DNA from: Planotetraspora sp. A-T 1434
GTDB taxonomy: Bacteria; Actinomycetota; Actinomycetes; Streptosporangiales; Streptosporangiaceae
Assembly: GCF_025420585.1 (NCBI RefSeq)
Contig: NZ_JAOEGB010000001.1
Location: forward strand, 558,001-622,000
Direction: 5' to 3'
DNA length: 64,000 nucleotides
This document shows, one piece after another, positions 1 through 64,000 of this stretch. The translations under genes and the position numbers were made by a program. The notes under the pieces were generated by a model. It saw only the letters and a program-made list of their open reading frames with translations, searched no databases and had not been told where the DNA came from. Position 1 is the first letter of the stretch; each line of letters opens with the position of its first letter.

Positions 1-2
1 CC

Positions 3-1805
3 GCGCCCGCGAGCGAGCCCGCCGTCGTGGAGCCCGCCGCGGTGACCCGCGAGGAGCGCCCCGCGCTGGAGCGCGTGGACAGCGCCCCCGCCGGCGCCGC
101 CGTGATCACCGGCGCTCCGGCCGAGACGACGACCGGCATCTCCGGCGCCGCGTCCGCGGTGTCCGGCACGGTCGTGGCCGACCCGCAGGCCGACACCGCC
201 GCGGGCGAGGCCCGCGCCGACGGCCGCGGCGAGCGGACCGACCGCCGCGAGCGCCGCACCCGCGGTGGCGAGCGCGGCGAGCGCAGTGACCGTGGCGGCG
301 ACCGCGCCGAGCGTGGCGACCGCCGTGAGCGCTCCGGCGACCGCGACGGCCGCGCCGACCAGCGCGCCGCCGACGCCGGTGACGGCCAGACCCGTGGCCG
401 CGACCAGCAGAGCCGCGGTGACAACCGCGACAGCAGGAACGACAACCGTGGTGACGCCCGTGGCGACAACCGCGGTGACAACAGGGGTGACACCCGAGGC
501 GACAGAGGTGACGCCCGAGGCGACAGAGGTGACGCCCGAGGCGACAGAGGTGACGCCCGAGGCGACCAGCAGGGTGACGACGCCCGCGGCCGCCGTGGCC
601 GGTTCCGGGAGCGCAACCGCCGTGGCCGTGACCGCTTCGACGGCAACGAGCCCGTGATCAGCGAGGACGACGTCCTCATCCCGATCGCCGGCATCCTCGA
701 CATCCTGGACAACTACGCCTTCGTGCGCACGAGCGGCTACCTGCCCGGCGCCAACGACGTGTACGTCTCGCTCGCGCAGATCCGCCGCAACGGCCTCCGC
801 AAGGGCGACGTCATCACCGGCGCCGTCCGCCAGCCGCGCGACGGCGAGCGCCGCGAGAAGTTCAACGCGCTCGTCCGCCTCGACACGGTCAACGGCATGG
901 AGCCGGACCAGGCCCGCCAGCGGCCTGACTTCAACAAGCTGACGCCGCTCTACCCGCAGGAGCGCCTGCGCCTGGAGACCGAGCCCAACGTCCTGACCAC
1001 CCGGATCATGGACCTGGTCTCGCCGATCGGCAAGGGCCAGCGCGGCCTCATCGTCTCGCCGCCGAAGGCCGGTAAGACGATGGTGCTCCAGGCGATCGCG
1101 AACGCGATCACGCACAACAACCCGGAGTGCCACCTGATGGTCGTCCTGGTGGACGAGCGTCCGGAAGAGGTCACCGACATGCAGCGCTCGGTGAAGGGCG
1201 AGGTCATCCACTCGACCTTCGACCGTCCCGCCGAGGACCACACCACGGTCGCCGAGCTCGCGATCGAGCGCGCCAAGCGCCTCGTCGAGCTGGGTCACGA
1301 CGTGGTCGTCCTGCTGGACTCGATCACCCGTCTGGGCCGGGCGTACAACCTCGCCGCTCCCGCCAGTGGTCGCATCCTCTCCGGTGGTGTCGATTCCACG
1401 GCGCTCTACCCGCCGAAGCGCTTCTTCGGCGCCGCCCGCAACATCGAGAACGGCGGCTCGCTGACGATCCTCGCCACGGCGCTGGTCGAGACCGGCTCCA
1501 AGATGGACGAGGTCATCTTCGAGGAGTTCAAGGGCACCGGCAACATGGAGCTCAAGCTCAACCGGTCCCTGGCCGACAAGCGGATCTTCCCCGCGGTGGA
1601 CGTCGACGCGTCCAGCACCCGCAAGGAGGAGATCCTCATGGCCAAGGAGGAGCTTGCCATCGTCTGGAAGCTGCGCCGGGTGCTTCACGCCCTCGACATG
1701 CAGCAGGCGCTGGAGCTCCTTCTGGAGAAGATGAAGGAGACCAAGTCCAACGCCGAGTTCCTGCTCCAGGTGCAGAAGACGACGGTCAGCAACGACCGCG
1801 ACTAG
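3..1805 (+). CDS. rho: Transcription termination factor Rho, 5'-truncated by window edge
   Basis: This is the hexameric RNA-dependent ATPase that terminates transcription. The frame is open to the left edge, so the true start is probably outside and the GTG at 27 is likely internal. The first 200 visible residues are an Arg/Gly/Asp-rich low-complexity insert typical of actinobacterial Rho, with a 21-bp tandem repeat at 487-570. After it come the cold-shock-like RNA-binding domain (about bases 660-900) and the RecA-type ATPase with the P-loop SPPKAGKT (about 1057-1080) and a Walker B stretch ending [11 protein letters not shown] near 1300-1330. The C-terminal half is complete and ends at TAG. 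A strong hairpin follows. Identification is certain; only the N-terminus is unknown. Confidence 0.97.
487..570 (+). repeat. 21-bp tandem repeat inside rho
   Basis: Four consecutive 21-bp units start at 487, 508, 529 and 550. They encode a seven-residue RGDARGD-type unit inside the Arg/Gly-rich insert of Rho. The last three units are nearly identical at DNA level, which points to recent slippage expansion. Confidence 0.85.
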
Positions 1806-1818
1806 TTCTCCGCGTTAC

Positions 1819-1852
1819 CGACGCCCCGGGTGGCCCGCCACCCGGGGCGTCG
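1819..1852 (+). terminator. Hairpin terminator after rho
   Basis: A perfect 15-bp GC-rich stem (1819-1833 with 1838-1852) closes on the 4-base loop CCCG, 14 bases after the rho stop codon. It has no strong T-tract, as is common in actinobacteria. Confidence 0.8.
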
Positions 1853-1877
1853 TCGTGCTCGCGGCCTGATCGTCGCG

Positions 1878-1925
1878 GATCGTGGAAGAAAATCGGGGCC
1901 CTCACCCCGAAAATCTTCCGCGATC
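1878..1925. repeat. 48-bp imperfect palindrome, upstream copy
   Basis: Arms 1878-1898 and 1905-1925 pair imperfectly around a 6-base loop. Read on the minus strand, it aligns without gaps to the 48-bp palindrome at 2926-2973, with 36 of 48 positions identical, including identical 8-bp ends (GATCGCGG and CCACGATC). The copy lies 24 bp before the start of the DUF559-like gene. Confidence 0.8.
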
Positions 1926-1949
1926 ACGAAGGGACGCCATACTGCCACG

Positions 1950-2927
1950 GTGAACCCTCGTCCCGAGCCTCCTGAGCTGCCTCACTTTGAGCTCCTGCTG
2001 GAGTCACAGGCGGGTGTCCTTTCGCGGCCACAGGCGCACCGCAGCGGCATCACCGACGCCGCGATCACCGCACGCCTCGAAGCGCGGCGCTGGCAGCGCG
2101 TACATCCTGGCGTGTATGCGAGCTTCACCGGATCGCTCCCAAGAGAGGCCCGTCTGTGGGCTGCGATCCTTTACGCGGGGAAGGGGGCGGCGCTGAGCCA
2201 CGAGACGGCGGCGGAGGTCCATGGCTTCGCGGACCGGCCTTCTGGCCGCATCAACCTCACGATCCCCTCGACGCGCAAGGTCGAGCAGCCGCCGGGGCTG
2301 AGGATTCGTCGGGCTAATCGCTTCCAGGCGGGGGCCGCGTATGGTGGACTACCGCGCCTCACGACCGTCGAACAGACGATCGCGGACCTCTCGCGGGACT
2401 GCTGCGCGACACTCGATGACGCCTACGGCTGGATCACGAGAGCATGCGCTCGCGGGAAGACGACGCCGCAGGCCGTCACCGCCTTCCTGGGGCGGCAGAG
2501 CAGAGTGCGCTGGCGGGAGGACCTGCTTGTGGGCCTCGGGCACGTCGCGGAGGGCGCTCACTCTCCACTGGAGATCAGATTCGTGCGGGACGTCGAACGC
2601 CGCCACGGGCTTCCCGCCGGCCGTCGCCAGCGTGCCGTACGGCAAGGGCGTCAAGACGTCTTCTACGAGGAGTTCGGGTTGACGATAGAGCTCGACGGCC
2701 GGGCATACCATGCGGAATGGTCGGACGACATCGGCAGGGACAACGCTTCCATCAGCCGGGGGGAGGCGACGATGCGGTATGGGTGGACCGCTGTCCGGAA
2801 CCGGCCGTGCCGCGTAGCCGCCGAGATCGCCGATGCCCTGCTCTGTCGCGGCTGGGACGGCCTTGCCCTCGAAGCCTGTGCCGTCGGATGCCCCATCGGC
2901 CGTTTTGACCGCCTGAGCCGGCGATGA
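1950..2927 (+). CDS. AbiEi-like winged-helix plus DUF559 (Vsr-like) nuclease-fold protein
   Basis: This 325-residue protein has an N-terminal AbiEi-antitoxin-like helix-turn-helix region (about residues 12-110: LSRPQAHRSGIT, RLEARRWQRVHPGVY, ALSHETAAEVHG). The C-terminus resembles DUF559, a Vsr-type PD-(D/E)XK fold, with EEFGLTIELDGRAYH as the core acidic strand. The GTG at 1950 is chosen because family similarity begins there; longer upstream starts would run through the rho terminator hairpin. Such proteins are widespread in actinobacteria and usually stand alone without an AbiEii toxin, as here. Two related 48-bp palindromes bracket the gene, and the downstream one overlaps its stop codon. 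Cellular role is unknown; nuclease activity is inferred from the fold only. Confidence 0.75.
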   Translation: MNPRPEPPELPHFELLLESQAGVLSRPQAHRSGITDAAITARLEARRWQRVHPGVYASFTGSLPREARLWAAILYAGKGAALSHETAAEVHGFADRPSGRINLTIPSTRKVEQPPGLRIRRANRFQAGAAYGGLPRLTTVEQTIADLSRDCCATLDDAYGWITRACARGKTTPQAVTAFLGRQSRVRWREDLLVGLGHVAEGAHSPLEIRFVRDVERRHGLPAGRRQRAVRQGRQDVFYEEFGLTIELDGRAYHAEWSDDIGRDNASISRGEATMRYGWTAVRNRPCRVAAEIADALLCRGWDGLALEACAVGCPIGRFDRLSRR

Positions 2928-2973
2928 TCGCGGTAGAAACTCCAGGCGCTGACCTCGATTTTCTACCACGATC
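2926..2973. repeat. 48-bp imperfect palindrome, downstream copy
   Basis: The left arm GATCGCGGTAGAAA (2926-2939) pairs with a right arm ending in TTCTACCACGATC at 2973. The element begins inside the TGA stop codon (2925-2927) of the DUF559-like gene. It is the inverted partner of the copy at 1878-1925, with the same length and 75 percent identity. Confidence 0.8.
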
Positions 2974-3004
2974 ATGTCGATGACCACGGGCCTTCGGCCA
3001 ATAT

Positions 3005-3042
3005 CGAAGGGCCCGAGTGGATTGCCCCACTCGGGCCCTTCG
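3005..3042. terminator. Bidirectional hairpin terminator
   Basis: A perfect 16-bp stem (3005-3020 with 3027-3042) closes on a 6-base loop between two convergent genes. It can serve both the DUF559-like gene and the secreted-protein gene on the minus strand. Confidence 0.8.
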
Positions 3043-3053
3043 TATTCGTGGTC

Positions 3054-3095
3054 CTGTACGGCTTGCGCCAGGGGTTGGTGACGCGAGCCGTACAG
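3054..3095. terminator. Second stem-loop, CTGTACGGCT arms
   Basis: CTGTACGGCT (3054-3063) pairs with AGCCGTACAG (3086-3095) just downstream of the secreted-protein stop codon. The left arm and following bases (CTGTACGGCTTGC) recur exactly in the atpD-atpC hairpin at 21323-21335. It may be a terminator or an mRNA 3'-end stabiliser. Confidence 0.5.
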
Positions 3096-3102
3096 TGGCT
3101 GC

Positions 3103-4218
3103 TTACTTCACGTCGACGAACTTGATGTTCGACAGCGAGCCGTACGTGCCGCTGGTGCCGGTCGCCTGGGTGCGCCAGTAACCGTCGTACTTCGGCTTGA
3201 CGACCTTCGTGTACTTACCGGTGGACGACGCGCCGATGTAGCCGACGAACTTCCACTTCGTGGTGCCCTTCTTCTTGAAGTAGAGCTTCACGATCTTCTT
3301 GCTCCACGCCTTGGAGCCGCGGTAGACCTTGCCCGAGAGCTTGGTGGTCTTGCCCTTCTTCACCTTGGTCGGCGAAGCCAGCAGCGTGATCTTCGACTTG
3401 GCCTTCGTCGAGCCGGACTTCTTGACCTCGAAGCCCTTGACGAAGCTGTACTTCTTGCTGCCGCGCTCAACCGTGACCTTCAGCTGCCAGTCGCCCGCAG
3501 ACGTGCTGTAGTCGAAGGAGGTGGAGTCGTGGTAGGAGTCGTCCGACTCCAGCCCGGCGAGGGTGAGCGGGTAGTAGTCGTCCGTGTCCTCGGACTCCAG
3601 GCGAACGTCGGTGATCTTCTCCTCGTTCGCGGCGCCGCCCCGCTCAAGCTTGAACGACACGTAGACGTCGGTGTCCTTGCCGGACTTGACGTAAACCGGG
3701 TCCGGGTCGACGTTCGCGCCGGTGATCCGAGTAGCCTTCGCGACGGCCAGCGGCGTCCACGAGCCGTAGGTCGGATCGCCGGTAGCGCCACCCTGGGTGA
3801 TGCCGACCTGGTACTTCCAGTCGCCGGGCTTGTCGCTGGACGAGACGGGGATGGAGCCCGCCACGTCGGCCTTGTTGTCCGTCGGGACAGAGGCGACCGT
3901 CCCGAGCTGCGTGACATCGGCCGTGTGGGCGGCCGACTCGGCCTCGTCCACCTTCAGGTACCGGACGGTCACCTTGGCAGGCTTGTCAGCGGCCGCGTAG
4001 GCGTTGGTCAGGTGAACCTTGAACGTGATCTTGTCGCTGCCCGATGGCGGGATGAACTTGTTGCTGTCGAAATCGATACCGGCGACGGCTGCGGCATCGA
4101 GGGCGCGAACGGTCGAGACACCTGCGTTAGCGGGGGAAGCTACGGTGATGGCCGCACCGGTAGCGAAGACTGCTGCCCCCGTTGCGGCGGTGATTACCAG
4201 CCGCAGGCTCTTCCTCAT
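3103..4218 (-). CDS. Secreted protein with C-terminal Ig-like domain
   Basis: This 371-residue exported protein has a clear Sec signal peptide: MRKSLR, a hydrophobic stretch, then cleavage near ASPANA-GV (about residue 33). The mature part is rich in Asp, Ser, Thr and Lys. The last 90 residues (from about 280, SPTKVKKGKTTKLSGKVYRG) form the beta-sandwich-like repeat common at the ends of actinobacterial exported proteins, with many Lys, Tyr and Trp. A ribosome site AAGGGG precedes the ATG. I see no catalytic motif. It stands alone between convergent and divergent neighbours and is followed by two stem-loops. Function unknown; a wall-associated or extracellular binding role is an inference. 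Confidence 0.8.
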   Translation of the reverse strand: MRKSLRLVITAATGAAVFATGAAITVASPANAGVSTVRALDAAAVAGIDFDSNKFIPPSGSDKITFKVHLTNAYAAADKPAKVTVRYLKVDEAESAAHTADVTQLGTVASVPTDNKADVAGSIPVSSSDKPGDWKYQVGITQGGATGDPTYGSWTPLAVAKATRITGANVDPDPVYVKSGKDTDVYVSFKLERGGAANEEKITDVRLESEDTDDYYPLTLAGLESDDSYHDSTSFDYSTSAGDWQLKVTVERGSKKYSFVKGFEVKKSGSTKAKSKITLLASPTKVKKGKTTKLSGKVYRGSKAWSKKIVKLYFKKKGTTKWKFVGYIGASSTGKYTKVVKPKYDGYWRTQATGTSGTYGSLSNIKFVDVK

Positions 4219-4539
4219 GGATACCCCTTACATTGGTAAAATTGAGGGAAAAGTCGGGTTTGAACATCGGAGCCTAGTGGGGCTGATGTGACTCGTCCAC
4301 CTGAACGGTGAGGTTCCTCCCGGTTCGCGCGGAGTTCCGCTGCAGTTCAGCGCTGGTGCGCGGCCTTGACAAGAGACGGGGAATAGCCGACGGCCTGGGA
4401 AGGTTGAGGGATCTGGCACACTGGAACCCGAACCGCAGCGGTACCGGTTCCCGCCCGCGCATCACGAGTGTGCCGATGCGCGAAAGCCGTACGAGGCGCA
4501 AGCGACCCGGCGACCGCACCAGAGCGTTAGGACTGAGAC
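4219..4539. other. Intergenic region between divergent genes
   Basis: These 321 bp separate the secreted-protein gene (minus) from rpmE (plus) and must carry both promoters. A TTGACA hexamer lies at 4366-4371 on the plus strand, but no matching -10 box stands at 16-18 bp. The half near 4219-4265 is unusually AT-rich for this genome and probably holds the minus-strand promoter. No gene or repeat is visible. Confidence 0.4.
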
Positions 4540-4758
4540 ATGAAGCCCGACATCCACCCGGAGTACGTGGTCACCGAAGTGACCTGCACCTGCGGGAACT
4601 CCTTCACGACGCGTAGCACCGCGAAGAGTGGGACCATCCACGCCGACGTCTGCTCGGCCTGCCACCCGTTCTACACGGGCAAGCAGAAGATCCTCGACAC
4701 CGGTGGCCGGGTGGCGCGCTTCGAGGCGCGCTTCGGGAAGAAGGCCCAGAGCAAGTAG
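4540..4758 (+). CDS. rpmE: 50S ribosomal protein L31, zinc-binding type
   Basis: This 72-residue protein is full length for bacterial L31. It retains the metal ligands Cys16, Cys18, Cys38 and Cys41 (VTCTCGN and CSACHPF), so it is the C+ zinc form rather than the zinc-independent paralogue. L31 sits at the central protuberance and bridges the two subunits. Its place between rho and prfA is the standard actinobacterial order. Confidence 0.97.
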
Positions 4759-4860
4759 CTCGCTCAGGACGCCGGCTCGGATGCGGCCCTCGACAAGGGG
4801 GCCCATCTGGGTCGGCGTTCTTGGTGATTACGGCCGAAATCCCGATGAAAGGAGCGTGCG

Positions 4861-5907
4861 GTGAACCTCGACGAGATCATCAGCGAGTACGAGGACCTGG
4901 AGAAGCGGCTCGCCGATCCCGCCGTGCACGCCGACCAGGCGAAGGCCAGGACGTACGGCAAGCGCTACGCGGCGCTCACGCCCATCGTGGCGACCTATCG
5001 GGAGCTGGAGGGGGTCCGGCAGGACCTCGCGGCGGCCCAGGAGCTGGCGGCTGAGGACGCGTCGTTCGCGGAGGAGGCGGCCGACCTCGAAAGCCGCATC
5101 CCGACGCTGGAGGAGAAACTGACGCATCTCCTCGTCCCGCGCGACCCGAACGACGACAAAGACATCATCATGGAGATCAAGGCGGGCGAGGGCGGCCAGG
5201 AGTCGGCCCTGTTCGCGGGCGACCTCCTTCGGATGTATCTCCGCTACGCCGAGCGGATCGGCTACAAGACCGAGATCATCGACGCCCAGCACTCGGACCT
5301 CGGCGGCTACAAGGACGTCACGGTCGCGATCAAGGGCAAGGAGGGCGTCTGGGCCCGGCTCAAGTTTGAGGGCGGCGTCCATCGCGTCCAGCGGGTGCCG
5401 GTGACGGAGTCCCAGGGCCGCATCCACACCTCCGCCGCCGGAGTGCTCGTCTACCCCGAGGCTGAGGACGTCGACATCCAGATCGACCCCAACGACCTGC
5501 GGATCGACGTGTTCCGGTCAGGCGGTCCCGGTGGACAGAGCGTCAACACGACCGACTCGGCCGTCCGGATCACCCATATCCCGACCGGTGTGGTGGTCTC
5601 CTGCCAGAACGAGAAGAGCCAGCTCCAGAACAAGGAGTCGGCGATGCGCGTCCTGCGTGCCCGGCTGCTCGCGATCGCCCAGGAGGAGGCCGAGGCCGCC
5701 GCCATGGCGGAGCGCAAGTCCCAGGTGCGTACGGTCGACCGTTCCGAGCGGGTCAGGACCTACAACTACCCGGAGAACCGAATTTCCGACCACCGTGTCG
5801 GCTACAAGGCCTACAACCTCGACCAAGTCCTGGACGGCGATCTCGACTCGGTGATACAGGCATTGCTGGACGCCGAACTGTCGGAGAAACTCGCCGCCCA
5901 CTCATGA
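4861..5907 (+). CDS. prfA: Peptide chain release factor 1
   Basis: RF1 recognises UAA and UAG and triggers peptide release. The 348-residue protein has the PCRF N-terminal domain and the catalytic GGQ at residues 224-226 in [10 protein letters not shown]. The conserved stretch [19 protein letters not shown] and the C-terminal [23 protein letters not shown] are intact. A GTG start follows AAAGGAGCG by a short spacer. It is followed by prmC, whose product methylates the Gln of GGQ. Confidence 0.97.
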
Positions 5908-6040
5908 GACAGACACATGCCCTCACACGCATACCTTGAGACAGACGCAGTGACACGCCCGTCGTGACACGCGTCGTCCACGCGGATGCTGTAAGACGCA
6001 TGACATAGCCCGTGCCGTACGCCCATGCCGTAAGAGACCG

Positions 6041-6895
6041 ATGACCTTCCTGCTCGACGAGATCGCCCTCGCCACCGCCCGGCTTGCCGAGGCGGGCGTG
6101 CCGTCACCGCGCACGGACGCCGAAGAGATCGCGGCTTTCGTCCATGGTGTGACGCGCGGCAAGCTGCACATGGTCAAGGACGCCGACTTCGACGCGCTCT
6201 TCTGGGAGGGCATCGCCCGCCGGGAGGCCCGTGAGCCGCTCCAGCACATCACGGGCCGCGCGTACTTCCGCTACCTGTCACTGGAGGTCGGCCCCGGCGT
6301 CTTCGTGCCGAGGCCGGAGACGGAGGTCGTGGCGGGCTGGGCGATCGACCGGCTGCGCGAGATGGACGTCGCCTCGCCGGTCGTAGTCGACCTCGGCACG
6401 GGGTCGGGGGCCATCGCGCTCTCGATCGCCCAGGAGGTCGCGCTGGCTCAGGTCCACGCCGTCGAGATCGACCCCGTGGCGTACGGGTGGGCCAAGCGGA
6501 ACATTCTCGAACACGGTCAGGGCCGGACGTCGCTCCACCCCGAGGACCTCGCCGACTGCCTGCCCGAGCTCAACGGCCAGGTGGATTTCGTGATCTCCAA
6601 CCCGCCGTACATCCCGCCCGGGGCCATCCCGCGTGATCCCGAGGTGCGCGACTACGACCCGTCCCGCGCGCTCTACGGGTCGGGCAAGGACGGCCTGGAC
6701 GAGGTCAGGGCCGTGGAGCGGACGGCCCGGCGGCTGCTCAGGCCGGGAGGGTTCGTGGCCGTCGAGCACGCCGACGAGCAGGGAAACTCGGTGTACTGGT
6801 TGTTCCCGGAGGAGAACGGCTGGTGCGATGTCCGGCTCCGCCAGGATCTGACCGGCCGGGACCGCTTCGTCACCGCCCGCCTCACCCACGACTGA
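6041..6895 (+). CDS. prmC: Release factor N5-glutamine methyltransferase
   Basis: PrmC transfers a methyl group from S-adenosylmethionine to the Gln of the GGQ motif in RF1 and RF2. The 284-residue protein has the N-terminal helical substrate domain, the SAM-binding motif VVDLGTGSGAIAL (about residues 115-128) and the catalytic NPPY (residues 187-190). It follows prfA after 133 bp that show no gene or clear signal. The first element of a GTGATCATGCAC array begins eight bases after its stop codon. Confidence 0.96.
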   Translation: MTFLLDEIALATARLAEAGVPSPRTDAEEIAAFVHGVTRGKLHMVKDADFDALFWEGIARREAREPLQHITGRAYFRYLSLEVGPGVFVPRPETEVVAGWAIDRLREMDVASPVVVDLGTGSGAIALSIAQEVALAQVHAVEIDPVAYGWAKRNILEHGQGRTSLHPEDLADCLPELNGQVDFVISNPPYIPPGAIPRDPEVRDYDPSRALYGSGKDGLDEVRAVERTARRLLRPGGFVAVEHADEQGNSVYWLFPEENGWCDVRLRQDLTGRDRFVTARLTHD

Positions 6896-6901
6896 ACCGG
6901 C

Positions 6902-7182
6902 GTGATCATGCACAGGTCCTTCGCGGCTATCCCCAGACTGGGGTGATCATGCACACGTTCCTAGAAATGCGCGCGACCAGCGACGACCCTTGGCGTGATC
7001 ATGCACACTTTCCTTGGAACGGTGCTTGACCTCCGTCATCGGCCAACGTGATCAAGTAGCTGCGGCTGCATGATCGCGATAGGCGTTTCCCTATGTGGAG
7101 GCCGGTCGACGGGAAGGTGTGCATGATCACGCGCAGTGTTGGGGCAGGCGGAGACGCCGATGAGGAGCCTGTGCATGATCAC
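6902..7182. repeat. 53-bp repeat cluster A (GTGATCATGCAC family), 7 elements
   Basis: This cluster fills the 325-bp gap between prmC and the tsaC-like gene. TGATCA cores start at 6903, 6944, 6996 and 7049 in forward orientation (GTGATCATGCAC), then at 7071 (TGATCG variant), 7124 and 7176 in reverse orientation (TGCATGATCAC). Spacings are 41, 52, 53, 22, 53 and 52 bp. The forward block and reverse block face each other. Confidence 0.85.
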
Positions 7183-7220
7183 GGCGAAGGGTGGGGTGGG
7201 CTCGTGGGAGGATGGGGATT

Positions 7221-7868
7221 GTGAGTCGACGGTACAACTGTGCTAACCAGGGTGAGCGGACCTCTGGACTGATCGACGCCGCCTCGGTGGTGCGGCGGGG
7301 CGAGCTCGTCGTCCTCCCCACCGACACGGTCTACGGCATCGGCGCTGACGCTTTCACCCCGTCCGCGGTCACTGCCCTGCTGGAGGCCAAGGGCCGCGGC
7401 AGGGACATGCCGGTCCCCGTGCTCGTCGGGACCGTCCGGGCTGCCAACGCGCTCGTCGAGAACCTCGGCACGTACGGCCAGGACCTCGTCGACGCCTTCT
7501 GGCCCGGCCCGCTGACCCTCATCCTCCGGGCCAACCGGTCGCTGTCGTGGGATCTCGGCGACACCAAGGGAACGGTCGCTGTCCGGATGCCGCTGCATCC
7601 GGTTGCCCTGGACCTCCTGAAGGAGACCGGGCCGATGGCCGTCTCCAGCGCCAACCGGTCGGGGGCCGCGCCGGCGACCACCGCGGCCGAGGCGGAGGAG
7701 CAGTTGGGCGAGTCGGTCTCCGTCTACCTCGACGCGGGCCCGTGCACGGACAACGTTCCGTCCACGATCCTCGATCTCACCACGGCCGTGCCTCGGGTCC
7801 TGCGCAAAGGCGCGATTCCCGTCGACAAGCTCCGCGGCGTCGTCGGCTACCTCGCCACGGAGGACTGA
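7221..7868 (+). CDS. tsaC: Threonylcarbamoyl-AMP synthase (Sua5/YrdC family)
   Basis: This enzyme makes threonylcarbamoyl-AMP from Thr, bicarbonate and ATP, the first step of t6A37 modification of ANN-decoding tRNAs. The 215-residue protein is a single YrdC domain with GELVVLPTDTVYGIGADAF near residue 25, the KGR nucleotide loop (LLEAKGRGRDMP) and SSANRSG near residue 145. The GTG at 7221 is chosen because GGGAGGA stands 8 bp upstream and family similarity starts with SRRY; longer starts run into the repeat array. The rho-prfA-prmC-tsaC order is conserved in actinobacteria. Confidence 0.93.
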   Translation: MSRRYNCANQGERTSGLIDAASVVRRGELVVLPTDTVYGIGADAFTPSAVTALLEAKGRGRDMPVPVLVGTVRAANALVENLGTYGQDLVDAFWPGPLTLILRANRSLSWDLGDTKGTVAVRMPLHPVALDLLKETGPMAVSSANRSGAAPATTAAEAEEQLGESVSVYLDAGPCTDNVPSTILDLTTAVPRVLRKGAIPVDKLRGVVGYLATED

Positions 7869-8016
7869 GGCCCCAGCCTCGGCATCGGTTCCGTACGGCG
7901 GTGCGGGCCCTGAGCGTTTGAATCAGGGCGATTCATGCCATCTGGCTATCGGGGTTTTGTAGAGCTGCCTCCCCGGCTACCGTGAAGTGCGCCGATATCT
8001 CTGTGGAGGCGTGCCC

Positions 8017-10314
8017 ATGGCCAAGCTCGACGGGATGGATCCGAAGCTCGTCCGCGAACTGTTGTCGGAGGTCCAGCACGCCGCGAGGCAAATGGACATC
8101 GTCGAGGCCCGGGTCACGCAGCTGACACGCGGTGCCGGCGTCGCCGTACAGACGACGCACCGCCCGTCACAGGTCGCCGACGCCTGTTCGGCGATGGTGA
8201 AGGACGTGACGAACCGGCTGGTGCTCCTGGAGAAGAAGGAGAAACAGCACGGCGCCAACGGCAATGTGGCGACGGGCAAGGAGTCCTCGTTCACGGAGCA
8301 GGACACCACCAAGCCTTCGGACGACCCCAAGCCGCCCGCGGACAAGGCCACCGGCGCCGCTTCCGATCACAAGACGGATCACAAAGCCGATCACAAGGCG
8401 GGCGACAAGGCCGATCATTCCGGCGCGAAGTCGGGCCACGACCAGCCGTCCGGGAAGCACTCCGAGGCCCCGTCGACCGCGCCCAAGCACGACTCCGCGA
8501 GGCATGACTCCGCCAAACCCGAGTCCGCCAAGGGCGAGACCGGCCACAGGGTCCACGGGGCGAGTGACGGCGAGATTCACGCGAAGACTCACGACAAGAC
8601 GCACGGAACGGCGGAGGGCAGCCTGCCCGAGAAGACCCACGGCACAGCCGAGGGCGCTCTCCCTGAGCTCTCCCACACTCCCAAGCACCACGACACAGGC
8701 ACCGGCGCCGCCAACGGCGTGGGCAACGGCACCGGCAACGGTGTTGGGAACGGCACCGGCAACGGGATCGCCAATGGCGTAGGCAACGGCGTCGGGAACG
8801 GCTCGGCCAACGGGACCGGGAATGGAAGTGTCCCGGGAGCCGGCAACGGCGTCGGCGACGGCACCGGTCACGGCGTGGGCAACGGGACCGGTGACGGGGT
8901 TGCCAACGGCGTGGGCAACGGCACCAACGACGGCACCGGCCACGGCGCCGGCGGGGCTGATGGCACGTGCGACGGCCCAGGCAACGGCGTAGGCAACGGG
9001 GCCGCGAACGGCACGGGCAACGGCGCCATCCAGGGTGTGGGCAACGGGGTCGGAGACGGCACGGCCCACGGGACCGGGAATGGCACTGTTCAGGGCGTCG
9101 GCAACGGTGTCGGGGACGGTGCGGCCAACGGGACCGGGAATGGTGTCGGTAACGGCACGGGGAACGGCACTGTTCAGGGCGTCGGCAACGGTGTCGGGGA
9201 CGGTGCGGCCAACGGGACCGGGAATGGTGTCGGTAACGGCACGGGGAACGGCGCTGTCCAGGGCGTCGGCAACGGCGTGGGTGGCGCCGGGAGCGGTGGG
9301 GCGGGCGGCACCCACGCCACCGGTGTGAGCGGGCACCAGGTCGATCATCCCGGCCAGGGCGGTGCCGGGCAGGGCACGTCTGACGGGACGAAGTCGGGCA
9401 GCGAGCAGCCGTCGACCTCCCGGGACGACTCGCAGATCATCGACACACCGAAGAAGGACCACCCCGACGACATCGACCAGACGGTGGGTCGCCAGGTGAT
9501 CGTCGTCGATGGCGTCAAGGTGGTCTCGACGCCCATGAACCAGCCGAGCGGCGACACCATCGCCTGGATCAACGACCATATGGACCAGGCCAAGCCCATG
9601 GAGATGCCGAGCATCCACGCTCACCCCGGCAGCGGCACCGGCCCTCACCCGGACGGCCCGCCCGGCTTCGTCGAGCCCCTCGAACCCGGCACTCCGATCT
9701 CCGGCACGGCCGGGCACGCCGGTCATGCGGGCGACGCGGCGCACACAGGCCACGCGATCGGTCACACCAATCCGCCCGGCCACAGCAATCCTCCCGCCCA
9801 CCCGAATCCCGCCGGTCAGCCCGGTTCGGGCCACAGCGGGAGCACCGGCACCACCAATCACCATCCGGGGCTGGCGCCGGGCGACCCCGACGGCGACTAC
9901 GTCGGCACCCCCGAGGACAACCTCACGGATGATCCGTACGCCACCGGCAACGGCGACTCGGTGCCCGGCACGCCCGAGCACCACGGGAGCACGGGCGGGT
10001 CGAGTGGCAGCGGAGGGCTCGGCTACGCGAGCACGTCAGCCGGCGCTTCCGGTTACGGCGATCCCCGGTCGGAGGCGGCGGCCCAGCCGGGCGACGTGCT
10101 GTCCTACCCGGCGGGTCCGGAGGACGACAACGTGCTGCGGACGCTGGTCGATCACCACCGGGAGATCCAGCCCATCGACATGCCCAGCGTCAGCGTCCCC
10201 GAGGGGGAGTGGGGCAAGGGCGAGTGGGCGCCGATGAAGATCGAGCCGGATGGCTCCTCCGGCAGCGTCGATCCCGGCGACCCGGGCAGGCCCATCCCAC
10301 CCCCCGGGAGCTGA
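8017..10314 (+). CDS. Large Gly/Asn-repeat low-complexity protein
   Basis: This 765-residue protein of unknown function starts at ATG 8017, with GGAGG 7 bp upstream. Residues 1-75 are predicted helical ([25 protein letters not shown]). Next comes a Lys/Asp/His-rich linker (residues 90-220, [12 protein letters not shown]). About 210 residues of alternating GNG, GVG and GTG units follow (bases about 8700-9300), and the C-terminus is Gly/Pro/His-rich with two similar stretches, [11 protein letters not shown] and [12 protein letters not shown] see no signal peptide or membrane segment. Two small genes follow in tight order. A structural or type VII-secreted role is only a guess, based on the helical head and small helical partner. 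Confidence 0.7.
9085..9252 (+). repeat. Two identical 84-bp tandem units in the Gly/Asn protein gene
   Basis: Units 9085-9168 and 9169-9252 are identical base for base and encode a 28-residue block beginning [13 protein letters not shown] third, diverged unit starts at 9253. Absence of even synonymous change points to very recent duplication. Confidence 0.9.
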
Positions 10315-10318
10315 CGGC

Positions 10319-10468
10319 ATGCCAGACCCCGTCCCCGGCGGCACGGTTCACCACACGTTCGACCGGATGCCCGTCCCCCCACGACCCCGGAAACCCCGCG
10401 CAGGCGGAGTCACGGGCGTCACGGGAGTCACAGAAGAGGCTGAAAGCTCAGTGGAGGCGCAATCGTGA
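10319..10468 (+). CDS. Small hypothetical protein, 49 aa
   Basis: This short frame runs from ATG 10319 to TGA 10466-10468. It starts 5 bp after the Gly/Asn protein gene, with GGGAG about 8 bp upstream. Its stop overlaps the GTG start of the next gene (10465-10467) in a GTGA overlap, which favours translational coupling. The product begins MPDPVPGGTVHHTFDRMP and contains GVTGVTGVTEE; no family is recognised. It could be an untranslated spacer. Confidence 0.4.
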   Translation: MPDPVPGGTVHHTFDRMPVPPRPRKPRAGGVTGVTGVTEEAESSVEAQS

Positions 10469-10851
10469 TGTACGTCGACCCTCCGGCACCGACTCCGCTG
10501 CAGCCGGGGGAGGCGCCGCCCGCGCCGTCGGACACGGAGCTGCTCGCCCCCGGTGGGCAGCCGACCGGCTGGGTCTTCAACCCGGAGTATCAGCGTCTCG
10601 TGGACCTGTGGTTACAGGTCGTCCCGCTGATGGACCAGCTCACCCGCTCGCTGGACAAGCCGTACCAGCAGGCGCGGAGCAGGGACGTCTGGGACGCCCC
10701 AGTCGCGGGGCGGTACGTCCAGGACCTGGCCGAATGGCGTAACCGGCTCGGGATGTACCGCCAGGCGGTGCTGACGGCGATCAGTGACCAGGCGGCCGAC
10801 ACCCCGCGCTGGGTGCCCAGCCGCGCGGGCGCGCCGCACGCCTTCTCCTGA
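10465..10851 (+). CDS. Hypothetical helical protein, 128 aa
   Basis: The GTG at 10465 follows GGAGG by 8 bp; an ATG is the second codon. The first 30 residues are Pro/Ala-rich. The rest is amphipathic helix with conserved-looking Trp residues (WVFNPEYQRLVDLWLQVVPLMDQL and VWDAPVAGRYVQDLAEWRNRLGMYRQAVL). The size and helix-loop-helix character loosely resemble WXG100-type partners, but no canonical WXG is present. It ends the three-gene unit with the Gly/Asn protein. Function unknown. Confidence 0.6.
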   Translation: MMYVDPPAPTPLQPGEAPPAPSDTELLAPGGQPTGWVFNPEYQRLVDLWLQVVPLMDQLTRSLDKPYQQARSRDVWDAPVAGRYVQDLAEWRNRLGMYRQAVLTAISDQAADTPRWVPSRAGAPHAFS

Positions 10852-10956
10852 CCCCGCTTCCGTACAGCTTGTGCAAAGGGTCGCCGGACAGGGGGCGATC
10901 CGGGGGCCGAGGTTTACATTGAGAGGAGTGTCGTCGCTGGGATGTGAGCCGGTTCT

Positions 10957-12243
10957 ATGGACAAGACGGAGCCGTTCTACGGGCCAGATTTCTCCCAGCT
11001 TGTACGGCAGGACCCGGACGTCGCCCAGGTGCTGCTGGACGAGCTGGCCAGGGCGCGCGGCGGGCTCCAGCTCATCGCCAGTGAGAACTTCACCTCCCCC
11101 GCGGTCATCGCGGCGCTCGGTTCGACCCTCACAAACAAGTACGCCGAGGGCTACCCGGGCCGCAGATACTACGGCGGCTGCGAGGTGGTCGACCGGGCCG
11201 AGCGGCTGGCCATCGACCGGGCGAAGCTGCTGTTCAAGGCCGATCACGCCAACGTGCAGCCGCACAGCGGCGCCTCCGCGAACCTCGCGGCCTACGCGGC
11301 GCTGCTCCAGCCGGGTGACACGATGCTGGCGATGGCCCTTGAGCACGGCGGCCACCTGACCCACGGATCCAAGGTCAATTTCTCCGGCAGGTGGTTCGAC
11401 GTCGTCTCCTACGGCGTCCGCCGGGACACCGAGCTCATCGACTACGACGAGGTCCGCGAACTCGCGATCAGGCACCGCCCCAAGCTGATCATCTGCGGGG
11501 CGACGTCGTACCCCCGCCTGATCGACTACTCCGTCTTCCGGGGCATCGCGGACGAGATCGGCGCCTGGCTGCTGGTGGACGCCGCCCACACGATCGGCCT
11601 GATGGCGGGGGAGGCGATCCCGTCGGCCGTGCCGTACGCGGATGTCGTCACGTTCACCACGCACAAGGCGTTGCGCGGGCCGCGCGGGGGAGGGGTGCTG
11701 TGCACTGAAGAGCTCGCTCAGAGGATCGACCACGCGGTCTTCCCCTTCACGCAGGGCGGCCCGCTGATGCACGCCGTCGCGGCGAAGGCGGTGGCGTTCG
11801 GGGAGGCGCTGCGCCCGGAGTACAGGGACTACGCGGCCTCGGTCGTCGAGAACGCGGTGACGCTCGCCGAGGGCCTGGCCGCCGAGGGGATGCGCCCGGT
11901 TTCGGGTGGCACCGACACCCACCTCGCCCTGTTCGACCTGCGAGGGCTGACCGACTTTCAGGGTCTCCCGGTGAGCGGCGCCGAGGCCGAGCGGCGCTGC
12001 GCGCAGGCCGGCATAACGCTCAACCGGAACGTGATCCCGTATGATCCGGAGCCTCCGACCGTGACCTCCGGGATCAGGGTCGGCACCCCGTGCGTCACGA
12101 CCCAGGGCATGGGTGTCGCGGAGATGAAGGAGATCGCTTCCATCGTCGCGCAAGCGGTGCGCAAGCCGGGTGCGATAGCGTCGGTGAGCGATCGGGTAAT
12201 GGGGCTGACCGCCACGCATCCGGCATATCGCCGAGAAGAATGA
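10957..12243 (+). CDS. glyA: Serine hydroxymethyltransferase
   Basis: The PLP enzyme interconverts Ser and Gly while charging tetrahydrofolate with one-carbon units. The 428-residue protein shows LQLIASENF near residue 38 and the PLP lysine K237 in TFTTHKALRGPRGG. It is of normal length. The ATG at 10957 is preceded by GGGATGTGAGCC, a weak ribosome site. Its place between tsaC and the WecA-type gene matches the actinobacterial core order. Confidence 0.95.
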   Translation: MDKTEPFYGPDFSQLVRQDPDVAQVLLDELARARGGLQLIASENFTSPAVIAALGSTLTNKYAEGYPGRRYYGGCEVVDRAERLAIDRAKLLFKADHANVQPHSGASANLAAYAALLQPGDTMLAMALEHGGHLTHGSKVNFSGRWFDVVSYGVRRDTELIDYDEVRELAIRHRPKLIICGATSYPRLIDYSVFRGIADEIGAWLLVDAAHTIGLMAGEAIPSAVPYADVVTFTTHKALRGPRGGGVLCTEELAQRIDHAVFPFTQGGPLMHAVAAKAVAFGEALRPEYRDYAASVVENAVTLAEGLAAEGMRPVSGGTDTHLALFDLRGLTDFQGLPVSGAEAERRCAQAGITLNRNVIPYDPEPPTVTSGIRVGTPCVTTQGMGVAEMKEIASIVAQAVRKPGAIASVSDRVMGLTATHPAYRREE

Positions 12244-12301
12244 GGCGGTCTGTGTCGTTTTCCGGTCACAAACGGTCTCCCAATCCAGGAAACTAGGTTC
12301 C

Positions 12302-13705
12302 GTGCGCGAATACTCGCTCTTGGCGCTCGTGGCGGCAGCGGTCACCTTCCTGCTGGTGCCGCCTGTAAGGGCGTTCGCGTTGCGCATCGGCGCGGCCCCC
12401 GAAGTGCGCGACCGAGATGTGCACAAGGTGCCCACCCCCCGGCTGGGCGGCCTGGCGATGTTCGGCGGGCTGGCCGCAGGGTTGCTCGTGGCCACGCATC
12501 TGCCGTACGTGGGCGGCTCCTTCGGCAGCGGCCAGAGCGGGCACACGGCGACGGCCCTGCTCGCCGCCGGCGGCCTGATCGTCGTGACCGGCTTCCTGGA
12601 CGACTGGCTGGGCATGGACGCGCTCATCAAGCTCGGCGGCCAGATCGCCGCGGGCGGCCTGCTGGTCTACTTCGGCATGTACCTGCCGTGGCTCCCGCTG
12701 CCGCAGTTCATGGGCGGCCCCACCAGCCTCGACACGACGCTCCAGGCGGGGATCACGATCCTGATCGTGGTCGTCGTGATCAACGCCGTGAACTTCGTCG
12801 ACGGCCTGGACGGCCTGGCCGCCGGGATCGTCGGCATCGCGGCGATGGCGACGCTGGCCTACTCCGTCGCGCTCACCCAGACCAGCAGCGGATCGCGCAT
12901 CAACGCGACGGCGGCGATCGCCGCGATCCTGATCGGGATGTGCGTGGGCTTCCTGCCGCACAACTTCAACCCGGCAAAGATCTTCATGGGTGACACCGGG
13001 GCCATGCTGATCGGGCTGATCCTGGCCACCTCGCTGATCACCATCACGTCGTCCGTCGAGCCGAGCGCCGTCAAGATCAACCGGTTCCCGGTCATCCTGC
13101 CGCTGATCCTGCCGATCGCGGTCATGATCCTTCCGCTGGTGGACCTGATAATGGCGGTGATCCGCCGCACGTCGGCCGGCCTGTCGCCGTTCGCTCCCGA
13201 CCGCGGCCACCTGCACCACCGCCTGCTCGACATCGGCCACTCGCACCGGCGCAGCGTTCTGATCATGTACGCGTGGACCTTCCTGTTCGCGTTCACGATC
13301 GTCGGCCTGTCGATCGGCGGCGTTCCGCTCATCGTCTTCCCGCTGACGATCCTGCTGGCGGTCGCCGTGCTGGTCATGATGGCGCTGCCTCGGTGGCGGT
13401 CGCGTCGTGAAGAGCTGCGGTACAGGAAGGGCGGCGCGCACGCGGCCCGGCGTCCGGTATCCGGTCCCGGCCTCGAACAAATAGCGGCGGAGGAGCCGCC
13501 CGCGCCGCCCGCGCCGCCCGCGCCGTCCGGGCCGGTCGTACCCGCCGCGCCGGCCGGGCCGGTCGTACCCGCCGCGCCGGCCGGGCCGGTCGTGCCCGCC
13601 TCGCGCCGGCCCCCGTACCGGCCCCCTTACCAGGTGCCTTACGGGGCCGATTCCGCGCCGGCCGCCACCCCCACGCACCGGGCCGACGCCAGGCCCACCC
13701 GATAG
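12302..13705 (+). CDS. wecA: WecA/Rfe-type polyprenyl-phosphate GlcNAc-1-phosphate transferase
   Basis: This integral membrane enzyme loads a sugar-1-phosphate onto decaprenyl phosphate, the first step of linker-unit synthesis for wall polymers. About 11 membrane segments span residues 1-365. Conserved signatures are DRDVHKVPTPRLGGLAMF near residue 38, the metal-binding FLDDWLG, NAVNFVDGLDGLA and the loop DRGHLHHRLLDIGHSHR. The C-terminal 100 residues are an unusual cytoplasmic Pro/Ala-rich tail with a 27-bp DNA repeat encoding GPVVPAAPA about 2.5 times (13527-13600). It precedes the atp genes, as in other actinobacteria. The exact sugar substrate is inferred. Confidence 0.88.
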   Translation: MREYSLLALVAAAVTFLLVPPVRAFALRIGAAPEVRDRDVHKVPTPRLGGLAMFGGLAAGLLVATHLPYVGGSFGSGQSGHTATALLAAGGLIVVTGFLDDWLGMDALIKLGGQIAAGGLLVYFGMYLPWLPLPQFMGGPTSLDTTLQAGITILIVVVVINAVNFVDGLDGLAAGIVGIAAMATLAYSVALTQTSSGSRINATAAIAAILIGMCVGFLPHNFNPAKIFMGDTGAMLIGLILATSLITITSSVEPSAVKINRFPVILPLILPIAVMILPLVDLIMAVIRRTSAGLSPFAPDRGHLHHRLLDIGHSHRRSVLIMYAWTFLFAFTIVGLSIGGVPLIVFPLTILLAVAVLVMMALPRWRSRREELRYRKGGAHAARRPVSGPGLEQIAAEEPPAPPAPPAPSGPVVPAAPAGPVVPAAPAGPVVPASRRPPYRPPYQVPYGADSAPAATPTHRADARPTR

Positions 13706-13771
13706 CCGACCACGCTGGGGCGGGGCAGGTCAGGGACCCGAAAGGGCAGGTAAAGGTGCCACTCCGGAGCT

Positions 13772-13787
13772 TGTGATAGCTTTCACT
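13772..13787. promoter_or_regulatory. CRP/GlxR-like operator upstream of atp operon
   Basis: TGTGA-TAGCTT-TCACT matches the cAMP receptor protein consensus TGTGA-N6-TCACA at 9 of 10 half-site bases. It lies 73 bp before the first atp gene. CRP/GlxR control of atp operons is known in corynebacteria and mycobacteria; binding here is inferred from sequence only. Confidence 0.5.
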
Positions 13788-13859
13788 AGCAGGGGTTACG
13801 CGGTACCGCGTCCCTCTGAGGTAGCAATCGCTCGCTTGACAATCGACCATGGAGTTCCG

Positions 13860-14282
13860 ATGCAGGCCAACGACGTGCGCGTTCTCAAGGGCGCCGCCGT
13901 GCCGACTCTGGCAGCGGGTCTCGTCGCCGTGATCCTCGCGGCGGTGCTGACCGGAGCCAAGGGTGCGCTGGGCGCCGGCATCGGTGTCGTTCTCGTCGCC
14001 GTCTTCTTCACCGTCGGCCTCGCCGTCGTCTCATGGGCCGGCCGGGTCTCGCCGATGGCCATGATGACCGCCGCCGTCGTGGGTTACGTCGTCAAGGTGC
14101 TCGCGATCATGGCCATGCTGCGCGCCTTCGACGGCACGACCGCGTTCAACTCTCGCGTGTTCGCCTTCAGCGTCATCGTGTGCACGCTCGCTTGGACGGT
14201 CGGCGAAATGCGCGGATTCATGAAGCTGAAGTTGCTCTACGTGGAGCCTGGTGCTGAAGTGCCCGGCCGGAGCAACCGATGA
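13860..14282 (+). CDS. atpI: ATP synthase-associated membrane protein (AtpI-like)
   Basis: This 140-residue protein has four hydrophobic segments (about residues 12-32, 38-58, 65-88 and 97-115) and opens the ATP synthase operon. AtpI-type proteins assist c-ring assembly. ATG 13860 is chosen because GGAG stands 5 bp upstream and the predicted first membrane segment follows closely. Assignment rests on topology and position more than on sequence motifs. Confidence 0.75.
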   Translation: MQANDVRVLKGAAVPTLAAGLVAVILAAVLTGAKGALGAGIGVVLVAVFFTVGLAVVSWAGRVSPMAMMTAAVVGYVVKVLAIMAMLRAFDGTTAFNSRVFAFSVIVCTLAWTVGEMRGFMKLKLLYVEPGAEVPGRSNR

Positions 14283-14345
14283 TCAGGCTCGCGGGGCAGC
14301 CCAATATGACTAGTCCCCCCGGGTCCTGCTATCGTCGTGCCCGCG

Positions 14346-14561
14346 ATGAGCGAACAGGAGCGCAGGCCCGAGAGCGACGGCCGCGACTTCGCCAACGCCG
14401 CCTGGTCGGTCCCGAGCTATCTGCTCTCCGGGATCCTGGTGTGGGGCGGTCTTGGCTGGTTGCTGAGCTGGTGGACCGGCGTGCACGCATTCATCCCTAT
14501 AGGCGTCATTTTGGGCGTCGGGCTTGCGATCTACCTGGTGTATCTGAAGTACGGCCGCTAG
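14346..14561 (+). CDS. atpZ: AtpZ/AtpI family protein
   Basis: This 71-residue protein has two membrane segments: SYLLSGILVWGGLGWLLSWW, and IPIGVILGVGLAIYLVYLKY at the C-terminus. It has the AtpZ pattern and sits between the AtpI-like gene and atpB. The GTG at 14337 is an alternative start three codons upstream. No ribosome site is evident, and a TATCGT box just upstream would suit a leaderless transcript. Confidence 0.75.
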   Translation: MSEQERRPESDGRDFANAAWSVPSYLLSGILVWGGLGWLLSWWTGVHAFIPIGVILGVGLAIYLVYLKYGR

Positions 14562-14696
14562 GGTCTGCCGCACTTCCCCGCTCTTCTGTCGATCAATCAC
14601 GTTGAAGGGAACGCCCGTGCGCGAGCGTAGCGAGCGGACGAACAACCACAGCATGGCTCGGGCGTGTGTCCCCGGGCAGGTAGCCGAGGTGGTCAA

Positions 14697-15488
14697 GTGA
14701 CCCCCCTGACGCTTCTGGCAGACGACAAGTTCGAGGCGCCGGGACCGTCGATCTTCGACTTCCCGCCGCTCTACGAGGGCGCCCCCACCTGGCTGACCAA
14801 GCCGGTGGTCTTCGCCGTTGTCGGCGCGCTTCTGGTGTGCGCCTTCGCGTGGAGCGCCTTCGCCAAGCCGCAGCTCGTGCCGCGCGGCATGCAGAACATC
14901 GGCGAGAAGGGCTACGAGTTCGTCCGCGACCAGGTGGCCCGGCCGTTCCTGGGCAAGGACGCCGAGCGCTGGATGCCGCTGCTGCTCAGCCTGTTCTTCC
15001 TCATCCTGCTGTGGAACTTCTTCGGCGTCGTTCCGTTGATCCAGATCCCGATCGCGTCACACATCGCCTTCCCGGCGGTGTTCGCCATCACGATCTACGC
15101 CATCAAGGTCTATCTGGGCATCAAGCACCAGGGCCTGGGCGGCTACTTCAAGAACATGATGTTCCCGCCGGGGCTGCCCAAGCCGATCTACGTGCTGCTG
15201 GCCCCGATCGAGTTCATGTCGAACCTCATCATCGCCCCGTTCACGCACGCGGTCCGACTCTTCGCGAACATGTTCGCCGGCCACCTCATCCTGGCCTTCT
15301 TCAGCGCCGTCGGTTTCTGGTTCCTCTTCGAGAAGCCCACCCCGCTCGGTGCCGGGCTCGGCGTGCTGGGCGTCGTCATGACGATCGCGATGACCGGCTT
15401 CGAGATGTTCATCCAGTTCCTGCAGGCGTTCCTCTTCACGCTGCTGGCCGCCATGTACATCGGCGGCTCGCTGCACCCGGATCACTGA
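14697..15488 (+). CDS. atpB: ATP synthase F0 subunit a
   Basis: Subunit a forms the proton half-channels against the c-ring. The 263-residue protein has several membrane segments and the essential Arg region IAPFTHAVRLFANMFAGHLILAFF, where the Arg of AVRLFANM faces the c-ring carboxylate. The GTG at 14697 follows GAGGTGG closely. It is followed by atpE after 98 bp. Confidence 0.96.
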   Translation: MTPLTLLADDKFEAPGPSIFDFPPLYEGAPTWLTKPVVFAVVGALLVCAFAWSAFAKPQLVPRGMQNIGEKGYEFVRDQVARPFLGKDAERWMPLLLSLFFLILLWNFFGVVPLIQIPIASHIAFPAVFAITIYAIKVYLGIKHQGLGGYFKNMMFPPGLPKPIYVLLAPIEFMSNLIIAPFTHAVRLFANMFAGHLILAFFSAVGFWFLFEKPTPLGAGLGVLGVVMTIAMTGFEMFIQFLQAFLFTLLAAMYIGGSLHPDH

Positions 15489-15550
15489 GCACTCGTTCCA
15501 ACTGAGCACCGTCCCCTGAACCCGCCCCAGACGTAAGTCCAGACCGGTGA

Positions 15551-15811
<261 letters not shown>

Positions 15812-15840
15812 CGTACCCAATCTGACGGAAGGCTGCACCT

Positions 15841-16386
15841 ATGACTACGGCAGCTACGCTCCTGGCCGAGGGGGCCAACAACCCCCTCATGCCGCATCTC
15901 TCCGAGCTGGTCGTCGGCAGCTTCGCCTTCCTCGTCGTCTTCATCGTCGTCGGAAAGATCCTCACCCCGCGCATCCAGAAGACGCTGGCTGAGCGGACCG
16001 AGGTGATCGAGGGCGGCATCAAGAAGGCCGAGGACTTGCAGGCCGAAGCCCTGCGCACCCTCGAGCAGTACCGCGCCCAACTGGCGGAGGCCCGCCAGGA
16101 GGCGGCGCGGCTGCGGGAGGAGGCGCGCGAGCAGGGCGCCCAGATCAAGGCCGAGCTCCGCGAGGAGGCTCAGGCCGAGGCGCGGCGCATCGTCCAGGCG
16201 GCGCACGCGCAGATCGAGGCCGACCGTCAGCAGGCGGTCGTCCAGCTGCGCGCCGAGATCGGCCGCCTGTCCACCGAGCTCGCCGGCCGCATCGTCGGTG
16301 AGTCGCTGGAGGACGAGGCCCGTCAGCGCCGCATCGTCGACCGGTTCCTCGAGGAGCTCGAGGGCCGCCCGGAAGCGGTCCGCTGA
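15841..16386 (+). CDS. atpF: ATP synthase F0 subunit b
   Basis: This 181-residue peripheral stalk subunit has one N-terminal membrane helix (about residues 20-42, LVVGSFAFLVVFIVVGKIL) followed by a long charged coiled coil (EQYRAQLAEARQEAARLREEAREQGAQ). It is 29 bp after atpE. A 106-bp spacer with no visible gene separates it from atpH. Confidence 0.96.
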   Translation: MTTAATLLAEGANNPLMPHLSELVVGSFAFLVVFIVVGKILTPRIQKTLAERTEVIEGGIKKAEDLQAEALRTLEQYRAQLAEARQEAARLREEAREQGAQIKAELREEAQAEARRIVQAAHAQIEADRQQAVVQLRAEIGRLSTELAGRIVGESLEDEARQRRIVDRFLEELEGRPEAVR

Positions 16387-16492
16387 TGCCGGCGCGAGGC
16401 CGATCCGATAGCCGGCCCGGAAGCCGGCGCGGTGAGCTCCGCGCTGCCGGGCTCCCCGTCCGGCACGACAACCGGGGAGCGGTGAGCGACCG

Positions 16493-17302
16493 ATGAGAGG
16501 TCTGAGCAGGGCCGCGCTCGCCGAGGTCGAGGAGCGGTTCAACGCCGTCGCGGCGTCCGCCGACCTCGGCACCCTGGCCGAGGAGCTCTTCGCCGTCGCC
16601 GATCTGTTCGACCGCGAGCACGGGTTGCGCCGCGGCCTTTCCGACCCCGCCCGCCCGGCGGAGCAGAAGGAACAGACCATCCGCGCCCTTCTCCAGGGCA
16701 AGGTGAGCGAGACCGCGCTGGAGATCACGGTCGCCGCGGTGCGGGCCAAGTGGTCCAGCTCCGGTGACCTGGCGGACGCGCTTGAGCGCATCGGTGTCAT
16801 GGCCGCCGCGGCGGAGGCCGAGTCGGAGAGCAGGCTCGACGACGTCGAGGACGAGCTGTTCCGGTTCAGCCGCATCCTCGCGGCCAACCCCGGGCTGCGC
16901 CGCTGGCTGAGCGACCCCGCCGTTCCGGCGGAGCGCAAGGGCGAGCTGCTGGCAGACCTCCTCGGCGGCAAGGTCGCACCCTCCACGCTTCGCCTGGTGA
17001 CGCAGATCGCCGCACATCCGCGAGGACGTAGCCTGGAGACTGCCCTCGAGGAGTACGGCTACATCGTCGCCCGCACGCGGCAACGCCTGGTCGGGGTGGT
17101 GCGCAGTGCCGTACCGCTGGCCGAGGAGCAGAAGCAGCGGCTCGCCACCTGGTTGCGAGCCACATACGGGCGAGACGTCCACCTGAACGTCGAGGTGGAC
17201 CCGGAGGTGCTCGGCGGTTTCTCCGTGAAGATCGGAGACGACCTGATCGACACCACCATCGCTGGACGTATCGAAGAAGTCCGCCGCCGGTTGGCCGGCT
17301 AA
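16493..17302 (+). CDS. atpH: ATP synthase F1 subunit delta
   Basis: Delta joins the top of F1 to the b stalk. The 269-residue protein is the long actinobacterial form, about 90 residues longer than that of E. coli. The canonical C-terminal stretch is ATYGRDVHLNVEVDPEVLGGFSVKIGDDLIDTTIAGRI. A GGGGAG ribosome site lies upstream of the ATG. It ends 24 bp before atpA. Confidence 0.95.
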   Translation: MRGLSRAALAEVEERFNAVAASADLGTLAEELFAVADLFDREHGLRRGLSDPARPAEQKEQTIRALLQGKVSETALEITVAAVRAKWSSSGDLADALERIGVMAAAAEAESESRLDDVEDELFRFSRILAANPGLRRWLSDPAVPAERKGELLADLLGGKVAPSTLRLVTQIAAHPRGRSLETALEEYGYIVARTRQRLVGVVRSAVPLAEEQKQRLATWLRATYGRDVHLNVEVDPEVLGGFSVKIGDDLIDTTIAGRIEEVRRRLAG

Positions 17303-17326
17303 GGCGAATAGGGAGACAGAAGAGAG

Positions 17327-18976
<1,650 letters not shown>

Positions 18977-18979
18977 CGC

Positions 18980-21308
<2,329 letters not shown>

Positions 21309-21316
21309 AACGGCTC

Positions 21317-21352
21317 AGACGCCTGTACGGCTTGCCGGCCGTACAGGCGTCT
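21317..21352 (+). terminator. Intercistronic hairpin between atpD and atpC
   Basis: A perfect 15-bp stem (21317-21331 with 21338-21352) closes on a 6-base loop in the 106-bp atpD-atpC gap. No T-tract follows. Three copies of a 13-bp unit containing GCAGTGTCT come next (about 21356-21395). It could attenuate or stabilise the polycistronic message. Confidence 0.6.
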
Positions 21353-21414
21353 CCTGGCAGTGTCTCCTTGCAGTGTCTCCATGCAGTGTCTTCATGAAAG
21401 GGGGGAGCTGAGAA

Positions 21415-21816
21415 GTGGCAAAGCTTCGCGTCGGCGTAGTATCGCCGGAACGTGAAATCTGGTCGGGCGAGGCCGACATGGTGATTGCCAAGACCGTGGA
21501 CGGCGAGATCGGTATTATGCCGAAACACGCTCCTGTTCTCGGTGTCCTCGTCGAGGGCGGGGTGCTGCGCGTCAAGCGCGACGGCGAGGACGACCTCGTG
21601 GCCGCGGTTCACGGCGGGTTCATCTCCGTCGCCAACGACGACGTGTCGATCCTGGCGGAGGCGGCCGAGCTGGGCTCCGAGGTCGACATCGCGAGAGCGA
21701 AGGACGCGTTGCAGCGTGCCCAGGCCTCGATCGAGGCCGACCAGGAGGACGCGGACGCGCGGCTCGAAGCCAAGCGGGCCGCGGCCCGGCTGCGCGCGGC
21801 CGGCGAAGAGGTTTGA
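21415..21816 (+). CDS. atpC: ATP synthase F1 subunit epsilon
   Basis: This 133-residue subunit has the N-terminal beta-barrel (VGVVSPEREIWSGEADMVIAKTVDGEIGIMPKHAPVLGVL) and a C-terminal helical hairpin rich in Ala, Glu and Arg. It couples rotation and can inhibit ATPase activity. A GTG start follows AAAGGGGGGAGC. It is the only gene of the operon preceded by an intercistronic hairpin. Confidence 0.96.
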   Translation: MAKLRVGVVSPEREIWSGEADMVIAKTVDGEIGIMPKHAPVLGVLVEGGVLRVKRDGEDDLVAAVHGGFISVANDDVSILAEAAELGSEVDIARAKDALQRAQASIEADQEDADARLEAKRAAARLRAAGEEV

Positions 21817-21837
21817 TTCTGTAAGAAGGGGGCGGCG

Positions 21838-22236
21838 ATGGCGGCGCTTGAGATATTCGTGGGCGTCTCCGTTGTGGCCGCGCTCCTGGTCTTCCGCGGG
21901 TTCGCCCTGGCTCGTAGCCGGGGCACCGTCGTCTGCCGGGTACGTGACGGGCAGCGGGGCTGGAGGAGCGGGGTAGCCCGCTACGCCGGAGGAGAGCTCC
22001 ACTGGATCCCCTTCATTGGACTGCGACTGAGGCCGCGCCACGCGATCGCGAGGCGCGGCCTCACCGTTTCCAGCCGGAGAAGGCTGACGACGGGTGAGGG
22101 TCCCGCGGGCTACTGGACGGTCGACTGCTCCGCCGAGAGAGGCCCCCTGTCCCTCGCGATGAGCGAGGACGCGCTGACCGGCTTCCTCGCCTGGCTCGAA
22201 TCCGCCCCACCCAGCGCCCACCTCGACGCTGCGTAG
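21838..22236 (+). CDS. DUF2550 membrane-anchored protein
   Basis: This 132-residue protein begins with one hydrophobic segment (LEIFVGVSVVAALLVFRGFAL). A soluble part with RRGLTVSSRRRLTTGEGPAGYWTV follows. DUF2550 genes lie directly after atpC throughout actinobacteria, and this one starts 21 bp after it, probably in the same transcript. Function is unknown. Confidence 0.88.
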   Translation: MAALEIFVGVSVVAALLVFRGFALARSRGTVVCRVRDGQRGWRSGVARYAGGELHWIPFIGLRLRPRHAIARRGLTVSSRRRLTTGEGPAGYWTVDCSAERGPLSLAMSEDALTGFLAWLESAPPSAHLDAA

Positions 22237-22258
22237 AATCCCGCCCCGCCCTTGCCGC

Positions 22259-22478
22259 GTGATCATGCGCGTGTTCCCGCGCGTACCGTCCTACCTGATG
22301 CTTTGTGTAGCGTGATCATGCAGGACGAGGGTGCGCCCGACGGACGGACACCGCATGATCACTAACGGCGTCGGCCCTGATCAGACCGCGTACGGCGGAA
22401 TCCATGCATGATCACGATCCGGGGAGCCCCACGGGAACCCCACGTCCCCGAGCCTCCCGGGAAACCCTGCATGATCAC
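22259..22478. repeat. 53-bp repeat cluster B, 5 elements
   Basis: TGATCA cores lie at 22260 and 22313 (forward), then 22356, 22409 and 22472 (reverse), spaced 53, 43, 53 and 63 bp. An extra TGATCA stands at 22378, 22 bp after the third. The cluster fills the gap between the convergent DUF2550 and cobalamin adenosyltransferase genes. Confidence 0.85.
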
Positions 22479-22486
22479 GGCGACGG

Positions 22487-22588
22487 GTTGCCTGACCGGC
22501 TCCCTAGCGGGTGGCGCGGGGTTGCCTGACCGGCTCCCTAGCGGGTGGCGCGGGGTTGCCTGACCGGCTCCCTAGCGGGTGGCGCCGG
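22487..22588. repeat. 34-bp tandem triplication at end of cobalamin adenosyltransferase gene
   Basis: Units start at 22487, 22521 and 22555. The third contains the last codons and stop of the minus-strand adenosyltransferase gene (stop at 22572-22574). The two outer copies are noncoding duplicates of that gene end. Confidence 0.85.
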
Positions 22589-23162
22589 GTTTCCAGAGGA
22601 TCTCGTCGCCGTCGGCGGCTATCCGGCAGAGGATGAACATCAGGTCGGACAGCCGGTTCAGGTATTTGGCGGTCAGCGGGTTGACGTCGTCGTGGGCCTC
22701 AAGCGCCGACCAGGTCGTCCGCTCGGCCCGCCGGACGACGGTGCGGGCGACGTGGAGGCATGCCGTGGCGGGGGAGCCGCCGGGCAGGATGAAGCTGCGC
22801 AGCGGCTTCAGCCTCGCGTTGAACCGGTCGCACTGCTCCTCGATCCAGGCGATGTAAGACCCCTCGACGCGCAGCGGCGGGAACTCTGGATTCTCGGTCA
22901 CCGGCGTGCACAGGTCCGCGCCGACGTCGAAGAGCTCGTTCTGCACCCGTGCGAGGACGGCGGTCAGGTCCTCGGGGAGCCCTCCGGTGGCGAGGGCGAC
23001 CCCGATGGCGGCGTTGGCCTCCTCCACGTCGGCGTACGCCGCCAGCCGGGGGTCGGTCTTACGGGTCCGGCTCATGTCGCCGAGGGCCGTGGTCCCGTCG
23101 TCGCCCGTCCTGGTGTAGATCTTCGACAGCACGACCGGCTTGTCGTTGTCAGCTCGCGTCAT
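22572..23162 (-). CDS. PduO-type ATP:cob(I)alamin adenosyltransferase
   Basis: The enzyme attaches the 5'-deoxyadenosyl group of ATP to cob(I)alamin, making the B12 coenzyme needed by acyl-CoA mutases. The 196-residue protein has the PduO signatures KIYTRTGDDGTTALGDMSR near the N-terminus and FILPGGSPATACLHVARTVVRRAER, with a C-terminal LNRLSDLMFILCRI. An adenosyltransferase is found at this position relative to the atp operon in mycobacteria too. A mutase and its chaperone MeaB are encoded elsewhere in the window. The C-terminus is embedded in a 34-bp tandem repeat. Confidence 0.93.
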   Translation of the reverse strand: MTRADNDKPVVLSKIYTRTGDDGTTALGDMSRTRKTDPRLAAYADVEEANAAIGVALATGGLPEDLTAVLARVQNELFDVGADLCTPVTENPEFPPLRVEGSYIAWIEEQCDRFNARLKPLRSFILPGGSPATACLHVARTVVRRAERTTWSALEAHDDVNPLTAKYLNRLSDLMFILCRIAADGDEILWKPGATR

Positions 23163-23176
23163 GCCGCTCAGCGTAG

Positions 23177-23815
23177 TCAGCCCGTGCAGGCGTTCGGCTC
23201 CGGTGTGGGCTCGGGGCCGAAGGTGCGGCGGAAGATGTGCACCGACGCGTCGACCAGCCGATCGGTGGAGGGAGCCGGATCGGCGAGCACCCATTCGATG
23301 AGTAACTCCGTGATGGCCCCGATCAGGCCGAGGGCGAGCAGATGCAACTCCAGCGGAGGTCGTTGAGGCAGGTCCTGGACGGCTTCCTCGATGATCTCCG
23401 TGAACGCCTTCACCGTGTGCTGCCTGGCGTTGGTGAGAACGTTCCCGGCGCGGCGCACTTCGAGGTGCATGACGCGGGCGCGGCGGACGTCCTGTGTGAC
23501 GAACCGGACGTATTCCCCTATTCCGGCGACGATCCGGTCGTCCAGCGTCGGCGGCGCCTTCTCGATCGCGGCGTTGACCGAGGCGAGCGTCTCCTCGACG
23601 CACCGGTCGTAGACGGCCCGCATGAGGTCCTCGCGGCTGGAGAAGCACTCGTAGAAGGCCCGGTTCGAGATGCGGGCGGTCGCGCACAGTCGTTCGATGG
23701 TCGTTGAGTGGAAGCCCGGGTGAGCGAACAGCGTGTAAGCCGCTGTTATGAGCCTTTCCCTCCGATCTGCAAGCCTTTCGGCTGCGGACATCCCCCGGTA
23801 GTCACGTCCCACCAC
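23177..23815 (-). CDS. TetR-family transcriptional regulator
   Basis: This 212-residue regulator has an N-terminal HTH (LITAAYTLFAHPGFHSTTIERLCATARISNRAFYECFSSREDLMRAV, residues 21-67). The C-terminal ligand domain is typical of TetR but gives no hint of the effector. The gene begins GTG; an internal ATG nine codons in is an alternative. It lies 14 bp upstream of the adenosyltransferase gene on the same strand and may be cotranscribed with it. Confidence 0.88.
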   Translation of the reverse strand: MVGRDYRGMSAAERLADRRERLITAAYTLFAHPGFHSTTIERLCATARISNRAFYECFSSREDLMRAVYDRCVEETLASVNAAIEKAPPTLDDRIVAGIGEYVRFVTQDVRRARVMHLEVRRAGNVLTNARQHTVKAFTEIIEEAVQDLPQRPPLELHLLALGLIGAITELLIEWVLADPAPSTDRLVDASVHIFRRTFGPEPTPEPNACTG

Positions 23816-23999
23816 TATTCACCTCGCGCCGTCATGGCCCCCCAGAACTAATCATTATGAACGCAAGATCCTTTATGTGGAAGTGCCGTAAAACTAGCAC
23901 TTCCGGTATATGCCTAGGTGGCTAAACGACTTGACAAGTGGGTCAAGGTCCTATCCGGATGTATCTCACCGGCCTCGTAGACCTCCCACGAGTTTGGTG
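23816..23999. promoter_or_regulatory. TetR upstream region with two inverted repeats
   Basis: This AT-richer stretch carries GGAAGTGC-N10-GCACTTCC (23879-23904) and CTTGAC-N6-GTCAAG (23930-23947). Either may be an operator for the adjacent TetR gene. Beyond it, cluster C of the 53-bp repeat fills the rest of the 323-bp gap up to 24138. Confidence 0.4.
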
Positions 24000-24114
24000 T
24001 GATCATGCACAGGTTCTCCGAGGGTGGCCGCCGACCGGCCCCCACCTTGGGTGGTGATCACGCACGAAGTCCCGATCATGCTGTTCGGCCTGGGGGAACG
24101 TCTTCAGTGATCAT
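23999..24114. repeat. 53-bp repeat cluster C, 3 elements
   Basis: Forward TGATCA cores at 24000, 24055 and 24108 are spaced 55 and 53 bp. A degenerate CGATCATGC lies at 24073. The last core is 25 bp from the 3' end of the response regulator gene. Confidence 0.8.
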
Positions 24115-24138
24115 GCGCGGGCGGCAGCCGTACGCGAC

Positions 24139-24774
24139 TCAGAGGAGGCCGCGGTCGAGGGCGGTGGTCACGGCGGCGGTGCGGTCGGAGACGCCGAGCT
24201 TGCCGAAGACGCGCAGCAGGTGGGTCTTCACCGTCGTCTCGCTGATGAAGAGCGCCTTGCCGATCTCGGCGTTGGTGAGCCCGCGGGCGACGAGGGACAG
24301 GACCTCGGTCTCACGCCGGGAGAGGGAATCGGGCATGGGCGCCCGCATGCGGGTGACCAGCTTGGTGGCGACTGACGGCGATAGCACGGTTTCGCCCCGT
24401 ACGGCTGACGCGATCGCCATCAGGAGATTGGAACGAGAGGTGTCCTTCAGAAGATATCCGGCGGCTCCCGCCTCGACCGCGCGCACGATGTCCTGGTCGG
24501 TCTCGTAGGTCGTGAGCACGATCACCCGGGATTCCGGGTGGTTCGCGAGGATCCGGGTGGTCGCGCTCACTCCGTCACCCCCGGGCATCCTGAGGTCCAT
24601 CAGGATCACGTCCGGCCGCGACTCGCCCGCGCGGATCACCGCCTCGTCGCCGGAGCCGGCCTCGCCGACGATCTCGATTCCGGGGTCGGACTCCAGCATG
24701 CCGCGCAGCCCCTCCCGTACGACGGGGTGGTCGTCCACGATCAGCAGCCGAATCACTGCAAGATCACGCTCCAT
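24139..24774 (-). CDS. NarL/FixJ-family response regulator
   Basis: This 211-residue protein has a receiver domain (IRLLIVDDHPVVREGL; phosphoacceptor Asp in DVILMDLRMPGGDG; LTTYETD; LLKDTS) and a C-terminal LuxR HTH (LSRRETEVLSLVARGLTNAEIGKALFISETTVKTHL). It is encoded after its histidine kinase on the minus strand, separated by repeat elements. A GTG at 24756 is an equally good start. The pair lies downstream of an ABC exporter, so it probably senses a condition handled by that exporter. Confidence 0.93.
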   Translation of the reverse strand: MERDLAVIRLLIVDDHPVVREGLRGMLESDPGIEIVGEAGSGDEAVIRAGESRPDVILMDLRMPGGDGVSATTRILANHPESRVIVLTTYETDQDIVRAVEAGAAGYLLKDTSRSNLLMAIASAVRGETVLSPSVATKLVTRMRAPMPDSLSRRETEVLSLVARGLTNAEIGKALFISETTVKTHLLRVFGKLGVSDRTAAVTTALDRGLL

Positions 24775-24810
24775 ATCAGGCCTGGTCGGGGATTGCCCGG
24801 GAACCTGTGC

Positions 24811-24899
24811 ATGATCACGATGGGTGTTCGCGCCGGTTCTGGGGCCGCAGGGGAAAGTCTGCATGATCACGCCGGGGGAGGGGTGGGGTGCATGATCAC
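24811..24899. repeat. 53-bp repeat cluster D, 3 elements
   Basis: Reverse TGATCA cores lie at 24812, 24864 and 24893, spaced 52 and 29 bp. The core at 24864-24869 supplies the stop codon of the minus-strand histidine kinase gene. The core at 24893 lies inside its coding end and reads Val-Ile-Met-His. Confidence 0.85.
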
Positions 24900-26189
24900 G
24901 GTGAGGGTCGTGCCGTGGCCGGGGGAGGTGTCGACCGTGACCGTGCCGCCCTCCTGCTCGATCCTCGTGCGCATCGCCCGCAGGCCGTACCCCTGGCACG
25001 TCCCCACCCGGAAGCCCACGCCGTCGTCCCGCACGGTCAGCGCCACCTCGGCCGGGCCGTACTCGATGGACACGGCCATGGACGACGCCGCCGCGTGCTT
25101 GCGCACGTTGGCCAGGCCCTCCTGGGCGGCCCGGATCAGCACGACCTCGGTGCTGGGCGGCAGCGGCCGCGAAGGCCCCGCCGCCGTGAAGGACGCCTCG
25201 ATCCCGAGCTCCTCCCCGAGCCTGCTGGTGACCCGGCGCAGCGCCTCGTCGAGCGTGGATCCGTCGAGCGGCGCCGGGCTGAGCGCCGCGATCAACACGC
25301 GGGCCTCCGCCAGGTTCTCCCGGGCGGTCTGTACGGCAAGCCCCAGAAGATGTGACGGGTCGGCCTGGGCCTCGGCCGCCTGGATCAGCATGATGATGCT
25401 GGTGAAGCCCTGGGCGAGCGTGTCGTGGATCTCCCCGGCGAGCCGTTCGCGCTCGGCGAGGGCGCCCCGCTCAGACGACAGCCGCGCGACCTCGGCGCGG
25501 CTGGCCTCCAACTCCTCGATGAGGTGGGCGCGCTCGGCACTCTGGTGGATGATCCGCGTGATCCACGGCCCGAAGACGAGGGTGAACGTGATGGCGATCG
25601 CCGCCGTGCCGGCGAACATGAGCACGTCGCTCCGGTCGAGCATGGGCTGGGTCAGGAACCGGGCCGCCGGGGCCAGGTTGAGAATCAGCACCATCACCAC
25701 CGCGTTCCGGGCTCGCAGCAGCATGAAAATCTGCGGGCACAGCGCGAACAGCCCGAACGACGCGGCGGGCACGATGAGACACGCCGGGACGAACGCCGCG
25801 ATCAGCAGCCCGCAGTAGAGGAGGCCGCGGCGGCTGTCGTCCTCGTCCTCGACGATGGCGGGACGGCCCAGCAGCACGTAGGCGAGGGCGCACGCGGCCA
25901 GCAGGAGGACGGTCGTGACCCTGCCGGTGACGGGGACGCCGTCGTCGAGGGTCACGAAAAGCACGGTCACCGCGAGGGACAGCCCGAAGAGGGTCTCCCA
26001 TCCGCGGAAGGTCTGCCAGGCGTGGGCGCCGGACGATCCGTCGGCGTCGACCAGGCCTGGCGTCAGGCCCCGGCCGCCGAAGGCCGTGGGGCTGAGGGCC
26101 GCGACCGCCCTTCTCCGCGCAGCGCTCAGAGGCCCGTGAGGCCGGCTGACCTCACGGGCGCCCGTGGAAGGCTCGGCCACGGTGGTCAT
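24867..26189 (-). CDS. NarL-type sensor histidine kinase
   Basis: This 440-residue membrane sensor has about six hydrophobic segments (residues 60-220), a short coiled coil, a HisKA_3 dimerisation helix (ERERLAGEIHDTLAQGFTSII) and an HATPase_c domain with DDGVGF and YGLRAMRTRIEQEGG. The start ATG overlaps the stop of the upstream ABC permease gene (26187-26189 against 26186-26188), so the two are translationally coupled. The last codons are made of repeat sequence, giving the tail IMHPTPPPA. The kinase, its regulator and the exporter form one unit. Confidence 0.93.
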   Translation of the reverse strand: MTTVAEPSTGAREVSRPHGPLSAARRRAVAALSPTAFGGRGLTPGLVDADGSSGAHAWQTFRGWETLFGLSLAVTVLFVTLDDGVPVTGRVTTVLLLAACALAYVLLGRPAIVEDEDDSRRGLLYCGLLIAAFVPACLIVPAASFGLFALCPQIFMLLRARNAVVMVLILNLAPAARFLTQPMLDRSDVLMFAGTAAIAITFTLVFGPWITRIIHQSAERAHLIEELEASRAEVARLSSERGALAERERLAGEIHDTLAQGFTSIIMLIQAAEAQADPSHLLGLAVQTARENLAEARVLIAALSPAPLDGSTLDEALRRVTSRLGEELGIEASFTAAGPSRPLPPSTEVVLIRAAQEGLANVRKHAAASSMAVSIEYGPAEVALTVRDDGVGFRVGTCQGYGLRAMRTRIEQEGGTVTVDTSPGHGTTLTVIMHPTPPPA

Positions 26190-27031
26190 CCGTCCCGGCG
26201 GCTCTTCCAGCGGAAGGTCGTCAGGCACAGCACGAGACCTCCCACCAGCCACGCGCCGAGGACCAGCGCGACGCGGTCCAGCTCGTACGACTTCGTCAGC
26301 TCCAGGGTGGCCCCCGCGTCACCCAGGAAGACGGAACGGAAGCCCTGGCACATCCACTTGAGCGGGAAGACCGACGCCACGTTGATCAGCCACGTGGGCA
26401 TCTCCGTGAAGGGGATGTAGACCCCCGAGATGAACTGCAGCACGACGAACGGCATGCTGATCACGGCCGCGGCGCTCTTGGCCGACCGCGGCAGGCTGCT
26501 CGCGGCGACCCCGAGGAGCGCCGCGGCCGAGACGCCGAGGACGAACACCCAGCCGAAGGTCACCCATTTCGACGCTTCGCGCGGCAACTCCAGGTCGTAC
26601 ATCAGCACGCCGATGGCCAGCAGGATGACCACTTCGAGGAACGCGATGACGAGGACGTTGAGGATCTTGCCGATGAAGTAGGCGCTGCGCGGCATGGGCG
26701 TGCCGGCCAGCCGCTTGAGCGTGCCGTCCTGGCGCTCGGTCGCGATGCCGATGCCGAGGTTCTGGAAGCCCGCGCCCATCACGCCGGCCCCGATCAGGCC
26801 GGCGGTGTAGAGCTGCGAGACCGTGAGCCCGGTCCCCTTCAGGCTGCCGGAGAAGATCGACCCGAACAGCACGAGCAGGATGATCGGGAAGGAGAACGTG
26901 AAGACGACGGCGTCCTTCTCGCGGAAGAACATCTTCGTCTCGATCGCGGCGCGGGCCAGGCCCACCTTCAGGGCGGACGGCATCGGCGGGGCGGCAGCCG
27001 TACGGGGAGCGGCTGTGGTGATGTCGGTCAT
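26186..27031 (-). CDS. ABC-2 type exporter permease
   Basis: This 281-residue protein has six predicted membrane segments and the ABC-2 signature region GIGIATERQDGTLKRLAGTPMPRSAYFIGKIL, typical of DrrB-like permeases. It pairs with the ATPase gene upstream (27172-27999). The intervening 140 bp carry an 11-bp tandem repeat. The substrate is unknown; drug, lipid or peptide export are family possibilities. Confidence 0.92.
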   Translation of the reverse strand: MTDITTAAPRTAAAPPMPSALKVGLARAAIETKMFFREKDAVVFTFSFPIILLVLFGSIFSGSLKGTGLTVSQLYTAGLIGAGVMGAGFQNLGIGIATERQDGTLKRLAGTPMPRSAYFIGKILNVLVIAFLEVVILLAIGVLMYDLELPREASKWVTFGWVFVLGVSAAALLGVAASSLPRSAKSAAAVISMPFVVLQFISGVYIPFTEMPTWLINVASVFPLKWMCQGFRSVFLGDAGATLELTKSYELDRVALVLGAWLVGGLVLCLTTFRWKSRRDG

Positions 27032-27049
27032 GGGGCCTCGATCAGGTCG

Positions 27050-27104
27050 GGGGAATGCCTGGGGAATGCCTGGGGAATGCCTGGGGAATGCCTGGGGAAT
27101 GACG
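27050..27104. repeat. 11-bp tandem repeat GGGGAATGCCT
   Basis: Four perfect units (27050-27093) and a partial fifth lie in the 140-bp gap between the ABC ATPase and permease genes, 18 bp upstream of the permease start codon. Confidence 0.95.
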
Positions 27105-27171
27105 CCGCTCGGGCGTCGGGAAGGCCGGGGGCTCGCAGGCGGCGGAGGAGCCGCCTGCCGGAGGGGCTCAC

Positions 27172-27999
27172 TCAGGAGGGCTCGATGAGGCGCAGGTAGA
27201 TGTCTTCGAGCGTGGGCCGGGTGACCGTGAGCTCGGGCACCTCGCCGTCATAGCGCCGGGTCAGCTCCAGCACGGTCTTCGTCGGGGTGTCGGTCTCGAC
27301 CGAGCCCTCGGACCAGTTCACGCGGGCCTTGGCCGTCGCCCGGCCGCCGAGCGTCGCTGGATCGCCCTCGGCGACGATCCTGCCGCGTGCGATGACGGCC
27401 ACACGGTCGGCGAGGGTCTCCGCTTCCTCCAGGTAGTGGGTGGTCAGCACGATCGTGGTGCCGTCGTGGGCCAGCCCCTCGATCAGCTCCCAGAAGTTCC
27501 GCCGCGCCTCGGGATCGAAGCCGGTCGTGGGCTCGTCCAGGAAGAGCAGCTCGGGGCGGCCGATCACGCCGAGCGCGACGTCCACGCGCCGCCGCTGCCC
27601 GCCGGAGAGCTGGCGGATCCGCTTGTTCGCGCTCTCGGTAAGCCCCACCTGGGCGATGACCTCGTCCGGGTCCTTGGGGTCGGGGTAGTAGGCCGCGAAG
27701 TGCCGTACGGTCTCGCGGACGCTCAGCTCGGGCGCGTCCTCCATCGTCTGCGCCACGATGCCGACCCGGGACCTCCACTCCCTGGTCGGCCTGCCCGGGT
27801 CGACGCCGAGAACGCTGACCTCACCGGCGTCCCGCTTCCGGTAGCCCTCGAGTATCTCCACGGTGGTCGACTTGCCTGCCCCGTTGGGGCCGAGGATGGC
27901 GAAGACCTCGCCCCGCTTGATGTCCAGGTCGAGGCCCGCGACCGCTTCGACGTCGCCGTACCGCTTCGTCAGCCCGCGCACCTGAATGGCGTGTGTCAT
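27172..27999 (-). CDS. ABC exporter ATP-binding protein
   Basis: This 275-residue DrrA-like ATPase has Walker A GPNGAGKST, signature LSGGQRRRVDVALG, Walker B LLFLDEPTTGFD and the switch His in LTTHYLEEAETLADRV. It is the first gene of the minus-strand unit ATPase-permease-kinase-regulator. The ATG at 27999 has GGAGG only one base upstream, which is too close. A GTG at 28035 is therefore possible, although family similarity starts at the ATG. Confidence 0.93.
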   Translation of the reverse strand: MTHAIQVRGLTKRYGDVEAVAGLDLDIKRGEVFAILGPNGAGKSTTVEILEGYRKRDAGEVSVLGVDPGRPTREWRSRVGIVAQTMEDAPELSVRETVRHFAAYYPDPKDPDEVIAQVGLTESANKRIRQLSGGQRRRVDVALGVIGRPELLFLDEPTTGFDPEARRNFWELIEGLAHDGTTIVLTTHYLEEAETLADRVAVIARGRIVAEGDPATLGGRATAKARVNWSEGSVETDTPTKTVLELTRRYDGEVPELTVTRPTLEDIYLRLIEPS

Positions 28000-28096
28000 G
28001 CCTCCAGGGTGATCGTTGTACGGCTTTCGCGACACCCCCGAGCGGTTGACCGCCGGTGTCCTCCGATCGGAGGACGCGATCTCTCTGAACCGGAAT

Positions 28097-28771
28097 CTAG
28101 AAGAGCGTCGGGTTCTCCGGCTCGATGCCCCGCAGCGTGTCGTAGTCGAGGGTGACGCACTGGATGCCCCGGTCGGTGGCGAGCACGCGCGCCTGGGGCT
28201 TGATCTCCTGCGCGGCGAAGATCCCCTTGACCGGCGCGAGGCGCGGATCCCGGTTGAGCAGCTCCAGGTAGCGGGTGAGCTGCTCGACCCCGTCGATGTC
28301 GCCGCGGCGCTTGATCTCGACGGCCACCGTGCCCCCGAGGTGGTCGCGGCAGAGGATGTCCACCGGGCCGATCGCCGTCATGTACTCCCGGCGGACCAGC
28401 GACCAGCCGTCACCCAGCGTCGTGATGTGCTCGGCGAGCAGCTCCTGCAGGTGGGCCTCGACGCCGTCCTTGCGGAGGCCGGGATCGACGCCCAGCTCGT
28501 GGCTGGAGTCGTGCAGGATCTCCTCGATGGTGAGGACCAGCTTCTCACCGGTCTTCCCGTGGATGACCGACCAGGTCAGCACGCCGTCGATGGTCTCCTC
28601 GCGGACCTTGCACGGCGGGTTCATCCAGTTGAGCGGCTTGAACGCCCGGTCGTCGGCATGGATGGAGACCGAGCCGTCCGCCTTCATCAGGACGAGCCGG
28701 GGCGCCATCGGGAGATGGGCCGTCAGCCTTCCCACGTAATCCACGCTGCACCGCGCGATGACCAGCCGCAT
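28097..28771 (-). CDS. nucS: Mismatch-specific endonuclease NucS (EndoMS)
   Basis: NucS cuts both strands at G-T, G-G and T-T mismatches and provides mismatch repair in actinobacteria, which lack MutS and MutL. The 224-residue protein has the N-terminal DNA-binding/dimerisation domain and a RecB-like nuclease core with D138 (GPVDIL), E152 and K154 (VEIKRR). It ends in NPTLF, a C-terminal Leu-Phe of the kind that contacts the sliding clamp. Its position a few genes after the atp operon matches other actinobacteria. Confidence 0.95.
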
Positions 28772-28829
28772 GGGCGCCAACCCTACCGGGGTTGCGGGAG
28801 CCGGGAGACGCTCTGGGACACTGTCTCCC

Positions 28830-30338
28830 ATGGCACGGACGTTTGAGACGGTCGGAGTCGTCGGGCTCGGCACGATGGGCGCGGGTATCGCGGAGGTCTT
28901 CGCCCGCGCCGGGCTGAGTGTGATCGGCGTGGAGGCGGACGAGGCGGCGCTGGACCGCGGGCGCGGCCATCTGGAGGGCTCCACGGGCAAGGCGGTCGCG
29001 AGAGGCAAGCTCACCACCGACCAGCAGCAGGAGATCCTCGGCCGGATCGTGCTCACCACCTCCCGCGAGGACCTGGCCGACGCCGATCTGGTGATCGAGG
29101 CGATCCCCGAGGTCATGGAGTTCAAGCGGGGGCTGTTCGCCGACCTCGACCGCATCTGCAAGCCGTCGGCCGTGCTCGCCACCAACACCTCCTCGCTGTC
29201 GGTCACCGCCATCGCGGCCACCACGTCGCGCCCCGCGCAGGTGATCGGGATGCACTTCTTCAACCCCGCGCCGATCATGAAGCTTGTCGAGGTCATCCAC
29301 ACGGTCGTCACCGAGGACGGCCTGGCCGCCGACATCGCGGATCTCGCCCGGCGGCTCGGCAAGACACCGGTCACGGTCGGCGACCGGGCCGGGTTCGTGG
29401 TCAACCGGCTGCTGCTCAGCTACCTCAACCACGCGTGCGGCCTGGTGGAGTCGGGACGCTCCACCCGTGACGACATCGACGCCGCGATGAAGCTGGGCGT
29501 CCGCTTCCCGATGGGACCGTTCACCCTGCTCGACCTGATCGGGCTGGACACGTCCTACGAGGTGTGCGAGGTGCTGTTCCGGGAGAGCCGCGACCGCCGC
29601 CACGCGCCCGCGCCCGTGCTGCGCGAGCTGGTCACGGCGGGCCTGCTCGGGCGCAAGACCGGCCGCGGCTTCTACTCCTACGCCGACGGCACGCCTCCCA
29701 CGCACGAGACCGCGGCGAGGTCCGCCGTGTCGATGGCCGGAATCGTCGGAGACGGGGAGGACGCGGCCGCCCTGCTCGCGCGGTTCGACGCCGCCGGCTT
29801 CAAGGCCGTGGTCGCGGAGACCTCGGATCTGACCCCGGTCGCCGGCGCCGACGTCGTCATCGCCCTGTCGGACACCCCCGTCGTCGAGCTCGCCGTACGG
29901 CTCCCGCATCCGGAGCGGCTCGTGGGCCTGCACCTGGTGGGCGACGCGGTGGCCGAGATCGCCTCGACCGTGCTCACCTCGGACGAGGCGGCGGCGGCCG
30001 CACACGACCTGATGAAGGTGATCGGGCGCACGCCGGTCAGCTGCCGGGACCGGGCGGGCCTCGTCGTCAACGCGCTGCTGTACCCCTATCTGAACGACGC
30101 GGTCCGCATGCTGGAGTCGGGCTACTCGACGGTCGAGGACATCGACAACGCGATGAGGCTGGGCTGTGGCTACCCGGCCGGGCCGTTCGAGATGCTCGAC
30201 GCCATCGGGCTGGAGAAGGTGCGGGACGGCCTGCGCGCGCTCTACGCGGAGTATCGGGAGCCGTCTTTCGCCCCCGCGCCGCTGCTCGACCAGCTCGTGA
30301 CGGCCGGAGTGCCGAGCATCCGGGAGCACGCGGGCTGA
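28830..30338 (+). CDS. 3-hydroxyacyl-CoA (3-hydroxybutyryl-CoA) dehydrogenase, double-domain
   Basis: This 502-residue NAD(P)-dependent enzyme oxidises or reduces 3-hydroxyacyl-CoA. The first half (residues 1-285) is a complete enzyme with [29 protein letters not shown] and [17 protein letters not shown]. The second half has a shortened Rossmann region without the nucleotide Gly motif, followed by a complete second 3HCDH C-terminal domain ([20 protein letters not shown] to about residue 495). ATG 28830 starts directly at the family N-terminus. It lies divergent to nucS with only 58 bp between. Confidence 0.92.
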
Positions 30339-30437
30339 CGACCTTCGCCCGTGCCAGACCCGGGCTTGACCCGGCCTGGAAGAATGGCGGCAGATCCTCT
30401 GTTCTGCCTCATATGAACCCCCGGAAGGACCGCTGAC

Positions 30438-30758
30438 GTGAGCCCCCGCCGCGCGCGACGCCTCGGCCCTTACGACCGCACCGACGGTCGCGGTGCCGTA
30501 CGGCCGGTCGTCGGTTCGGTGGCCGGGGTGGACCGGGTGGAGAGCTCGGCCGACGGCGACTGGGTGGTGCGGAACGTGTCCGGCGCGGCGCTGGCCAAGA
30601 CGTACCGGTGTCCGGGGTGCGACCACGAGATCCGGCCGGGCCTGCCGCACATCGTCAGCTGGCCCGCCTGGCCCGGCGGCGAGGAGGAGCGGCGCCACTG
30701 GCACACCGCGTGCTGGCGGAACCGGGTCAACCGGGGTCCGGGACGCAGCCGCTACTGA
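30438..30758 (+). CDS. Small conserved actinobacterial zinc-binding-like protein
   Basis: This 106-residue basic protein has a probable zinc site made of CPGCDH near residue 67 and HWHTACW near residue 97, and an Arg-rich N-terminus (MSPRRARRLGPYD). No named domain is recognised. It follows the dehydrogenase gene after 99 bp on the same strand. The first repeat element of cluster E comes 24 bp after its stop. Nucleic-acid binding is a guess from its basic charge. Confidence 0.75.
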   Translation: MSPRRARRLGPYDRTDGRGAVRPVVGSVAGVDRVESSADGDWVVRNVSGAALAKTYRCPGCDHEIRPGLPHIVSWPAWPGGEEERRHWHTACWRNRVNRGPGRSRY

Positions 30759-30777
30759 AGGCCGCTCACGCCCCGCG

Positions 30778-30894
30778 TGCATGATCACGCTGAGAGGACG
30801 CGCTGGTGGGGGTGCGGGGGACGGAACGCGTGCATGATCACGACCGGGGCAGTGGCCGGTCCTGGGTAGTGTGTGGGAACTTGTGCATGATCAC
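30778..30894. repeat. 53-bp repeat cluster E, 3 elements
   Basis: Reverse TGATCA cores at 30782, 30835 and 30888 are exactly 53 bp apart twice. The cluster ends 25 bp before the start of the next gene. Confidence 0.85.
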
Positions 30895-30918
30895 GGCGAA
30901 GGGGACGGAGGGGTGGGG

Positions 30919-31623
30919 ATGGAGATCAGGGCGTCCACGGTGTTGCCGGCCCGCCGGGAGAACATCGAGCTCGTCACGGCCGACGAGCTGACCCTGGTGG
31001 GGGAGCTGGCGCTGCCCGAGACCAGGCCGCCGGCGGCCACGCTGATCTGCCTGCATCCCCTGCCCACGCACGGCGGCATGATGGACAGCCACGTGCTGCG
31101 CAAGGCGTCCTACCGGCTGCCCGCCCTCGCCGATCTCGCCGTGCTGCGCTTCAACACCCGGGGGACGACCTCCGACCGCGGCACCTCGCAGGGGGCGTTC
31201 GAGGACGGGAACGGCGAGCGGTACGACGTGGCCGCGGCCCTTGAATACGCCGAGTTCCACGACCTGCCGCACCCGTGGCTGCTCGGCTGGTCCTTCGGCA
31301 CCGAGCTTGCCCTGAAGTGGGGACGCGACCCGCTGGTCGAGGGCGCGATCCTGCTCTCGCCCCCGCTGCACCGCGCCACGGACGACGACCTGGACGCCTG
31401 GGCCGAGTTCGGCCGGCCGCTGGTCGCCCTCGTCCCGGAGTTCGACGACTACCTGCGGCCGGAGGAGGCCGTCCGGCGGTTCGCCCGGGTGCCCCAGGCC
31501 GAGGTCGTCGGCGTCGAGGGGGCCAAGCACCTGTGGGTCGGCGAGCCGTACGTGCGGATCGTCCTCGATGAGATCGTCAAGCGGGTGAACCCCACCACCG
31601 CCCCCCTGCCGACCGAGGTCTGA
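30919..31623 (+). CDS. Alpha/beta hydrolase
   Basis: This 234-residue alpha/beta hydrolase has an early CLHPLPTHGG oxyanion-type stretch, the nucleophile elbow GWSFGTE, an acidic residue in LVPEFDDYL and a candidate catalytic His in EGAKHLWVGE. ATG 30919 lies after GGGGTGGGG. It is followed by a second hydrolase gene 126 bp on. The substrate is not known. Confidence 0.85.
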   Translation: MEIRASTVLPARRENIELVTADELTLVGELALPETRPPAATLICLHPLPTHGGMMDSHVLRKASYRLPALADLAVLRFNTRGTTSDRGTSQGAFEDGNGERYDVAAALEYAEFHDLPHPWLLGWSFGTELALKWGRDPLVEGAILLSPPLHRATDDDLDAWAEFGRPLVALVPEFDDYLRPEEAVRRFARVPQAEVVGVEGAKHLWVGEPYVRIVLDEIVKRVNPTTAPLPTEV

Positions 31624-31749
31624 CTCTGGCGCAATCGGCTTCGGCAGCCGTACGGGCGTCGTCGCGTCCGGCCCCGGCCGTCCCGGTCCTGTCGTCGCGA
31701 ATCGGTGACGAAGGATGGCAAGCGGCCGACCGCGCGTTACCGTGACCTG

Positions 31750-32532
31750 ATGCAGCTCTACTCGCGATCGGCCGGGAGCGGCACGCCTGTCGTCCTCCTG
31801 CACGCCTTCCCCTTCTCGTCCGCGATGTGGCTGGCCCAGCGTGAGGGCCTGGCGTCCGCCTGCAAGGTCATCACTCCGGATCTGCGCGGCTTCGGCGGCT
31901 CGCGGCTGGGCGGTGACGAGCCCTCCGTCGACGCGATGGCCGACGACGTGGCGGCGCTGCTCGACGAGGAGGGCATCGACCGGGCCGTGATCGGCGGCCA
32001 GTCGATGGGCGGCTACGTCACGATGGCCCTGTGCCGCCGTCACCCCGACCGGCTGCTGGGCGTGATCCTCGCGGACACCAAGGCCAGTGCCGACACGGAG
32101 GCGGCCAAGGCCAACCGGGAGCGGATCGCCGCGGCCGTGCTCGACGCCGGGACCGGCATCCTGCTGGAGGAGTCACTTCCGATGCTCGTCGGAAAGACGA
32201 CCAAGCAGCGTCGAGGAATGGTGCTCGGACGGGTCCGCGGCCTGGTCCAGGCGGCTCCACCTCCTGCGGTGGCCTGGGCGCAGCGCGCGATGGCCGCACG
32301 ACCCGACTCCTTCGGCACGTTGCGGAGCCTCGGTGTGCCCGCGCTGGTCGTCGTGGGCGACGAGGACGAGCTGACGCCCCCGTCCGACGCGGAGGCGATG
32401 GCCGAGGCCATTCCGGAGGCGAAACTGACCGTCATCGAAAAGGCCGGCCACCTGTCCGCCATCGAGCAGCCCGAGCCCTTCAACCGCGTCGTCGCGGAGT
32501 TCGTCCAGTCCATCCGCCCACCCCGCGCGTGA
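31750..32532 (+). CDS. Alpha/beta hydrolase (esterase/3-oxoadipate enol-lactonase-like)
   Basis: This 260-residue hydrolase has the oxyanion HAFPFSS, the nucleophile Ser in GGQSMGGYV, the acid VVGDEDELTPP and the His of EKAGHLSAIEQP. It begins with LMQLYSRSAGSGTPVVLLHAF. Its stop codon TGA (32530-32532) is the first half of a TGATCA repeat element. The substrate cannot be told from sequence. Confidence 0.88.
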   Translation: MQLYSRSAGSGTPVVLLHAFPFSSAMWLAQREGLASACKVITPDLRGFGGSRLGGDEPSVDAMADDVAALLDEEGIDRAVIGGQSMGGYVTMALCRRHPDRLLGVILADTKASADTEAAKANRERIAAAVLDAGTGILLEESLPMLVGKTTKQRRGMVLGRVRGLVQAAPPPAVAWAQRAMAARPDSFGTLRSLGVPALVVVGDEDELTPPSDAEAMAEAIPEAKLTVIEKAGHLSAIEQPEPFNRVVAEFVQSIRPPRA

Positions 32533-32589
32533 TCATGCAGGCATTCCCGCGTGTGTCGTACGGCCTGCGGAAACGTGTCGCGTGATCAT
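32529..32589. repeat. 53-bp repeat cluster F, 2 elements
   Basis: Forward cores at 32530 and 32583 are 53 bp apart. The first supplies the stop codon of the upstream hydrolase gene. The second carries the variant GTGATCATGTCC. Confidence 0.8.
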
Positions 32590-32699
32590 GTCCTGGCTCT
32601 CCGGCCTGGCATGCGGGCCCCTGCCGCTGCGCAAGAACGGCGCCGCGGACGGGCACCGGGGACGGGCGCCACGGGAACGGCGCACGCGGAAACGAGCAA

Positions 32700-32728
32700 G
32701 GGCCCGGCGGAACGAATCCGCCGGGCCC
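32700..32728. terminator. Bidirectional hairpin terminator
   Basis: A perfect 12-bp stem (32700-32711 with 32717-32728) closes on the 5-base loop ACGAA between convergent genes, 46 bp from the end of the coiled-coil gene. Confidence 0.8.
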
Positions 32729-32773
32729 CGCTGCGATAGCCGTCGCAGAACTCCCCGAAAGCGTCAGCCCTTA

Positions 32774-34069
32774 TTACTCCTGCCACCACTCCGCATCGTC
32801 GTCGCTCTTCGCGGCGGGCTCGGCAGGCTTGGGTGAGACCACCGGCTTCTCGCTCAGAGAAGGCGCGGCCGAAAGGGCCGGCTTGGCCGGGGCCGCCGCG
32901 ACCGGGGCCGGCTCCGGGTCCATGCCCGGCAGCGCCGCGCCCCCGAGCAGCTGGCGCAGCTGCGCGAGGTGGCTGGTGATGCTGTCGCGCTGACGCGTGA
33001 GCTCGTCGACCTGACGCTGCATCGAGGTGCGCGTCCGCTCCGCCTCGCTCTTCGCGTCGCTCACGATCGACTCGGCGCTGGACTTCGCCTCGGCCACGAG
33101 CTGGTCGGCGTTCTTGCGCGCGTTGGCGAGAAGCTGCTTCGCGTGGGTGTCGGCCTCGCGGCGGGTCTGCTCCGCCTGCTGGGTGGCCTTGGTGGCACGC
33201 TGCTCGGCGGTGGCGGCGCGCTGCTCGGCCTCGGCGACCAGCTTCTGCGTGTTGGCCTGCGCGGTGGCGTGGCGCTCGGCCTCCTGGCGCTCGGCCTCCT
33301 CGCGGCGGGCGGCGAGCTGGATCTCGAACTCGGCCTCGTCCTGCGCCCGCTTGGCCTCGGACTCCTCCAGGACCCGCTGCGCCTGGGCGCGCATCTCGTC
33401 CGCCTGGCGCTTGGCGGTGGTGAGCACCTCGTCGCGCTCGCGCTTGGTGGACGCCCGGAGCTGGGCCACCTCACGCTCGGTCGTGGTGCGCAGCTTGGCG
33501 ATCTCACGCTCGGCGTCCGCGCGCTTCTCGGCGACCTCGTGGTCGGCCGTGGCGCGGAGCTTGGCGACCTCGCGCTCGGTCGTGGAGGTCAGCTCGTCCG
33601 ACTCACGCTTGGCGGTGGACCGGATCTCCTCGGCGTCGCGCTCGGCGGTGCTCCGCATGTCCTCGGCCTCACGGGCGGCGAGGGCACGCTTCTCGGCGGC
33701 CTCGTTCTCCGCGGCGGCGCGCAGGTCGGCGGCGTCCACCTTGGCGGCGGCCTTGATCTCGTTGGCCTCCGACCTGGCAGCCTGCACGAGCTCCGTGGCC
33801 TGCTCTTCCGCCAGGCGCAGCAGCTGCTCGATGCGGGCGCCGAGACCGGAGTAGGTCGGACGCTCCTGCTCCTGCAACTGCCGCTGCGAGTCGGACAGGT
33901 CACGCTGGAGAGCGGAGACCTGTTCCTTGGCCTGACGCAGCTCGGTGTCGAGCGTCTTCAAGTGGTCGTGGACCTGGTGCCGGTCATAGCCGCGGAGCAC
34001 CACGTCGAATTCCCGAGAAGGGGCGTCTTCGAAGAAATTGTTGAGCTGGGCGTCGATGTCGGACTGCAT
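32774..34069 (-). CDS. DivIVA-domain coiled-coil protein, FilP/Scy-like
   Basis: This 431-residue cytoskeletal-type protein has a short N-terminal DivIVA-like segment (residues 12-50, FFEDAPSREFDVVLRGYDRHQVHDHLKTLD). About 300 residues of Ala/Glu/Arg-rich coiled coil follow, then a Pro/Ala-rich tail ending DDDAEWWQE. In Streptomyces the FilP and Scy genes sit beside methylmalonyl-CoA epimerase, thiolase and MeaB genes, exactly as here. Those proteins organise polar growth. Here only one such gene is present, of intermediate size. Older annotations call this family cellulose-binding protein. Confidence 0.87.
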   Translation of the reverse strand: MQSDIDAQLNNFFEDAPSREFDVVLRGYDRHQVHDHLKTLDTELRQAKEQVSALQRDLSDSQRQLQEQERPTYSGLGARIEQLLRLAEEQATELVQAARSEANEIKAAAKVDAADLRAAAENEAAEKRALAAREAEDMRSTAERDAEEIRSTAKRESDELTSTTEREVAKLRATADHEVAEKRADAEREIAKLRTTTEREVAQLRASTKRERDEVLTTAKRQADEMRAQAQRVLEESEAKRAQDEAEFEIQLAARREEAERQEAERHATAQANTQKLVAEAEQRAATAEQRATKATQQAEQTRREADTHAKQLLANARKNADQLVAEAKSSAESIVSDAKSEAERTRTSMQRQVDELTRQRDSITSHLAQLRQLLGGAALPGMDPEPAPVAAAPAKPALSAAPSLSEKPVVSPKPAEPAAKSDDDAEWWQE

Positions 34070-34251
34070 GAGGCTCGATCCTGGTTGTCGAGACGGCTAC
34101 ACGGGCCGGACGGGGGGTTCGGACATCCGAGGCGAGGAGCCCATAGGGATCCACGTCCGGTGGTACGCCAGCGTACTCCGGTACTGCCGCGTTGGAGGCC
34201 CCCTCCGACTTTCTGCGCGACTTGTTACGTATGAGCCTTTCTTGCGTTAGG

Positions 34252-34686
34252 TCAGTGCCTTGATGTCTGCCTGGATGTCTCGACAAGCTCCGTGAGAACT
34301 CCTCCCACGTCCTTCGGATGCAGAAACGCGATTGAGGCACCCATTGACCCATGCCTGGGTCGCTGATCGATCAAGCGGACCCCCTTCGCGCCGATGTCCT
34401 CGAGCGCCTTGGTCACGTCGGCCACTCCATAACCGATGTGATGCACACCCTCGCCGCGCTTGGCGAGGAACTTGCCCACGGCGGTGTCAGGGTGCAGCGG
34501 CTCCAGGAGCTGGACGTAGGACGCGCCCCGGTCGCCGTCCGCCACGTGCAGCATGGCCTCGCGCACTCCCTGCTCCTCGTTCACCTCCCGGCTCACCACC
34601 GTGAGGCCGAACACGGACTCGTAGAACTCGATCTTCTCTGCCAGATTGTGGCAGGCGATGCCCACGTGGTCGATCCTGAGCAGCAT
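34252..34686 (-). CDS. mce: Methylmalonyl-CoA epimerase
   Basis: This 144-residue glyoxalase-fold metalloenzyme interconverts (S)- and (R)-methylmalonyl-CoA between propionyl-CoA carboxylase and the B12 mutase. Expected metal ligands are visible: His7 (RIDHVGIA), Gln in YVQLLEPL, His in GVHHIGYGV and Glu in LTELVE. It is divergent from the thiolase gene. The 115-bp gap carries TACTGATGGGT twice, 15 bp apart (34733 and 34748). Confidence 0.94.
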   Translation of the reverse strand: MLLRIDHVGIACHNLAEKIEFYESVFGLTVVSREVNEEQGVREAMLHVADGDRGASYVQLLEPLHPDTAVGKFLAKRGEGVHHIGYGVADVTKALEDIGAKGVRLIDQRPRHGSMGASIAFLHPKDVGGVLTELVETSRQTSRH

Positions 34687-34732
34687 CGTCGCCCTCCTTC
34701 GCCAACGGGGACGGCCGTGATGGTCGCCCGCG

Positions 34733-34758
34733 TACTGATGGGTCACATACTGATGGGT
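34733..34758. promoter_or_regulatory. Direct repeat in epimerase-thiolase divergent promoter region
   Basis: TACTGATGGGT occurs at 34733-34743 and 34748-34758. Its place in the short gap between divergently transcribed acyl-CoA genes makes it a candidate regulator-binding site; no regulator is identified. Confidence 0.35.
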
Positions 34759-34801
34759 ATGGTGACACCGTCGTCCTGATCCCGTGATGGAGGCCCCCGT
34801 A

Positions 34802-35992
34802 ATGTCTGGATCCGTCATCGTCGCCGGAGCCCGCACGCCCATCGGGCGGCTCCTGGGCTCGCTCGCCGATCTGTCCGCCGTCGAGTTGGGCGGCATCGCG
34901 ATCCAGGCCGCGCTGTCGCGCGCGGGCGTGGCGCCGGACCAGGTCCAATACGTGATCATGGGTCAGGTGCTCCAGGCGGGAGCCGGACAGATCCCGTCCC
35001 GGCAGGCCGCCGTGAAGGCGGGCATACCCATGACCGTCCCGTCGCTCACCATCAACAAGGTCTGTCTCTCGGGCCTCGACGCCATCGCCCTGGCCGACCA
35101 GCTCATCAGGGCCGGCGAGTTCGACATCGTGGTCGCGGGCGGCATGGAGTCGATGACCAACGCGCCGCACCTGCTCCCCGGTCTGCGCAAGGGTGTGAAG
35201 TACGGCAATGCCGGCGTTGTGGACTCGATGGCCTTCGACGGGCTGACCGACGCGTTCGACCAGATCGCGATGGGGGAGTCGACCGAGCGGCACAACGCCC
35301 GCCTCGGGCTGACCCGCGAGGAGCAGGACGAGTTCTCCGCCCGGTCCCACCAACTCGCCGCCCAGGCCACCAAGAACGGCCTGTTCGACGACGAGATCGT
35401 CCCGGTGTCGCTGCCCCAGAGGAAGGGGGAGCCCGTCGTCTTCTCGGCCGATGAGGGCATTCGTGAGGACACGACGATGGACACCCTCGCGCGGCTCCGG
35501 CCCGCCTTCACGAAGGACGGCACGATCACGGCCGGCTCGGCCTCCCAGATCTCCGACGGCGCCGTGGCCGTGGTGGTCATGTCGCGCGCCAAGGCCGAGG
35601 AACTGGGCCTGGAGTGGCTGGCCGAGATCGGCGCGCACGGGAACGTCGCGGGGCCGGACAACTCTCTGCAGTCCCAGCCCGCCAACGCCATCAGCCAGGC
35701 GCTCGCCAAGCAGGGCCTCACGGCCGGCGACCTCGACCTCGTCGAGATCAACGAGGCGTTCGCCCAGGTCGTGCTCCAGTCGGTCAAGGAGCTGGGCATT
35801 CCGCTCGACAAGGTGAACGTGAACGGCGGCGGCATCGCGCTCGGCCACCCCATCGGCGCCTCCGGCGCCCGCATCGTGCTCACGCTGGCCCACGAGCTCA
35901 GGCGCCGAGGCGGTGGACTGGGCGCCGCCGGCCTCTGCGGAGGCGGCGGCCAGGGCGACGCCCTGATCATCCGCGTCCCCGCCGCCCAATGA
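34802..35992 (+). CDS. Acetyl-CoA acetyltransferase (thiolase)
   Basis: This 396-residue biosynthetic-type thiolase condenses two acetyl-CoA, or cleaves acetoacetyl-CoA. The acyl-enzyme Cys88 lies in [10 protein letters not shown], His349 in [10 protein letters not shown] and the deprotonating Cys379 in [12 protein letters not shown] 34802 is chosen because GGAGG stands 8 bp upstream. Together with the epimerase and MeaB it forms a conserved acyl-CoA neighbourhood. The first element of repeat cluster G begins 6 bp after the stop. Confidence 0.94.
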
Positions 35993-35996
35993 TGTG

Positions 35997-36133
35997 ATGA
36001 TCACGCACAAGCCCCTGGCCGTGATCATGCACAGGTTCCCGCAAGGGCCGCCGGCCAGCCCCAACGCAGGTCGTGATCATGCACAGGTTCCTCGACAGGC
36101 CCGGTGACCGGGCGTAACACACAGCATGATCAT
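35997..36133. repeat. 53-bp repeat cluster G, 4 elements
   Basis: Forward cores lie at 35998, 36022, 36074 and 36127, spaced 24, 52 and 53 bp. Two units carry the full head GTGATCATGCACAGGTTCC. Their middles can form short GC hairpins, for example GCCCGGTGACCGGGC near 36098. Confidence 0.85.
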
Positions 36134-36203
36134 GCACAGGCTTCCGTCCCCGCCCGGCGAGCGGGCGATTCGCCGTACGTGATCGGGCATAGGTGACCTG
36201 AGG

Positions 36204-37175
36204 GTGGAGGTGAAGGTGGACGTCCGGGAGCTCGTCGACGAGGCGCGACGAGGGCGGCCGCGTGCGGTGGCCCGGCTGATCTCGCTCGTCGAGAACGCCG
36301 TCTCGTCTCCCGGCTCGGCCAAGGCACTCCGCGAGGTCATGGCGGAGCTCGCGACCGGGACGCGGAAGCCGTACACCGCGAAGGTCATCGGCCTCACGGG
36401 CTCACCGGGTGTGGGGAAGTCGACGGCCACGGGCATGCTCGTCAAGGCATTCCGCCGTCGCGGCAGCCGGGTGGGCGTGCTCGCCGTGGATCCCTCCAGC
36501 CCCTTCACCGGAGGGGCGCTGCTCGGCGACCGCGTCCGGATGCAGGAACACGCCACCGATCCCGGCGTTTTCATCCGCAGCATGGCCAGCCGCGGTCACC
36601 TCGGAGGGCTGTCCTGGGCGACGCCGCAGGCGCTCCGCGTGCTCGACGCCGCCGGGTGCGACGTGATCCTCATCGAGACGGTGGGGGTCGGCCAGGCCGA
36701 GGTGGACGTCGCCCGCCTGGCCGACACCACGATCGTGCTGCTGGCCCCGGGGATGGGCGACGGCATCCAGGCCGCCAAGGCCGGCATCCTGGAGGTCGCC
36801 GACGTTTTCGTGGTCAACAAGGCCGACCGTGACGGCGTTCAGGCGACCGTACGCGAGTTGCGGAACATGGTCTCCCTGATCGACGCGCCGTGGCGGCCCC
36901 CCATCGTCACCACGATCGCCTCCAAGGGCGAGGGCGCCGACGAGTTGGTGGCCGCGCTCGACAAGCACGTGGCGTATCTGGAGGAGTCCGGCGAGTCCCG
37001 CCGCCGCAGGCTCGCCCGCGCGAGGGACGAGATCGAGGCCGTCGCGCTCGCCCAGCTGAGATCCCGGTTCGCCGATCTCCACGGCGATCGGCTCGACGGG
37101 CTCGCCGAGCGGCTGCTCGCCGCGGACACCGATCCCTACACCGCCGCCGACGACCTCATCGCCGCCCTCGGCTGA
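36204..37175 (+). CDS. meaB: Methylmalonyl-CoA mutase-associated GTPase MeaB
   Basis: This 323-residue G3E-family GTPase guards adenosylcobalamin-dependent mutases, gating cofactor delivery and removal of damaged cofactor. It has P-loop GSPGVGKS (66-73), Walker B-like ILIETVGVGQAEVDVA and the base motif NKAD. It is full length. The mutase it presumably serves is 10 kb away at 47441-49117. Start is the GTG at 36204; another GTG four codons later is possible. Confidence 0.95.
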   Translation: MEVKVDVRELVDEARRGRPRAVARLISLVENAVSSPGSAKALREVMAELATGTRKPYTAKVIGLTGSPGVGKSTATGMLVKAFRRRGSRVGVLAVDPSSPFTGGALLGDRVRMQEHATDPGVFIRSMASRGHLGGLSWATPQALRVLDAAGCDVILIETVGVGQAEVDVARLADTTIVLLAPGMGDGIQAAKAGILEVADVFVVNKADRDGVQATVRELRNMVSLIDAPWRPPIVTTIASKGEGADELVAALDKHVAYLEESGESRRRRLARARDEIEAVALAQLRSRFADLHGDRLDGLAERLLAADTDPYTAADDLIAALG

Positions 37176-37215
37176 CCGTTCGCGGCCCGTACGGCTGCCG
37201 CCTCGGGCAGGCGGG

Positions 37216-37905
37216 TCAGGGCTCGTCGGCGTACTTGATCACGACGGTGGTGAAGCCGAGGGACTTCAGCATGCCCTCCAGCATCGCCTTCGTGTTCTGG
37301 TCGGCACGGTTACGGAGGTCGCTGCTGACCGCCGCGTCGGCGATCTTCTTCTCGGCCAGCAGGTAGAGCTCCTGCTGGTTCTGCGGTGAGGACGTCAGGA
37401 AGTCCGACACCCGGTCGAAGAGCCCGCGCTGCTGCGCGAAGACGTACGACCGCTTGTTGTCCAGGTTCGGCTTCTCCAGCTGGGCGTGCGGCAGCCGTAC
37501 GGTCACGGTTTTGCGGTCGGGGGAGACGGTGATCGCGTCCTTGGGGAGAGTGGAGAAGTCGACGTAGGCGTCCACGTTGCCGGCGCCCACGAACAGCGTC
37601 CGGGTGCCCTTGATGGCGTCGGGCAGGAAGTTGGCGTCCTTCTCCAGGTCCACCACGACCTGGAAGTTGCCGGTCGCCGCCTCGAACCTGCTCAGGTTCT
37701 GCATCGACTGCAGCAGCACCGGGCCGCTGCGGTCGATGGTCTGCTCCCCGAGCGGGTTCAGCCAGGACCACGTCAGTCTCGCGCCCACAACGATGAGGAG
37801 GACGACGAAAAGGAAGCCGGCGAGCCAACGCCAGCCTCGTCGGGAACGCCGCGTGGCGGGCTCGGTGGGGGCCGGCGCGCGGGGGGGTCGGGTCTGGCGG
37901 TCCAC
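37216..37905 (-). CDS. DUF4230 membrane-anchored protein
   Basis: This 229-residue protein has one membrane segment (about residues 23-43, WLAGFLFVVLLIVVGARLTW) and an extracytoplasmic DUF4230 domain (SRFEAATGNFQVVVDLEKD, LFVGAGNVDAYVDFSTL, VRLPHAQLEKPNLDNKRSYVFAQQRGLFDRV). GTG 37905 is chosen as the first start with a plausible ribosome site. Function of the family is unknown. Confidence 0.82.
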   Translation of the reverse strand: MDRQTRPPRAPAPTEPATRRSRRGWRWLAGFLFVVLLIVVGARLTWSWLNPLGEQTIDRSGPVLLQSMQNLSRFEAATGNFQVVVDLEKDANFLPDAIKGTRTLFVGAGNVDAYVDFSTLPKDAITVSPDRKTVTVRLPHAQLEKPNLDNKRSYVFAQQRGLFDRVSDFLTSSPQNQQELYLLAEKKIADAAVSSDLRNRADQNTKAMLEGMLKSLGFTTVVIKYADEP

Positions 37906-37955
37906 GGGAAGACATCTTCCCCCGATTCCCCCGAACTCACCTCGGGCCCGGGAAA

Positions 37956-40295
37956 CTAGCGATCTCCGTCCGTACGGCTGTGCCGCCGGAGTCCGCTGCC
38001 GCCTGGGTGGCGGAAACCGCCGGGGCGGCCATCGGCCGACTCGATGCGGTTCCGGAGGCCGGGAGCCCGCGCGGAGTCCGGTGCCACCGGGGCGCCAGAG
38101 GCCGGTGGCGGCGGACCATCGGGGTCCGGCGGTAACTCGGTTCTCGGGGAGGGACCCGCGCCGGGACCCGTTCCACCCGGCGCCCCGCCCGGCCCCGATC
38201 CGCCGGCGCCCGGTCCAGGGCCCGGTCCGGGTCCCGGTCCAGAGCCTGGACCGGACCCACCCGGCACGACCCCCGATCCGGAGCCCGACCCGGATCCAGC
38301 GCCTGAGCCGGCTCCACCGGATCCAGAGGCACCGGAGCCCGATCCCGTGCCGGACCCAGCGGAACCTGTCCCGGCACCCGGGCACGACTCTCCGGGATCG
38401 GACCCGGCGCCCGGGCCGTACTTGGCGCCCGGCCGGGACGGCCCGTGTGGGCCGGATCCCGCGCCCGGATCCGATGCGGCACCGGGTCCGTGGAGGTGGC
38501 CGGGGCCGGATGCGGCGCCCCGACCGAAGCCCGCGCCCGATGCGGCACCGGGTCCGTGGAGGTGGCCGGGGTTGGACGCGGCGCCCCGACCGAAGCCCGA
38601 GTCCGGGTCCGATGCGGCGCCTGAACGGAACTCCGGACCCGGGCCGAACCACCCGCGCGGACCGTCTCCCGCGCGTCGGCCGAATCCCGCCCCGGGGCCG
38701 AAGCCCGAGTGGCGGCCCGATCCGGCGCCGGGGCGGCGGAACCGGCCCGGACCCGATGCGGCGCCTGGTCTGAACGCCGCGCCCGGGCCGAAGCCCGGCC
38801 CGGCGGCCGGGCCCGAACCCATCGCGGCACCCGGGCACGGACCCAGACCCCCACCCGGCACCTGACCGGGCGCCTGCCCGAGCCCAGTGCCCGGTCCCAC
38901 ACCCTGTCCCGTACCCTGGCCCGGGATGCCGCCGGACACACCCGGCGAAGGAACTGTGATCGGCGTGGCAGGGTAGGCCGGGCTCGGATCCACGGGGTAG
39001 ATCGGCGCGTACGCCGGGGTGGGATTCTCCGGGTAGCCCGTCATGTTCGGATCGATGGGCCTGGCCCCGCCGCCGAAGTGCCTGCTCTGCAGCCGGCAGG
39101 AGGCGAAGTCGGAGTAGAACATCCGCAGCCAGTCACGCCGCTGGTTCTCGGTGAGCTCGGAGAACCACCTGGCGGCGTACTGGTGCTCCGGCAGCGTCCC
39201 GCCGGGCAGCGGCTGGTTCCGCAGCCAGGCGACCACGATGGCCCGGTATCCGGCCGAGATCATCCCGGGGCACGGCTTGGCCAGCCGGTCGAGGAACTCG
39301 GCCGCCGCGCGCTCGGCGTAGCCCACCCCGAGGTCGTCGACGTGGATGAACACGACGCCCGGATCGGCGGGCGCGTCGTCGCCCCGGGCGTGCTGCTCGA
39401 CCCGCTTGAACGCCGCCGGGGTGCCCGCCAGCCTGGCGGCGATGGTCGTGAAGGTGCCGGCCAGTTCGGTCAGGCCGGCGCGCATCGCCGGGTGGACGCA
39501 CACGCTGATCGGCCACTCCTGGCAGCTGTAGACGAGACGCTCGCTGGCGGCCAACGTCTGCGGCTCCATCACGAGCCGGGCGCCGCCCGTGCCCGCGGCG
39601 AGCACGGCGATCACGGCGGCGGCCAGCGCCAGCGTCCGCCTGGTCACGAGCGCGACCCAGCCGAGCAGCAGCGCGGCGCTGAGGCCCAGCAGCCACAGCG
39701 TCTGGTCGCTGAACGCGTCCGCGCTCAGCCCTTCGAAGACGTCGTACGGCTCACGCGTTGCGGGAGCGAGCCGATCAGCCCACGTCCAGCCGTTGGCCAG
39801 CCCGGTGAACAGCCCGTAGGTGCCGATCCCGGCGAGGACCGGCGTGACGAGGAGAGGCACGAGCCAGCCGACGATCCAGCCCACGACCACATAGAGCGCG
39901 AGCGAGGCGACGCACATCGCGAGGCCGCTCGGCAGCAGGTGGCCCGGCTGCTCGCCCAGCGCCGCCCGCAGGCAGAGCACCAGGACCGTCGCCCCGAACG
40001 AGCCGGAGACCACGACAAGTATGGCGAGCGGGGCCTTCACGGCCCGCCACGGGGTGAGGGCGCGGCCGTTGTTGGCGCGGCGACCGCGCACCGCCACCCA
40101 CGCGGCGAACGCCGCCGCCACCGGGCCCGTCAGCCGCAGTGAGCCGATGACGGCCACCACGATGTCGTCCCAGTCCATGAAGCCCGGTATGAGGACGCTC
40201 CACGCGGTGACGAGGCCGAGCGCCAGCAACACGGTCACCGTGACGACCGCGCCGTGTCTCAGCTCCTCGCGTGAAACGCCTCTGTGGTTACCCAC
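37956..40295 (-). CDS. Multispanning membrane protein with very long Gly/Pro-rich tail
   Basis: This 779-residue protein has about seven membrane segments in residues 10-260. A soluble domain of about 170 residues follows, with Cys-containing stretches SCQEWPISVCVHP, KPCPGMISAGYRAIVVAWLRN and WLRMFYSDFASCRLQSRHF. The last 330 residues are almost only Gly, Pro, Ala, Ser and charged spacers. The GTG at 40295 is chosen because the hydrophobic part follows within 15 codons; a longer start at 40469 would add an unlikely Arg/Cys-rich leader. Function unknown; a surface or envelope role is inferred from topology. Confidence 0.65.
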   Translation of the reverse strand: MGNHRGVSREELRHGAVVTVTVLLALGLVTAWSVLIPGFMDWDDIVVAVIGSLRLTGPVAAAFAAWVAVRGRRANNGRALTPWRAVKAPLAILVVVSGSFGATVLVLCLRAALGEQPGHLLPSGLAMCVASLALYVVVGWIVGWLVPLLVTPVLAGIGTYGLFTGLANGWTWADRLAPATREPYDVFEGLSADAFSDQTLWLLGLSAALLLGWVALVTRRTLALAAAVIAVLAAGTGGARLVMEPQTLAASERLVYSCQEWPISVCVHPAMRAGLTELAGTFTTIAARLAGTPAAFKRVEQHARGDDAPADPGVVFIHVDDLGVGYAERAAAEFLDRLAKPCPGMISAGYRAIVVAWLRNQPLPGGTLPEHQYAARWFSELTENQRRDWLRMFYSDFASCRLQSRHFGGGARPIDPNMTGYPENPTPAYAPIYPVDPSPAYPATPITVPSPGVSGGIPGQGTGQGVGPGTGLGQAPGQVPGGGLGPCPGAAMGSGPAAGPGFGPGAAFRPGAASGPGRFRRPGAGSGRHSGFGPGAGFGRRAGDGPRGWFGPGPEFRSGAASDPDSGFGRGAASNPGHLHGPGAASGAGFGRGAASGPGHLHGPGAASDPGAGSGPHGPSRPGAKYGPGAGSDPGESCPGAGTGSAGSGTGSGSGASGSGGAGSGAGSGSGSGSGVVPGGSGPGSGPGPGPGPGPGAGGSGPGGAPGGTGPGAGPSPRTELPPDPDGPPPPASGAPVAPDSARAPGLRNRIESADGRPGGFRHPGGSGLRRHSRTDGDR
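38473..38604. repeat. 66-bp tandem duplication in Gly/Pro tail
   Basis: Units starting at 38473 and 38539 share long identical stretches (22 codons each). They encode a block with HLHGPGAAS in the tail of the multispanning protein. Confidence 0.7.
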
Positions 40296-40659
40296 AGTCC
40301 GGCGCGGCCCCCGGCCACGCCAGCGTCGATATCCGGTGCGTTTTACGCACCGAGGCAGGCATGCTGCCCATCTATCAAGCACCCCCCGTGCCTGTGTGAG
40401 CGGGGCGTGGAACCGCGCCGTTCCCCTTGGCGCTGGTCCGCCGGCCGACCTCACCACGTCTGCCGCCACGTCGTGTCAGACGCTCCCCTAGCAGACGTGA
40501 CTCCCCGTGCCCCCGGGTTTGCCGCCGCCTCACCGTTTGACGTGGCAACCATAACGGAGGGTGACCCTGAGGGGGCGGGTTCTGGGGGTCAAGGAATGAA
40601 TTCGGTTACGCTACGTGCCCGAAGCGATAAGGAATGGGGTCGCGATACCGTATATCGCT
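40296..40659. promoter_or_regulatory. Divergent intergenic region with MarR-type palindrome
   Basis: The 364-bp gap separates the multispanning-protein gene from a MarR gene. Its only strong signal is GCGATA-CCGTA-TATCGC (40642-40658), one base before the MarR start codon, which suits an autoregulatory operator. The rest shows no gene. Confidence 0.45.
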
Positions 40660-41205
40660 GTGTCCGTCCCGCCCAGCTCAGGCCCATCGTCCACCGGTGG
40701 TCCGAAGCCTTTGAACCTGCCCTTCGACCCAATCCAGCAGGCCGCGGAAACATGGCGTGCCAAGTTCGGGCCGTCCTCCGCCATGGCCGCGGTCACCTCG
40801 ATCATGAGAGCCCACCAGATCCTGCTGGCGCAACTGGACACGCTGCTCAAGCCGTACGATTTGACCTTCGCGCGTTACGAGGCTCTGGTGCTGCTCACGT
40901 TCAGCCGGACGGGGGCGCTGTCGCTGTCCAAGATCGGCGAGCGGCTCATGGTCCATCCGACGAGCGTGACGAACACCATCGACCGCCTGGAGCGGGCCGG
41001 GCTGGTCCGCCGGATGCGCAACCCCAGGGACGGCCGTGGCGTGCTCGCCGAGATCACTCCTCAGGGCCAGGAGGTCGTACGGCAGGCCACCGACGATCTC
41101 ACGCGGGCCGGATTCGGCATGGGCATGTACGGCGAAGCCGACCTGTCCGAGATGTTCGACCTCCTCAAGATCCTCCGAGTCGCCGCCGGGGATTTCACCG
41201 GCTGA
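40660..41205 (+). CDS. MarR-family transcriptional regulator
   Basis: This 181-residue winged-helix regulator has the recognition region ALSLSKIGERLMVHPTSVTNTIDRLERAGLVRRMRNPRDGRGVLAEITPQG. The GTG at 40660 is preferred over the GTG at 40615, because the latter would add a nonconserved leader and place the start before the palindrome at 40642-40658. The target is unknown; neighbours are a beta-lactamase-like lipoprotein and the multispanning protein. Confidence 0.88.
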   Translation: MSVPPSSGPSSTGGPKPLNLPFDPIQQAAETWRAKFGPSSAMAAVTSIMRAHQILLAQLDTLLKPYDLTFARYEALVLLTFSRTGALSLSKIGERLMVHPTSVTNTIDRLERAGLVRRMRNPRDGRGVLAEITPQGQEVVRQATDDLTRAGFGMGMYGEADLSEMFDLLKILRVAAGDFTG

Positions 41206-41212
41206 CCGCTCC

Positions 41213-42646
41213 TCATGAGGCGCGCTTGAGAAGGGTGAGTGAGCCGTAGACGAGGGAGAGGAGCTCGCTCGCGGCGGGGGTCTCGTCGAGCGCGGCGCGG
41301 GGGTCGGCCGTCATCGCGGTGACCACGTAGGTCCTGCCCTGCGCGGACCGGGCGAGGAACCCCATGGTGAGGACGCCGGGTTCGGATCCGCCCTTGTACC
41401 AGACCGTCGGCCACTCCTTCCTGTCGAGGTTGAGGCCCGCGTCGTTGGCGGACATCACCGCGTCGAGTGGCCTGCTGTCGAGCGAGGACAGCCCGGCGTA
41501 GGCGCGGCAGACGTCATTGGGCGAGGCGAACCACTCCAGACTGCCGATGTCTCGGGGCTTGTCCCACGGCGCCACCTTCGACAGGGGCGTCTTCGCCACG
41601 GTCTTCCCGAGGTAGTCGCGCCGCCCCTCGCGGGTGAGGGACAGGTATGTCCGGGCGAGGCGGGGATAGTCGGCCCCCTTGAGGAGGAACAGCTCCCGCG
41701 TGGTGAGGAACGGAGTGTTGAGCTTCGTCCGGCCGGACCACTTCCGGACCTCGTCCTCGACCCTGGAACGGCCCACCTTGTCGATGAGCAGGTCGGCGCC
41801 CGTGTTGTCGCTGATGGAGATCATGAGCTGGGCCGCCTCGCGGAGCGGCACCGTGCTGTTGTCGGGCCGGTCCTGCAACTCGCCACTCGGCAGGCTCTTC
41901 AGCTCGGGCCTGATCGTCAGAGGTGTGTCCCAGGAGAGCCGGCCGGCGCGGATCCGGTCGGCCACGGTGCCCAGGACGTACAGCTTGAACATCGAGCCCA
42001 TGGGCCGCGGAGCACTGGGCGCGACGGCGTGGACCGGACGGCACCTGCCGTTCGCGGTCACCTCGGCCGCCAGGAAGCCCACCTGAGGGGCGACCGCGCG
42101 CAGGCGCCGGTCGAGCTCGTCCCAACTCGTGGGGGAGTTGGGCGGCGGACCGGCAAGGGTGAGCAGGAGGCCGTCGATCTTCTCGGCGCCGTCCACCGAG
42201 ATCGAGAGCTTCAACTGGCGGGCGCCGGCCGTCACCAGGCCGACCAGGGCGGTGGGCTGGACGTCGATCAGCTCGTCCAGCCGCAGGCCGCCGAGCCCCT
42301 GTATGACCTTGTTGAACTCGGCGGGAGGGACCTGAGCCAGGAACCCGGCGCTCAGATGGGCCGCCAGCTCGTCCTCCGGGATCGGCGGTGTGGCGGCGGC
42401 ATTCAGGAACCACCGCAGTTGCCGGCCGACGGGCGTGTCGGGGATGGACACCTCCCCGGCCGGCGTGGGCGTGGCCGTGCTCGTGGGCCCGGGAGTGGCC
42501 GTGACCGTAGTCGTGGCGGTCTTCAGGGGAGTGGCGGTCGTCGGCCGCGCGGCAGCCGTACAGGCCGAGAGAGCGACGGTCGAGGCGACGAACGAGACCG
42601 TCAGGGTACGCGCCGGTCTCGATGAGGCGTACGAAGGGACGGACAC
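41213..42646 (-). CDS. Class A beta-lactamase-like serine hydrolase lipoprotein
   Basis: This 477-residue exported protein has a lipobox LSAC with Cys29 as the lipidated residue, then a Thr/Pro-rich linker (30-68). A DUF-like spacer domain leads to a penicillin-recognising fold with S218-M-F-K221, S279-D-N281 and K418-G-G. All three catalytic motifs are intact, so it is either a beta-lactamase or a D,D-peptidase-like enzyme acting at the outer membrane face. The gene is convergent with marR and separated from it by 7 bp. No omega-loop ExxN was confirmed, which leaves lactam hydrolysis uncertain. Confidence 0.88.
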   Translation of the reverse strand: MSVPSYASSRPARTLTVSFVASTVALSACTAAARPTTATPLKTATTTVTATPGPTSTATPTPAGEVSIPDTPVGRQLRWFLNAAATPPIPEDELAAHLSAGFLAQVPPAEFNKVIQGLGGLRLDELIDVQPTALVGLVTAGARQLKLSISVDGAEKIDGLLLTLAGPPPNSPTSWDELDRRLRAVAPQVGFLAAEVTANGRCRPVHAVAPSAPRPMGSMFKLYVLGTVADRIRAGRLSWDTPLTIRPELKSLPSGELQDRPDNSTVPLREAAQLMISISDNTGADLLIDKVGRSRVEDEVRKWSGRTKLNTPFLTTRELFLLKGADYPRLARTYLSLTREGRRDYLGKTVAKTPLSKVAPWDKPRDIGSLEWFASPNDVCRAYAGLSSLDSRPLDAVMSANDAGLNLDRKEWPTVWYKGGSEPGVLTMGFLARSAQGRTYVVTAMTADPRAALDETPAASELLSLVYGSLTLLKRAS

Positions 42647-42948
42647 GGGGGACTCCTTGACGTGGGAAGGGACGCTCCGACGCTTGTCCCGGCCGCTGCG
42701 CAGGGCCGTGTGCCCCAGAGCTCGCCGGGGGACCCCGGCGCGGCCGGGGAATGCGGAGATGTCACTTACCGTACGAAGAGGCCTTTCGTGCCGGTACCCG
42801 GCAGACCACCGCTTTTGTCACTGCGGCGAACCGCACCGAATATGAGGACAGCCTCATAGACGGCGGCCATCGCCCCCGGTCACGATTCCCTCCAAACGAA
42901 GCCCTCCAACGAAGCCCTCCACGGAGCCGGTGAAGTCATGACGTTACG
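42647..42948. promoter_or_regulatory. Divergent gap with 18-bp inverted repeat
   Basis: This 302-bp region separates the lipoprotein gene from a histidine kinase gene. It contains the perfect inverted repeat TATGAGG-ACAG-CCTCATA (42841-42858) and a 13-bp direct repeat CCAACGAAGCCCT-like around 42893-42919. The inverted repeat is a candidate operator for the downstream HK/RR operon. No gene is seen. Confidence 0.45.
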
Positions 42949-44727
42949 GTGCGGCTCATGAAAGCGAGCCGGGTCACCAGGGCGGTCGCGGCCGCAATGG
43001 CCGCCGTCGCGGCCACGGGCGTCGTCGCCGGCGCGCTGCTGGAGACCGGCCTGCCCGCTCCCGCCTCGCAGTGGGTCTTCATCGCGGTGGCTCTCATCTT
43101 CCCCGCCCTCGGCTGGCTCATCGCGGCCCGGCGCCCGGACAACGCGTACGGATGGCTGCTGCTGGCCACCGCCGACTGCATGGGACTCGGCGGCCTCGGC
43201 ATCGGGGCGTTGATTAGGCTAGCCGCCGGCCGCCCCGCCATCGCCGTGCCCGCCACCGTGCTGGCTTCGCTGTTCGCCGTCTTCTACGGTCTGTCCTGGG
43301 TCTTCGTCCCGCTGTTGTTCCCCGACGGGCGCCTGCCCTCGCGGCGCTGGCGGCCGGTGGCGTGGATCAGCGCGGTGTCGATCGGCGCGCAAGCGCTGGG
43401 TTCGCTCTTCGTGCCGGGCAAGTTGCAGGAGGGCATGCCGATCGCCAACCCGTTGGGGCTTCCCGGACCGTACGGCGCGGTGGCCGCGCTCATCGCGTCG
43501 CTGGGCCAGCTTGTGCTCTTGATCGTGGCCTTCGCCGTCCTGGGCAACCTGGTCTCGCGCCTGCGGCGGAGCCACCACGGCGAGCGGGGCCGGCTCGGCT
43601 GGATGGCGGCCGGCGTGACGGCCAACCTCGCGGGGTTCGCGGCCATCGTCATATTCACCTTCACGCACGCGCCGGGAGCCGCGGCGGCCTTCGGCGTCCT
43701 CAGCGTGGTGGGCGCGTTGCCCGCCGCGATCGCGGCGGTCGTCGCGCGCCACAACCTGCTCGACATCAAGGTCGGGATCCGCGGATCGCGGCTGTATCTC
43801 GTCTTCGACCTCCGGCCGACGGTCGACGAGCTGCTCTCGGGCCTGCGACCGGCGCTGGAGGAGGCTGAGCCCGCCGAGCAGTTGAACCGCTTGGCCCAAG
43901 CCGTACGGGCAGGGGTGGACGTCCGGTGGGCGGCGGTCGAGCTGGCGGACGGCACCCGGGTGGTGGCCGGACAGGAGGACGAGGAGGCGGTGCTCACCGT
44001 CCCGGCCGGACTCGGCCGCATCGCATGCGGCCCCAAGGTGGGGGGCCGTCTGACCCGTGAGGACAGGCGGCTGCTCGGGGCTCTGGCCGTGCCGGTCGGG
44101 CTGGCCATCCAGAGCGTCGCCCTCGCCGCCCGGCTCATCAACGCGCAGGAGGCGGAGCGGCGGCGCATCGAGCGCAACATCCACGACGGGGCTCAGCAGC
44201 AGCTCGTCGCGCTGATCGCAGGTCTGGAGCTGGCGCGTGCCACTGGAGGCGGGGCCGATGTCCTCGTGCTCCTGCGCGAGCAGGCCAGGCAGGCCCTGAC
44301 GGATCTGCGGGAGCTCGCGGCGGGCATCCACCCGTCCGTGCTGAGCCAGGGCGGCCTGGTGGAGGCGGTGGAGGAGCGGTGCTCCGGCCTTCCCGTGACC
44401 ATCACGGTGACAGCCGACCCGGGTCTACGCGTCAGGCGTTTCCCCGACGAGATCGAGGGGGCGATGTACTTCACGGTGAGCGAGGCGGTCGCCAATGCGC
44501 TGAAGCACGCGTCGGCCTCCAGAATCGAGGTGCGGCTCTCGCTCCGCGAAGACCGTCTGGAGGCGTCGGTGACCGACGACGGCAAGGGGTTCGACACGGG
44601 CGCCGTCGCGCGCCGGGGGCTGGCTACGCTGGCCGACCGGATGACGGCTCTTGGCGGAGGTCTGGAGCTTACGAGCGGGCGGGGAGAGGGATCGCGGGTG
44701 CGAGCCTGGGTGACGACGCATGCCTGA
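42949..44727 (+). CDS. NarL-type sensor histidine kinase, multispanning
   Basis: This 592-residue kinase has about eight membrane segments (residues 10-270), a GAF-like stretch, the phosphoacceptor helix AERRRIERNIHDGAQQQLVALIAGLELA and an HATPase_c domain with VSEAVANALKHA and DDGKGFD. The next gene, its response regulator, overlaps its end by 8 bp. GTG 42949 is taken as the start; ATG 42958 is three codons on. Confidence 0.92.
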   Translation: MRLMKASRVTRAVAAAMAAVAATGVVAGALLETGLPAPASQWVFIAVALIFPALGWLIAARRPDNAYGWLLLATADCMGLGGLGIGALIRLAAGRPAIAVPATVLASLFAVFYGLSWVFVPLLFPDGRLPSRRWRPVAWISAVSIGAQALGSLFVPGKLQEGMPIANPLGLPGPYGAVAALIASLGQLVLLIVAFAVLGNLVSRLRRSHHGERGRLGWMAAGVTANLAGFAAIVIFTFTHAPGAAAAFGVLSVVGALPAAIAAVVARHNLLDIKVGIRGSRLYLVFDLRPTVDELLSGLRPALEEAEPAEQLNRLAQAVRAGVDVRWAAVELADGTRVVAGQEDEEAVLTVPAGLGRIACGPKVGGRLTREDRRLLGALAVPVGLAIQSVALAARLINAQEAERRRIERNIHDGAQQQLVALIAGLELARATGGGADVLVLLREQARQALTDLRELAAGIHPSVLSQGGLVEAVEERCSGLPVTITVTADPGLRVRRFPDEIEGAMYFTVSEAVANALKHASASRIEVRLSLREDRLEASVTDDGKGFDTGAVARRGLATLADRMTALGGGLELTSGRGEGSRVRAWVTTHA

Positions 44728-45412
44728 GCCGCCGGCGAGCAGGCCGCGTCGATTGCGGGCGGTCCTGGCGGACGACCACTACCTCGTCCGTGAGGGGACA
44801 CGGCAACTGCTGGAGACCTCCGGGGAGATCACGGTCGTGGGAGCGGTCGGCACCGCCGACGAGTTGGTGGACGCTGTCCGCCGGCTCGGCCCGGACGTGG
44901 TCGTCACCGATATCCGCATGCCGGGAGGGGAGTGGCGGTCCGGCTTCGAGGGCATCGACGCGGCCCATTCGATTCGAGCGGGCCACCCCGGCGTCGGTGT
45001 CGTCGTGCTCTCCCAGTTCTCGGACTCGCTGTACGCCTTCGAGCTGTTCAAGCACGGCACCGAGGGCTTCGCCTACCTGCTCAAGGACCGGGTCGGCGAC
45101 CTCGACGAGTTGCTCGGCGCGATCCGGTCGGTGGCCTCGGGCGGTTCAGTGATCGATCCCAAGGTGGTGGAGGGGCTCCTGGCCCGTCGTGCCGTACGGG
45201 GAGATCACGATGCACTGACGCCACGCGAGCGGGACGTGCTGCGGGAGATGGCCCACGGCAGGTCCAACGGGGGCATCGCGAGGGCGCTGACGCTGTCGGT
45301 TTCCGCCGTCGAGAAGAACGTCAACTCGATCTTCCTCAAGCTGGGCCTGGAGAACACCCCCGACACCCACCGCCGCGTCGCGGCCGTCCTGGCGTATCTC
45401 GGCGCCTCCTAG
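44720..45412 (+). CDS. NarL/FixJ-family response regulator
   Basis: This 230-residue regulator has a receiver domain (VLADDHYLVREGTRQLL, phosphoacceptor in DVVVTDIRMPGGEW, YLLKDRVGD) and a LuxR HTH (LTPRERDVLREMAHGRSNGGIARALTLSVSAVEKNVNSIF). Its overlap with the kinase gene indicates coupled translation and a cognate pair. Confidence 0.93.
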   Translation: MPEPPASRPRRLRAVLADDHYLVREGTRQLLETSGEITVVGAVGTADELVDAVRRLGPDVVVTDIRMPGGEWRSGFEGIDAAHSIRAGHPGVGVVVLSQFSDSLYAFELFKHGTEGFAYLLKDRVGDLDELLGAIRSVASGGSVIDPKVVEGLLARRAVRGDHDALTPRERDVLREMAHGRSNGGIARALTLSVSAVEKNVNSIFLKLGLENTPDTHRRVAAVLAYLGAS

Positions 45413-45427
45413 AAGCGCCAGACAGAA

Positions 45428-45461
45428 GCGACGGCCACCGCGGGAGTGCGGTGGCCGTCGC
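45428..45461. terminator. Bidirectional hairpin terminator
   Basis: A perfect 14-bp stem (45428-45441 with 45448-45461) closes on the loop GGGAGT between the convergent regulator and subtilase genes. Confidence 0.85.
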
Positions 45462-45507
45462 CGGTCGTGCGGGTGAATCGCGTGGAGTCCTAAGAGTCCT
45501 AGGAGTC

Positions 45508-47232
45508 CTAGTGGCCGACGGCGCGGAGGGCGTCGACGATGCCCCTGCCGTAGAAGCCGTTGCCGGACGCCGTTCCCTCACAGGTGTGCGTCGCGGTCAC
45601 GGTGGCGCCGCTCGGCAGGTGCCGTGTGTAGGTGTAGGCGGGCGGGGTCGGGCAGGGCGTCTTGGTGGCCGTGCCCTTGAGGATGCCCTCCACGATGGAC
45701 GGGTTCAGCGTCAGGCCGCCGTTCCGGAAGTCGCGGTGGCCGTACCGGCTGACGATGAGCGCCGCGACGCCGGCCGCGCGCGGCGAGGCCATCGAGGTGC
45801 CCTGCAGGTACTGGTAGTACGCGCAGACGTCGCCGTCGCAGTCCTTGACGACATAGGGGACGGTCGGGTTGCCGTCGGCGTCGATCTCACCGTTGGCGAC
45901 CGCGAGCGACTTCGGGTAGGCCGACAGCGTCGCCTTGGTGATGTCGCGGGTGTTGTCCGGGGTGTCGTAGACGTCACCGCCGGGCGACGCCACGTCGATG
46001 TAGCCGTTGCCGTAGTCCGAGTAGTAGGCCTTGCGGGTGCTGATGCCGGTCGAGGAGACGTCGATCACGTGCTCGCCCTCGCTCGGCATGGAGGTGCAGC
46101 TCGTCGGGATCGTACGGCTGCGCGGCTGCTGGCCGGGCACGGACGCGAAGTCCGGGCTGGAGGCGTCGTTGATCGTCTTGGTGTAGTCGGTGGCGCCGTT
46201 GCCCGCGGCCGAGACCAGCGTGACGTTGTGCCGGTGGGCGTAGTCCAGCGCCCGCTGCACGGCACTGATGATCGTCCGCTGCTCCAGCTGCTCGTCGGGG
46301 GTGTCGGCGGGGTTGTCCGCGCAGTTGAACAGCCACGGGTCGATGTAGTAGCTCATGTTGACCACGTCGACGCCGATGTCGCCGGCGTAGGTGAGCGCGT
46401 CGACGGTCGGCTGGAGGAAGAAGAACCCGGAGTCCTGACCGGCGCGCAGGTTCACCAGGGTGACCTTCGGCGCGACGCCCGCGATGCCCAGCTTGTTGAT
46501 CGGGGAGGCGATCGAGGAGGCGACGTGCGTGCCGTGGCCGTCCTCGTCCACGTCGTTTGGGTCGGTGCAGGAGCCGTCGGGGTCGCTCTCGCACGGGCCG
46601 TCGATCACGGTGCCGTTGGCGTCCGCGGGCAGGTCCACCGTGAAGTTGCGGCTCAGCTTCTTGTTGAAGTTGGGCGCGATGTCAGGGTGGGAGCCGTCGA
46701 TGCCGGTGTCGAGGACGCCGACGAGGACGCCCTTGTCACCCGGCTCGTACTTGTGGGCCTGGTCCGCGTGGATCTGCTTCATGTCCCACTGGAGGTCGGC
46801 CAGGGGCTCGTCCTCGACGTTGCGCCGCCACGTGGCCGCGGAGGCGCCGTCGCGGCCCTCCCGCTCCACTGCCTTGCTCTGGACCGCCTTCTGGACTGCA
46901 GCGGCTGAGACGCGGGCCTCGGCGGGCACCTTGCCGATCGTGCGGTTGTGGGCAACGCCTTCGATGACCGCGTTGTCCTTGATCGCGCCGATGAAGCCGG
47001 TATTCGTGGTGCTGACGGTGGCGAGACCCACCTCGGTGTTGACCTTGACGATGCTGCCGCCCGCGGCCTCGATCGCCTTCTGGGCGTTCGCGGCGTCGGC
47101 GCCTTCCTTGTAGAGAACGACGTACTCGGTCTGAGCACCGGGCTCCGCGGTCGTTCCGACCGCCTGAGCTGGGGCCGCCAAGGTAGCCGCGACTATCGCG
47201 GCCGCCGTGGCGACGACTGTGACGCGCTTCAC
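45508..47232 (-). CDS. Secreted subtilisin-family (S8) serine protease
   Basis: This 574-residue preproprotein has a Sec signal (MKRVTVVATA to PAQA, residue 24) and an inhibitor-I9-like propeptide (about 36-100, TEYVVLYKEGADAANAQKAIEAAGG). The S8 domain has the catalytic triad Asp175 (VLDTGIDG), His233 (DGHGTHVAS) and Ser480 (GTSMASP), and the oxyanion Asn345 (AAGNG). GTG 47232 is chosen because GGAGG stands 5 bp upstream; an in-frame ATG four codons earlier contains that ribosome site. Many Cys residues suggest disulfides. Likely role is extracellular proteolysis. Confidence 0.93.
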   Translation of the reverse strand: MKRVTVVATAAAIVAATLAAPAQAVGTTAEPGAQTEYVVLYKEGADAANAQKAIEAAGGSIVKVNTEVGLATVSTTNTGFIGAIKDNAVIEGVAHNRTIGKVPAEARVSAAAVQKAVQSKAVEREGRDGASAATWRRNVEDEPLADLQWDMKQIHADQAHKYEPGDKGVLVGVLDTGIDGSHPDIAPNFNKKLSRNFTVDLPADANGTVIDGPCESDPDGSCTDPNDVDEDGHGTHVASSIASPINKLGIAGVAPKVTLVNLRAGQDSGFFFLQPTVDALTYAGDIGVDVVNMSYYIDPWLFNCADNPADTPDEQLEQRTIISAVQRALDYAHRHNVTLVSAAGNGATDYTKTINDASSPDFASVPGQQPRSRTIPTSCTSMPSEGEHVIDVSSTGISTRKAYYSDYGNGYIDVASPGGDVYDTPDNTRDITKATLSAYPKSLAVANGEIDADGNPTVPYVVKDCDGDVCAYYQYLQGTSMASPRAAGVAALIVSRYGHRDFRNGGLTLNPSIVEGILKGTATKTPCPTPPAYTYTRHLPSGATVTATHTCEGTASGNGFYGRGIVDALRAVGH

Positions 47233-47392
47233 ATCCACCTCCATGTGGACTTCGAGGGCGCTGACCATGTTTCGAGATTTCCGGCGCGCGTCATAGCTCC
47301 GTGGAGATTTGCAGCCAACGTGTGACATGACTGTGGCGGGAAGGATCAGTTAGGTCACACGGCGTGTACGGCGCCGCAGTGGCGGACACTAC

Positions 47393-47404
47393 TAGGACGT
47401 CCTA
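47393..47404. promoter_or_regulatory. 12-bp perfect palindrome upstream of mutase gene
   Basis: TAGGACGTCCTA lies 37 bp before the mutase start codon, in the gap divergent to the subtilase gene. Its symmetry and position suit a dimeric repressor operator; no regulator is assigned. Confidence 0.45.
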
Positions 47405-47440
47405 CTATTTTCTCGAGATCTGAGATATTTGGAGGGCCTC

Positions 47441-49117
47441 GTGGACCCGGAGCACAGCACTGGCGAGATCGAGGCCGGCCGCAGCCGCTGGCAGGCACGA
47501 TACGACGCCGCCTTCAAGCGCGCCCGCGAGTTCCGGACTCTTTCCGGCCTGGAGGTGGAGCCCGTCTACGGCCCGCCCTCAGACGATCCGCGATTCGAGC
47601 GGATCGGCTGGCCCGGCGAGTTCCCCTTCACCCGGGGCCTCCATCCGACCGGGTACCGGGGGCGGCCCTGGACGATCCGGCAGTTCGCCGGCTTCGGCAA
47701 CGCCCAGCAGACCAACGAGCGCTACAAGATGATCCTCGGCGCGGGCGGCGGCGGCCTTTCCGTGGCGTTCGACATGCCGACGCTCATGGGCCGTGACTCC
47801 GACGACCCCCTCGCGCTCGGCGAGGTCGGCCACTGCGGCGTCGCCATCGACTCCGCCCTCGACATGGACCTGCTGTTCGACGGCATCCCGCTCGGGGACG
47901 TCACCACGTCGATGACCATCAGCGGCCCGGCCGTACCGATCTTCTGCATGTACGTGGTGGCGGCCGAGCGGCAGGGCGTGCCGGTCGGAAAGCTCAACGG
48001 GACGCTCCAGACCGACATCTTCAAGGAGTACATCGCGCAGAAGGAGTGGCTGTTCGCCCCCGAGCCGCACCTGCGGCTGATCGGCGACCTCATGGAGTTC
48101 TGCGCCGCCGAGATCCCGGCGTACAAGCCGCTGTCGGTGTCGGGCTACCACATCCGGGAGGCCGGCTCCACCGCCGCGCAGGAGCTGGCCTTCACGCTGG
48201 CGGACGGGTTCGGCTACGTCGAGCTAGGCCTGTCGCGCGGCCTCGACGTGGACGTCTTCGCCCCCGGCCTGTCGTTCTTCTTCGACGCGCACATCGACTT
48301 CTTCGAGGAGATCGCCAAGTTCCGCGCCGCCCGGCGGATCTGGGCCCGCTGGATGCGCGACGTGTACGGCGCGCGGACCGAGAAGGCGCAGTGGCTGCGC
48401 TTCCACACCCAGACGGCCGGCGTCTCGCTGACCGCGCAGCAGCCAGACAACAACATCGTCCGCACGGCGATCGAGGCGCTGGCGGCCGTCCTCGGCGGCA
48501 CGAACTCCCTCCACACCAACGCCCTGGACGAGGTGCTCGCCCTGCCGTCGGAGAAGGCGGCCGAGATCGCTCTCAGGACTCAGCAAGTGATCATGGAGGA
48601 GACCGAGGTGGTCAACGTCGTCGACCCGCTGGGCGGCTCCTGGTATGTGGAGGCTTTGACCGATCGCCTGGAGGCCGAAGCCGAGGCCATTTTCACGAAA
48701 ATTCGGGAAATGGGGACCGGGGATATGACCTCCGGGATCCTGCGCGGCATCGAGGACGGCTGGTTCATGTCGGAGATCGCCGAGTCGGCCTTCGACTACC
48801 AGCGGAAGCTGGAGAAGGGCGACAAGCGGATCGTCGGCGTGAACTGCCACACCACGACCGTCGAGGAGCCCCTGGAAATCCTCCGCATCAGCCACGAGAT
48901 CGAGCGGGAACAGCGCCGCGTGCTCGGGGAGCGCCGTGCCGTACGAGACCAGGAGGCCGTGGACGCCGCCCTCGCGGCCCTCGCGAGCGCGTCGCGGACG
49001 GAGACCAACATGATCCCGCCCATGCTCGACGCCGTCCGCGTAGAGGCCACACTCGGCGAAATCTGCGACGTCCTCCGCACCGAATGGGGCACCTACACAG
49101 AACCCGCACGCTTCTAA
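47441..49117 (+). CDS. icmA: Acyl-CoA mutase large subunit, isobutyryl-CoA mutase type (no B12 domain)
   Basis: This 558-residue protein is the TIM-barrel substrate-binding subunit of a B12-dependent acyl-CoA mutase. It lacks the C-terminal cobalamin-binding domain, so it needs a separate small subunit, none of which is encoded here. The substrate signatures are of isobutyryl-CoA mutase rather than methylmalonyl-CoA mutase: Phe82 in TIRQFAGFGNA (Tyr in MCM) and Gln200 in EYIAQKEW (Arg in MCM). GTG 47441 has GGAGG 5 bp upstream. MeaB and the adenosyltransferase in the window support its cofactor. Related hydroxyisobutyryl- or pivalyl-type mutases cannot be fully excluded. Confidence 0.88.
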   Translation: MDPEHSTGEIEAGRSRWQARYDAAFKRAREFRTLSGLEVEPVYGPPSDDPRFERIGWPGEFPFTRGLHPTGYRGRPWTIRQFAGFGNAQQTNERYKMILGAGGGGLSVAFDMPTLMGRDSDDPLALGEVGHCGVAIDSALDMDLLFDGIPLGDVTTSMTISGPAVPIFCMYVVAAERQGVPVGKLNGTLQTDIFKEYIAQKEWLFAPEPHLRLIGDLMEFCAAEIPAYKPLSVSGYHIREAGSTAAQELAFTLADGFGYVELGLSRGLDVDVFAPGLSFFFDAHIDFFEEIAKFRAARRIWARWMRDVYGARTEKAQWLRFHTQTAGVSLTAQQPDNNIVRTAIEALAAVLGGTNSLHTNALDEVLALPSEKAAEIALRTQQVIMEETEVVNVVDPLGGSWYVEALTDRLEAEAEAIFTKIREMGTGDMTSGILRGIEDGWFMSEIAESAFDYQRKLEKGDKRIVGVNCHTTTVEEPLEILRISHEIEREQRRVLGERRAVRDQEAVDAALAALASASRTETNMIPPMLDAVRVEATLGEICDVLRTEWGTYTEPARF

Positions 49118-49125
49118 ACGCGGTG

Positions 49126-49496
49126 GTGATCACGCAAATAGGTGGTGGTGATCACGCAAGTACATGGTGGTGATCACGCAAATGGGTGGTGGTGATCATG
49201 CACAAGTTCCCCGGTCTCCGTGCTGAGCTGGAACCTTCGCGAGTGTGATCATGCAGGGGTTCCCTGTCACGGGTGCTGAGCTGCGCCTTCGTTGGGTGTG
49301 ATCATGTACAAGTTCCCCGACATGTGGTCTTACCGGGCTGCTCACCTTCAAGGATCATGCATGGCGTCCGTCGCCACGTGCGCATGATCATGGCGGTCAT
49401 CGGTGCACGTCACAGGCCAGGTGGCGGAAGCCGTGCATGATCACGCTCCAGGTTTGCGCTGCACACCGACCCTTCCGGGCAGTTGTGCATGATCAC
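49126..49496. repeat. 53-bp repeat cluster H, 10 elements (largest)
   Basis: Forward cores lie at 49127, 49149, 49171 and 49193, 22 bp apart, within a GTGGTGATCACGCAA unit. Further forward cores at 49246, 49299 and 49352 (GGATCA variant) are 53 bp apart. Reverse cores at 49385, 49438 and 49490 follow, spaced 53 and 52 bp. The units at 49193 and 49246 also share GTGCTGAGCTG in their middles. The cluster fills the 436-bp gap between the mutase and thioredoxin-like genes. Confidence 0.9.
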
Positions 49497-49553
49497 GCGG
49501 AAAGGCGCGGGGTTGGCGTGGATTGGGTCTGGGGGTACGGCAGGATTGGGGGT

Positions 49554-50468
49554 ATGGCAGCGGACTTCTCTCGACCTGGATCGCTCTACGGCGCCGTGGA
49601 CCTCGGCGCGCGCAAGCAGGCTCTGGAGGCACAGGCACGGCGCGAGGCCGCCGGGCCCGCCGGAGCCGCCTCGGACGTCATCGAGACCACCTCGGCCACC
49701 TTCAACGCCGACGTGGTCGAGCGCTCTCTGAACGTTCCCGTCATCGTCGAGGCGACGGTGCCGAGGGCCGAGCAGGTTCAGCAGTTCAGCGGCACGATGG
49801 AGAAGCTGGCCACCGAGGCCGGGGGAGCCTGGGTCCTCGCGAGGGTCGACGTCGAGGCCAACCCCGAGCTCGCCCAGGCCCTGCGCATGCGGGCCATCCC
49901 GACCGTCTACCTGGCGTTCCAGGGCCAGCTGATGCCCCTGTTCGAAGGACCGCTGCCGGAGGCTCAGCTCCGGCAGGCGCTGGCGCAGGTGTTCGAGCAA
50001 CTCGGCATCGAGCTTCTCGCCCCGCCCGAGGGGGAGGGCCCGGCGGAGCCGCCGGTGGACCCCGATCTTCTCGCCGCCGAGCAGGCCATCGAGAAGGGCG
50101 ACCTCGACGCGGCCGCCGCGGCGTACGAACGCCTGCTGGCGAGGAACCCGGGTGACGAGGACGCGAAGATCGGCCTCGCGGGGGTCGGCCTGGTCCGCCG
50201 CACGCAGGACCTGGACGAGGCCGATGTCCTGCGTCGCGCGGCCGGGGATCCGGCTGACGTCGCTCTGCAGATCCAGGCCGCCGATCTGCAGATGCTGAGC
50301 GGGGCCGTGGATGAGGCCTTCGAGCGGCTCGTCGGGGTCGTGAGGCGCACCAGCGGCGCGGACCGCGACAAGGCCAGGGTCCACCTGCTCGGGCTCTTCG
50401 ACGCGCTGCCCTCCGACGACCCGTCGGTCACCAAGGGCCGGCGCAACCTCGCCAACGCGCTCTTCTGA
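49554..50468 (+). CDS. Thioredoxin-fold/TPR protein (CnoX/YbbN-like)
   Basis: This 304-residue protein has a thioredoxin-like domain (about residues 45-150, VPVIVEATVPRAEQVQQF, ARVDVEANPELAQALRMRAIPTVYLAFQGQ) without the CXXC redox pair. A tetratricopeptide region follows (AEQAIEKGDLDAAAAAYERLLARNPGDEDAKIGLA and onward). This domain order matches YbbN/CnoX chaperone-holdase proteins, here lacking oxidoreductase cysteines. ATG 49554 lies 59 bp after the repeat array. Confidence 0.9.
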   Translation: MAADFSRPGSLYGAVDLGARKQALEAQARREAAGPAGAASDVIETTSATFNADVVERSLNVPVIVEATVPRAEQVQQFSGTMEKLATEAGGAWVLARVDVEANPELAQALRMRAIPTVYLAFQGQLMPLFEGPLPEAQLRQALAQVFEQLGIELLAPPEGEGPAEPPVDPDLLAAEQAIEKGDLDAAAAAYERLLARNPGDEDAKIGLAGVGLVRRTQDLDEADVLRRAAGDPADVALQIQAADLQMLSGAVDEAFERLVGVVRRTSGADRDKARVHLLGLFDALPSDDPSVTKGRRNLANALF

Positions 50469-50578
50469 GAACATCCCGGCCCCGCTGCTGCGGGCGTTCA
50501 TGGACATGGCCAAAAGCGATCCCTCGGCAGTCCGGCTGTTTGCCGCACGATGAGGTCCGGTAGGGGCATAAAGGGAAC

Positions 50579-51208
50579 GTGCAGGTCGTCACCATCTCCG
50601 CGACGTACGGCACGGGCGGCAGCGTCGTCGGGCCCGCGGTGGCCGAGCGGCTGGGCGTGCCGTTCCTCGACCGTGCGATCCCGAGCACGGTCGCACAGGA
50701 GCTCGGGGTCACGCTGGAGGAGGCGCTGGCCCATGACGACCGGGCCGAGAGCGGGCTCGGGCGCCTGCTGGCCGGCATGATGCGGCTGCCGACCGTGACG
50801 CTGGGCGGCGTGGACCTGTACGTCCCGGCGGGGATGCCGCTGTCGCCCGATGAGTTCTCCGCCCGGACCGAGCAGGTGATCCAGGAGCTCGCGCGCTTCC
50901 ATGGCGGCGTGATCCTCGGCAGGGCGGGGGCCATCGTGCTCGCCGACCATCCGGGAGCGCTGCACGTCCGCCTCGACGGCCCGCTGCGCCGGCGCATCCT
51001 GCAGACGGCCGCCTTCTCCGGGGTGAGCGAGCGCGAGGCGAAGAAGGTCGTCTGCGACAACGACCGCGCGCGGAGCGCCTATGTGCGGCAGTTCTACCAC
51101 GCCGACCCGGCTGACCCGGGGCTTTATCACATGGTCCTCGACAGCACGGTCATCCCGGTGTCCACGTGTGTCGATCTGATCGTGGCGGCTTCCGCCGCGC
51201 TGGGCTGA
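50579..51208 (+). CDS. Cytidylate kinase-like family protein
   Basis: This 209-residue P-loop-type protein begins MQVVTISATYGTGGSVVGPAVAERLGVPFLDR, where the usual GxxGxGKS loop is degenerate (GTGGS without a Lys). Later stretches GVILGRAGAIVLAD and HVRLDGPLRRRI match the Cytidylate_kin_2 family. Substrate and activity are unknown. The GTG start follows AAAGGGAAC. It stands alone between the TPR protein and malic enzyme genes. Confidence 0.8.
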   Translation: MQVVTISATYGTGGSVVGPAVAERLGVPFLDRAIPSTVAQELGVTLEEALAHDDRAESGLGRLLAGMMRLPTVTLGGVDLYVPAGMPLSPDEFSARTEQVIQELARFHGGVILGRAGAIVLADHPGALHVRLDGPLRRRILQTAAFSGVSEREAKKVVCDNDRARSAYVRQFYHADPADPGLYHMVLDSTVIPVSTCVDLIVAASAALG

Positions 51209-51362
51209 ATCACCCGGCTCGGGATGGCACGATGGAGTACACCCCACGGAGCCGTTGAGCCGGGTGCGACCGCGAGACGAACGACGAAGGACGAAGTCGG
51301 GAGAACGCGCAAGTCAGCACTGGGCGAGCACGGCCGGAAAGACCGCAAAGGAGCGGATTCAC

Positions 51363-52772
<1,410 letters not shown>

Positions 52773-52875
52773 TCCCCGCTACGCTGCGTGGGCAGGTTGC
52801 CCGCGCTGAGTAATATTACGGGGCGAATAGGGAGTGACGTGCACGATTGGGTGTTCCTCCCTCATGATGGGATGT

Positions 52876-53451
52876 ATGGCGGAAGCGATCTACGTCGGCG
52901 GGTTGCTCGTAGCGACGCCACTCCTTGACGACCCCAACTTCCGGCGTAGCGTCGTGCTGGTCCTTGAGCACGATGAGGACGGCGGCACTCTCGGCGTGGT
53001 TCTCAACCGCCCGAGCGAGATCGCGGTCACGCAGGTGCTGCCCTCGTGGGATCCCCTGGTCACCGGGCCCTCTGTGCTCTTCGAGGGCGGCCCGGTGCAG
53101 ACCGACAGCGCCCTTGCCCTGGCCGTGGTCCTGAGCGGCGAGGAGCCTTTGGGCTGGCGGCGGCTGCAGGGCAGGTCCGCCGTCTCCCGCCTGGGTACGG
53201 TGGACCTCGACGCGCCCCCCGAGATCCTCGCCGGGGAGATCTCGCAGATGCGGATCTTCGCGGGGTACGCCGGCTGGACGGCCGGTCAGCTGGACAACGA
53301 GCTCCAGGAGGGCGCCTGGTACGTCGTGGACTCCGAGCCGGGGGACACCTTCCACTCCGATCCGGCCACGCTCTGGCGCACGGTCCTGCGCCGCCAGCAC
53401 GGCGACCTCGCCCTCGTCGCCACCTTCCCCGACGACCCCCTGCTCAACTAG
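52876..53451 (+). CDS. YqgE/AlgH family protein
   Basis: This 191-residue UPF0301 protein has the family starts GGLLVATPLLDDPNFRRSVVLVLEHDEDG and GVVLNRPSE, then GGPVQTDSALAL and RIFAGYAGWTAGQLDNELQEGAWYVV. Its biochemical role is unknown. ATG 52876 is the start at which family similarity begins; an ATG at 52864 is possible. A repeat element begins 9 bp after its stop. Confidence 0.9.
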   Translation: MAEAIYVGGLLVATPLLDDPNFRRSVVLVLEHDEDGGTLGVVLNRPSEIAVTQVLPSWDPLVTGPSVLFEGGPVQTDSALALAVVLSGEEPLGWRRLQGRSAVSRLGTVDLDAPPEILAGEISQMRIFAGYAGWTAGQLDNELQEGAWYVVDSEPGDTFHSDPATLWRTVLRRQHGDLALVATFPDDPLLN

Positions 53452-53455
53452 GTCG

Positions 53456-53572
53456 TGCATGATCACGCACAGCGTTTTGGCAGCTGAGGGCTCCTGTCCG
53501 GGAGCTTGCGCATGATCACGCGCAGGGGGCTGGCAGCTTGGGTCCCGTGCCCGGGAATGCGTGCATGATCAC
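53456..53572. repeat. 53-bp repeat cluster I, 3 elements
   Basis: Reverse cores at 53460, 53513 and 53566 are exactly 53 bp apart. The last core supplies the stop codon of the minus-strand TetR gene (53569-53571). Read on the minus strand, two units share the extended pattern ATG-C-C-N-CCC-GG and AGCTGCCA. Confidence 0.85.
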
Positions 53573-54216
53573 GCGCAGGGGGCGTGGAGGTGGGGCACGG
53601 GATGAGGGGGATCGGCCGGCCGGTCCCAGCCTGGGCGGAAGGACTCGTCGGCGAGCGCGAGGACGTCTTCGAGGCGTTTGGCGATGAGGCTGGGATCATG
53701 CGGGCCGGGGCCGAGGCAGACCCTGCTCATGCCGGTGAAGACCGACACCACGAACTGGGGGCGCAGGTCATCGGGCTCCGTCCCCTGCCTGCGGGCCACC
53801 TCCGCGACGAGCTTCCTCTCGTTCTCCATGAGGCGGCACATCTGGCCGGCGAGCAGGGCGGGAGTCGCCTCGATCACCCGCCGAGCCTTCGTAAAACGCC
53901 TTGCCTCCTCGGGATCCTTGTCTCGTAGGATGCCGAGCATGGAGCGCATGGCCTGACTCAGCGCCGCGTGTGGAGACTCGCTCTCCGGGCGGGCCGCCAA
54001 CTCGGTCAGGAAGATCTCCTGCCCCTCCGCCGGCAGCGCGAGCGCGACCTCCTCCTTCGACGCGAAGTAGCGGAAGAACGTGCGCGGGGACACGTCCACC
54101 TCCGCCGCGATCTGGTCGATCGTCGTGGCGTCGTACCCCTGCGTGAGGAAGAGGTCGAGAGCCGCGTCGATCAGGGCGATCCGCGTCCGCACCTTCTTGC
54201 GCTCACGTAGACCCAT
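53569..54216 (-). CDS. TetR-family regulator, divergent to MFS exporter
   Basis: This 215-residue regulator has the HTH ALIDAALDLFLTQGYDATTIDQIAAEVDVSPRTFFRYFASKEEVALAL (residues 13-60), of the AcrR type. The ATG at 54216 is preferred, because GAGGAGGTGA precedes it; a start at 54243 is possible. It is divergent from a drug exporter gene, the classic arrangement for TetR control of efflux. Its stop codon lies within a TGATCA repeat element. Confidence 0.9.
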   Translation of the reverse strand: MGLRERKKVRTRIALIDAALDLFLTQGYDATTIDQIAAEVDVSPRTFFRYFASKEEVALALPAEGQEIFLTELAARPESESPHAALSQAMRSMLGILRDKDPEEARRFTKARRVIEATPALLAGQMCRLMENERKLVAEVARRQGTEPDDLRPQFVVSVFTGMSRVCLGPGPHDPSLIAKRLEDVLALADESFRPGWDRPADPPHPVPHLHAPCA

Positions 54217-54285
54217 GGCCGTCACCTCCTCGAAACTCGGCATTCACAAGCTGCCAGATGTCACCGTATGTCGGATAAAAGGATT

Positions 54286-54308
54286 TGTCATCTGTCATGA
54301 ACTGTCAT
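54286..54308. promoter_or_regulatory. Triple TGTCAT motif in TetR-MFS gap
   Basis: TGTCAT occurs at 54286, 54293 and 54303 in the 136-bp gap between divergent tetR and the exporter gene. It overlaps the likely exporter promoter and is a candidate TetR-binding zone. Confidence 0.35.
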
Positions 54309-54352
54309 AAGTTGCGACGCATTGATTGAGGCTTTTCAGAGGGGGACCACCC

Positions 54353-55918
54353 ATGGCGCAAGCCGTAGCCGTACAACCCGACGCGCATGCGGGGCGCAGC
54401 CAGGGGAATCCCTGGCTGACCTTGCTGGCCGTATCGCTCGGCGTCATCATGGTGATGCTCGACGGCACGGTCGTCGCCATCGCCAATCCGGTCATCGGCG
54501 TCGAGCTCCACGCGTCGCTGTCGGACCTCCAGTGGATCACCAGCGGTTACCTGCTCGCCCTGGCGGTCTTTCTCATCACCGCGGGCAAGCTCGGCGACCT
54601 CTTCGGCCACAAGAAGGTCTTCCTGATCGGTGTGACGGGCTTCGCCCTGACCTCGCTGGCCATCGGCCTGACGTCGTCCGTGGGGCCGCTGATCGCCTTC
54701 CGAGTGCTGCAGGGCCTGTTCGGCGCGCTGCTGCAGCCCGCCGCGCTGGCGCTGCTGCGGTCGGCCTTCCCCGGTGACAAGCTGAACATGGCGATGGGCG
54801 CGTGGGGCGGCATCATCGGCCTGTCCAGCGCGGCCGGGCCGATCATCGGAGGCCTGCTCGTCGAGAACGTGAGCTGGCAGTCGGTCTTCTTCATCAACGT
54901 GCCCGTCGGCGTGGCCGCGCTCGCGTTCGGCCTGTGGGCGCTGAAGGAGAGCAAGGCGCAGATCCTGTCCAAGGTCGACTGGCTGGGCGTTCTGCTGCTG
55001 TCGGGCGCGATGTTCTCGCTGGTGTGGGCCATCATCAAGGCGCCCGAGTGGGGCTGGGGCGACAAGGCGACGATCGGCTTCCTCATCGCGGCGGCCGTCA
55101 TCGGGGCCGTCTTCCTGTTCTGGCAGACGCGGGTCGCGGAGCCGCTGCTGCCGCTCAGCCTTTTCCGCAACGCCTCCCTGTCCATCGGCACCGTGCTGAT
55201 GATCCTCATGGCGTTCTCGATGTTCGGGGCGATGTTCTTCCTCACGTTCTTCTTCCAGGGCGTGCACGGGCTGACGCCGCTGGAGTCCGGCCTGCGGATG
55301 CTGCCCATGAGCGCAGGCATGATCGTCGCGTCGCCGATCGCCGGTGTCCTCATCGGCAAGATCGGTCCCAAGATCACCATAGCGGGCGGCATGCTGATCA
55401 CCGCTATCGCGATGTTCCTGATGTCACGGCTCGGCGTCGACGCCGCGTTCGTCGACAGCGCGATCCCGTTCGTCCTGCTGGCCTTCGGTCTCTCGCCGGT
55501 CTTCGTCGGCGCGACCGAGATCATCGTCGGCAACGCGCCCGAGGACCTCAGCGGGGTCGCGGGCGGCGTGCAGAACTCCGCCATGCAGGTCGGCGGCGCG
55601 CTCGGCACGGCCATCCTCGGCGCGGTCGTGGCCGCCAAGGTGTCGAGCGTGCTCCCCGGCTACCTCGGGCCCGCGGCGGCCACCATCCCGCCCGCGCAGT
55701 TGGAGGGGCTCAAGACGCTCGCCTCGGTCGGCATGGCGCCTCCCGGTCTCACCGGCCAGACGGCCGCTCTGATCGGCAACGCCTCACACCTGTCCTTCAT
55801 GGACGGCCTGCACCTCGGCTTCCTGGTGAGCACGGCCGTCGCCGTGATCGCCGCGATCCTGGCCCTGTTCGTCAAGGCCGGCCGCAAGACCGAGGGCGCT
55901 CCCGTCCACGTCGGCTGA
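54353..55918 (+). CDS. MFS multidrug exporter, DHA2 (14-TMS) family
   Basis: This 521-residue proton antiporter has fourteen predicted membrane segments. Motifs are LDGTVVAIANPVI (TMS1), GKLGDLFGHKKVFLIG (motif A) and GLSSAAGPIIGGLL (motif C of drug exporters). ATG 54353 has GAGGGGG upstream. The divergent TetR gene probably represses it. Substrates are not predictable. A hairpin follows at 55940-55976. Confidence 0.93.
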   Translation: MAQAVAVQPDAHAGRSQGNPWLTLLAVSLGVIMVMLDGTVVAIANPVIGVELHASLSDLQWITSGYLLALAVFLITAGKLGDLFGHKKVFLIGVTGFALTSLAIGLTSSVGPLIAFRVLQGLFGALLQPAALALLRSAFPGDKLNMAMGAWGGIIGLSSAAGPIIGGLLVENVSWQSVFFINVPVGVAALAFGLWALKESKAQILSKVDWLGVLLLSGAMFSLVWAIIKAPEWGWGDKATIGFLIAAAVIGAVFLFWQTRVAEPLLPLSLFRNASLSIGTVLMILMAFSMFGAMFFLTFFFQGVHGLTPLESGLRMLPMSAGMIVASPIAGVLIGKIGPKITIAGGMLITAIAMFLMSRLGVDAAFVDSAIPFVLLAFGLSPVFVGATEIIVGNAPEDLSGVAGGVQNSAMQVGGALGTAILGAVVAAKVSSVLPGYLGPAAATIPPAQLEGLKTLASVGMAPPGLTGQTAALIGNASHLSFMDGLHLGFLVSTAVAVIAAILALFVKAGRKTEGAPVHVG

Positions 55919-55939
55919 CGCGCCGGCACTTCGGATCTC

Positions 55940-55976
55940 GTACGGCTCTCGCCCCGGTTGTGGGCGGGAGCCGTAC
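55940..55976 (+). terminator. Hairpin terminator after MFS gene
   Basis: A 15-bp stem with one G-T pair (55940-55954 with 55962-55976) closes on a 7-base loop, 22 bp after the exporter stop codon. Its arms begin with GTACGGCTC. Confidence 0.7.
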
Positions 55977-56044
55977 CGCTGTTCGGGGGACGCGAACGGG
56001 CGGCCGTCCCGCGCGGTGAGGGTCGCTCAGTAGACTTCGTATTC

Positions 56045-56296
56045 GTGAGTAGCACGAAGATTCTTCCCGAGAGCGACGTCGCGCCGAGGCTGTCGCACGG
56101 CGACGGCGACCACGAGCGCTTCTCGCACTACGCCGACAAGAACAAGATCACGGAGAGCTACGTGACCGGCGCGCCGGTCCGGGCCCTCTGCGGCAAGGTG
56201 TGGGTGCCCAGCCGGGACCCGAAGAAGTATCCGGTGTGCCCGGAATGCAAGGAGATCTACGAGGGCCTGCCCAAGGGCGAACCCTCCGGCGACTGA
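56045..56296 (+). CDS. DUF3039 protein
   Basis: This 83-residue conserved actinobacterial protein has DGDHERFSHYADKNKITES and a Cys cluster LCGKVW...YPVCPECKEIYE that may bind zinc. The GTG at 56045 lacks a ribosome site. TAGACT about 10 bp upstream would suit a leaderless transcript. Function unknown. A 14-bp palindrome GGGGTGATCACCCC follows at 56307-56320. Confidence 0.85.
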   Translation: MSSTKILPESDVAPRLSHGDGDHERFSHYADKNKITESYVTGAPVRALCGKVWVPSRDPKKYPVCPECKEIYEGLPKGEPSGD

Positions 56297-56306
56297 GTGT
56301 CGATCC

Positions 56307-56320
56307 GGGGTGATCACCCC
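56307..56320. promoter_or_regulatory. 14-bp perfect palindrome GGGGTGATCACCCC
   Basis: This palindrome stands 11 bp after the DUF3039 gene and 48 bp before the M43 protease gene. It shares TGATCA with the 53-bp repeat family but lacks the ATGCAC head, so it is more likely an operator or short terminator. Confidence 0.4.
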
Positions 56321-56367
56321 CGAGACGGCTAACGTCAGGCTTCTGACCAGCCGTATCGGGGGAGCGA

Positions 56368-57372
56368 ATGGCCCGGTGTGCGATCACCGTCCTGCTGGCG
56401 TGCCTGTTCATGCTGGGGGGCGTCCCTGACGGAGCCCGCGCCGACTCGCGGGCCGGGGCCGGGGTCGCGGCTGGGCCCGAGTGCCCGGACGGCGGCCGGC
56501 TCTCCAGAGGGGCCCCGAGGGCCCGGCCCGGCTGGGCGGGCTCGGGCCGGCTTGCGGCGCGGCTCCCGTTCGGGCTGACGCATGCCCTGGAGCCGCGCGA
56601 GCCCCGGCCGGACGAGATGGCCCGGATGGCAGCGGATCTGCGACGGCGGCTCCGCGACACGAACGGCGTGCGCCGTGTCTCCGCCCCGGCCGTGGGGTTC
56701 ACGGTTCCGCTGTGGGTGCACGTCATCAGGGACGGCGCTCTGGGCGCGCCCGACAGCGCCGTCACGCGGCAGGTGGACGCGCTCAACGCGGCCTACGGCG
56801 GCAAGTTCGGCGGGGCCGACACCGGGGTCCGCTTCCAGCTCATGGGGATCACCCACACGGCCAACCGGGAATGGTTCCGCGACCCGCTGGGTGACGAGGC
56901 CGCCATGAAGGCGAAGCTCCACGTCGGCGGCCCGGAGACGCTGAACCTCTACATCGCCCAGCTCAGCGAGTTGGTGCTCGGCTACGCGACCTACCCGTAC
57001 TGGTACAAGGACGAGCCGGGCCTGGACGGTGTGGTGATCGACTGGCGGAGTGTTCCCGGCGGGCCGCTCCGCAACTTCGACAGAGGCTTCACGGCCGTCC
57101 ACGAGATCGGCCACTGGCTCGGCCTCATGCACACCTTCGACAACGGTTGCGCCGCCCTCGGCGACTCCGTCGAGGACACCCCCGCCGAGGCGTACCCGAC
57201 CACGGGCTGCCCGGCGAGCAAGGACAGCTGCCCCGCGCCGGGCGAGGACCCGATCCACAACTTCATGGACTACGCCCAGGACCGGTGCATGACCCAGTTC
57301 ACCGCGGGGCAGGCCGTACGGATGCGGCAGATGTGGGACGTTTACCGGCGGCCGCGTCCGTCCCTCGTCTAG
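56368..57372 (+). CDS. Secreted M43 (pappalysin/cytophagalysin-type) zinc metalloprotease
   Basis: This 334-residue exported protease has a signal peptide ending near ARA-DS (residue 25). The zinc motif is AVHEIGHWLGLMHTF (HEXXHXXGXXH) and the Met-turn region is NFMDYAQDRCMTQFT. Cys pairs flank the active site. M43 enzymes cut extracellular proteins. The ATG at 56368 follows GGGGGAGCGA. Confidence 0.93.
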   Translation: MARCAITVLLACLFMLGGVPDGARADSRAGAGVAAGPECPDGGRLSRGAPRARPGWAGSGRLAARLPFGLTHALEPREPRPDEMARMAADLRRRLRDTNGVRRVSAPAVGFTVPLWVHVIRDGALGAPDSAVTRQVDALNAAYGGKFGGADTGVRFQLMGITHTANREWFRDPLGDEAAMKAKLHVGGPETLNLYIAQLSELVLGYATYPYWYKDEPGLDGVVIDWRSVPGGPLRNFDRGFTAVHEIGHWLGLMHTFDNGCAALGDSVEDTPAEAYPTTGCPASKDSCPAPGEDPIHNFMDYAQDRCMTQFTAGQAVRMRQMWDVYRRPRPSLV

Positions 57373-57522
57373 ATCCGATTGCAATGTCCGGCGGTCCGTT
57401 GACTGGGCACCGCCTCTGTGAGTAACTCCACAGCAGCGCTCATGGGAGTCATGGGTCGCTTCGGTGTCTGCCGGTCCGTCCCCCCATGCGCGCGCCCGGC
57501 TCGGCCGCTCCGGGAGGGCTCT

Positions 57523-58278
57523 TTGGACGATCAGTGGACGCGCCGGGTGTGGCCGCCCGCTGGGCAGGATTCCCCCGCGGGGCCCGGCCGGGAGGACCCG
57601 GGCCAGTTCGGGCGGGGAGACATGGCGGGCTATTTCGGGCAGGAGGACGCCACCGAGCCCGAGCAGGACCTTCCTCCCTCCGCCCGCTGGTACGGCGCGC
57701 CGGCCGCGCCTCCGCGCCAGATGCCGCGCTGGCTGCAGCGCCTCCTCGTCGGCGCCGCGGCTTTGGCGGCCGCCGGGGTGGTGATCGGCGCCGTCGTCCT
57801 GACGATCCTCAACCGGGCCGAGCATGTGCCCCAGACCGTGGTTACCGACCCGCTGGCAGGCGTCTCCTACTCGCTGCCCAAGGGCTGGACCGAGGGAGTG
57901 GTCGCTCCCGTGACCGGCTTCACGTCCGTCGCGGCCGACGGCGACCTGGCGACGGTCATGGCGAGACCGGGCGACGGTGTGGACCCCCCCAACCTCCGCT
58001 CCGCCGTACTCGATCTCAGCGAGCTCTACACGCGGCTCCTGCTCCACGGCGACAAGGTGGACGTGGTCGACGACCGGGCCGTCACGGTCAACGGGCGGCC
58101 CGGCCACACGCGGGCGATCCGGGCCGAATACCGAGACGTCGTCAACCAGCCGGCCTTCATGAGGGTGACCTTGCTCACTCGCCCGGACGGCAAGAGCACG
58201 GTGATGCTCGGCCTCGCGCACCCCGACGAGCCTCGTACGCGTGCGGACATCGAGGCGGTGATGTCCGGCGCCAGGTGA
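57523..58278 (+). CDS. Membrane-anchored hypothetical protein
   Basis: This 251-residue protein has a Pro/Gly-rich cytoplasmic N-terminus, one membrane segment (about residues 72-95, LLVGAAALAAAGVVIGAVVLTI) and an extracellular domain with GVSYSLPKGWTEGVV, typical of lipoprotein LpqN-like or ESX-associated folds. The start is uncertain: TTG 57523 has GGAGGG upstream, while a GTG at 57418 would be longer. Function unknown. Confidence 0.65.
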   Translation: MDDQWTRRVWPPAGQDSPAGPGREDPGQFGRGDMAGYFGQEDATEPEQDLPPSARWYGAPAAPPRQMPRWLQRLLVGAAALAAAGVVIGAVVLTILNRAEHVPQTVVTDPLAGVSYSLPKGWTEGVVAPVTGFTSVAADGDLATVMARPGDGVDPPNLRSAVLDLSELYTRLLLHGDKVDVVDDRAVTVNGRPGHTRAIRAEYRDVVNQPAFMRVTLLTRPDGKSTVMLGLAHPDEPRTRADIEAVMSGAR

Positions 58279-58429
58279 CCTCCACAACGCCTATATCACA
58301 GCCGATGCCGGGTGACGCGAATCTCGGCGGGTCGGCACGTCTTGTCGGTCGGTCCGACTACCCTGAGGTCACTGTGAGGGAGCGAACCGATAGATACAGC
58401 ATTGTCCCGACGAGCTCGGGGAGGCGTCG

Positions 58430-60184
58430 TTGAGCGTTTCGGCCGCGTCCCATCTCTCCCCTTCCTACCCCGATCGAGCCGCCTGGGGCACCGCGCCCAA
58501 GCTGCGCGCCTGGCAGCAGGAGGCCTTTGACCTCTACTTCCAGCGCGAACCGAGAGACTTCCTGACGGTCGCCACGCCGGGGGCGGGCAAGACGACCTAC
58601 GCCCTGCGGATCGCCAGCGAGCTGCTGAGCCGGGGGATCGTGCGGGCCCTGACGATCGTCACGCCCACCGAGCACCTGAAGCGCCAGTGGGCCGACGCGG
58701 CGGCCAAGGTCGGCATCGGCATCGACCCCGAGTTCAAGAACAGCCAGGGCGCGACCTCCCGCGACTACCTCGGCGTGGCCATCACGTACGCCCAGGTGGC
58801 GATGCACCCGGCGCTGCACCGCGCCCGCACGGAGGCCCGCAGGACGCTGGTCATCTTCGACGAGATCCACCACGCGGGCGACGCGAAGTCCTGGGGCGAC
58901 GGCGTGCGCGAGGCGTTCGAGCCGGCGACCCGGCGGCTGGGCCTGACCGGCACGCCGTTCCGGTCCGACGACAGCCCGATCCCGTTCGTGTCCTACGTGG
59001 AGGACGGCGAGGGCGCGCTGCGGAGCGCCTCCGACTACTCCTACGGGTACGGCCCAGCCCTCGCCGACGGCGTGGTCCGGCCCGTCATCTTCCTGGCGTA
59101 CTCCGGCGAGATGAAATGGCGGACGCGCGCCGGTGACGAGATCGCCGCCACGCTTGGCACGCCGCTGACCAAGGACCAGCTCTCCCAGGCGTGGCGGGCC
59201 GCGCTCGACCCCAAGGGCGACTGGATCCGCCAGGTCATCCACGCGGCGGACCGGCGGCTCACCGAGGTCAGGCGCGGCATGCCCGACGCGGGAGGCCTCG
59301 TCATCGCGTCCGACCACGAGTCGGCCCGCGCCTACGCCAAGCACATCCGGACCGTCACGGGCGAGGGCGCGGAAGTCGTGCTCTCCGACGACCCGGGCGC
59401 CTCCAAGAAGATCAAGGGCTTCTCCTCCTCCGAGGCCCGGTGGCTGGTCGCGGTGCGGATGGTGTCCGAGGGCGTGGACATTCCCCGGCTGGCCGTCGGC
59501 GTCTACGCCACCAGCATCTCGACCCCGCTGTTCTTCGCGCAGGCCGTCGGGCGCTTCGTCCGGGCCCGCAAGCGCGGGGAGACCGCCTCGGTGTTCGTGC
59601 CGTCGGTGCCGATCCTCATGGGCCTCGCGGCCGAGCTGGAGGCCGAGCGCGACCACGTCCTCGGCCGCCGGCGCGACGAGGACGGGCTCGACGACCTGCT
59701 GCTGGAGCAGGCGCAGCAGGAGAAGAAGCAGCCTGACGCGGTGGGCGACGAGCTGCCCTTCCAGACGCTGGAAGCGTCCGCGACCTTCGACCGGGTGCTC
59801 TTCGACGGTGGCGAGTTCGGCACGGCCGCCGCCCCGGGATCGCCCGAGGAGGAAGACTTCCTGGGCCTGCCCGGCCTGCTGGAGCCCGACCAGGTGGCCT
59901 CGCTGCTGCGCAAGCGTCAGGCCGACCAGCAGGCCGCCCGGCGGAAGGCCAAGCCCGCCGAGGAGGCGGCGCCCGCGCTGGCCCCCCACGAGCAGCTGCA
60001 CGAGCTGCGCAAGGAGCTCAACGGCCTCGTGGGCGCCTGGAACCACCGCACCGGCCAGCCGCACGGCGTCATCCACGCCGAGCTGCGCCGGGCCTGCGGC
60101 GGTCCCGCCATCGCGCAGGCCTCCGCCGACCAGGTCCGCGAGCGCATCGCCATGATCCGCAGGTGGGCCACCCAGCGTAGGTGA
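58430..60184 (+). CDS. SF2 DEAD/DEAH-box helicase
   Basis: This 584-residue superfamily 2 helicase has motif I TPGAGKTTYAL (about residue 48), motif II FDEIHHAG, motif III LTGTPFRSDD, motif V RMVSEGVDIPRL and motif VI QAVGRFVRAR. The C-terminal 150 residues are acidic and Ala-rich with a helical end. Such ResIII-type helicases are common in actinobacteria and are not tied to a known restriction system here. The start is a TTG preceded by GGGGAGG. Confidence 0.9.
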   Translation: MSVSAASHLSPSYPDRAAWGTAPKLRAWQQEAFDLYFQREPRDFLTVATPGAGKTTYALRIASELLSRGIVRALTIVTPTEHLKRQWADAAAKVGIGIDPEFKNSQGATSRDYLGVAITYAQVAMHPALHRARTEARRTLVIFDEIHHAGDAKSWGDGVREAFEPATRRLGLTGTPFRSDDSPIPFVSYVEDGEGALRSASDYSYGYGPALADGVVRPVIFLAYSGEMKWRTRAGDEIAATLGTPLTKDQLSQAWRAALDPKGDWIRQVIHAADRRLTEVRRGMPDAGGLVIASDHESARAYAKHIRTVTGEGAEVVLSDDPGASKKIKGFSSSEARWLVAVRMVSEGVDIPRLAVGVYATSISTPLFFAQAVGRFVRARKRGETASVFVPSVPILMGLAAELEAERDHVLGRRRDEDGLDDLLLEQAQQEKKQPDAVGDELPFQTLEASATFDRVLFDGGEFGTAAAPGSPEEEDFLGLPGLLEPDQVASLLRKRQADQQAARRKAKPAEEAAPALAPHEQLHELRKELNGLVGAWNHRTGQPHGVIHAELRRACGGPAIAQASADQVRERIAMIRRWATQRR

Positions 60185-60246
60185 CGCCTCACTGCTCAAG
60201 GCTCCGGGCCCGCCCGCCGTCAACCGGCCCAGCTGTGCCGTGCCGG

Positions 60247-60969
60247 TCAGGCGGCGGAGGGGTGGGGCTTCTGCGGGATGCGGTGGCCGGTGCGGGCGTC
60301 GATCGCCACATAATGGGCGCGTGGCCGGAGCGGCCGGTTGAGGTGGAGGTCGAGGGAGGCGAGCCCGTCGGCCACCCGGACGGGCAGCGTACGCGTCCCG
60401 TGACGGTGGGCCTTGACCGCGCCTTCCCGTAGCCAGATCCGCAGCCGCCGTCCGCTGTGGCGCAGGGCCACCGTGGCCGTGCCGCACTCGTGGGTGGCTG
60501 CCGCCCAGTAGACGGTCACGTCGTCCAGACGCGTGGCGTGGCGCGACAGCCGTACGGCCTGCGGGGCGAGAGCCCGGACGGCGCAGTGCGGGGACGCGCC
60601 ATCTGGACGGCCGGCATGCTCGTCCGGCTGCGAGGAGCCGGGTTCAGCGGCACCACCTGTGGCGGGCCCGGCAGGACGGCGGGGGCCGACGAGCTTCCCG
60701 TAACCGGCACGACCCGCGGCGTCGGAGGCGGCGCCGGCGTGGCGGGCGAGGACGGAGGCCGGCGCGATGGGTCCGAAGGGCTCCTCGCTGAACCCGGCGA
60801 ACAGCGTGCCCGCCTGTAATGCCGCCAGCGTCAGCGCCGCCGTGGTGCGCAGCATCCCGTGGTGCGCCCGGCCGAAGAGCAGCCAGACGCAGACCGGGGT
60901 CAGGACGAGCCAGGAGAGGCCGAGCAGGAACACGAACATCGGAGGCTGCCAATCACGAGGAGTTGTCAC
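60247..60969 (-). CDS. Membrane protein of unknown function
   Basis: This protein of about 240 residues has two N-terminal hydrophobic segments (MFVFLLGLSWLVLTPVCVWLLF and TTAALTLAALQAGTLFAGF). A Pro/Gly-rich linker and an extracytoplasmic domain with VTVYWAAATHECGTATVALRHSGRRLRIWLREG follow. The GTG at 60969 is chosen with a possible TATTAC -10 box just upstream, suggesting a leaderless message; ATG 60939 is an alternative. No family recognised. Confidence 0.6.
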   Translation of the reverse strand: MTTPRDWQPPMFVFLLGLSWLVLTPVCVWLLFGRAHHGMLRTTAALTLAALQAGTLFAGFSEEPFGPIAPASVLARHAGAASDAAGRAGYGKLVGPRRPAGPATGGAAEPGSSQPDEHAGRPDGASPHCAVRALAPQAVRLSRHATRLDDVTVYWAAATHECGTATVALRHSGRRLRIWLREGAVKAHRHGTRTLPVRVADGLASLDLHLNRPLRPRAHYVAIDARTGHRIPQKPHPSAA

Positions 60970-61083
60970 CCTCCGTAATACACCTATGACGCCTCGTGGT
61001 GTAGACCTTGAACGCCCCATGACGTCCGCGTCGGTCTGCCGTGGCGATCACATGGACCGCGTGCCGGATTTCCGCCTGAATGA

Positions 61084-62310
61084 TCAGACCCGTCGGAGCC
61101 CGCGGACGGGCGGGATGAGCAGCAGCGCCGCGCACACCGCGACGCTGGCGCCCGTCGAGAGGAACAGCAGGTCGCGGGGTTCGACGACGGAGGACACCGG
61201 GCCGACCAGGGCCTGGCCCGCCGCCACGCCGCAGACCGAGCCGGCCACCTCGTAGCCGAAGACGCGGTTCAGCACGTCGGGGGGCACCTGGGTATGGACG
61301 CTGGTGCCCCACATCACCGACCAGAACGCCCAGGAGGCGCCGCCGAGCAGGTGACCGGCCATCAGCGCGGGAAGCGGAAGCTCCAGCGCGGCCGACAGCG
61401 GGATGCAGGCGAAGCCGATCAGAGCCACGCCGCCCGCGGCCAGGGGGCGGGAGGGCCGGAAGCGGACCGCGACGAGGCCGCCGATCAGGGTGCCGGCACC
61501 CAGGCCCGCCATCGCCCAGCCGTACGCGGCCTCGCCGAGGCGGTCGCCGATCAGCCGGGAGCCCAGCGGAATGGAGGGACCTATGACGAGGATGCCGAAG
61601 AACACCCAAATCAGGATCACCGGCCACATCCAACTGCGGGAGCGGAACTCCACCCAGCCGCGTCGCAGGTCGAGCAGGACCGTCGAGGGCTCCCTGACCT
61701 CGGCGGCGGCGGGGGCGAGCCTGATCAGCCCGAGGCAGAGGCCGCTCACCAGAAAGGTGCCCGCGTCGAAGGCGTAGACCGCACTCGCGCCGGTGAGCGC
61801 CATCAGGAGCCCGGCCAGCACCGGGCCGCCGAGTTGCGTGGCCGCATCGGCGACCTTGAGGGTGCCGTTGGCACGTTGCGGATCCTTCGCGACGAGGGGG
61901 ACCATGCCCTTACCGCCGGGCTCGAACATCGCGGCAGCCGTTCCGGACAGGAACGAGGCGGACAGCAGCAGCCACAGCGGCGGGGTGCCGGTGAAAAAGG
62001 CGACGGCCAGCACGCCCTGCGTGAAGATCCGGACGACGTCCGCGCTCACCATCATGGTCCGGGCGCCCACCCGGTCGGCGAACACCCCGCCGAAGAGAAC
62101 GAAGAGGACGAAGGGCGCCGTCCAGACGGCAAGAACGTACCCCACGCCCGAAACCCCGTAAAGCGCTCCGACCGCCAGCGCCGCCGCGACCGGCATCATC
62201 GCGTCGCCCAGCAGCGACACCACCCGGGCGGCGAAATAAAGCGAGAAATCCCTGGTCCAGAGCTTTCCTGGGAGCCTCGCGGCCGCTTCGCGATCAAGGG
62301 TCGCGGTCAT
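61084..62310 (-). CDS. MFS transporter (enterobactin-exporter-like, MFS_3)
   Basis: This 408-residue transporter has about twelve membrane segments. It shows RDFSLYFAARVVSLLGDAMMPVAAALAV at the start and VFADRVGARTMMVSADVVR as motif A, typical of the MFS_3 group. ATG 62310 has GGAG 8 bp upstream. It is divergent from an AraC-type regulator, with a perfect inverted repeat between, which suggests regulated efflux. Confidence 0.9.
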   Translation of the reverse strand: MTATLDREAAARLPGKLWTRDFSLYFAARVVSLLGDAMMPVAAALAVGALYGVSGVGYVLAVWTAPFVLFVLFGGVFADRVGARTMMVSADVVRIFTQGVLAVAFFTGTPPLWLLLSASFLSGTAAAMFEPGGKGMVPLVAKDPQRANGTLKVADAATQLGGPVLAGLLMALTGASAVYAFDAGTFLVSGLCLGLIRLAPAAAEVREPSTVLLDLRRGWVEFRSRSWMWPVILIWVFFGILVIGPSIPLGSRLIGDRLGEAAYGWAMAGLGAGTLIGGLVAVRFRPSRPLAAGGVALIGFACIPLSAALELPLPALMAGHLLGGASWAFWSVMWGTSVHTQVPPDVLNRVFGYEVAGSVCGVAAGQALVGPVSSVVEPRDLLFLSTGASVAVCAALLLIPPVRGLRRV

Positions 62311-62321
62311 GTGAAGAACTC

Positions 62322-62344
62322 CATGTCCACTCATGCTGGACATG
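62322..62344. promoter_or_regulatory. Inverted repeat between MFS and AraC genes
   Basis: CATGTCCA-CTCATGC-TGGACATG is a perfect 8+7+8 inverted repeat, 12 bp from the transporter start and 53 bp from the regulator start. It is a strong candidate operator for the divergent pair. Confidence 0.55.
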
Positions 62345-62396
62345 CGGCCGCCTTGGCGCAGGCATCCGGAATGACATCGTTAGGTACATTCACGCC

Positions 62397-63353
62397 ATGA
62401 AACATCGCGTGGTCGCCCTGGTCACCCCGCCGCAGGAGATGTATCCGGCGACCTGCGCGTCCGCCGTGTTCGGCTACATGGGCCCCGATATCCCTCAGTT
62501 CTACGACTTCCGGCTCTGCGCCGAGCGGCCTGGCCCGATAGTGACCACGATGGGCGCCGACATCGTGGTCGACAACGGACTTGAGGCCATGGCGGAGGCC
62601 GACACGATCCTCATCGGAAGCTGGTGCTCCGGGCCGGACATCTCCGCGGAGCTCGGCGACGCCGTCCTGGCCGCGCACGCCCGAGGCGCCCGGATCGTCG
62701 CGATCTTGGGGGGCATCTACGTCCCGGCGAGCCTGGGCCTGCTGGACGGCCGCAGGGCCGCCGTCCACTGGGAGCTCACCGGCGAGCTGGCCCGGTTATA
62801 TCCGCGGGTCCACGCCGACGCCACCGTGCTGTACGTCGATCACGGCGACGTCGCGACCGCGGGTGCCTCGGCGACCACCGTCGACCTGTGCCTCAACCAG
62901 GTCAGGCGCGACCACGGCGCCGCCCTGGCGATGCGGATCGGCCGGCACATCTCGGCCGCCCCGCACCGGGAGGGCGGCCAGCGCCAGTACCCCACACTGC
63001 CGACGACGGGCCCGGTCCCCGATTCCCTCGCCCCGTTGCTCGACTGGATCATCGCCAACCTCGACAGCCCGCTGACCCTGAAGGACATGGCCACCTGGTC
63101 GGGGATGTCACCGCGTACCCTCAGCCGTCACTTCTCCGAGCAGCTCGGCGTCTCGCCCGGCCGCTGGCTCCTCGACCGGCGCATCGCCGGCACCCGCGCC
63201 CTCCTGGAGGAGACCGACCTTCCGGTGGAGACGATCGCCCAGCGCGTCGGCCTGTCCTCCGCGGTCAACCTGCGCCGCCGCTTCCACAACGCCCTCAACA
63301 CCACCCCGGGCGCCTACCGCCGCTCCTTCCGCCGACCGCCGCAGGCCGGGTGA
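62397..63353 (+). CDS. GlxA-type AraC-family regulator with DJ-1/PfpI-like domain
   Basis: This 318-residue regulator has an N-terminal DJ-1/PfpI-like domain (residues 5-175; the nucleophile-elbow position reads ILGGIYVPASLG, without the usual Cys, so probably not catalytic). A C-terminal double HTH of the AraC class follows (LKDMATWSGMSPRTLSRHFSEQLGVSPGRWLLDRRIAGTRALLEET, then VETIAQRVGLSSAVNLRRRF). It is divergent from the MFS gene, its likely target. A 19-bp tandem repeat starts 1 bp after its stop codon. Confidence 0.92.
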   Translation: MKHRVVALVTPPQEMYPATCASAVFGYMGPDIPQFYDFRLCAERPGPIVTTMGADIVVDNGLEAMAEADTILIGSWCSGPDISAELGDAVLAAHARGARIVAILGGIYVPASLGLLDGRRAAVHWELTGELARLYPRVHADATVLYVDHGDVATAGASATTVDLCLNQVRRDHGAALAMRIGRHISAAPHREGGQRQYPTLPTTGPVPDSLAPLLDWIIANLDSPLTLKDMATWSGMSPRTLSRHFSEQLGVSPGRWLLDRRIAGTRALLEETDLPVETIAQRVGLSSAVNLRRRFHNALNTTPGAYRRSFRRPPQAG

Positions 63354-63475
63354 ACGCCGCCGGGTTGGGTGTACGCCGCCGGGTTGGGTGTACGCCGCCG
63401 GGTTGGGTGTACGCCGCCGGGTTGGGTGAACGCCGCCGGGTTGGGTGTACGCCGCCGGGTTGGGTTGATGCCGCG
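63354..63475. repeat. 19-bp tandem repeat after AraC gene
   Basis: Units of ACGCCGCCGGGTTGGGTGT start at 63354, 63373, 63392, 63411, 63430 and 63449, and a degenerate seventh follows at about 63468. It lies between the convergent araC-type and pncA genes. Confidence 0.95.
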
Positions 63476-63494
63476 GGTTGTTGGAACGGCCCCC

Positions 63495-64000
63495 TCAGGC
63501 GTGGACGACGGGGGCGCCGATGAGTTCGACTCCGGCTGCGGACAGCTCGGCGAGGGCGGCGTCGGTCGTGTCCCTGGCGACGCCGGCTGTCAGGTCGAGC
63601 AGCACCCGTACGGCGAAGCCGTTCCGAGCGCCGTCCAGCGCGGTGGCCCGGACGCAGTGGTCGGTGGCGATCCCGACGACGTCGAGGGCCTCAACGCCAC
63701 GCTCGCGGAGCCATTCACTTAGGCCCGTCCCGGTCGCGGTTGACCCCTCGAAGCCGCTGTAGGCGGCCTGGTGGGCGCCCTTGCTGAAGATCTCCTCGAC
63801 CTTGGCGGTGTCGAAGGCCGGGTGGAAGCCGGCTCCCGGGGTGCCGACGACGCAGTGCGCCGGCCAGGTGTTCACGTAGTCCGGCTCGGCGGCGAAGTGC
63901 GCCCCCGGGTCGACGTGGTAGTCGCGGGTCGCGACCACATGGTCGTAGCCGTGCCGCGAGGCGTGCTCGCTGATCGCGGTGGCCACCTCGGCGCCGCCGC
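63495..64000 (-). CDS. pncA: Nicotinamidase (isochorismatase family), truncated by window edge
   Basis: Nicotinamidase converts nicotinamide to nicotinic acid for NAD salvage. The frame stays open to the right edge, and about 25 N-terminal residues including the catalytic Asp lie outside. Visible are the metal site RDYHVDPGAHF, the catalytic Lys in IFSKGAH and the nucleophile Cys in GIATDHCVRATALDG. The stop is at 63495-63497. Confidence 0.93.
   Translation of the reverse strand, partial: GGAEVATAISEHASRHGYDHVVATRDYHVDPGAHFAAEPDYVNTWPAHCVVGTPGAGFHPAFDTAKVEEIFSKGAHQAAYSGFEGSTATGTGLSEWLRERGVEALDVVGIATDHCVRATALDGARNGFAVRVLLDLTAGVARDTTDAALAELSAAGVELIGAPVVHA

Follow-up and report, generated by a model that had tools for sequence, protein, structure and literature searches.

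A winged-helix/DUF559-type nuclease gene set between palindromes in Planotetraspora, and a probable REP/RAYT-like organisation among its actinobacterial relatives

The window analysed here, a stretch of 64,000 nucleotides from Planotetraspora sp. A-T 1434, carries near its left end a gene for a two-part protein, with an AbiEi-type winged helix and a DUF559-type nuclease part, that stands between two palindromes (Table 1). For the start of the gene we chose a GTG at 1950, the frame itself being open back to 1830; the stop codon occupies 2925-2927. Pfam identifies the upstream neighbour as rho, whose stop codon ends at 1805, and downstream lies a convergent gene (3103-4218) with no Pfam match at E 0.1, beyond which sits rpmE (L31), again by Pfam. 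The palindrome pair is itself enclosed by two terminator-like hairpins. With the candidate -10 box seen by eye, the -35 region would fall within the left palindrome. The window has other unusual stretches as well: the N-terminal part of Rho (27-657) is long and rich in GDRGDARGD-like repeats, and a long, low-complexity ORF at 7987-10314 contains many repeats resembling a protein motif of 11 letters.

Table 1. Positions of the gene, its predicted domains, the palindromes and neighbouring signals in the window
Feature	Position	Strand	Basis or remark
Terminator hairpin of rho, left border; perfect 16-bp inverted repeat	1819..1852	+	Like hairpins behind rho in element-free G064 and G123 (by eye)
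Left palindrome, 48 bp; the 52-bp family frame is 1876-1927, with degenerate outer hexamers CGGATC/GATCAC	1878..1925	.	Pairs with 2926-2973
Possible -10 box CATACT just 5' of the GTG	1938..1943	+	By eye
AbiEi-type winged-helix plus DUF559-type nuclease gene, 325 aa	1950..2927	+	ORF, Pfam, PADLOC, profile search, alignment
AbiEi_4-like winged-helix segment, aa 16-57	1995..2120	+	Pfam E 6.4e-5 (below curated cut-off)
Predicted nuclease core, aa 202-276: E208, D236, E247, D249, R263, R276	2553..2777	+	Alignments of relatives
Right palindrome, complete, ATGATC-N40-GATCAT, 52 bp; overlaps the stop codon and contains 2926-2973	2924..2975	.	Pattern scan, symmetry scores
Right border; terminator-like hairpin where the convergent gene 3103-4218 ends	3005..3042	-	Like hairpin in G064 (by eye)

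A first-pass annotation of this DNA had described two 48-bp palindromes paired tightly round the gene, 36/48 identical with one reverse-complemented and the right one lying over the stop codon, and the sequence bears this description out. Together, 1878-1925 and 2926-2973 form the longest inverted pair within window positions 1-6000 (49 nt, 76%), and their self-symmetry is 34/48 (left) and 36/48 (right). In ten first-order Markov copies of the window, the best self-symmetry anywhere in the 64 kb was 32-36/48; since such copies reach equal symmetry, we rejected a single window palindrome as significant. The pair is another matter. It exceeds chance, though neither palindrome does so alone, because the two are alike at 36/48 positions with one reverse-complemented (35/48 direct), whereas the next-best 48-mer in the window reaches 27/48.

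What kind of protein is framed in this way? Pfam matches the window protein to AbiEi_4 (E 6e-5), AbiEi_1 (0.004) and DUF559 (0.016), all below the curated cut-offs, and the PADLOC AbiEi model matches aa 17-183 at E 5.8e-21. A profile of 28 relatives finds 9hlo (named AbiGI; E 0.0036) and 6y8q ('abortive phage infection protein'; E 0.0048) with its N-terminal half, and the 'endonuclease-like protein' 3hrl (E 0.012) with its C-terminal half. At E 0.01, AbiEi_4 is matched by Pfam in 20/28 members and DUF559 in 7/28; L033 and L003 pass the DUF559 cut-off, but the window protein does not. Among 53 full-length, unbroken relatives (11 partial or broken ones were left out of the alignment), E208, D236, E247, D249 and R263 are invariant (53/53) and R276 is present in 98%, and a second alignment has all six core residues in 28/28. 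The invariance of E208, D236, E247 and D249 in the 53 full-length relatives argues that the nuclease core is under selection. In their domain matches and conserved acidic core (E, D and ExD in 53/53), the members resemble predicted DUF559 nucleases, whose fold we take to be Vsr-like. Neither an HUH/tyrosine transposase nor any other transposase domain was found by Pfam in the window protein or its relatives, and HxH is absent from the invariant and nearly invariant columns of the 28-member alignment. Other searches returned little: the single window sequence gave chance-level PDB matches only, a single-sequence AlphaFold2 prediction had a mean pLDDT of 35 and yielded no usable structure, and sub-alignment A2 had no relative in a viral contig collection.

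The winged helix, recognised by Pfam, PADLOC and the profile alike, recalls the AbiE type IV toxin-antitoxin system, in the operon of which the toxin gene is DUF1814 (AbiEii), according to PMC7319586. Unlike AbiE, however, the window gene has no adjoining toxin gene (upstream is rho, and the convergent gene downstream is the one lacking a Pfam match), and it has an extra nuclease domain and palindromes on both sides that are dispersed in relatives. An AbiE toxin-antitoxin identity was rejected by the partner test in the window.

Matches to the gene at E 1e-20 occur in 32/120 genomes, the window's own included, with no genome holding more than five copies at that threshold. From 65 loci, 57 were used once seven truncated ones and L067, which repeats L017, had been left out, and 20 of the 57 AbiEi/DUF559-type genes, the window's among them, are bracketed by like palindromes, as opposed to 0/44 other genes. 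No pair was detectable in the remaining 37/57, which include the closest relative, L005 (55% identity). An association of palindromes with DUF559 genes elsewhere, the lack of which would have refuted the first-pass annotation, is thus observed. The same 48-bp sequence does not recur beside them: the palindrome differs between bracketed elements, each having a private sequence, and the architecture alone is common. Pairs may be direct (L008, L035, L003) or inverted (L012, L015, L065); in several relatives the downstream palindrome overlaps the gene end, and long inverted ends are found in G119 (62 bp) and at L042 (G013:C119; about 134 bp, far above the palindromes of other elements). Across 18 elements palindrome likeness tracks protein likeness (Spearman 0.38, Mantel p 0.005), a relation into which shared ancestry is mixed, and the strongest pair in this test, L035/L036, consists of two elements of one genome. 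The form of the window's own family, ATGATC-N39/40-GATCAT (51-52 bp), has nine copies in a hand-compiled list of 48 element loci (that at window 2924 included) and none in 29 rho loci, and the same hexamers at other gaps gave two matches, at 57 and 59. By eye, the palindrome copies have no GTAG tag at a constant place; their conserved ends are the paired hexamers.

The only match of the window protein in a plasmid collection is a DUF559 protein of Tsukamurella tyrosinosolvens NCTC13231 (26% identity), and its gene, a case found after the main survey, is bracketed by an inverted palindrome pair. In a phage collection the only match is a 33% identical gene on an unverified faecal phage scaffold (L257, MT835975.1), where the inverted likeness is 26 but the second arm, at 8, misses the palindrome cut of 10.

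Within genus g107, the G119 locus and its flanks were searched in 59 genomes drawn from a larger group, and of at least 28 gene places outside that locus 20 were fetched. Under the same test as in the 57-gene survey, 14/23 g107 element loci are bracketed, compared with 0/101 control ORFs, and the pattern CGTCAT-N30-ATGACG, exactly 42 bp long, has 37 copies in the 92.6 kb of the 23 element loci and none in 203 kb of 56 element-free g107 loci, where the controls come from two orthologous regions and the 101 genes and 203 kb are therefore non-independent. At least one copy is present in 18/23 element loci and at least two in 14/23, with six copies in one tandem-array locus. When gaps from 10 to 59 between CGTCAT and ATGACG were scanned, a gap of 30 was the only one to occur, bar one match at 56. 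Nine of the 23 loci fail the bracketing test, of which four (L157, L187, L189 and L197) are flanked left and right by palindromes when judged by pattern or by eye. Inverted pairs are clear at L157, L192 and L193 and slight at L202 and L204, and direct pairs stand at L188 and L190. At L189 (G181), positions 2486-2819, five palindromes form a tandem array with a 73-bp unit (the 42-bp palindrome plus a 31-bp tail) directly behind the gene. We regard the association of the gene family with private palindromes as well supported.

Three g107 genomes, G119, G176 and G151, carry the element behind the same stop codon with three different palindrome pairs, the left and right members of which agree at 41/42, 41/42 and 36/42 positions, respectively; the copy in G151 is shortened. 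How can the sequence of a palindrome change while its outline stays the same? Across 16 elements, doubly changed cells in the inner arms number 45, where shuffling gives a mean of 18 (0/500 shuffles as high; slid partners at most 28), a count that leans towards pairing inasmuch as the 16 palindromes were picked from the 23 loci for a visible pair; the 42-bp length was re-checked by a pattern scan free of such choice. The inner arms differ yet keep pairing, which indicates that length and ends are fixed and that the inside drifts in concert.

Behind rho, the gene is absent within about 1.5 kb in 29/29 other genomes, L105 being cut by a contig end; all 28 informative rho loci lack it there, and no case of the gene at this locus but without palindromes was seen among them. 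The first-pass annotation had looked to related strains for an empty site between rho and rpmE, and G064 supplies one: it retains both terminator-like hairpins and, at 61%, the convergent gene, and it has neither the nuclease gene nor the palindromes. At the site corresponding to the G119 locus, the DNA of G140, G160, G161, G128 and G167 measures 61-164 bp and is free of gene and palindrome alike, and G181 and G159 have a different sequence of about 450 bp. By eye, no target-site duplication was recognised at the G119-locus sites, where the intergenic DNA is diverged; as a general origin of the pair, target-site duplication was rejected because inverted pairs occur.

Cognate palindromes are also scattered as solitary copies in several of the genomes examined. 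The second element of the window's genome (L003, G000:C71:25313-26134), whose gene is only 29% identical to the window gene and whose palindrome is quite different, has two flanking and nine solitary palindromes at E 1e-3, and no such gene lies beside the nine. The palindrome of G119 has two flanking and 14 solitary copies in its genome and none in seven other genomes, each of which has elements whose palindromes are different. For that of G047, the 22 places listed, some at contig ends, comprise the two flanks and up to 19 solitary copies, C227 and C19 sharing flanks and counting as one place; a related set occurs in G036, whose own related gene (L007) has one copy 5' of it, and eight other genomes have none. 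The G176 palindrome is found in five of the 59 g107 genomes, namely G176 itself (one solitary) and, in more distant form, G151 (three solitary), G139 (three places), G163 (one) and G142 (one, short); G139 has its three G176-like palindromes with no gene place among the matches listed. In Tsukamurella, the palindrome matches three NCTC13231 records, two of them beyond the gene's own at 88% identity, and elsewhere in 72,556 records nothing scores better than E 0.5. One of these copies, on plasmid 9, has a convergent gene 8 bp away on either side, and the other copy read separates divergent genes, a position that an operator could hold. For the window's own palindrome, the solitary copies that the first-pass annotation had suggested looking for did not turn up in its genome, where a palindrome half, with up to three mismatches, is found in its own four arms and once elsewhere (control 0).

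Of 26 solitary copies read (L148, which was unreadable, is not counted), 17 are intergenic, four lie over an ORF end and five fall inside a predicted ORF, the ORF call being a rough rule. Often they stand close behind the stop codons of convergent genes, in some cases at 3-23 nt (L076, L116, L118). At L226 (G119:C13), a solitary palindrome between convergent genes occupies the spot that an ordinary terminator-like hairpin holds in G181 and G160 (L227, L230). When the copies of one genome are compared, their two arms covary no more than in shuffles, and for that reason the single copies look like decaying rather than maintained sites, and within-genome covariation was rejected as proof of a selected hairpin.

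What, then, do the palindromes do? One answer is that the AbiEi-type winged helix represses its own gene through palindrome operators, as the first-pass annotation had also suggested, and that the other copies are its regulon. The position of the left palindrome just 5' of the window gene start, the Tsukamurella copy between divergent genes and the binding of promoter inverted repeats by AbiEi of other bacteria (PMC7319586) are all in keeping with self-repression, which may apply to the upstream copy. It leaves the downstream and dispersed copies unexplained, however: a palindrome at or after the stop codon has no role in it, several solitary copies lie between convergent genes (those at L076, L116 and L118 and on Tsukamurella plasmid 9), the nuclease residues are invariant in 53/53 and copies within a genome decay arm by arm. 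As the sole explanation, we therefore think autoregulation unlikely. We are no more inclined to a homing or targeting scheme, which would make the palindromes a repeat family in their own right and have one of them duplicated by insertion of the nuclease gene into it. Vsr-like (EDxHD) homing endonucleases exist, and their nuclease fold would be related to that assumed here for DUF559, as the profile match to 3hrl suggests; many pairs, moreover, are direct, as a duplicated target would give (L008, L035, L188, L190). But duplication does not make inverted pairs, clear or slight, such as those of g107. Further, unlike these endonuclease genes, the present ones are palindrome-bordered and intergenic, and three species carry different matched pairs at a single locus; the palindromes looked for in further genomes (those of G119 and G047) occur only with a related element, and the empty sites read hold no such palindrome.

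Two further readings take the palindromes for more ordinary structures, and both seem to us very improbable. If they were bidirectional transcription terminators kept alike by gene conversion, the replacement of a terminator-like hairpin of G181 and G160 by a solitary G119 palindrome would be expected, as might the place of the window pair between two such hairpins; yet no run of T follows the window palindromes (judged by eye, in the window only), their 42-bp length in g107 is fixed and the end hexamers are conserved, and they are bound to a nuclease gene family, with 0/145 control genes bracketed. Still less probable is an ordinary insertion sequence, or its remnant, with the palindromes as terminal inverted repeats. 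The long inverted ends of G119 and L042 have that look, but the Pfam scans found no transposase domain, pairs may be either direct or inverted, no target-site duplication was recognised by eye and the gene stays at five copies or fewer per genome.

The organisation that the system most resembles is that of REP/RAYT (REPtrons; TnpA-REP), in which, according to PMC3733652 and PMC8266576, a low-copy gene lies between palindromes, cognate palindromes are scattered, mostly in intergenic DNA, and enzyme and palindrome co-diverge. Here, too, the gene is flanked by palindromes (in the window, in 20/57 relatives and in 14/23 g107 loci), and cognate palindromes are dispersed for the second G000 element, G119, G047 and Tsukamurella, although not for the window element. 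The differences are just as plain. A winged helix and a DUF559-type nuclease stand in place of an HUH/tyrosine transposase; the palindromes measure 42 to about 60 bp, are close to symmetric and end in paired hexamers, and the GTAG tag is absent; and there are 1 to about 19 solitary copies, where REPs number in the hundreds. The system works like REP/RAYT but is not a member, since HUH/tyrosine chemistry and the GTAG tag are lacking; by organisation alone, it could count as a REPtron variant. One class of REPs offers a lead. PMC3733652 reports CGTC REPs as a large class without a dedicated transposase, in which an unpaired CGTC is followed by AT, stems are 8-9 bp and hosts are mostly alpha-proteobacteria. 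The g107 palindromes are likewise small and begin with CGTC and then AT, a likeness and a lead only; unlike CGTC REPs, they pair CGTCAT with ATGACG at 42 bp and belong to an actinobacterial genus.

We consider it probable that, in the window, a winged-helix plus DUF559/Vsr-like nuclease gene lies between two copies of a palindrome recognised by the protein it encodes, as part of an actinobacterial REP/RAYT-like system without an HUH transposase. The REP/RAYT-like geometry with a nuclease in the transposase's place, which the first-pass annotation had proposed, gains support from the relatives' own pairs, from the dispersal of cognate palindromes where checked and from empty sites without the unit. 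How might such a system work? Because 42 and 52 bp are about four and five turns of B-DNA, a dimer could grip both terminal hexamers on one face of duplex DNA. The nuclease would then nick or cut beside the palindrome, and repair or copying might carry the palindrome to new places, so that the gene would stay low-copy and the palindromes would be its non-autonomous passengers, as REPs are for RAYT. In this scheme the nuclease protein is the putative mover of the palindromes, although adjacency to the gene, even together with dispersal, is no proof of which protein the mover is. Single copies may favour the spots of terminator hairpins, to judge from the one site read, and the window's element would be an old or quiet member with no dispersed copies.

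A bolder proposal, which we put forward tentatively and as a possibility rather than a likelihood, is a new class of mobile palindrome whose spread through the genome is the work of a winged-helix/Vsr-type nuclease and not of an HUH or DDE transposase. The nuclease would hold two hexamers on duplex palindromes that measure whole helical turns, and Actinomycetota would in this way have invented REP/RAYT anew. The system is set apart as a new kind because no tested family fits and because the enzyme type is unrelated to RAYT. In a search of titles and the beginnings of abstracts, with subscription journals mostly outside its reach, we found no published link between DUF559/AbiEi-type nucleases and dispersed palindromes, and the spread of small palindromic repeats is called poorly understood even for REP/RAYT in PMC8266576. 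A second enzyme type, unrelated to the first and linked to dispersed palindromes of its own, would mean that such systems have more than one origin. It would also assign a role to proteins annotated as antitoxin-like or as having no known function, and it would provide protein-palindrome pairs whose specificity is directly testable in vitro. If the proposal is true, orphan AbiEi/DUF559 genes in Actinomycetota would serve to mobilise private sets of palindromes and not as antitoxins, and the enzyme that is missing for CGTC-type REPs could be a related nuclease.
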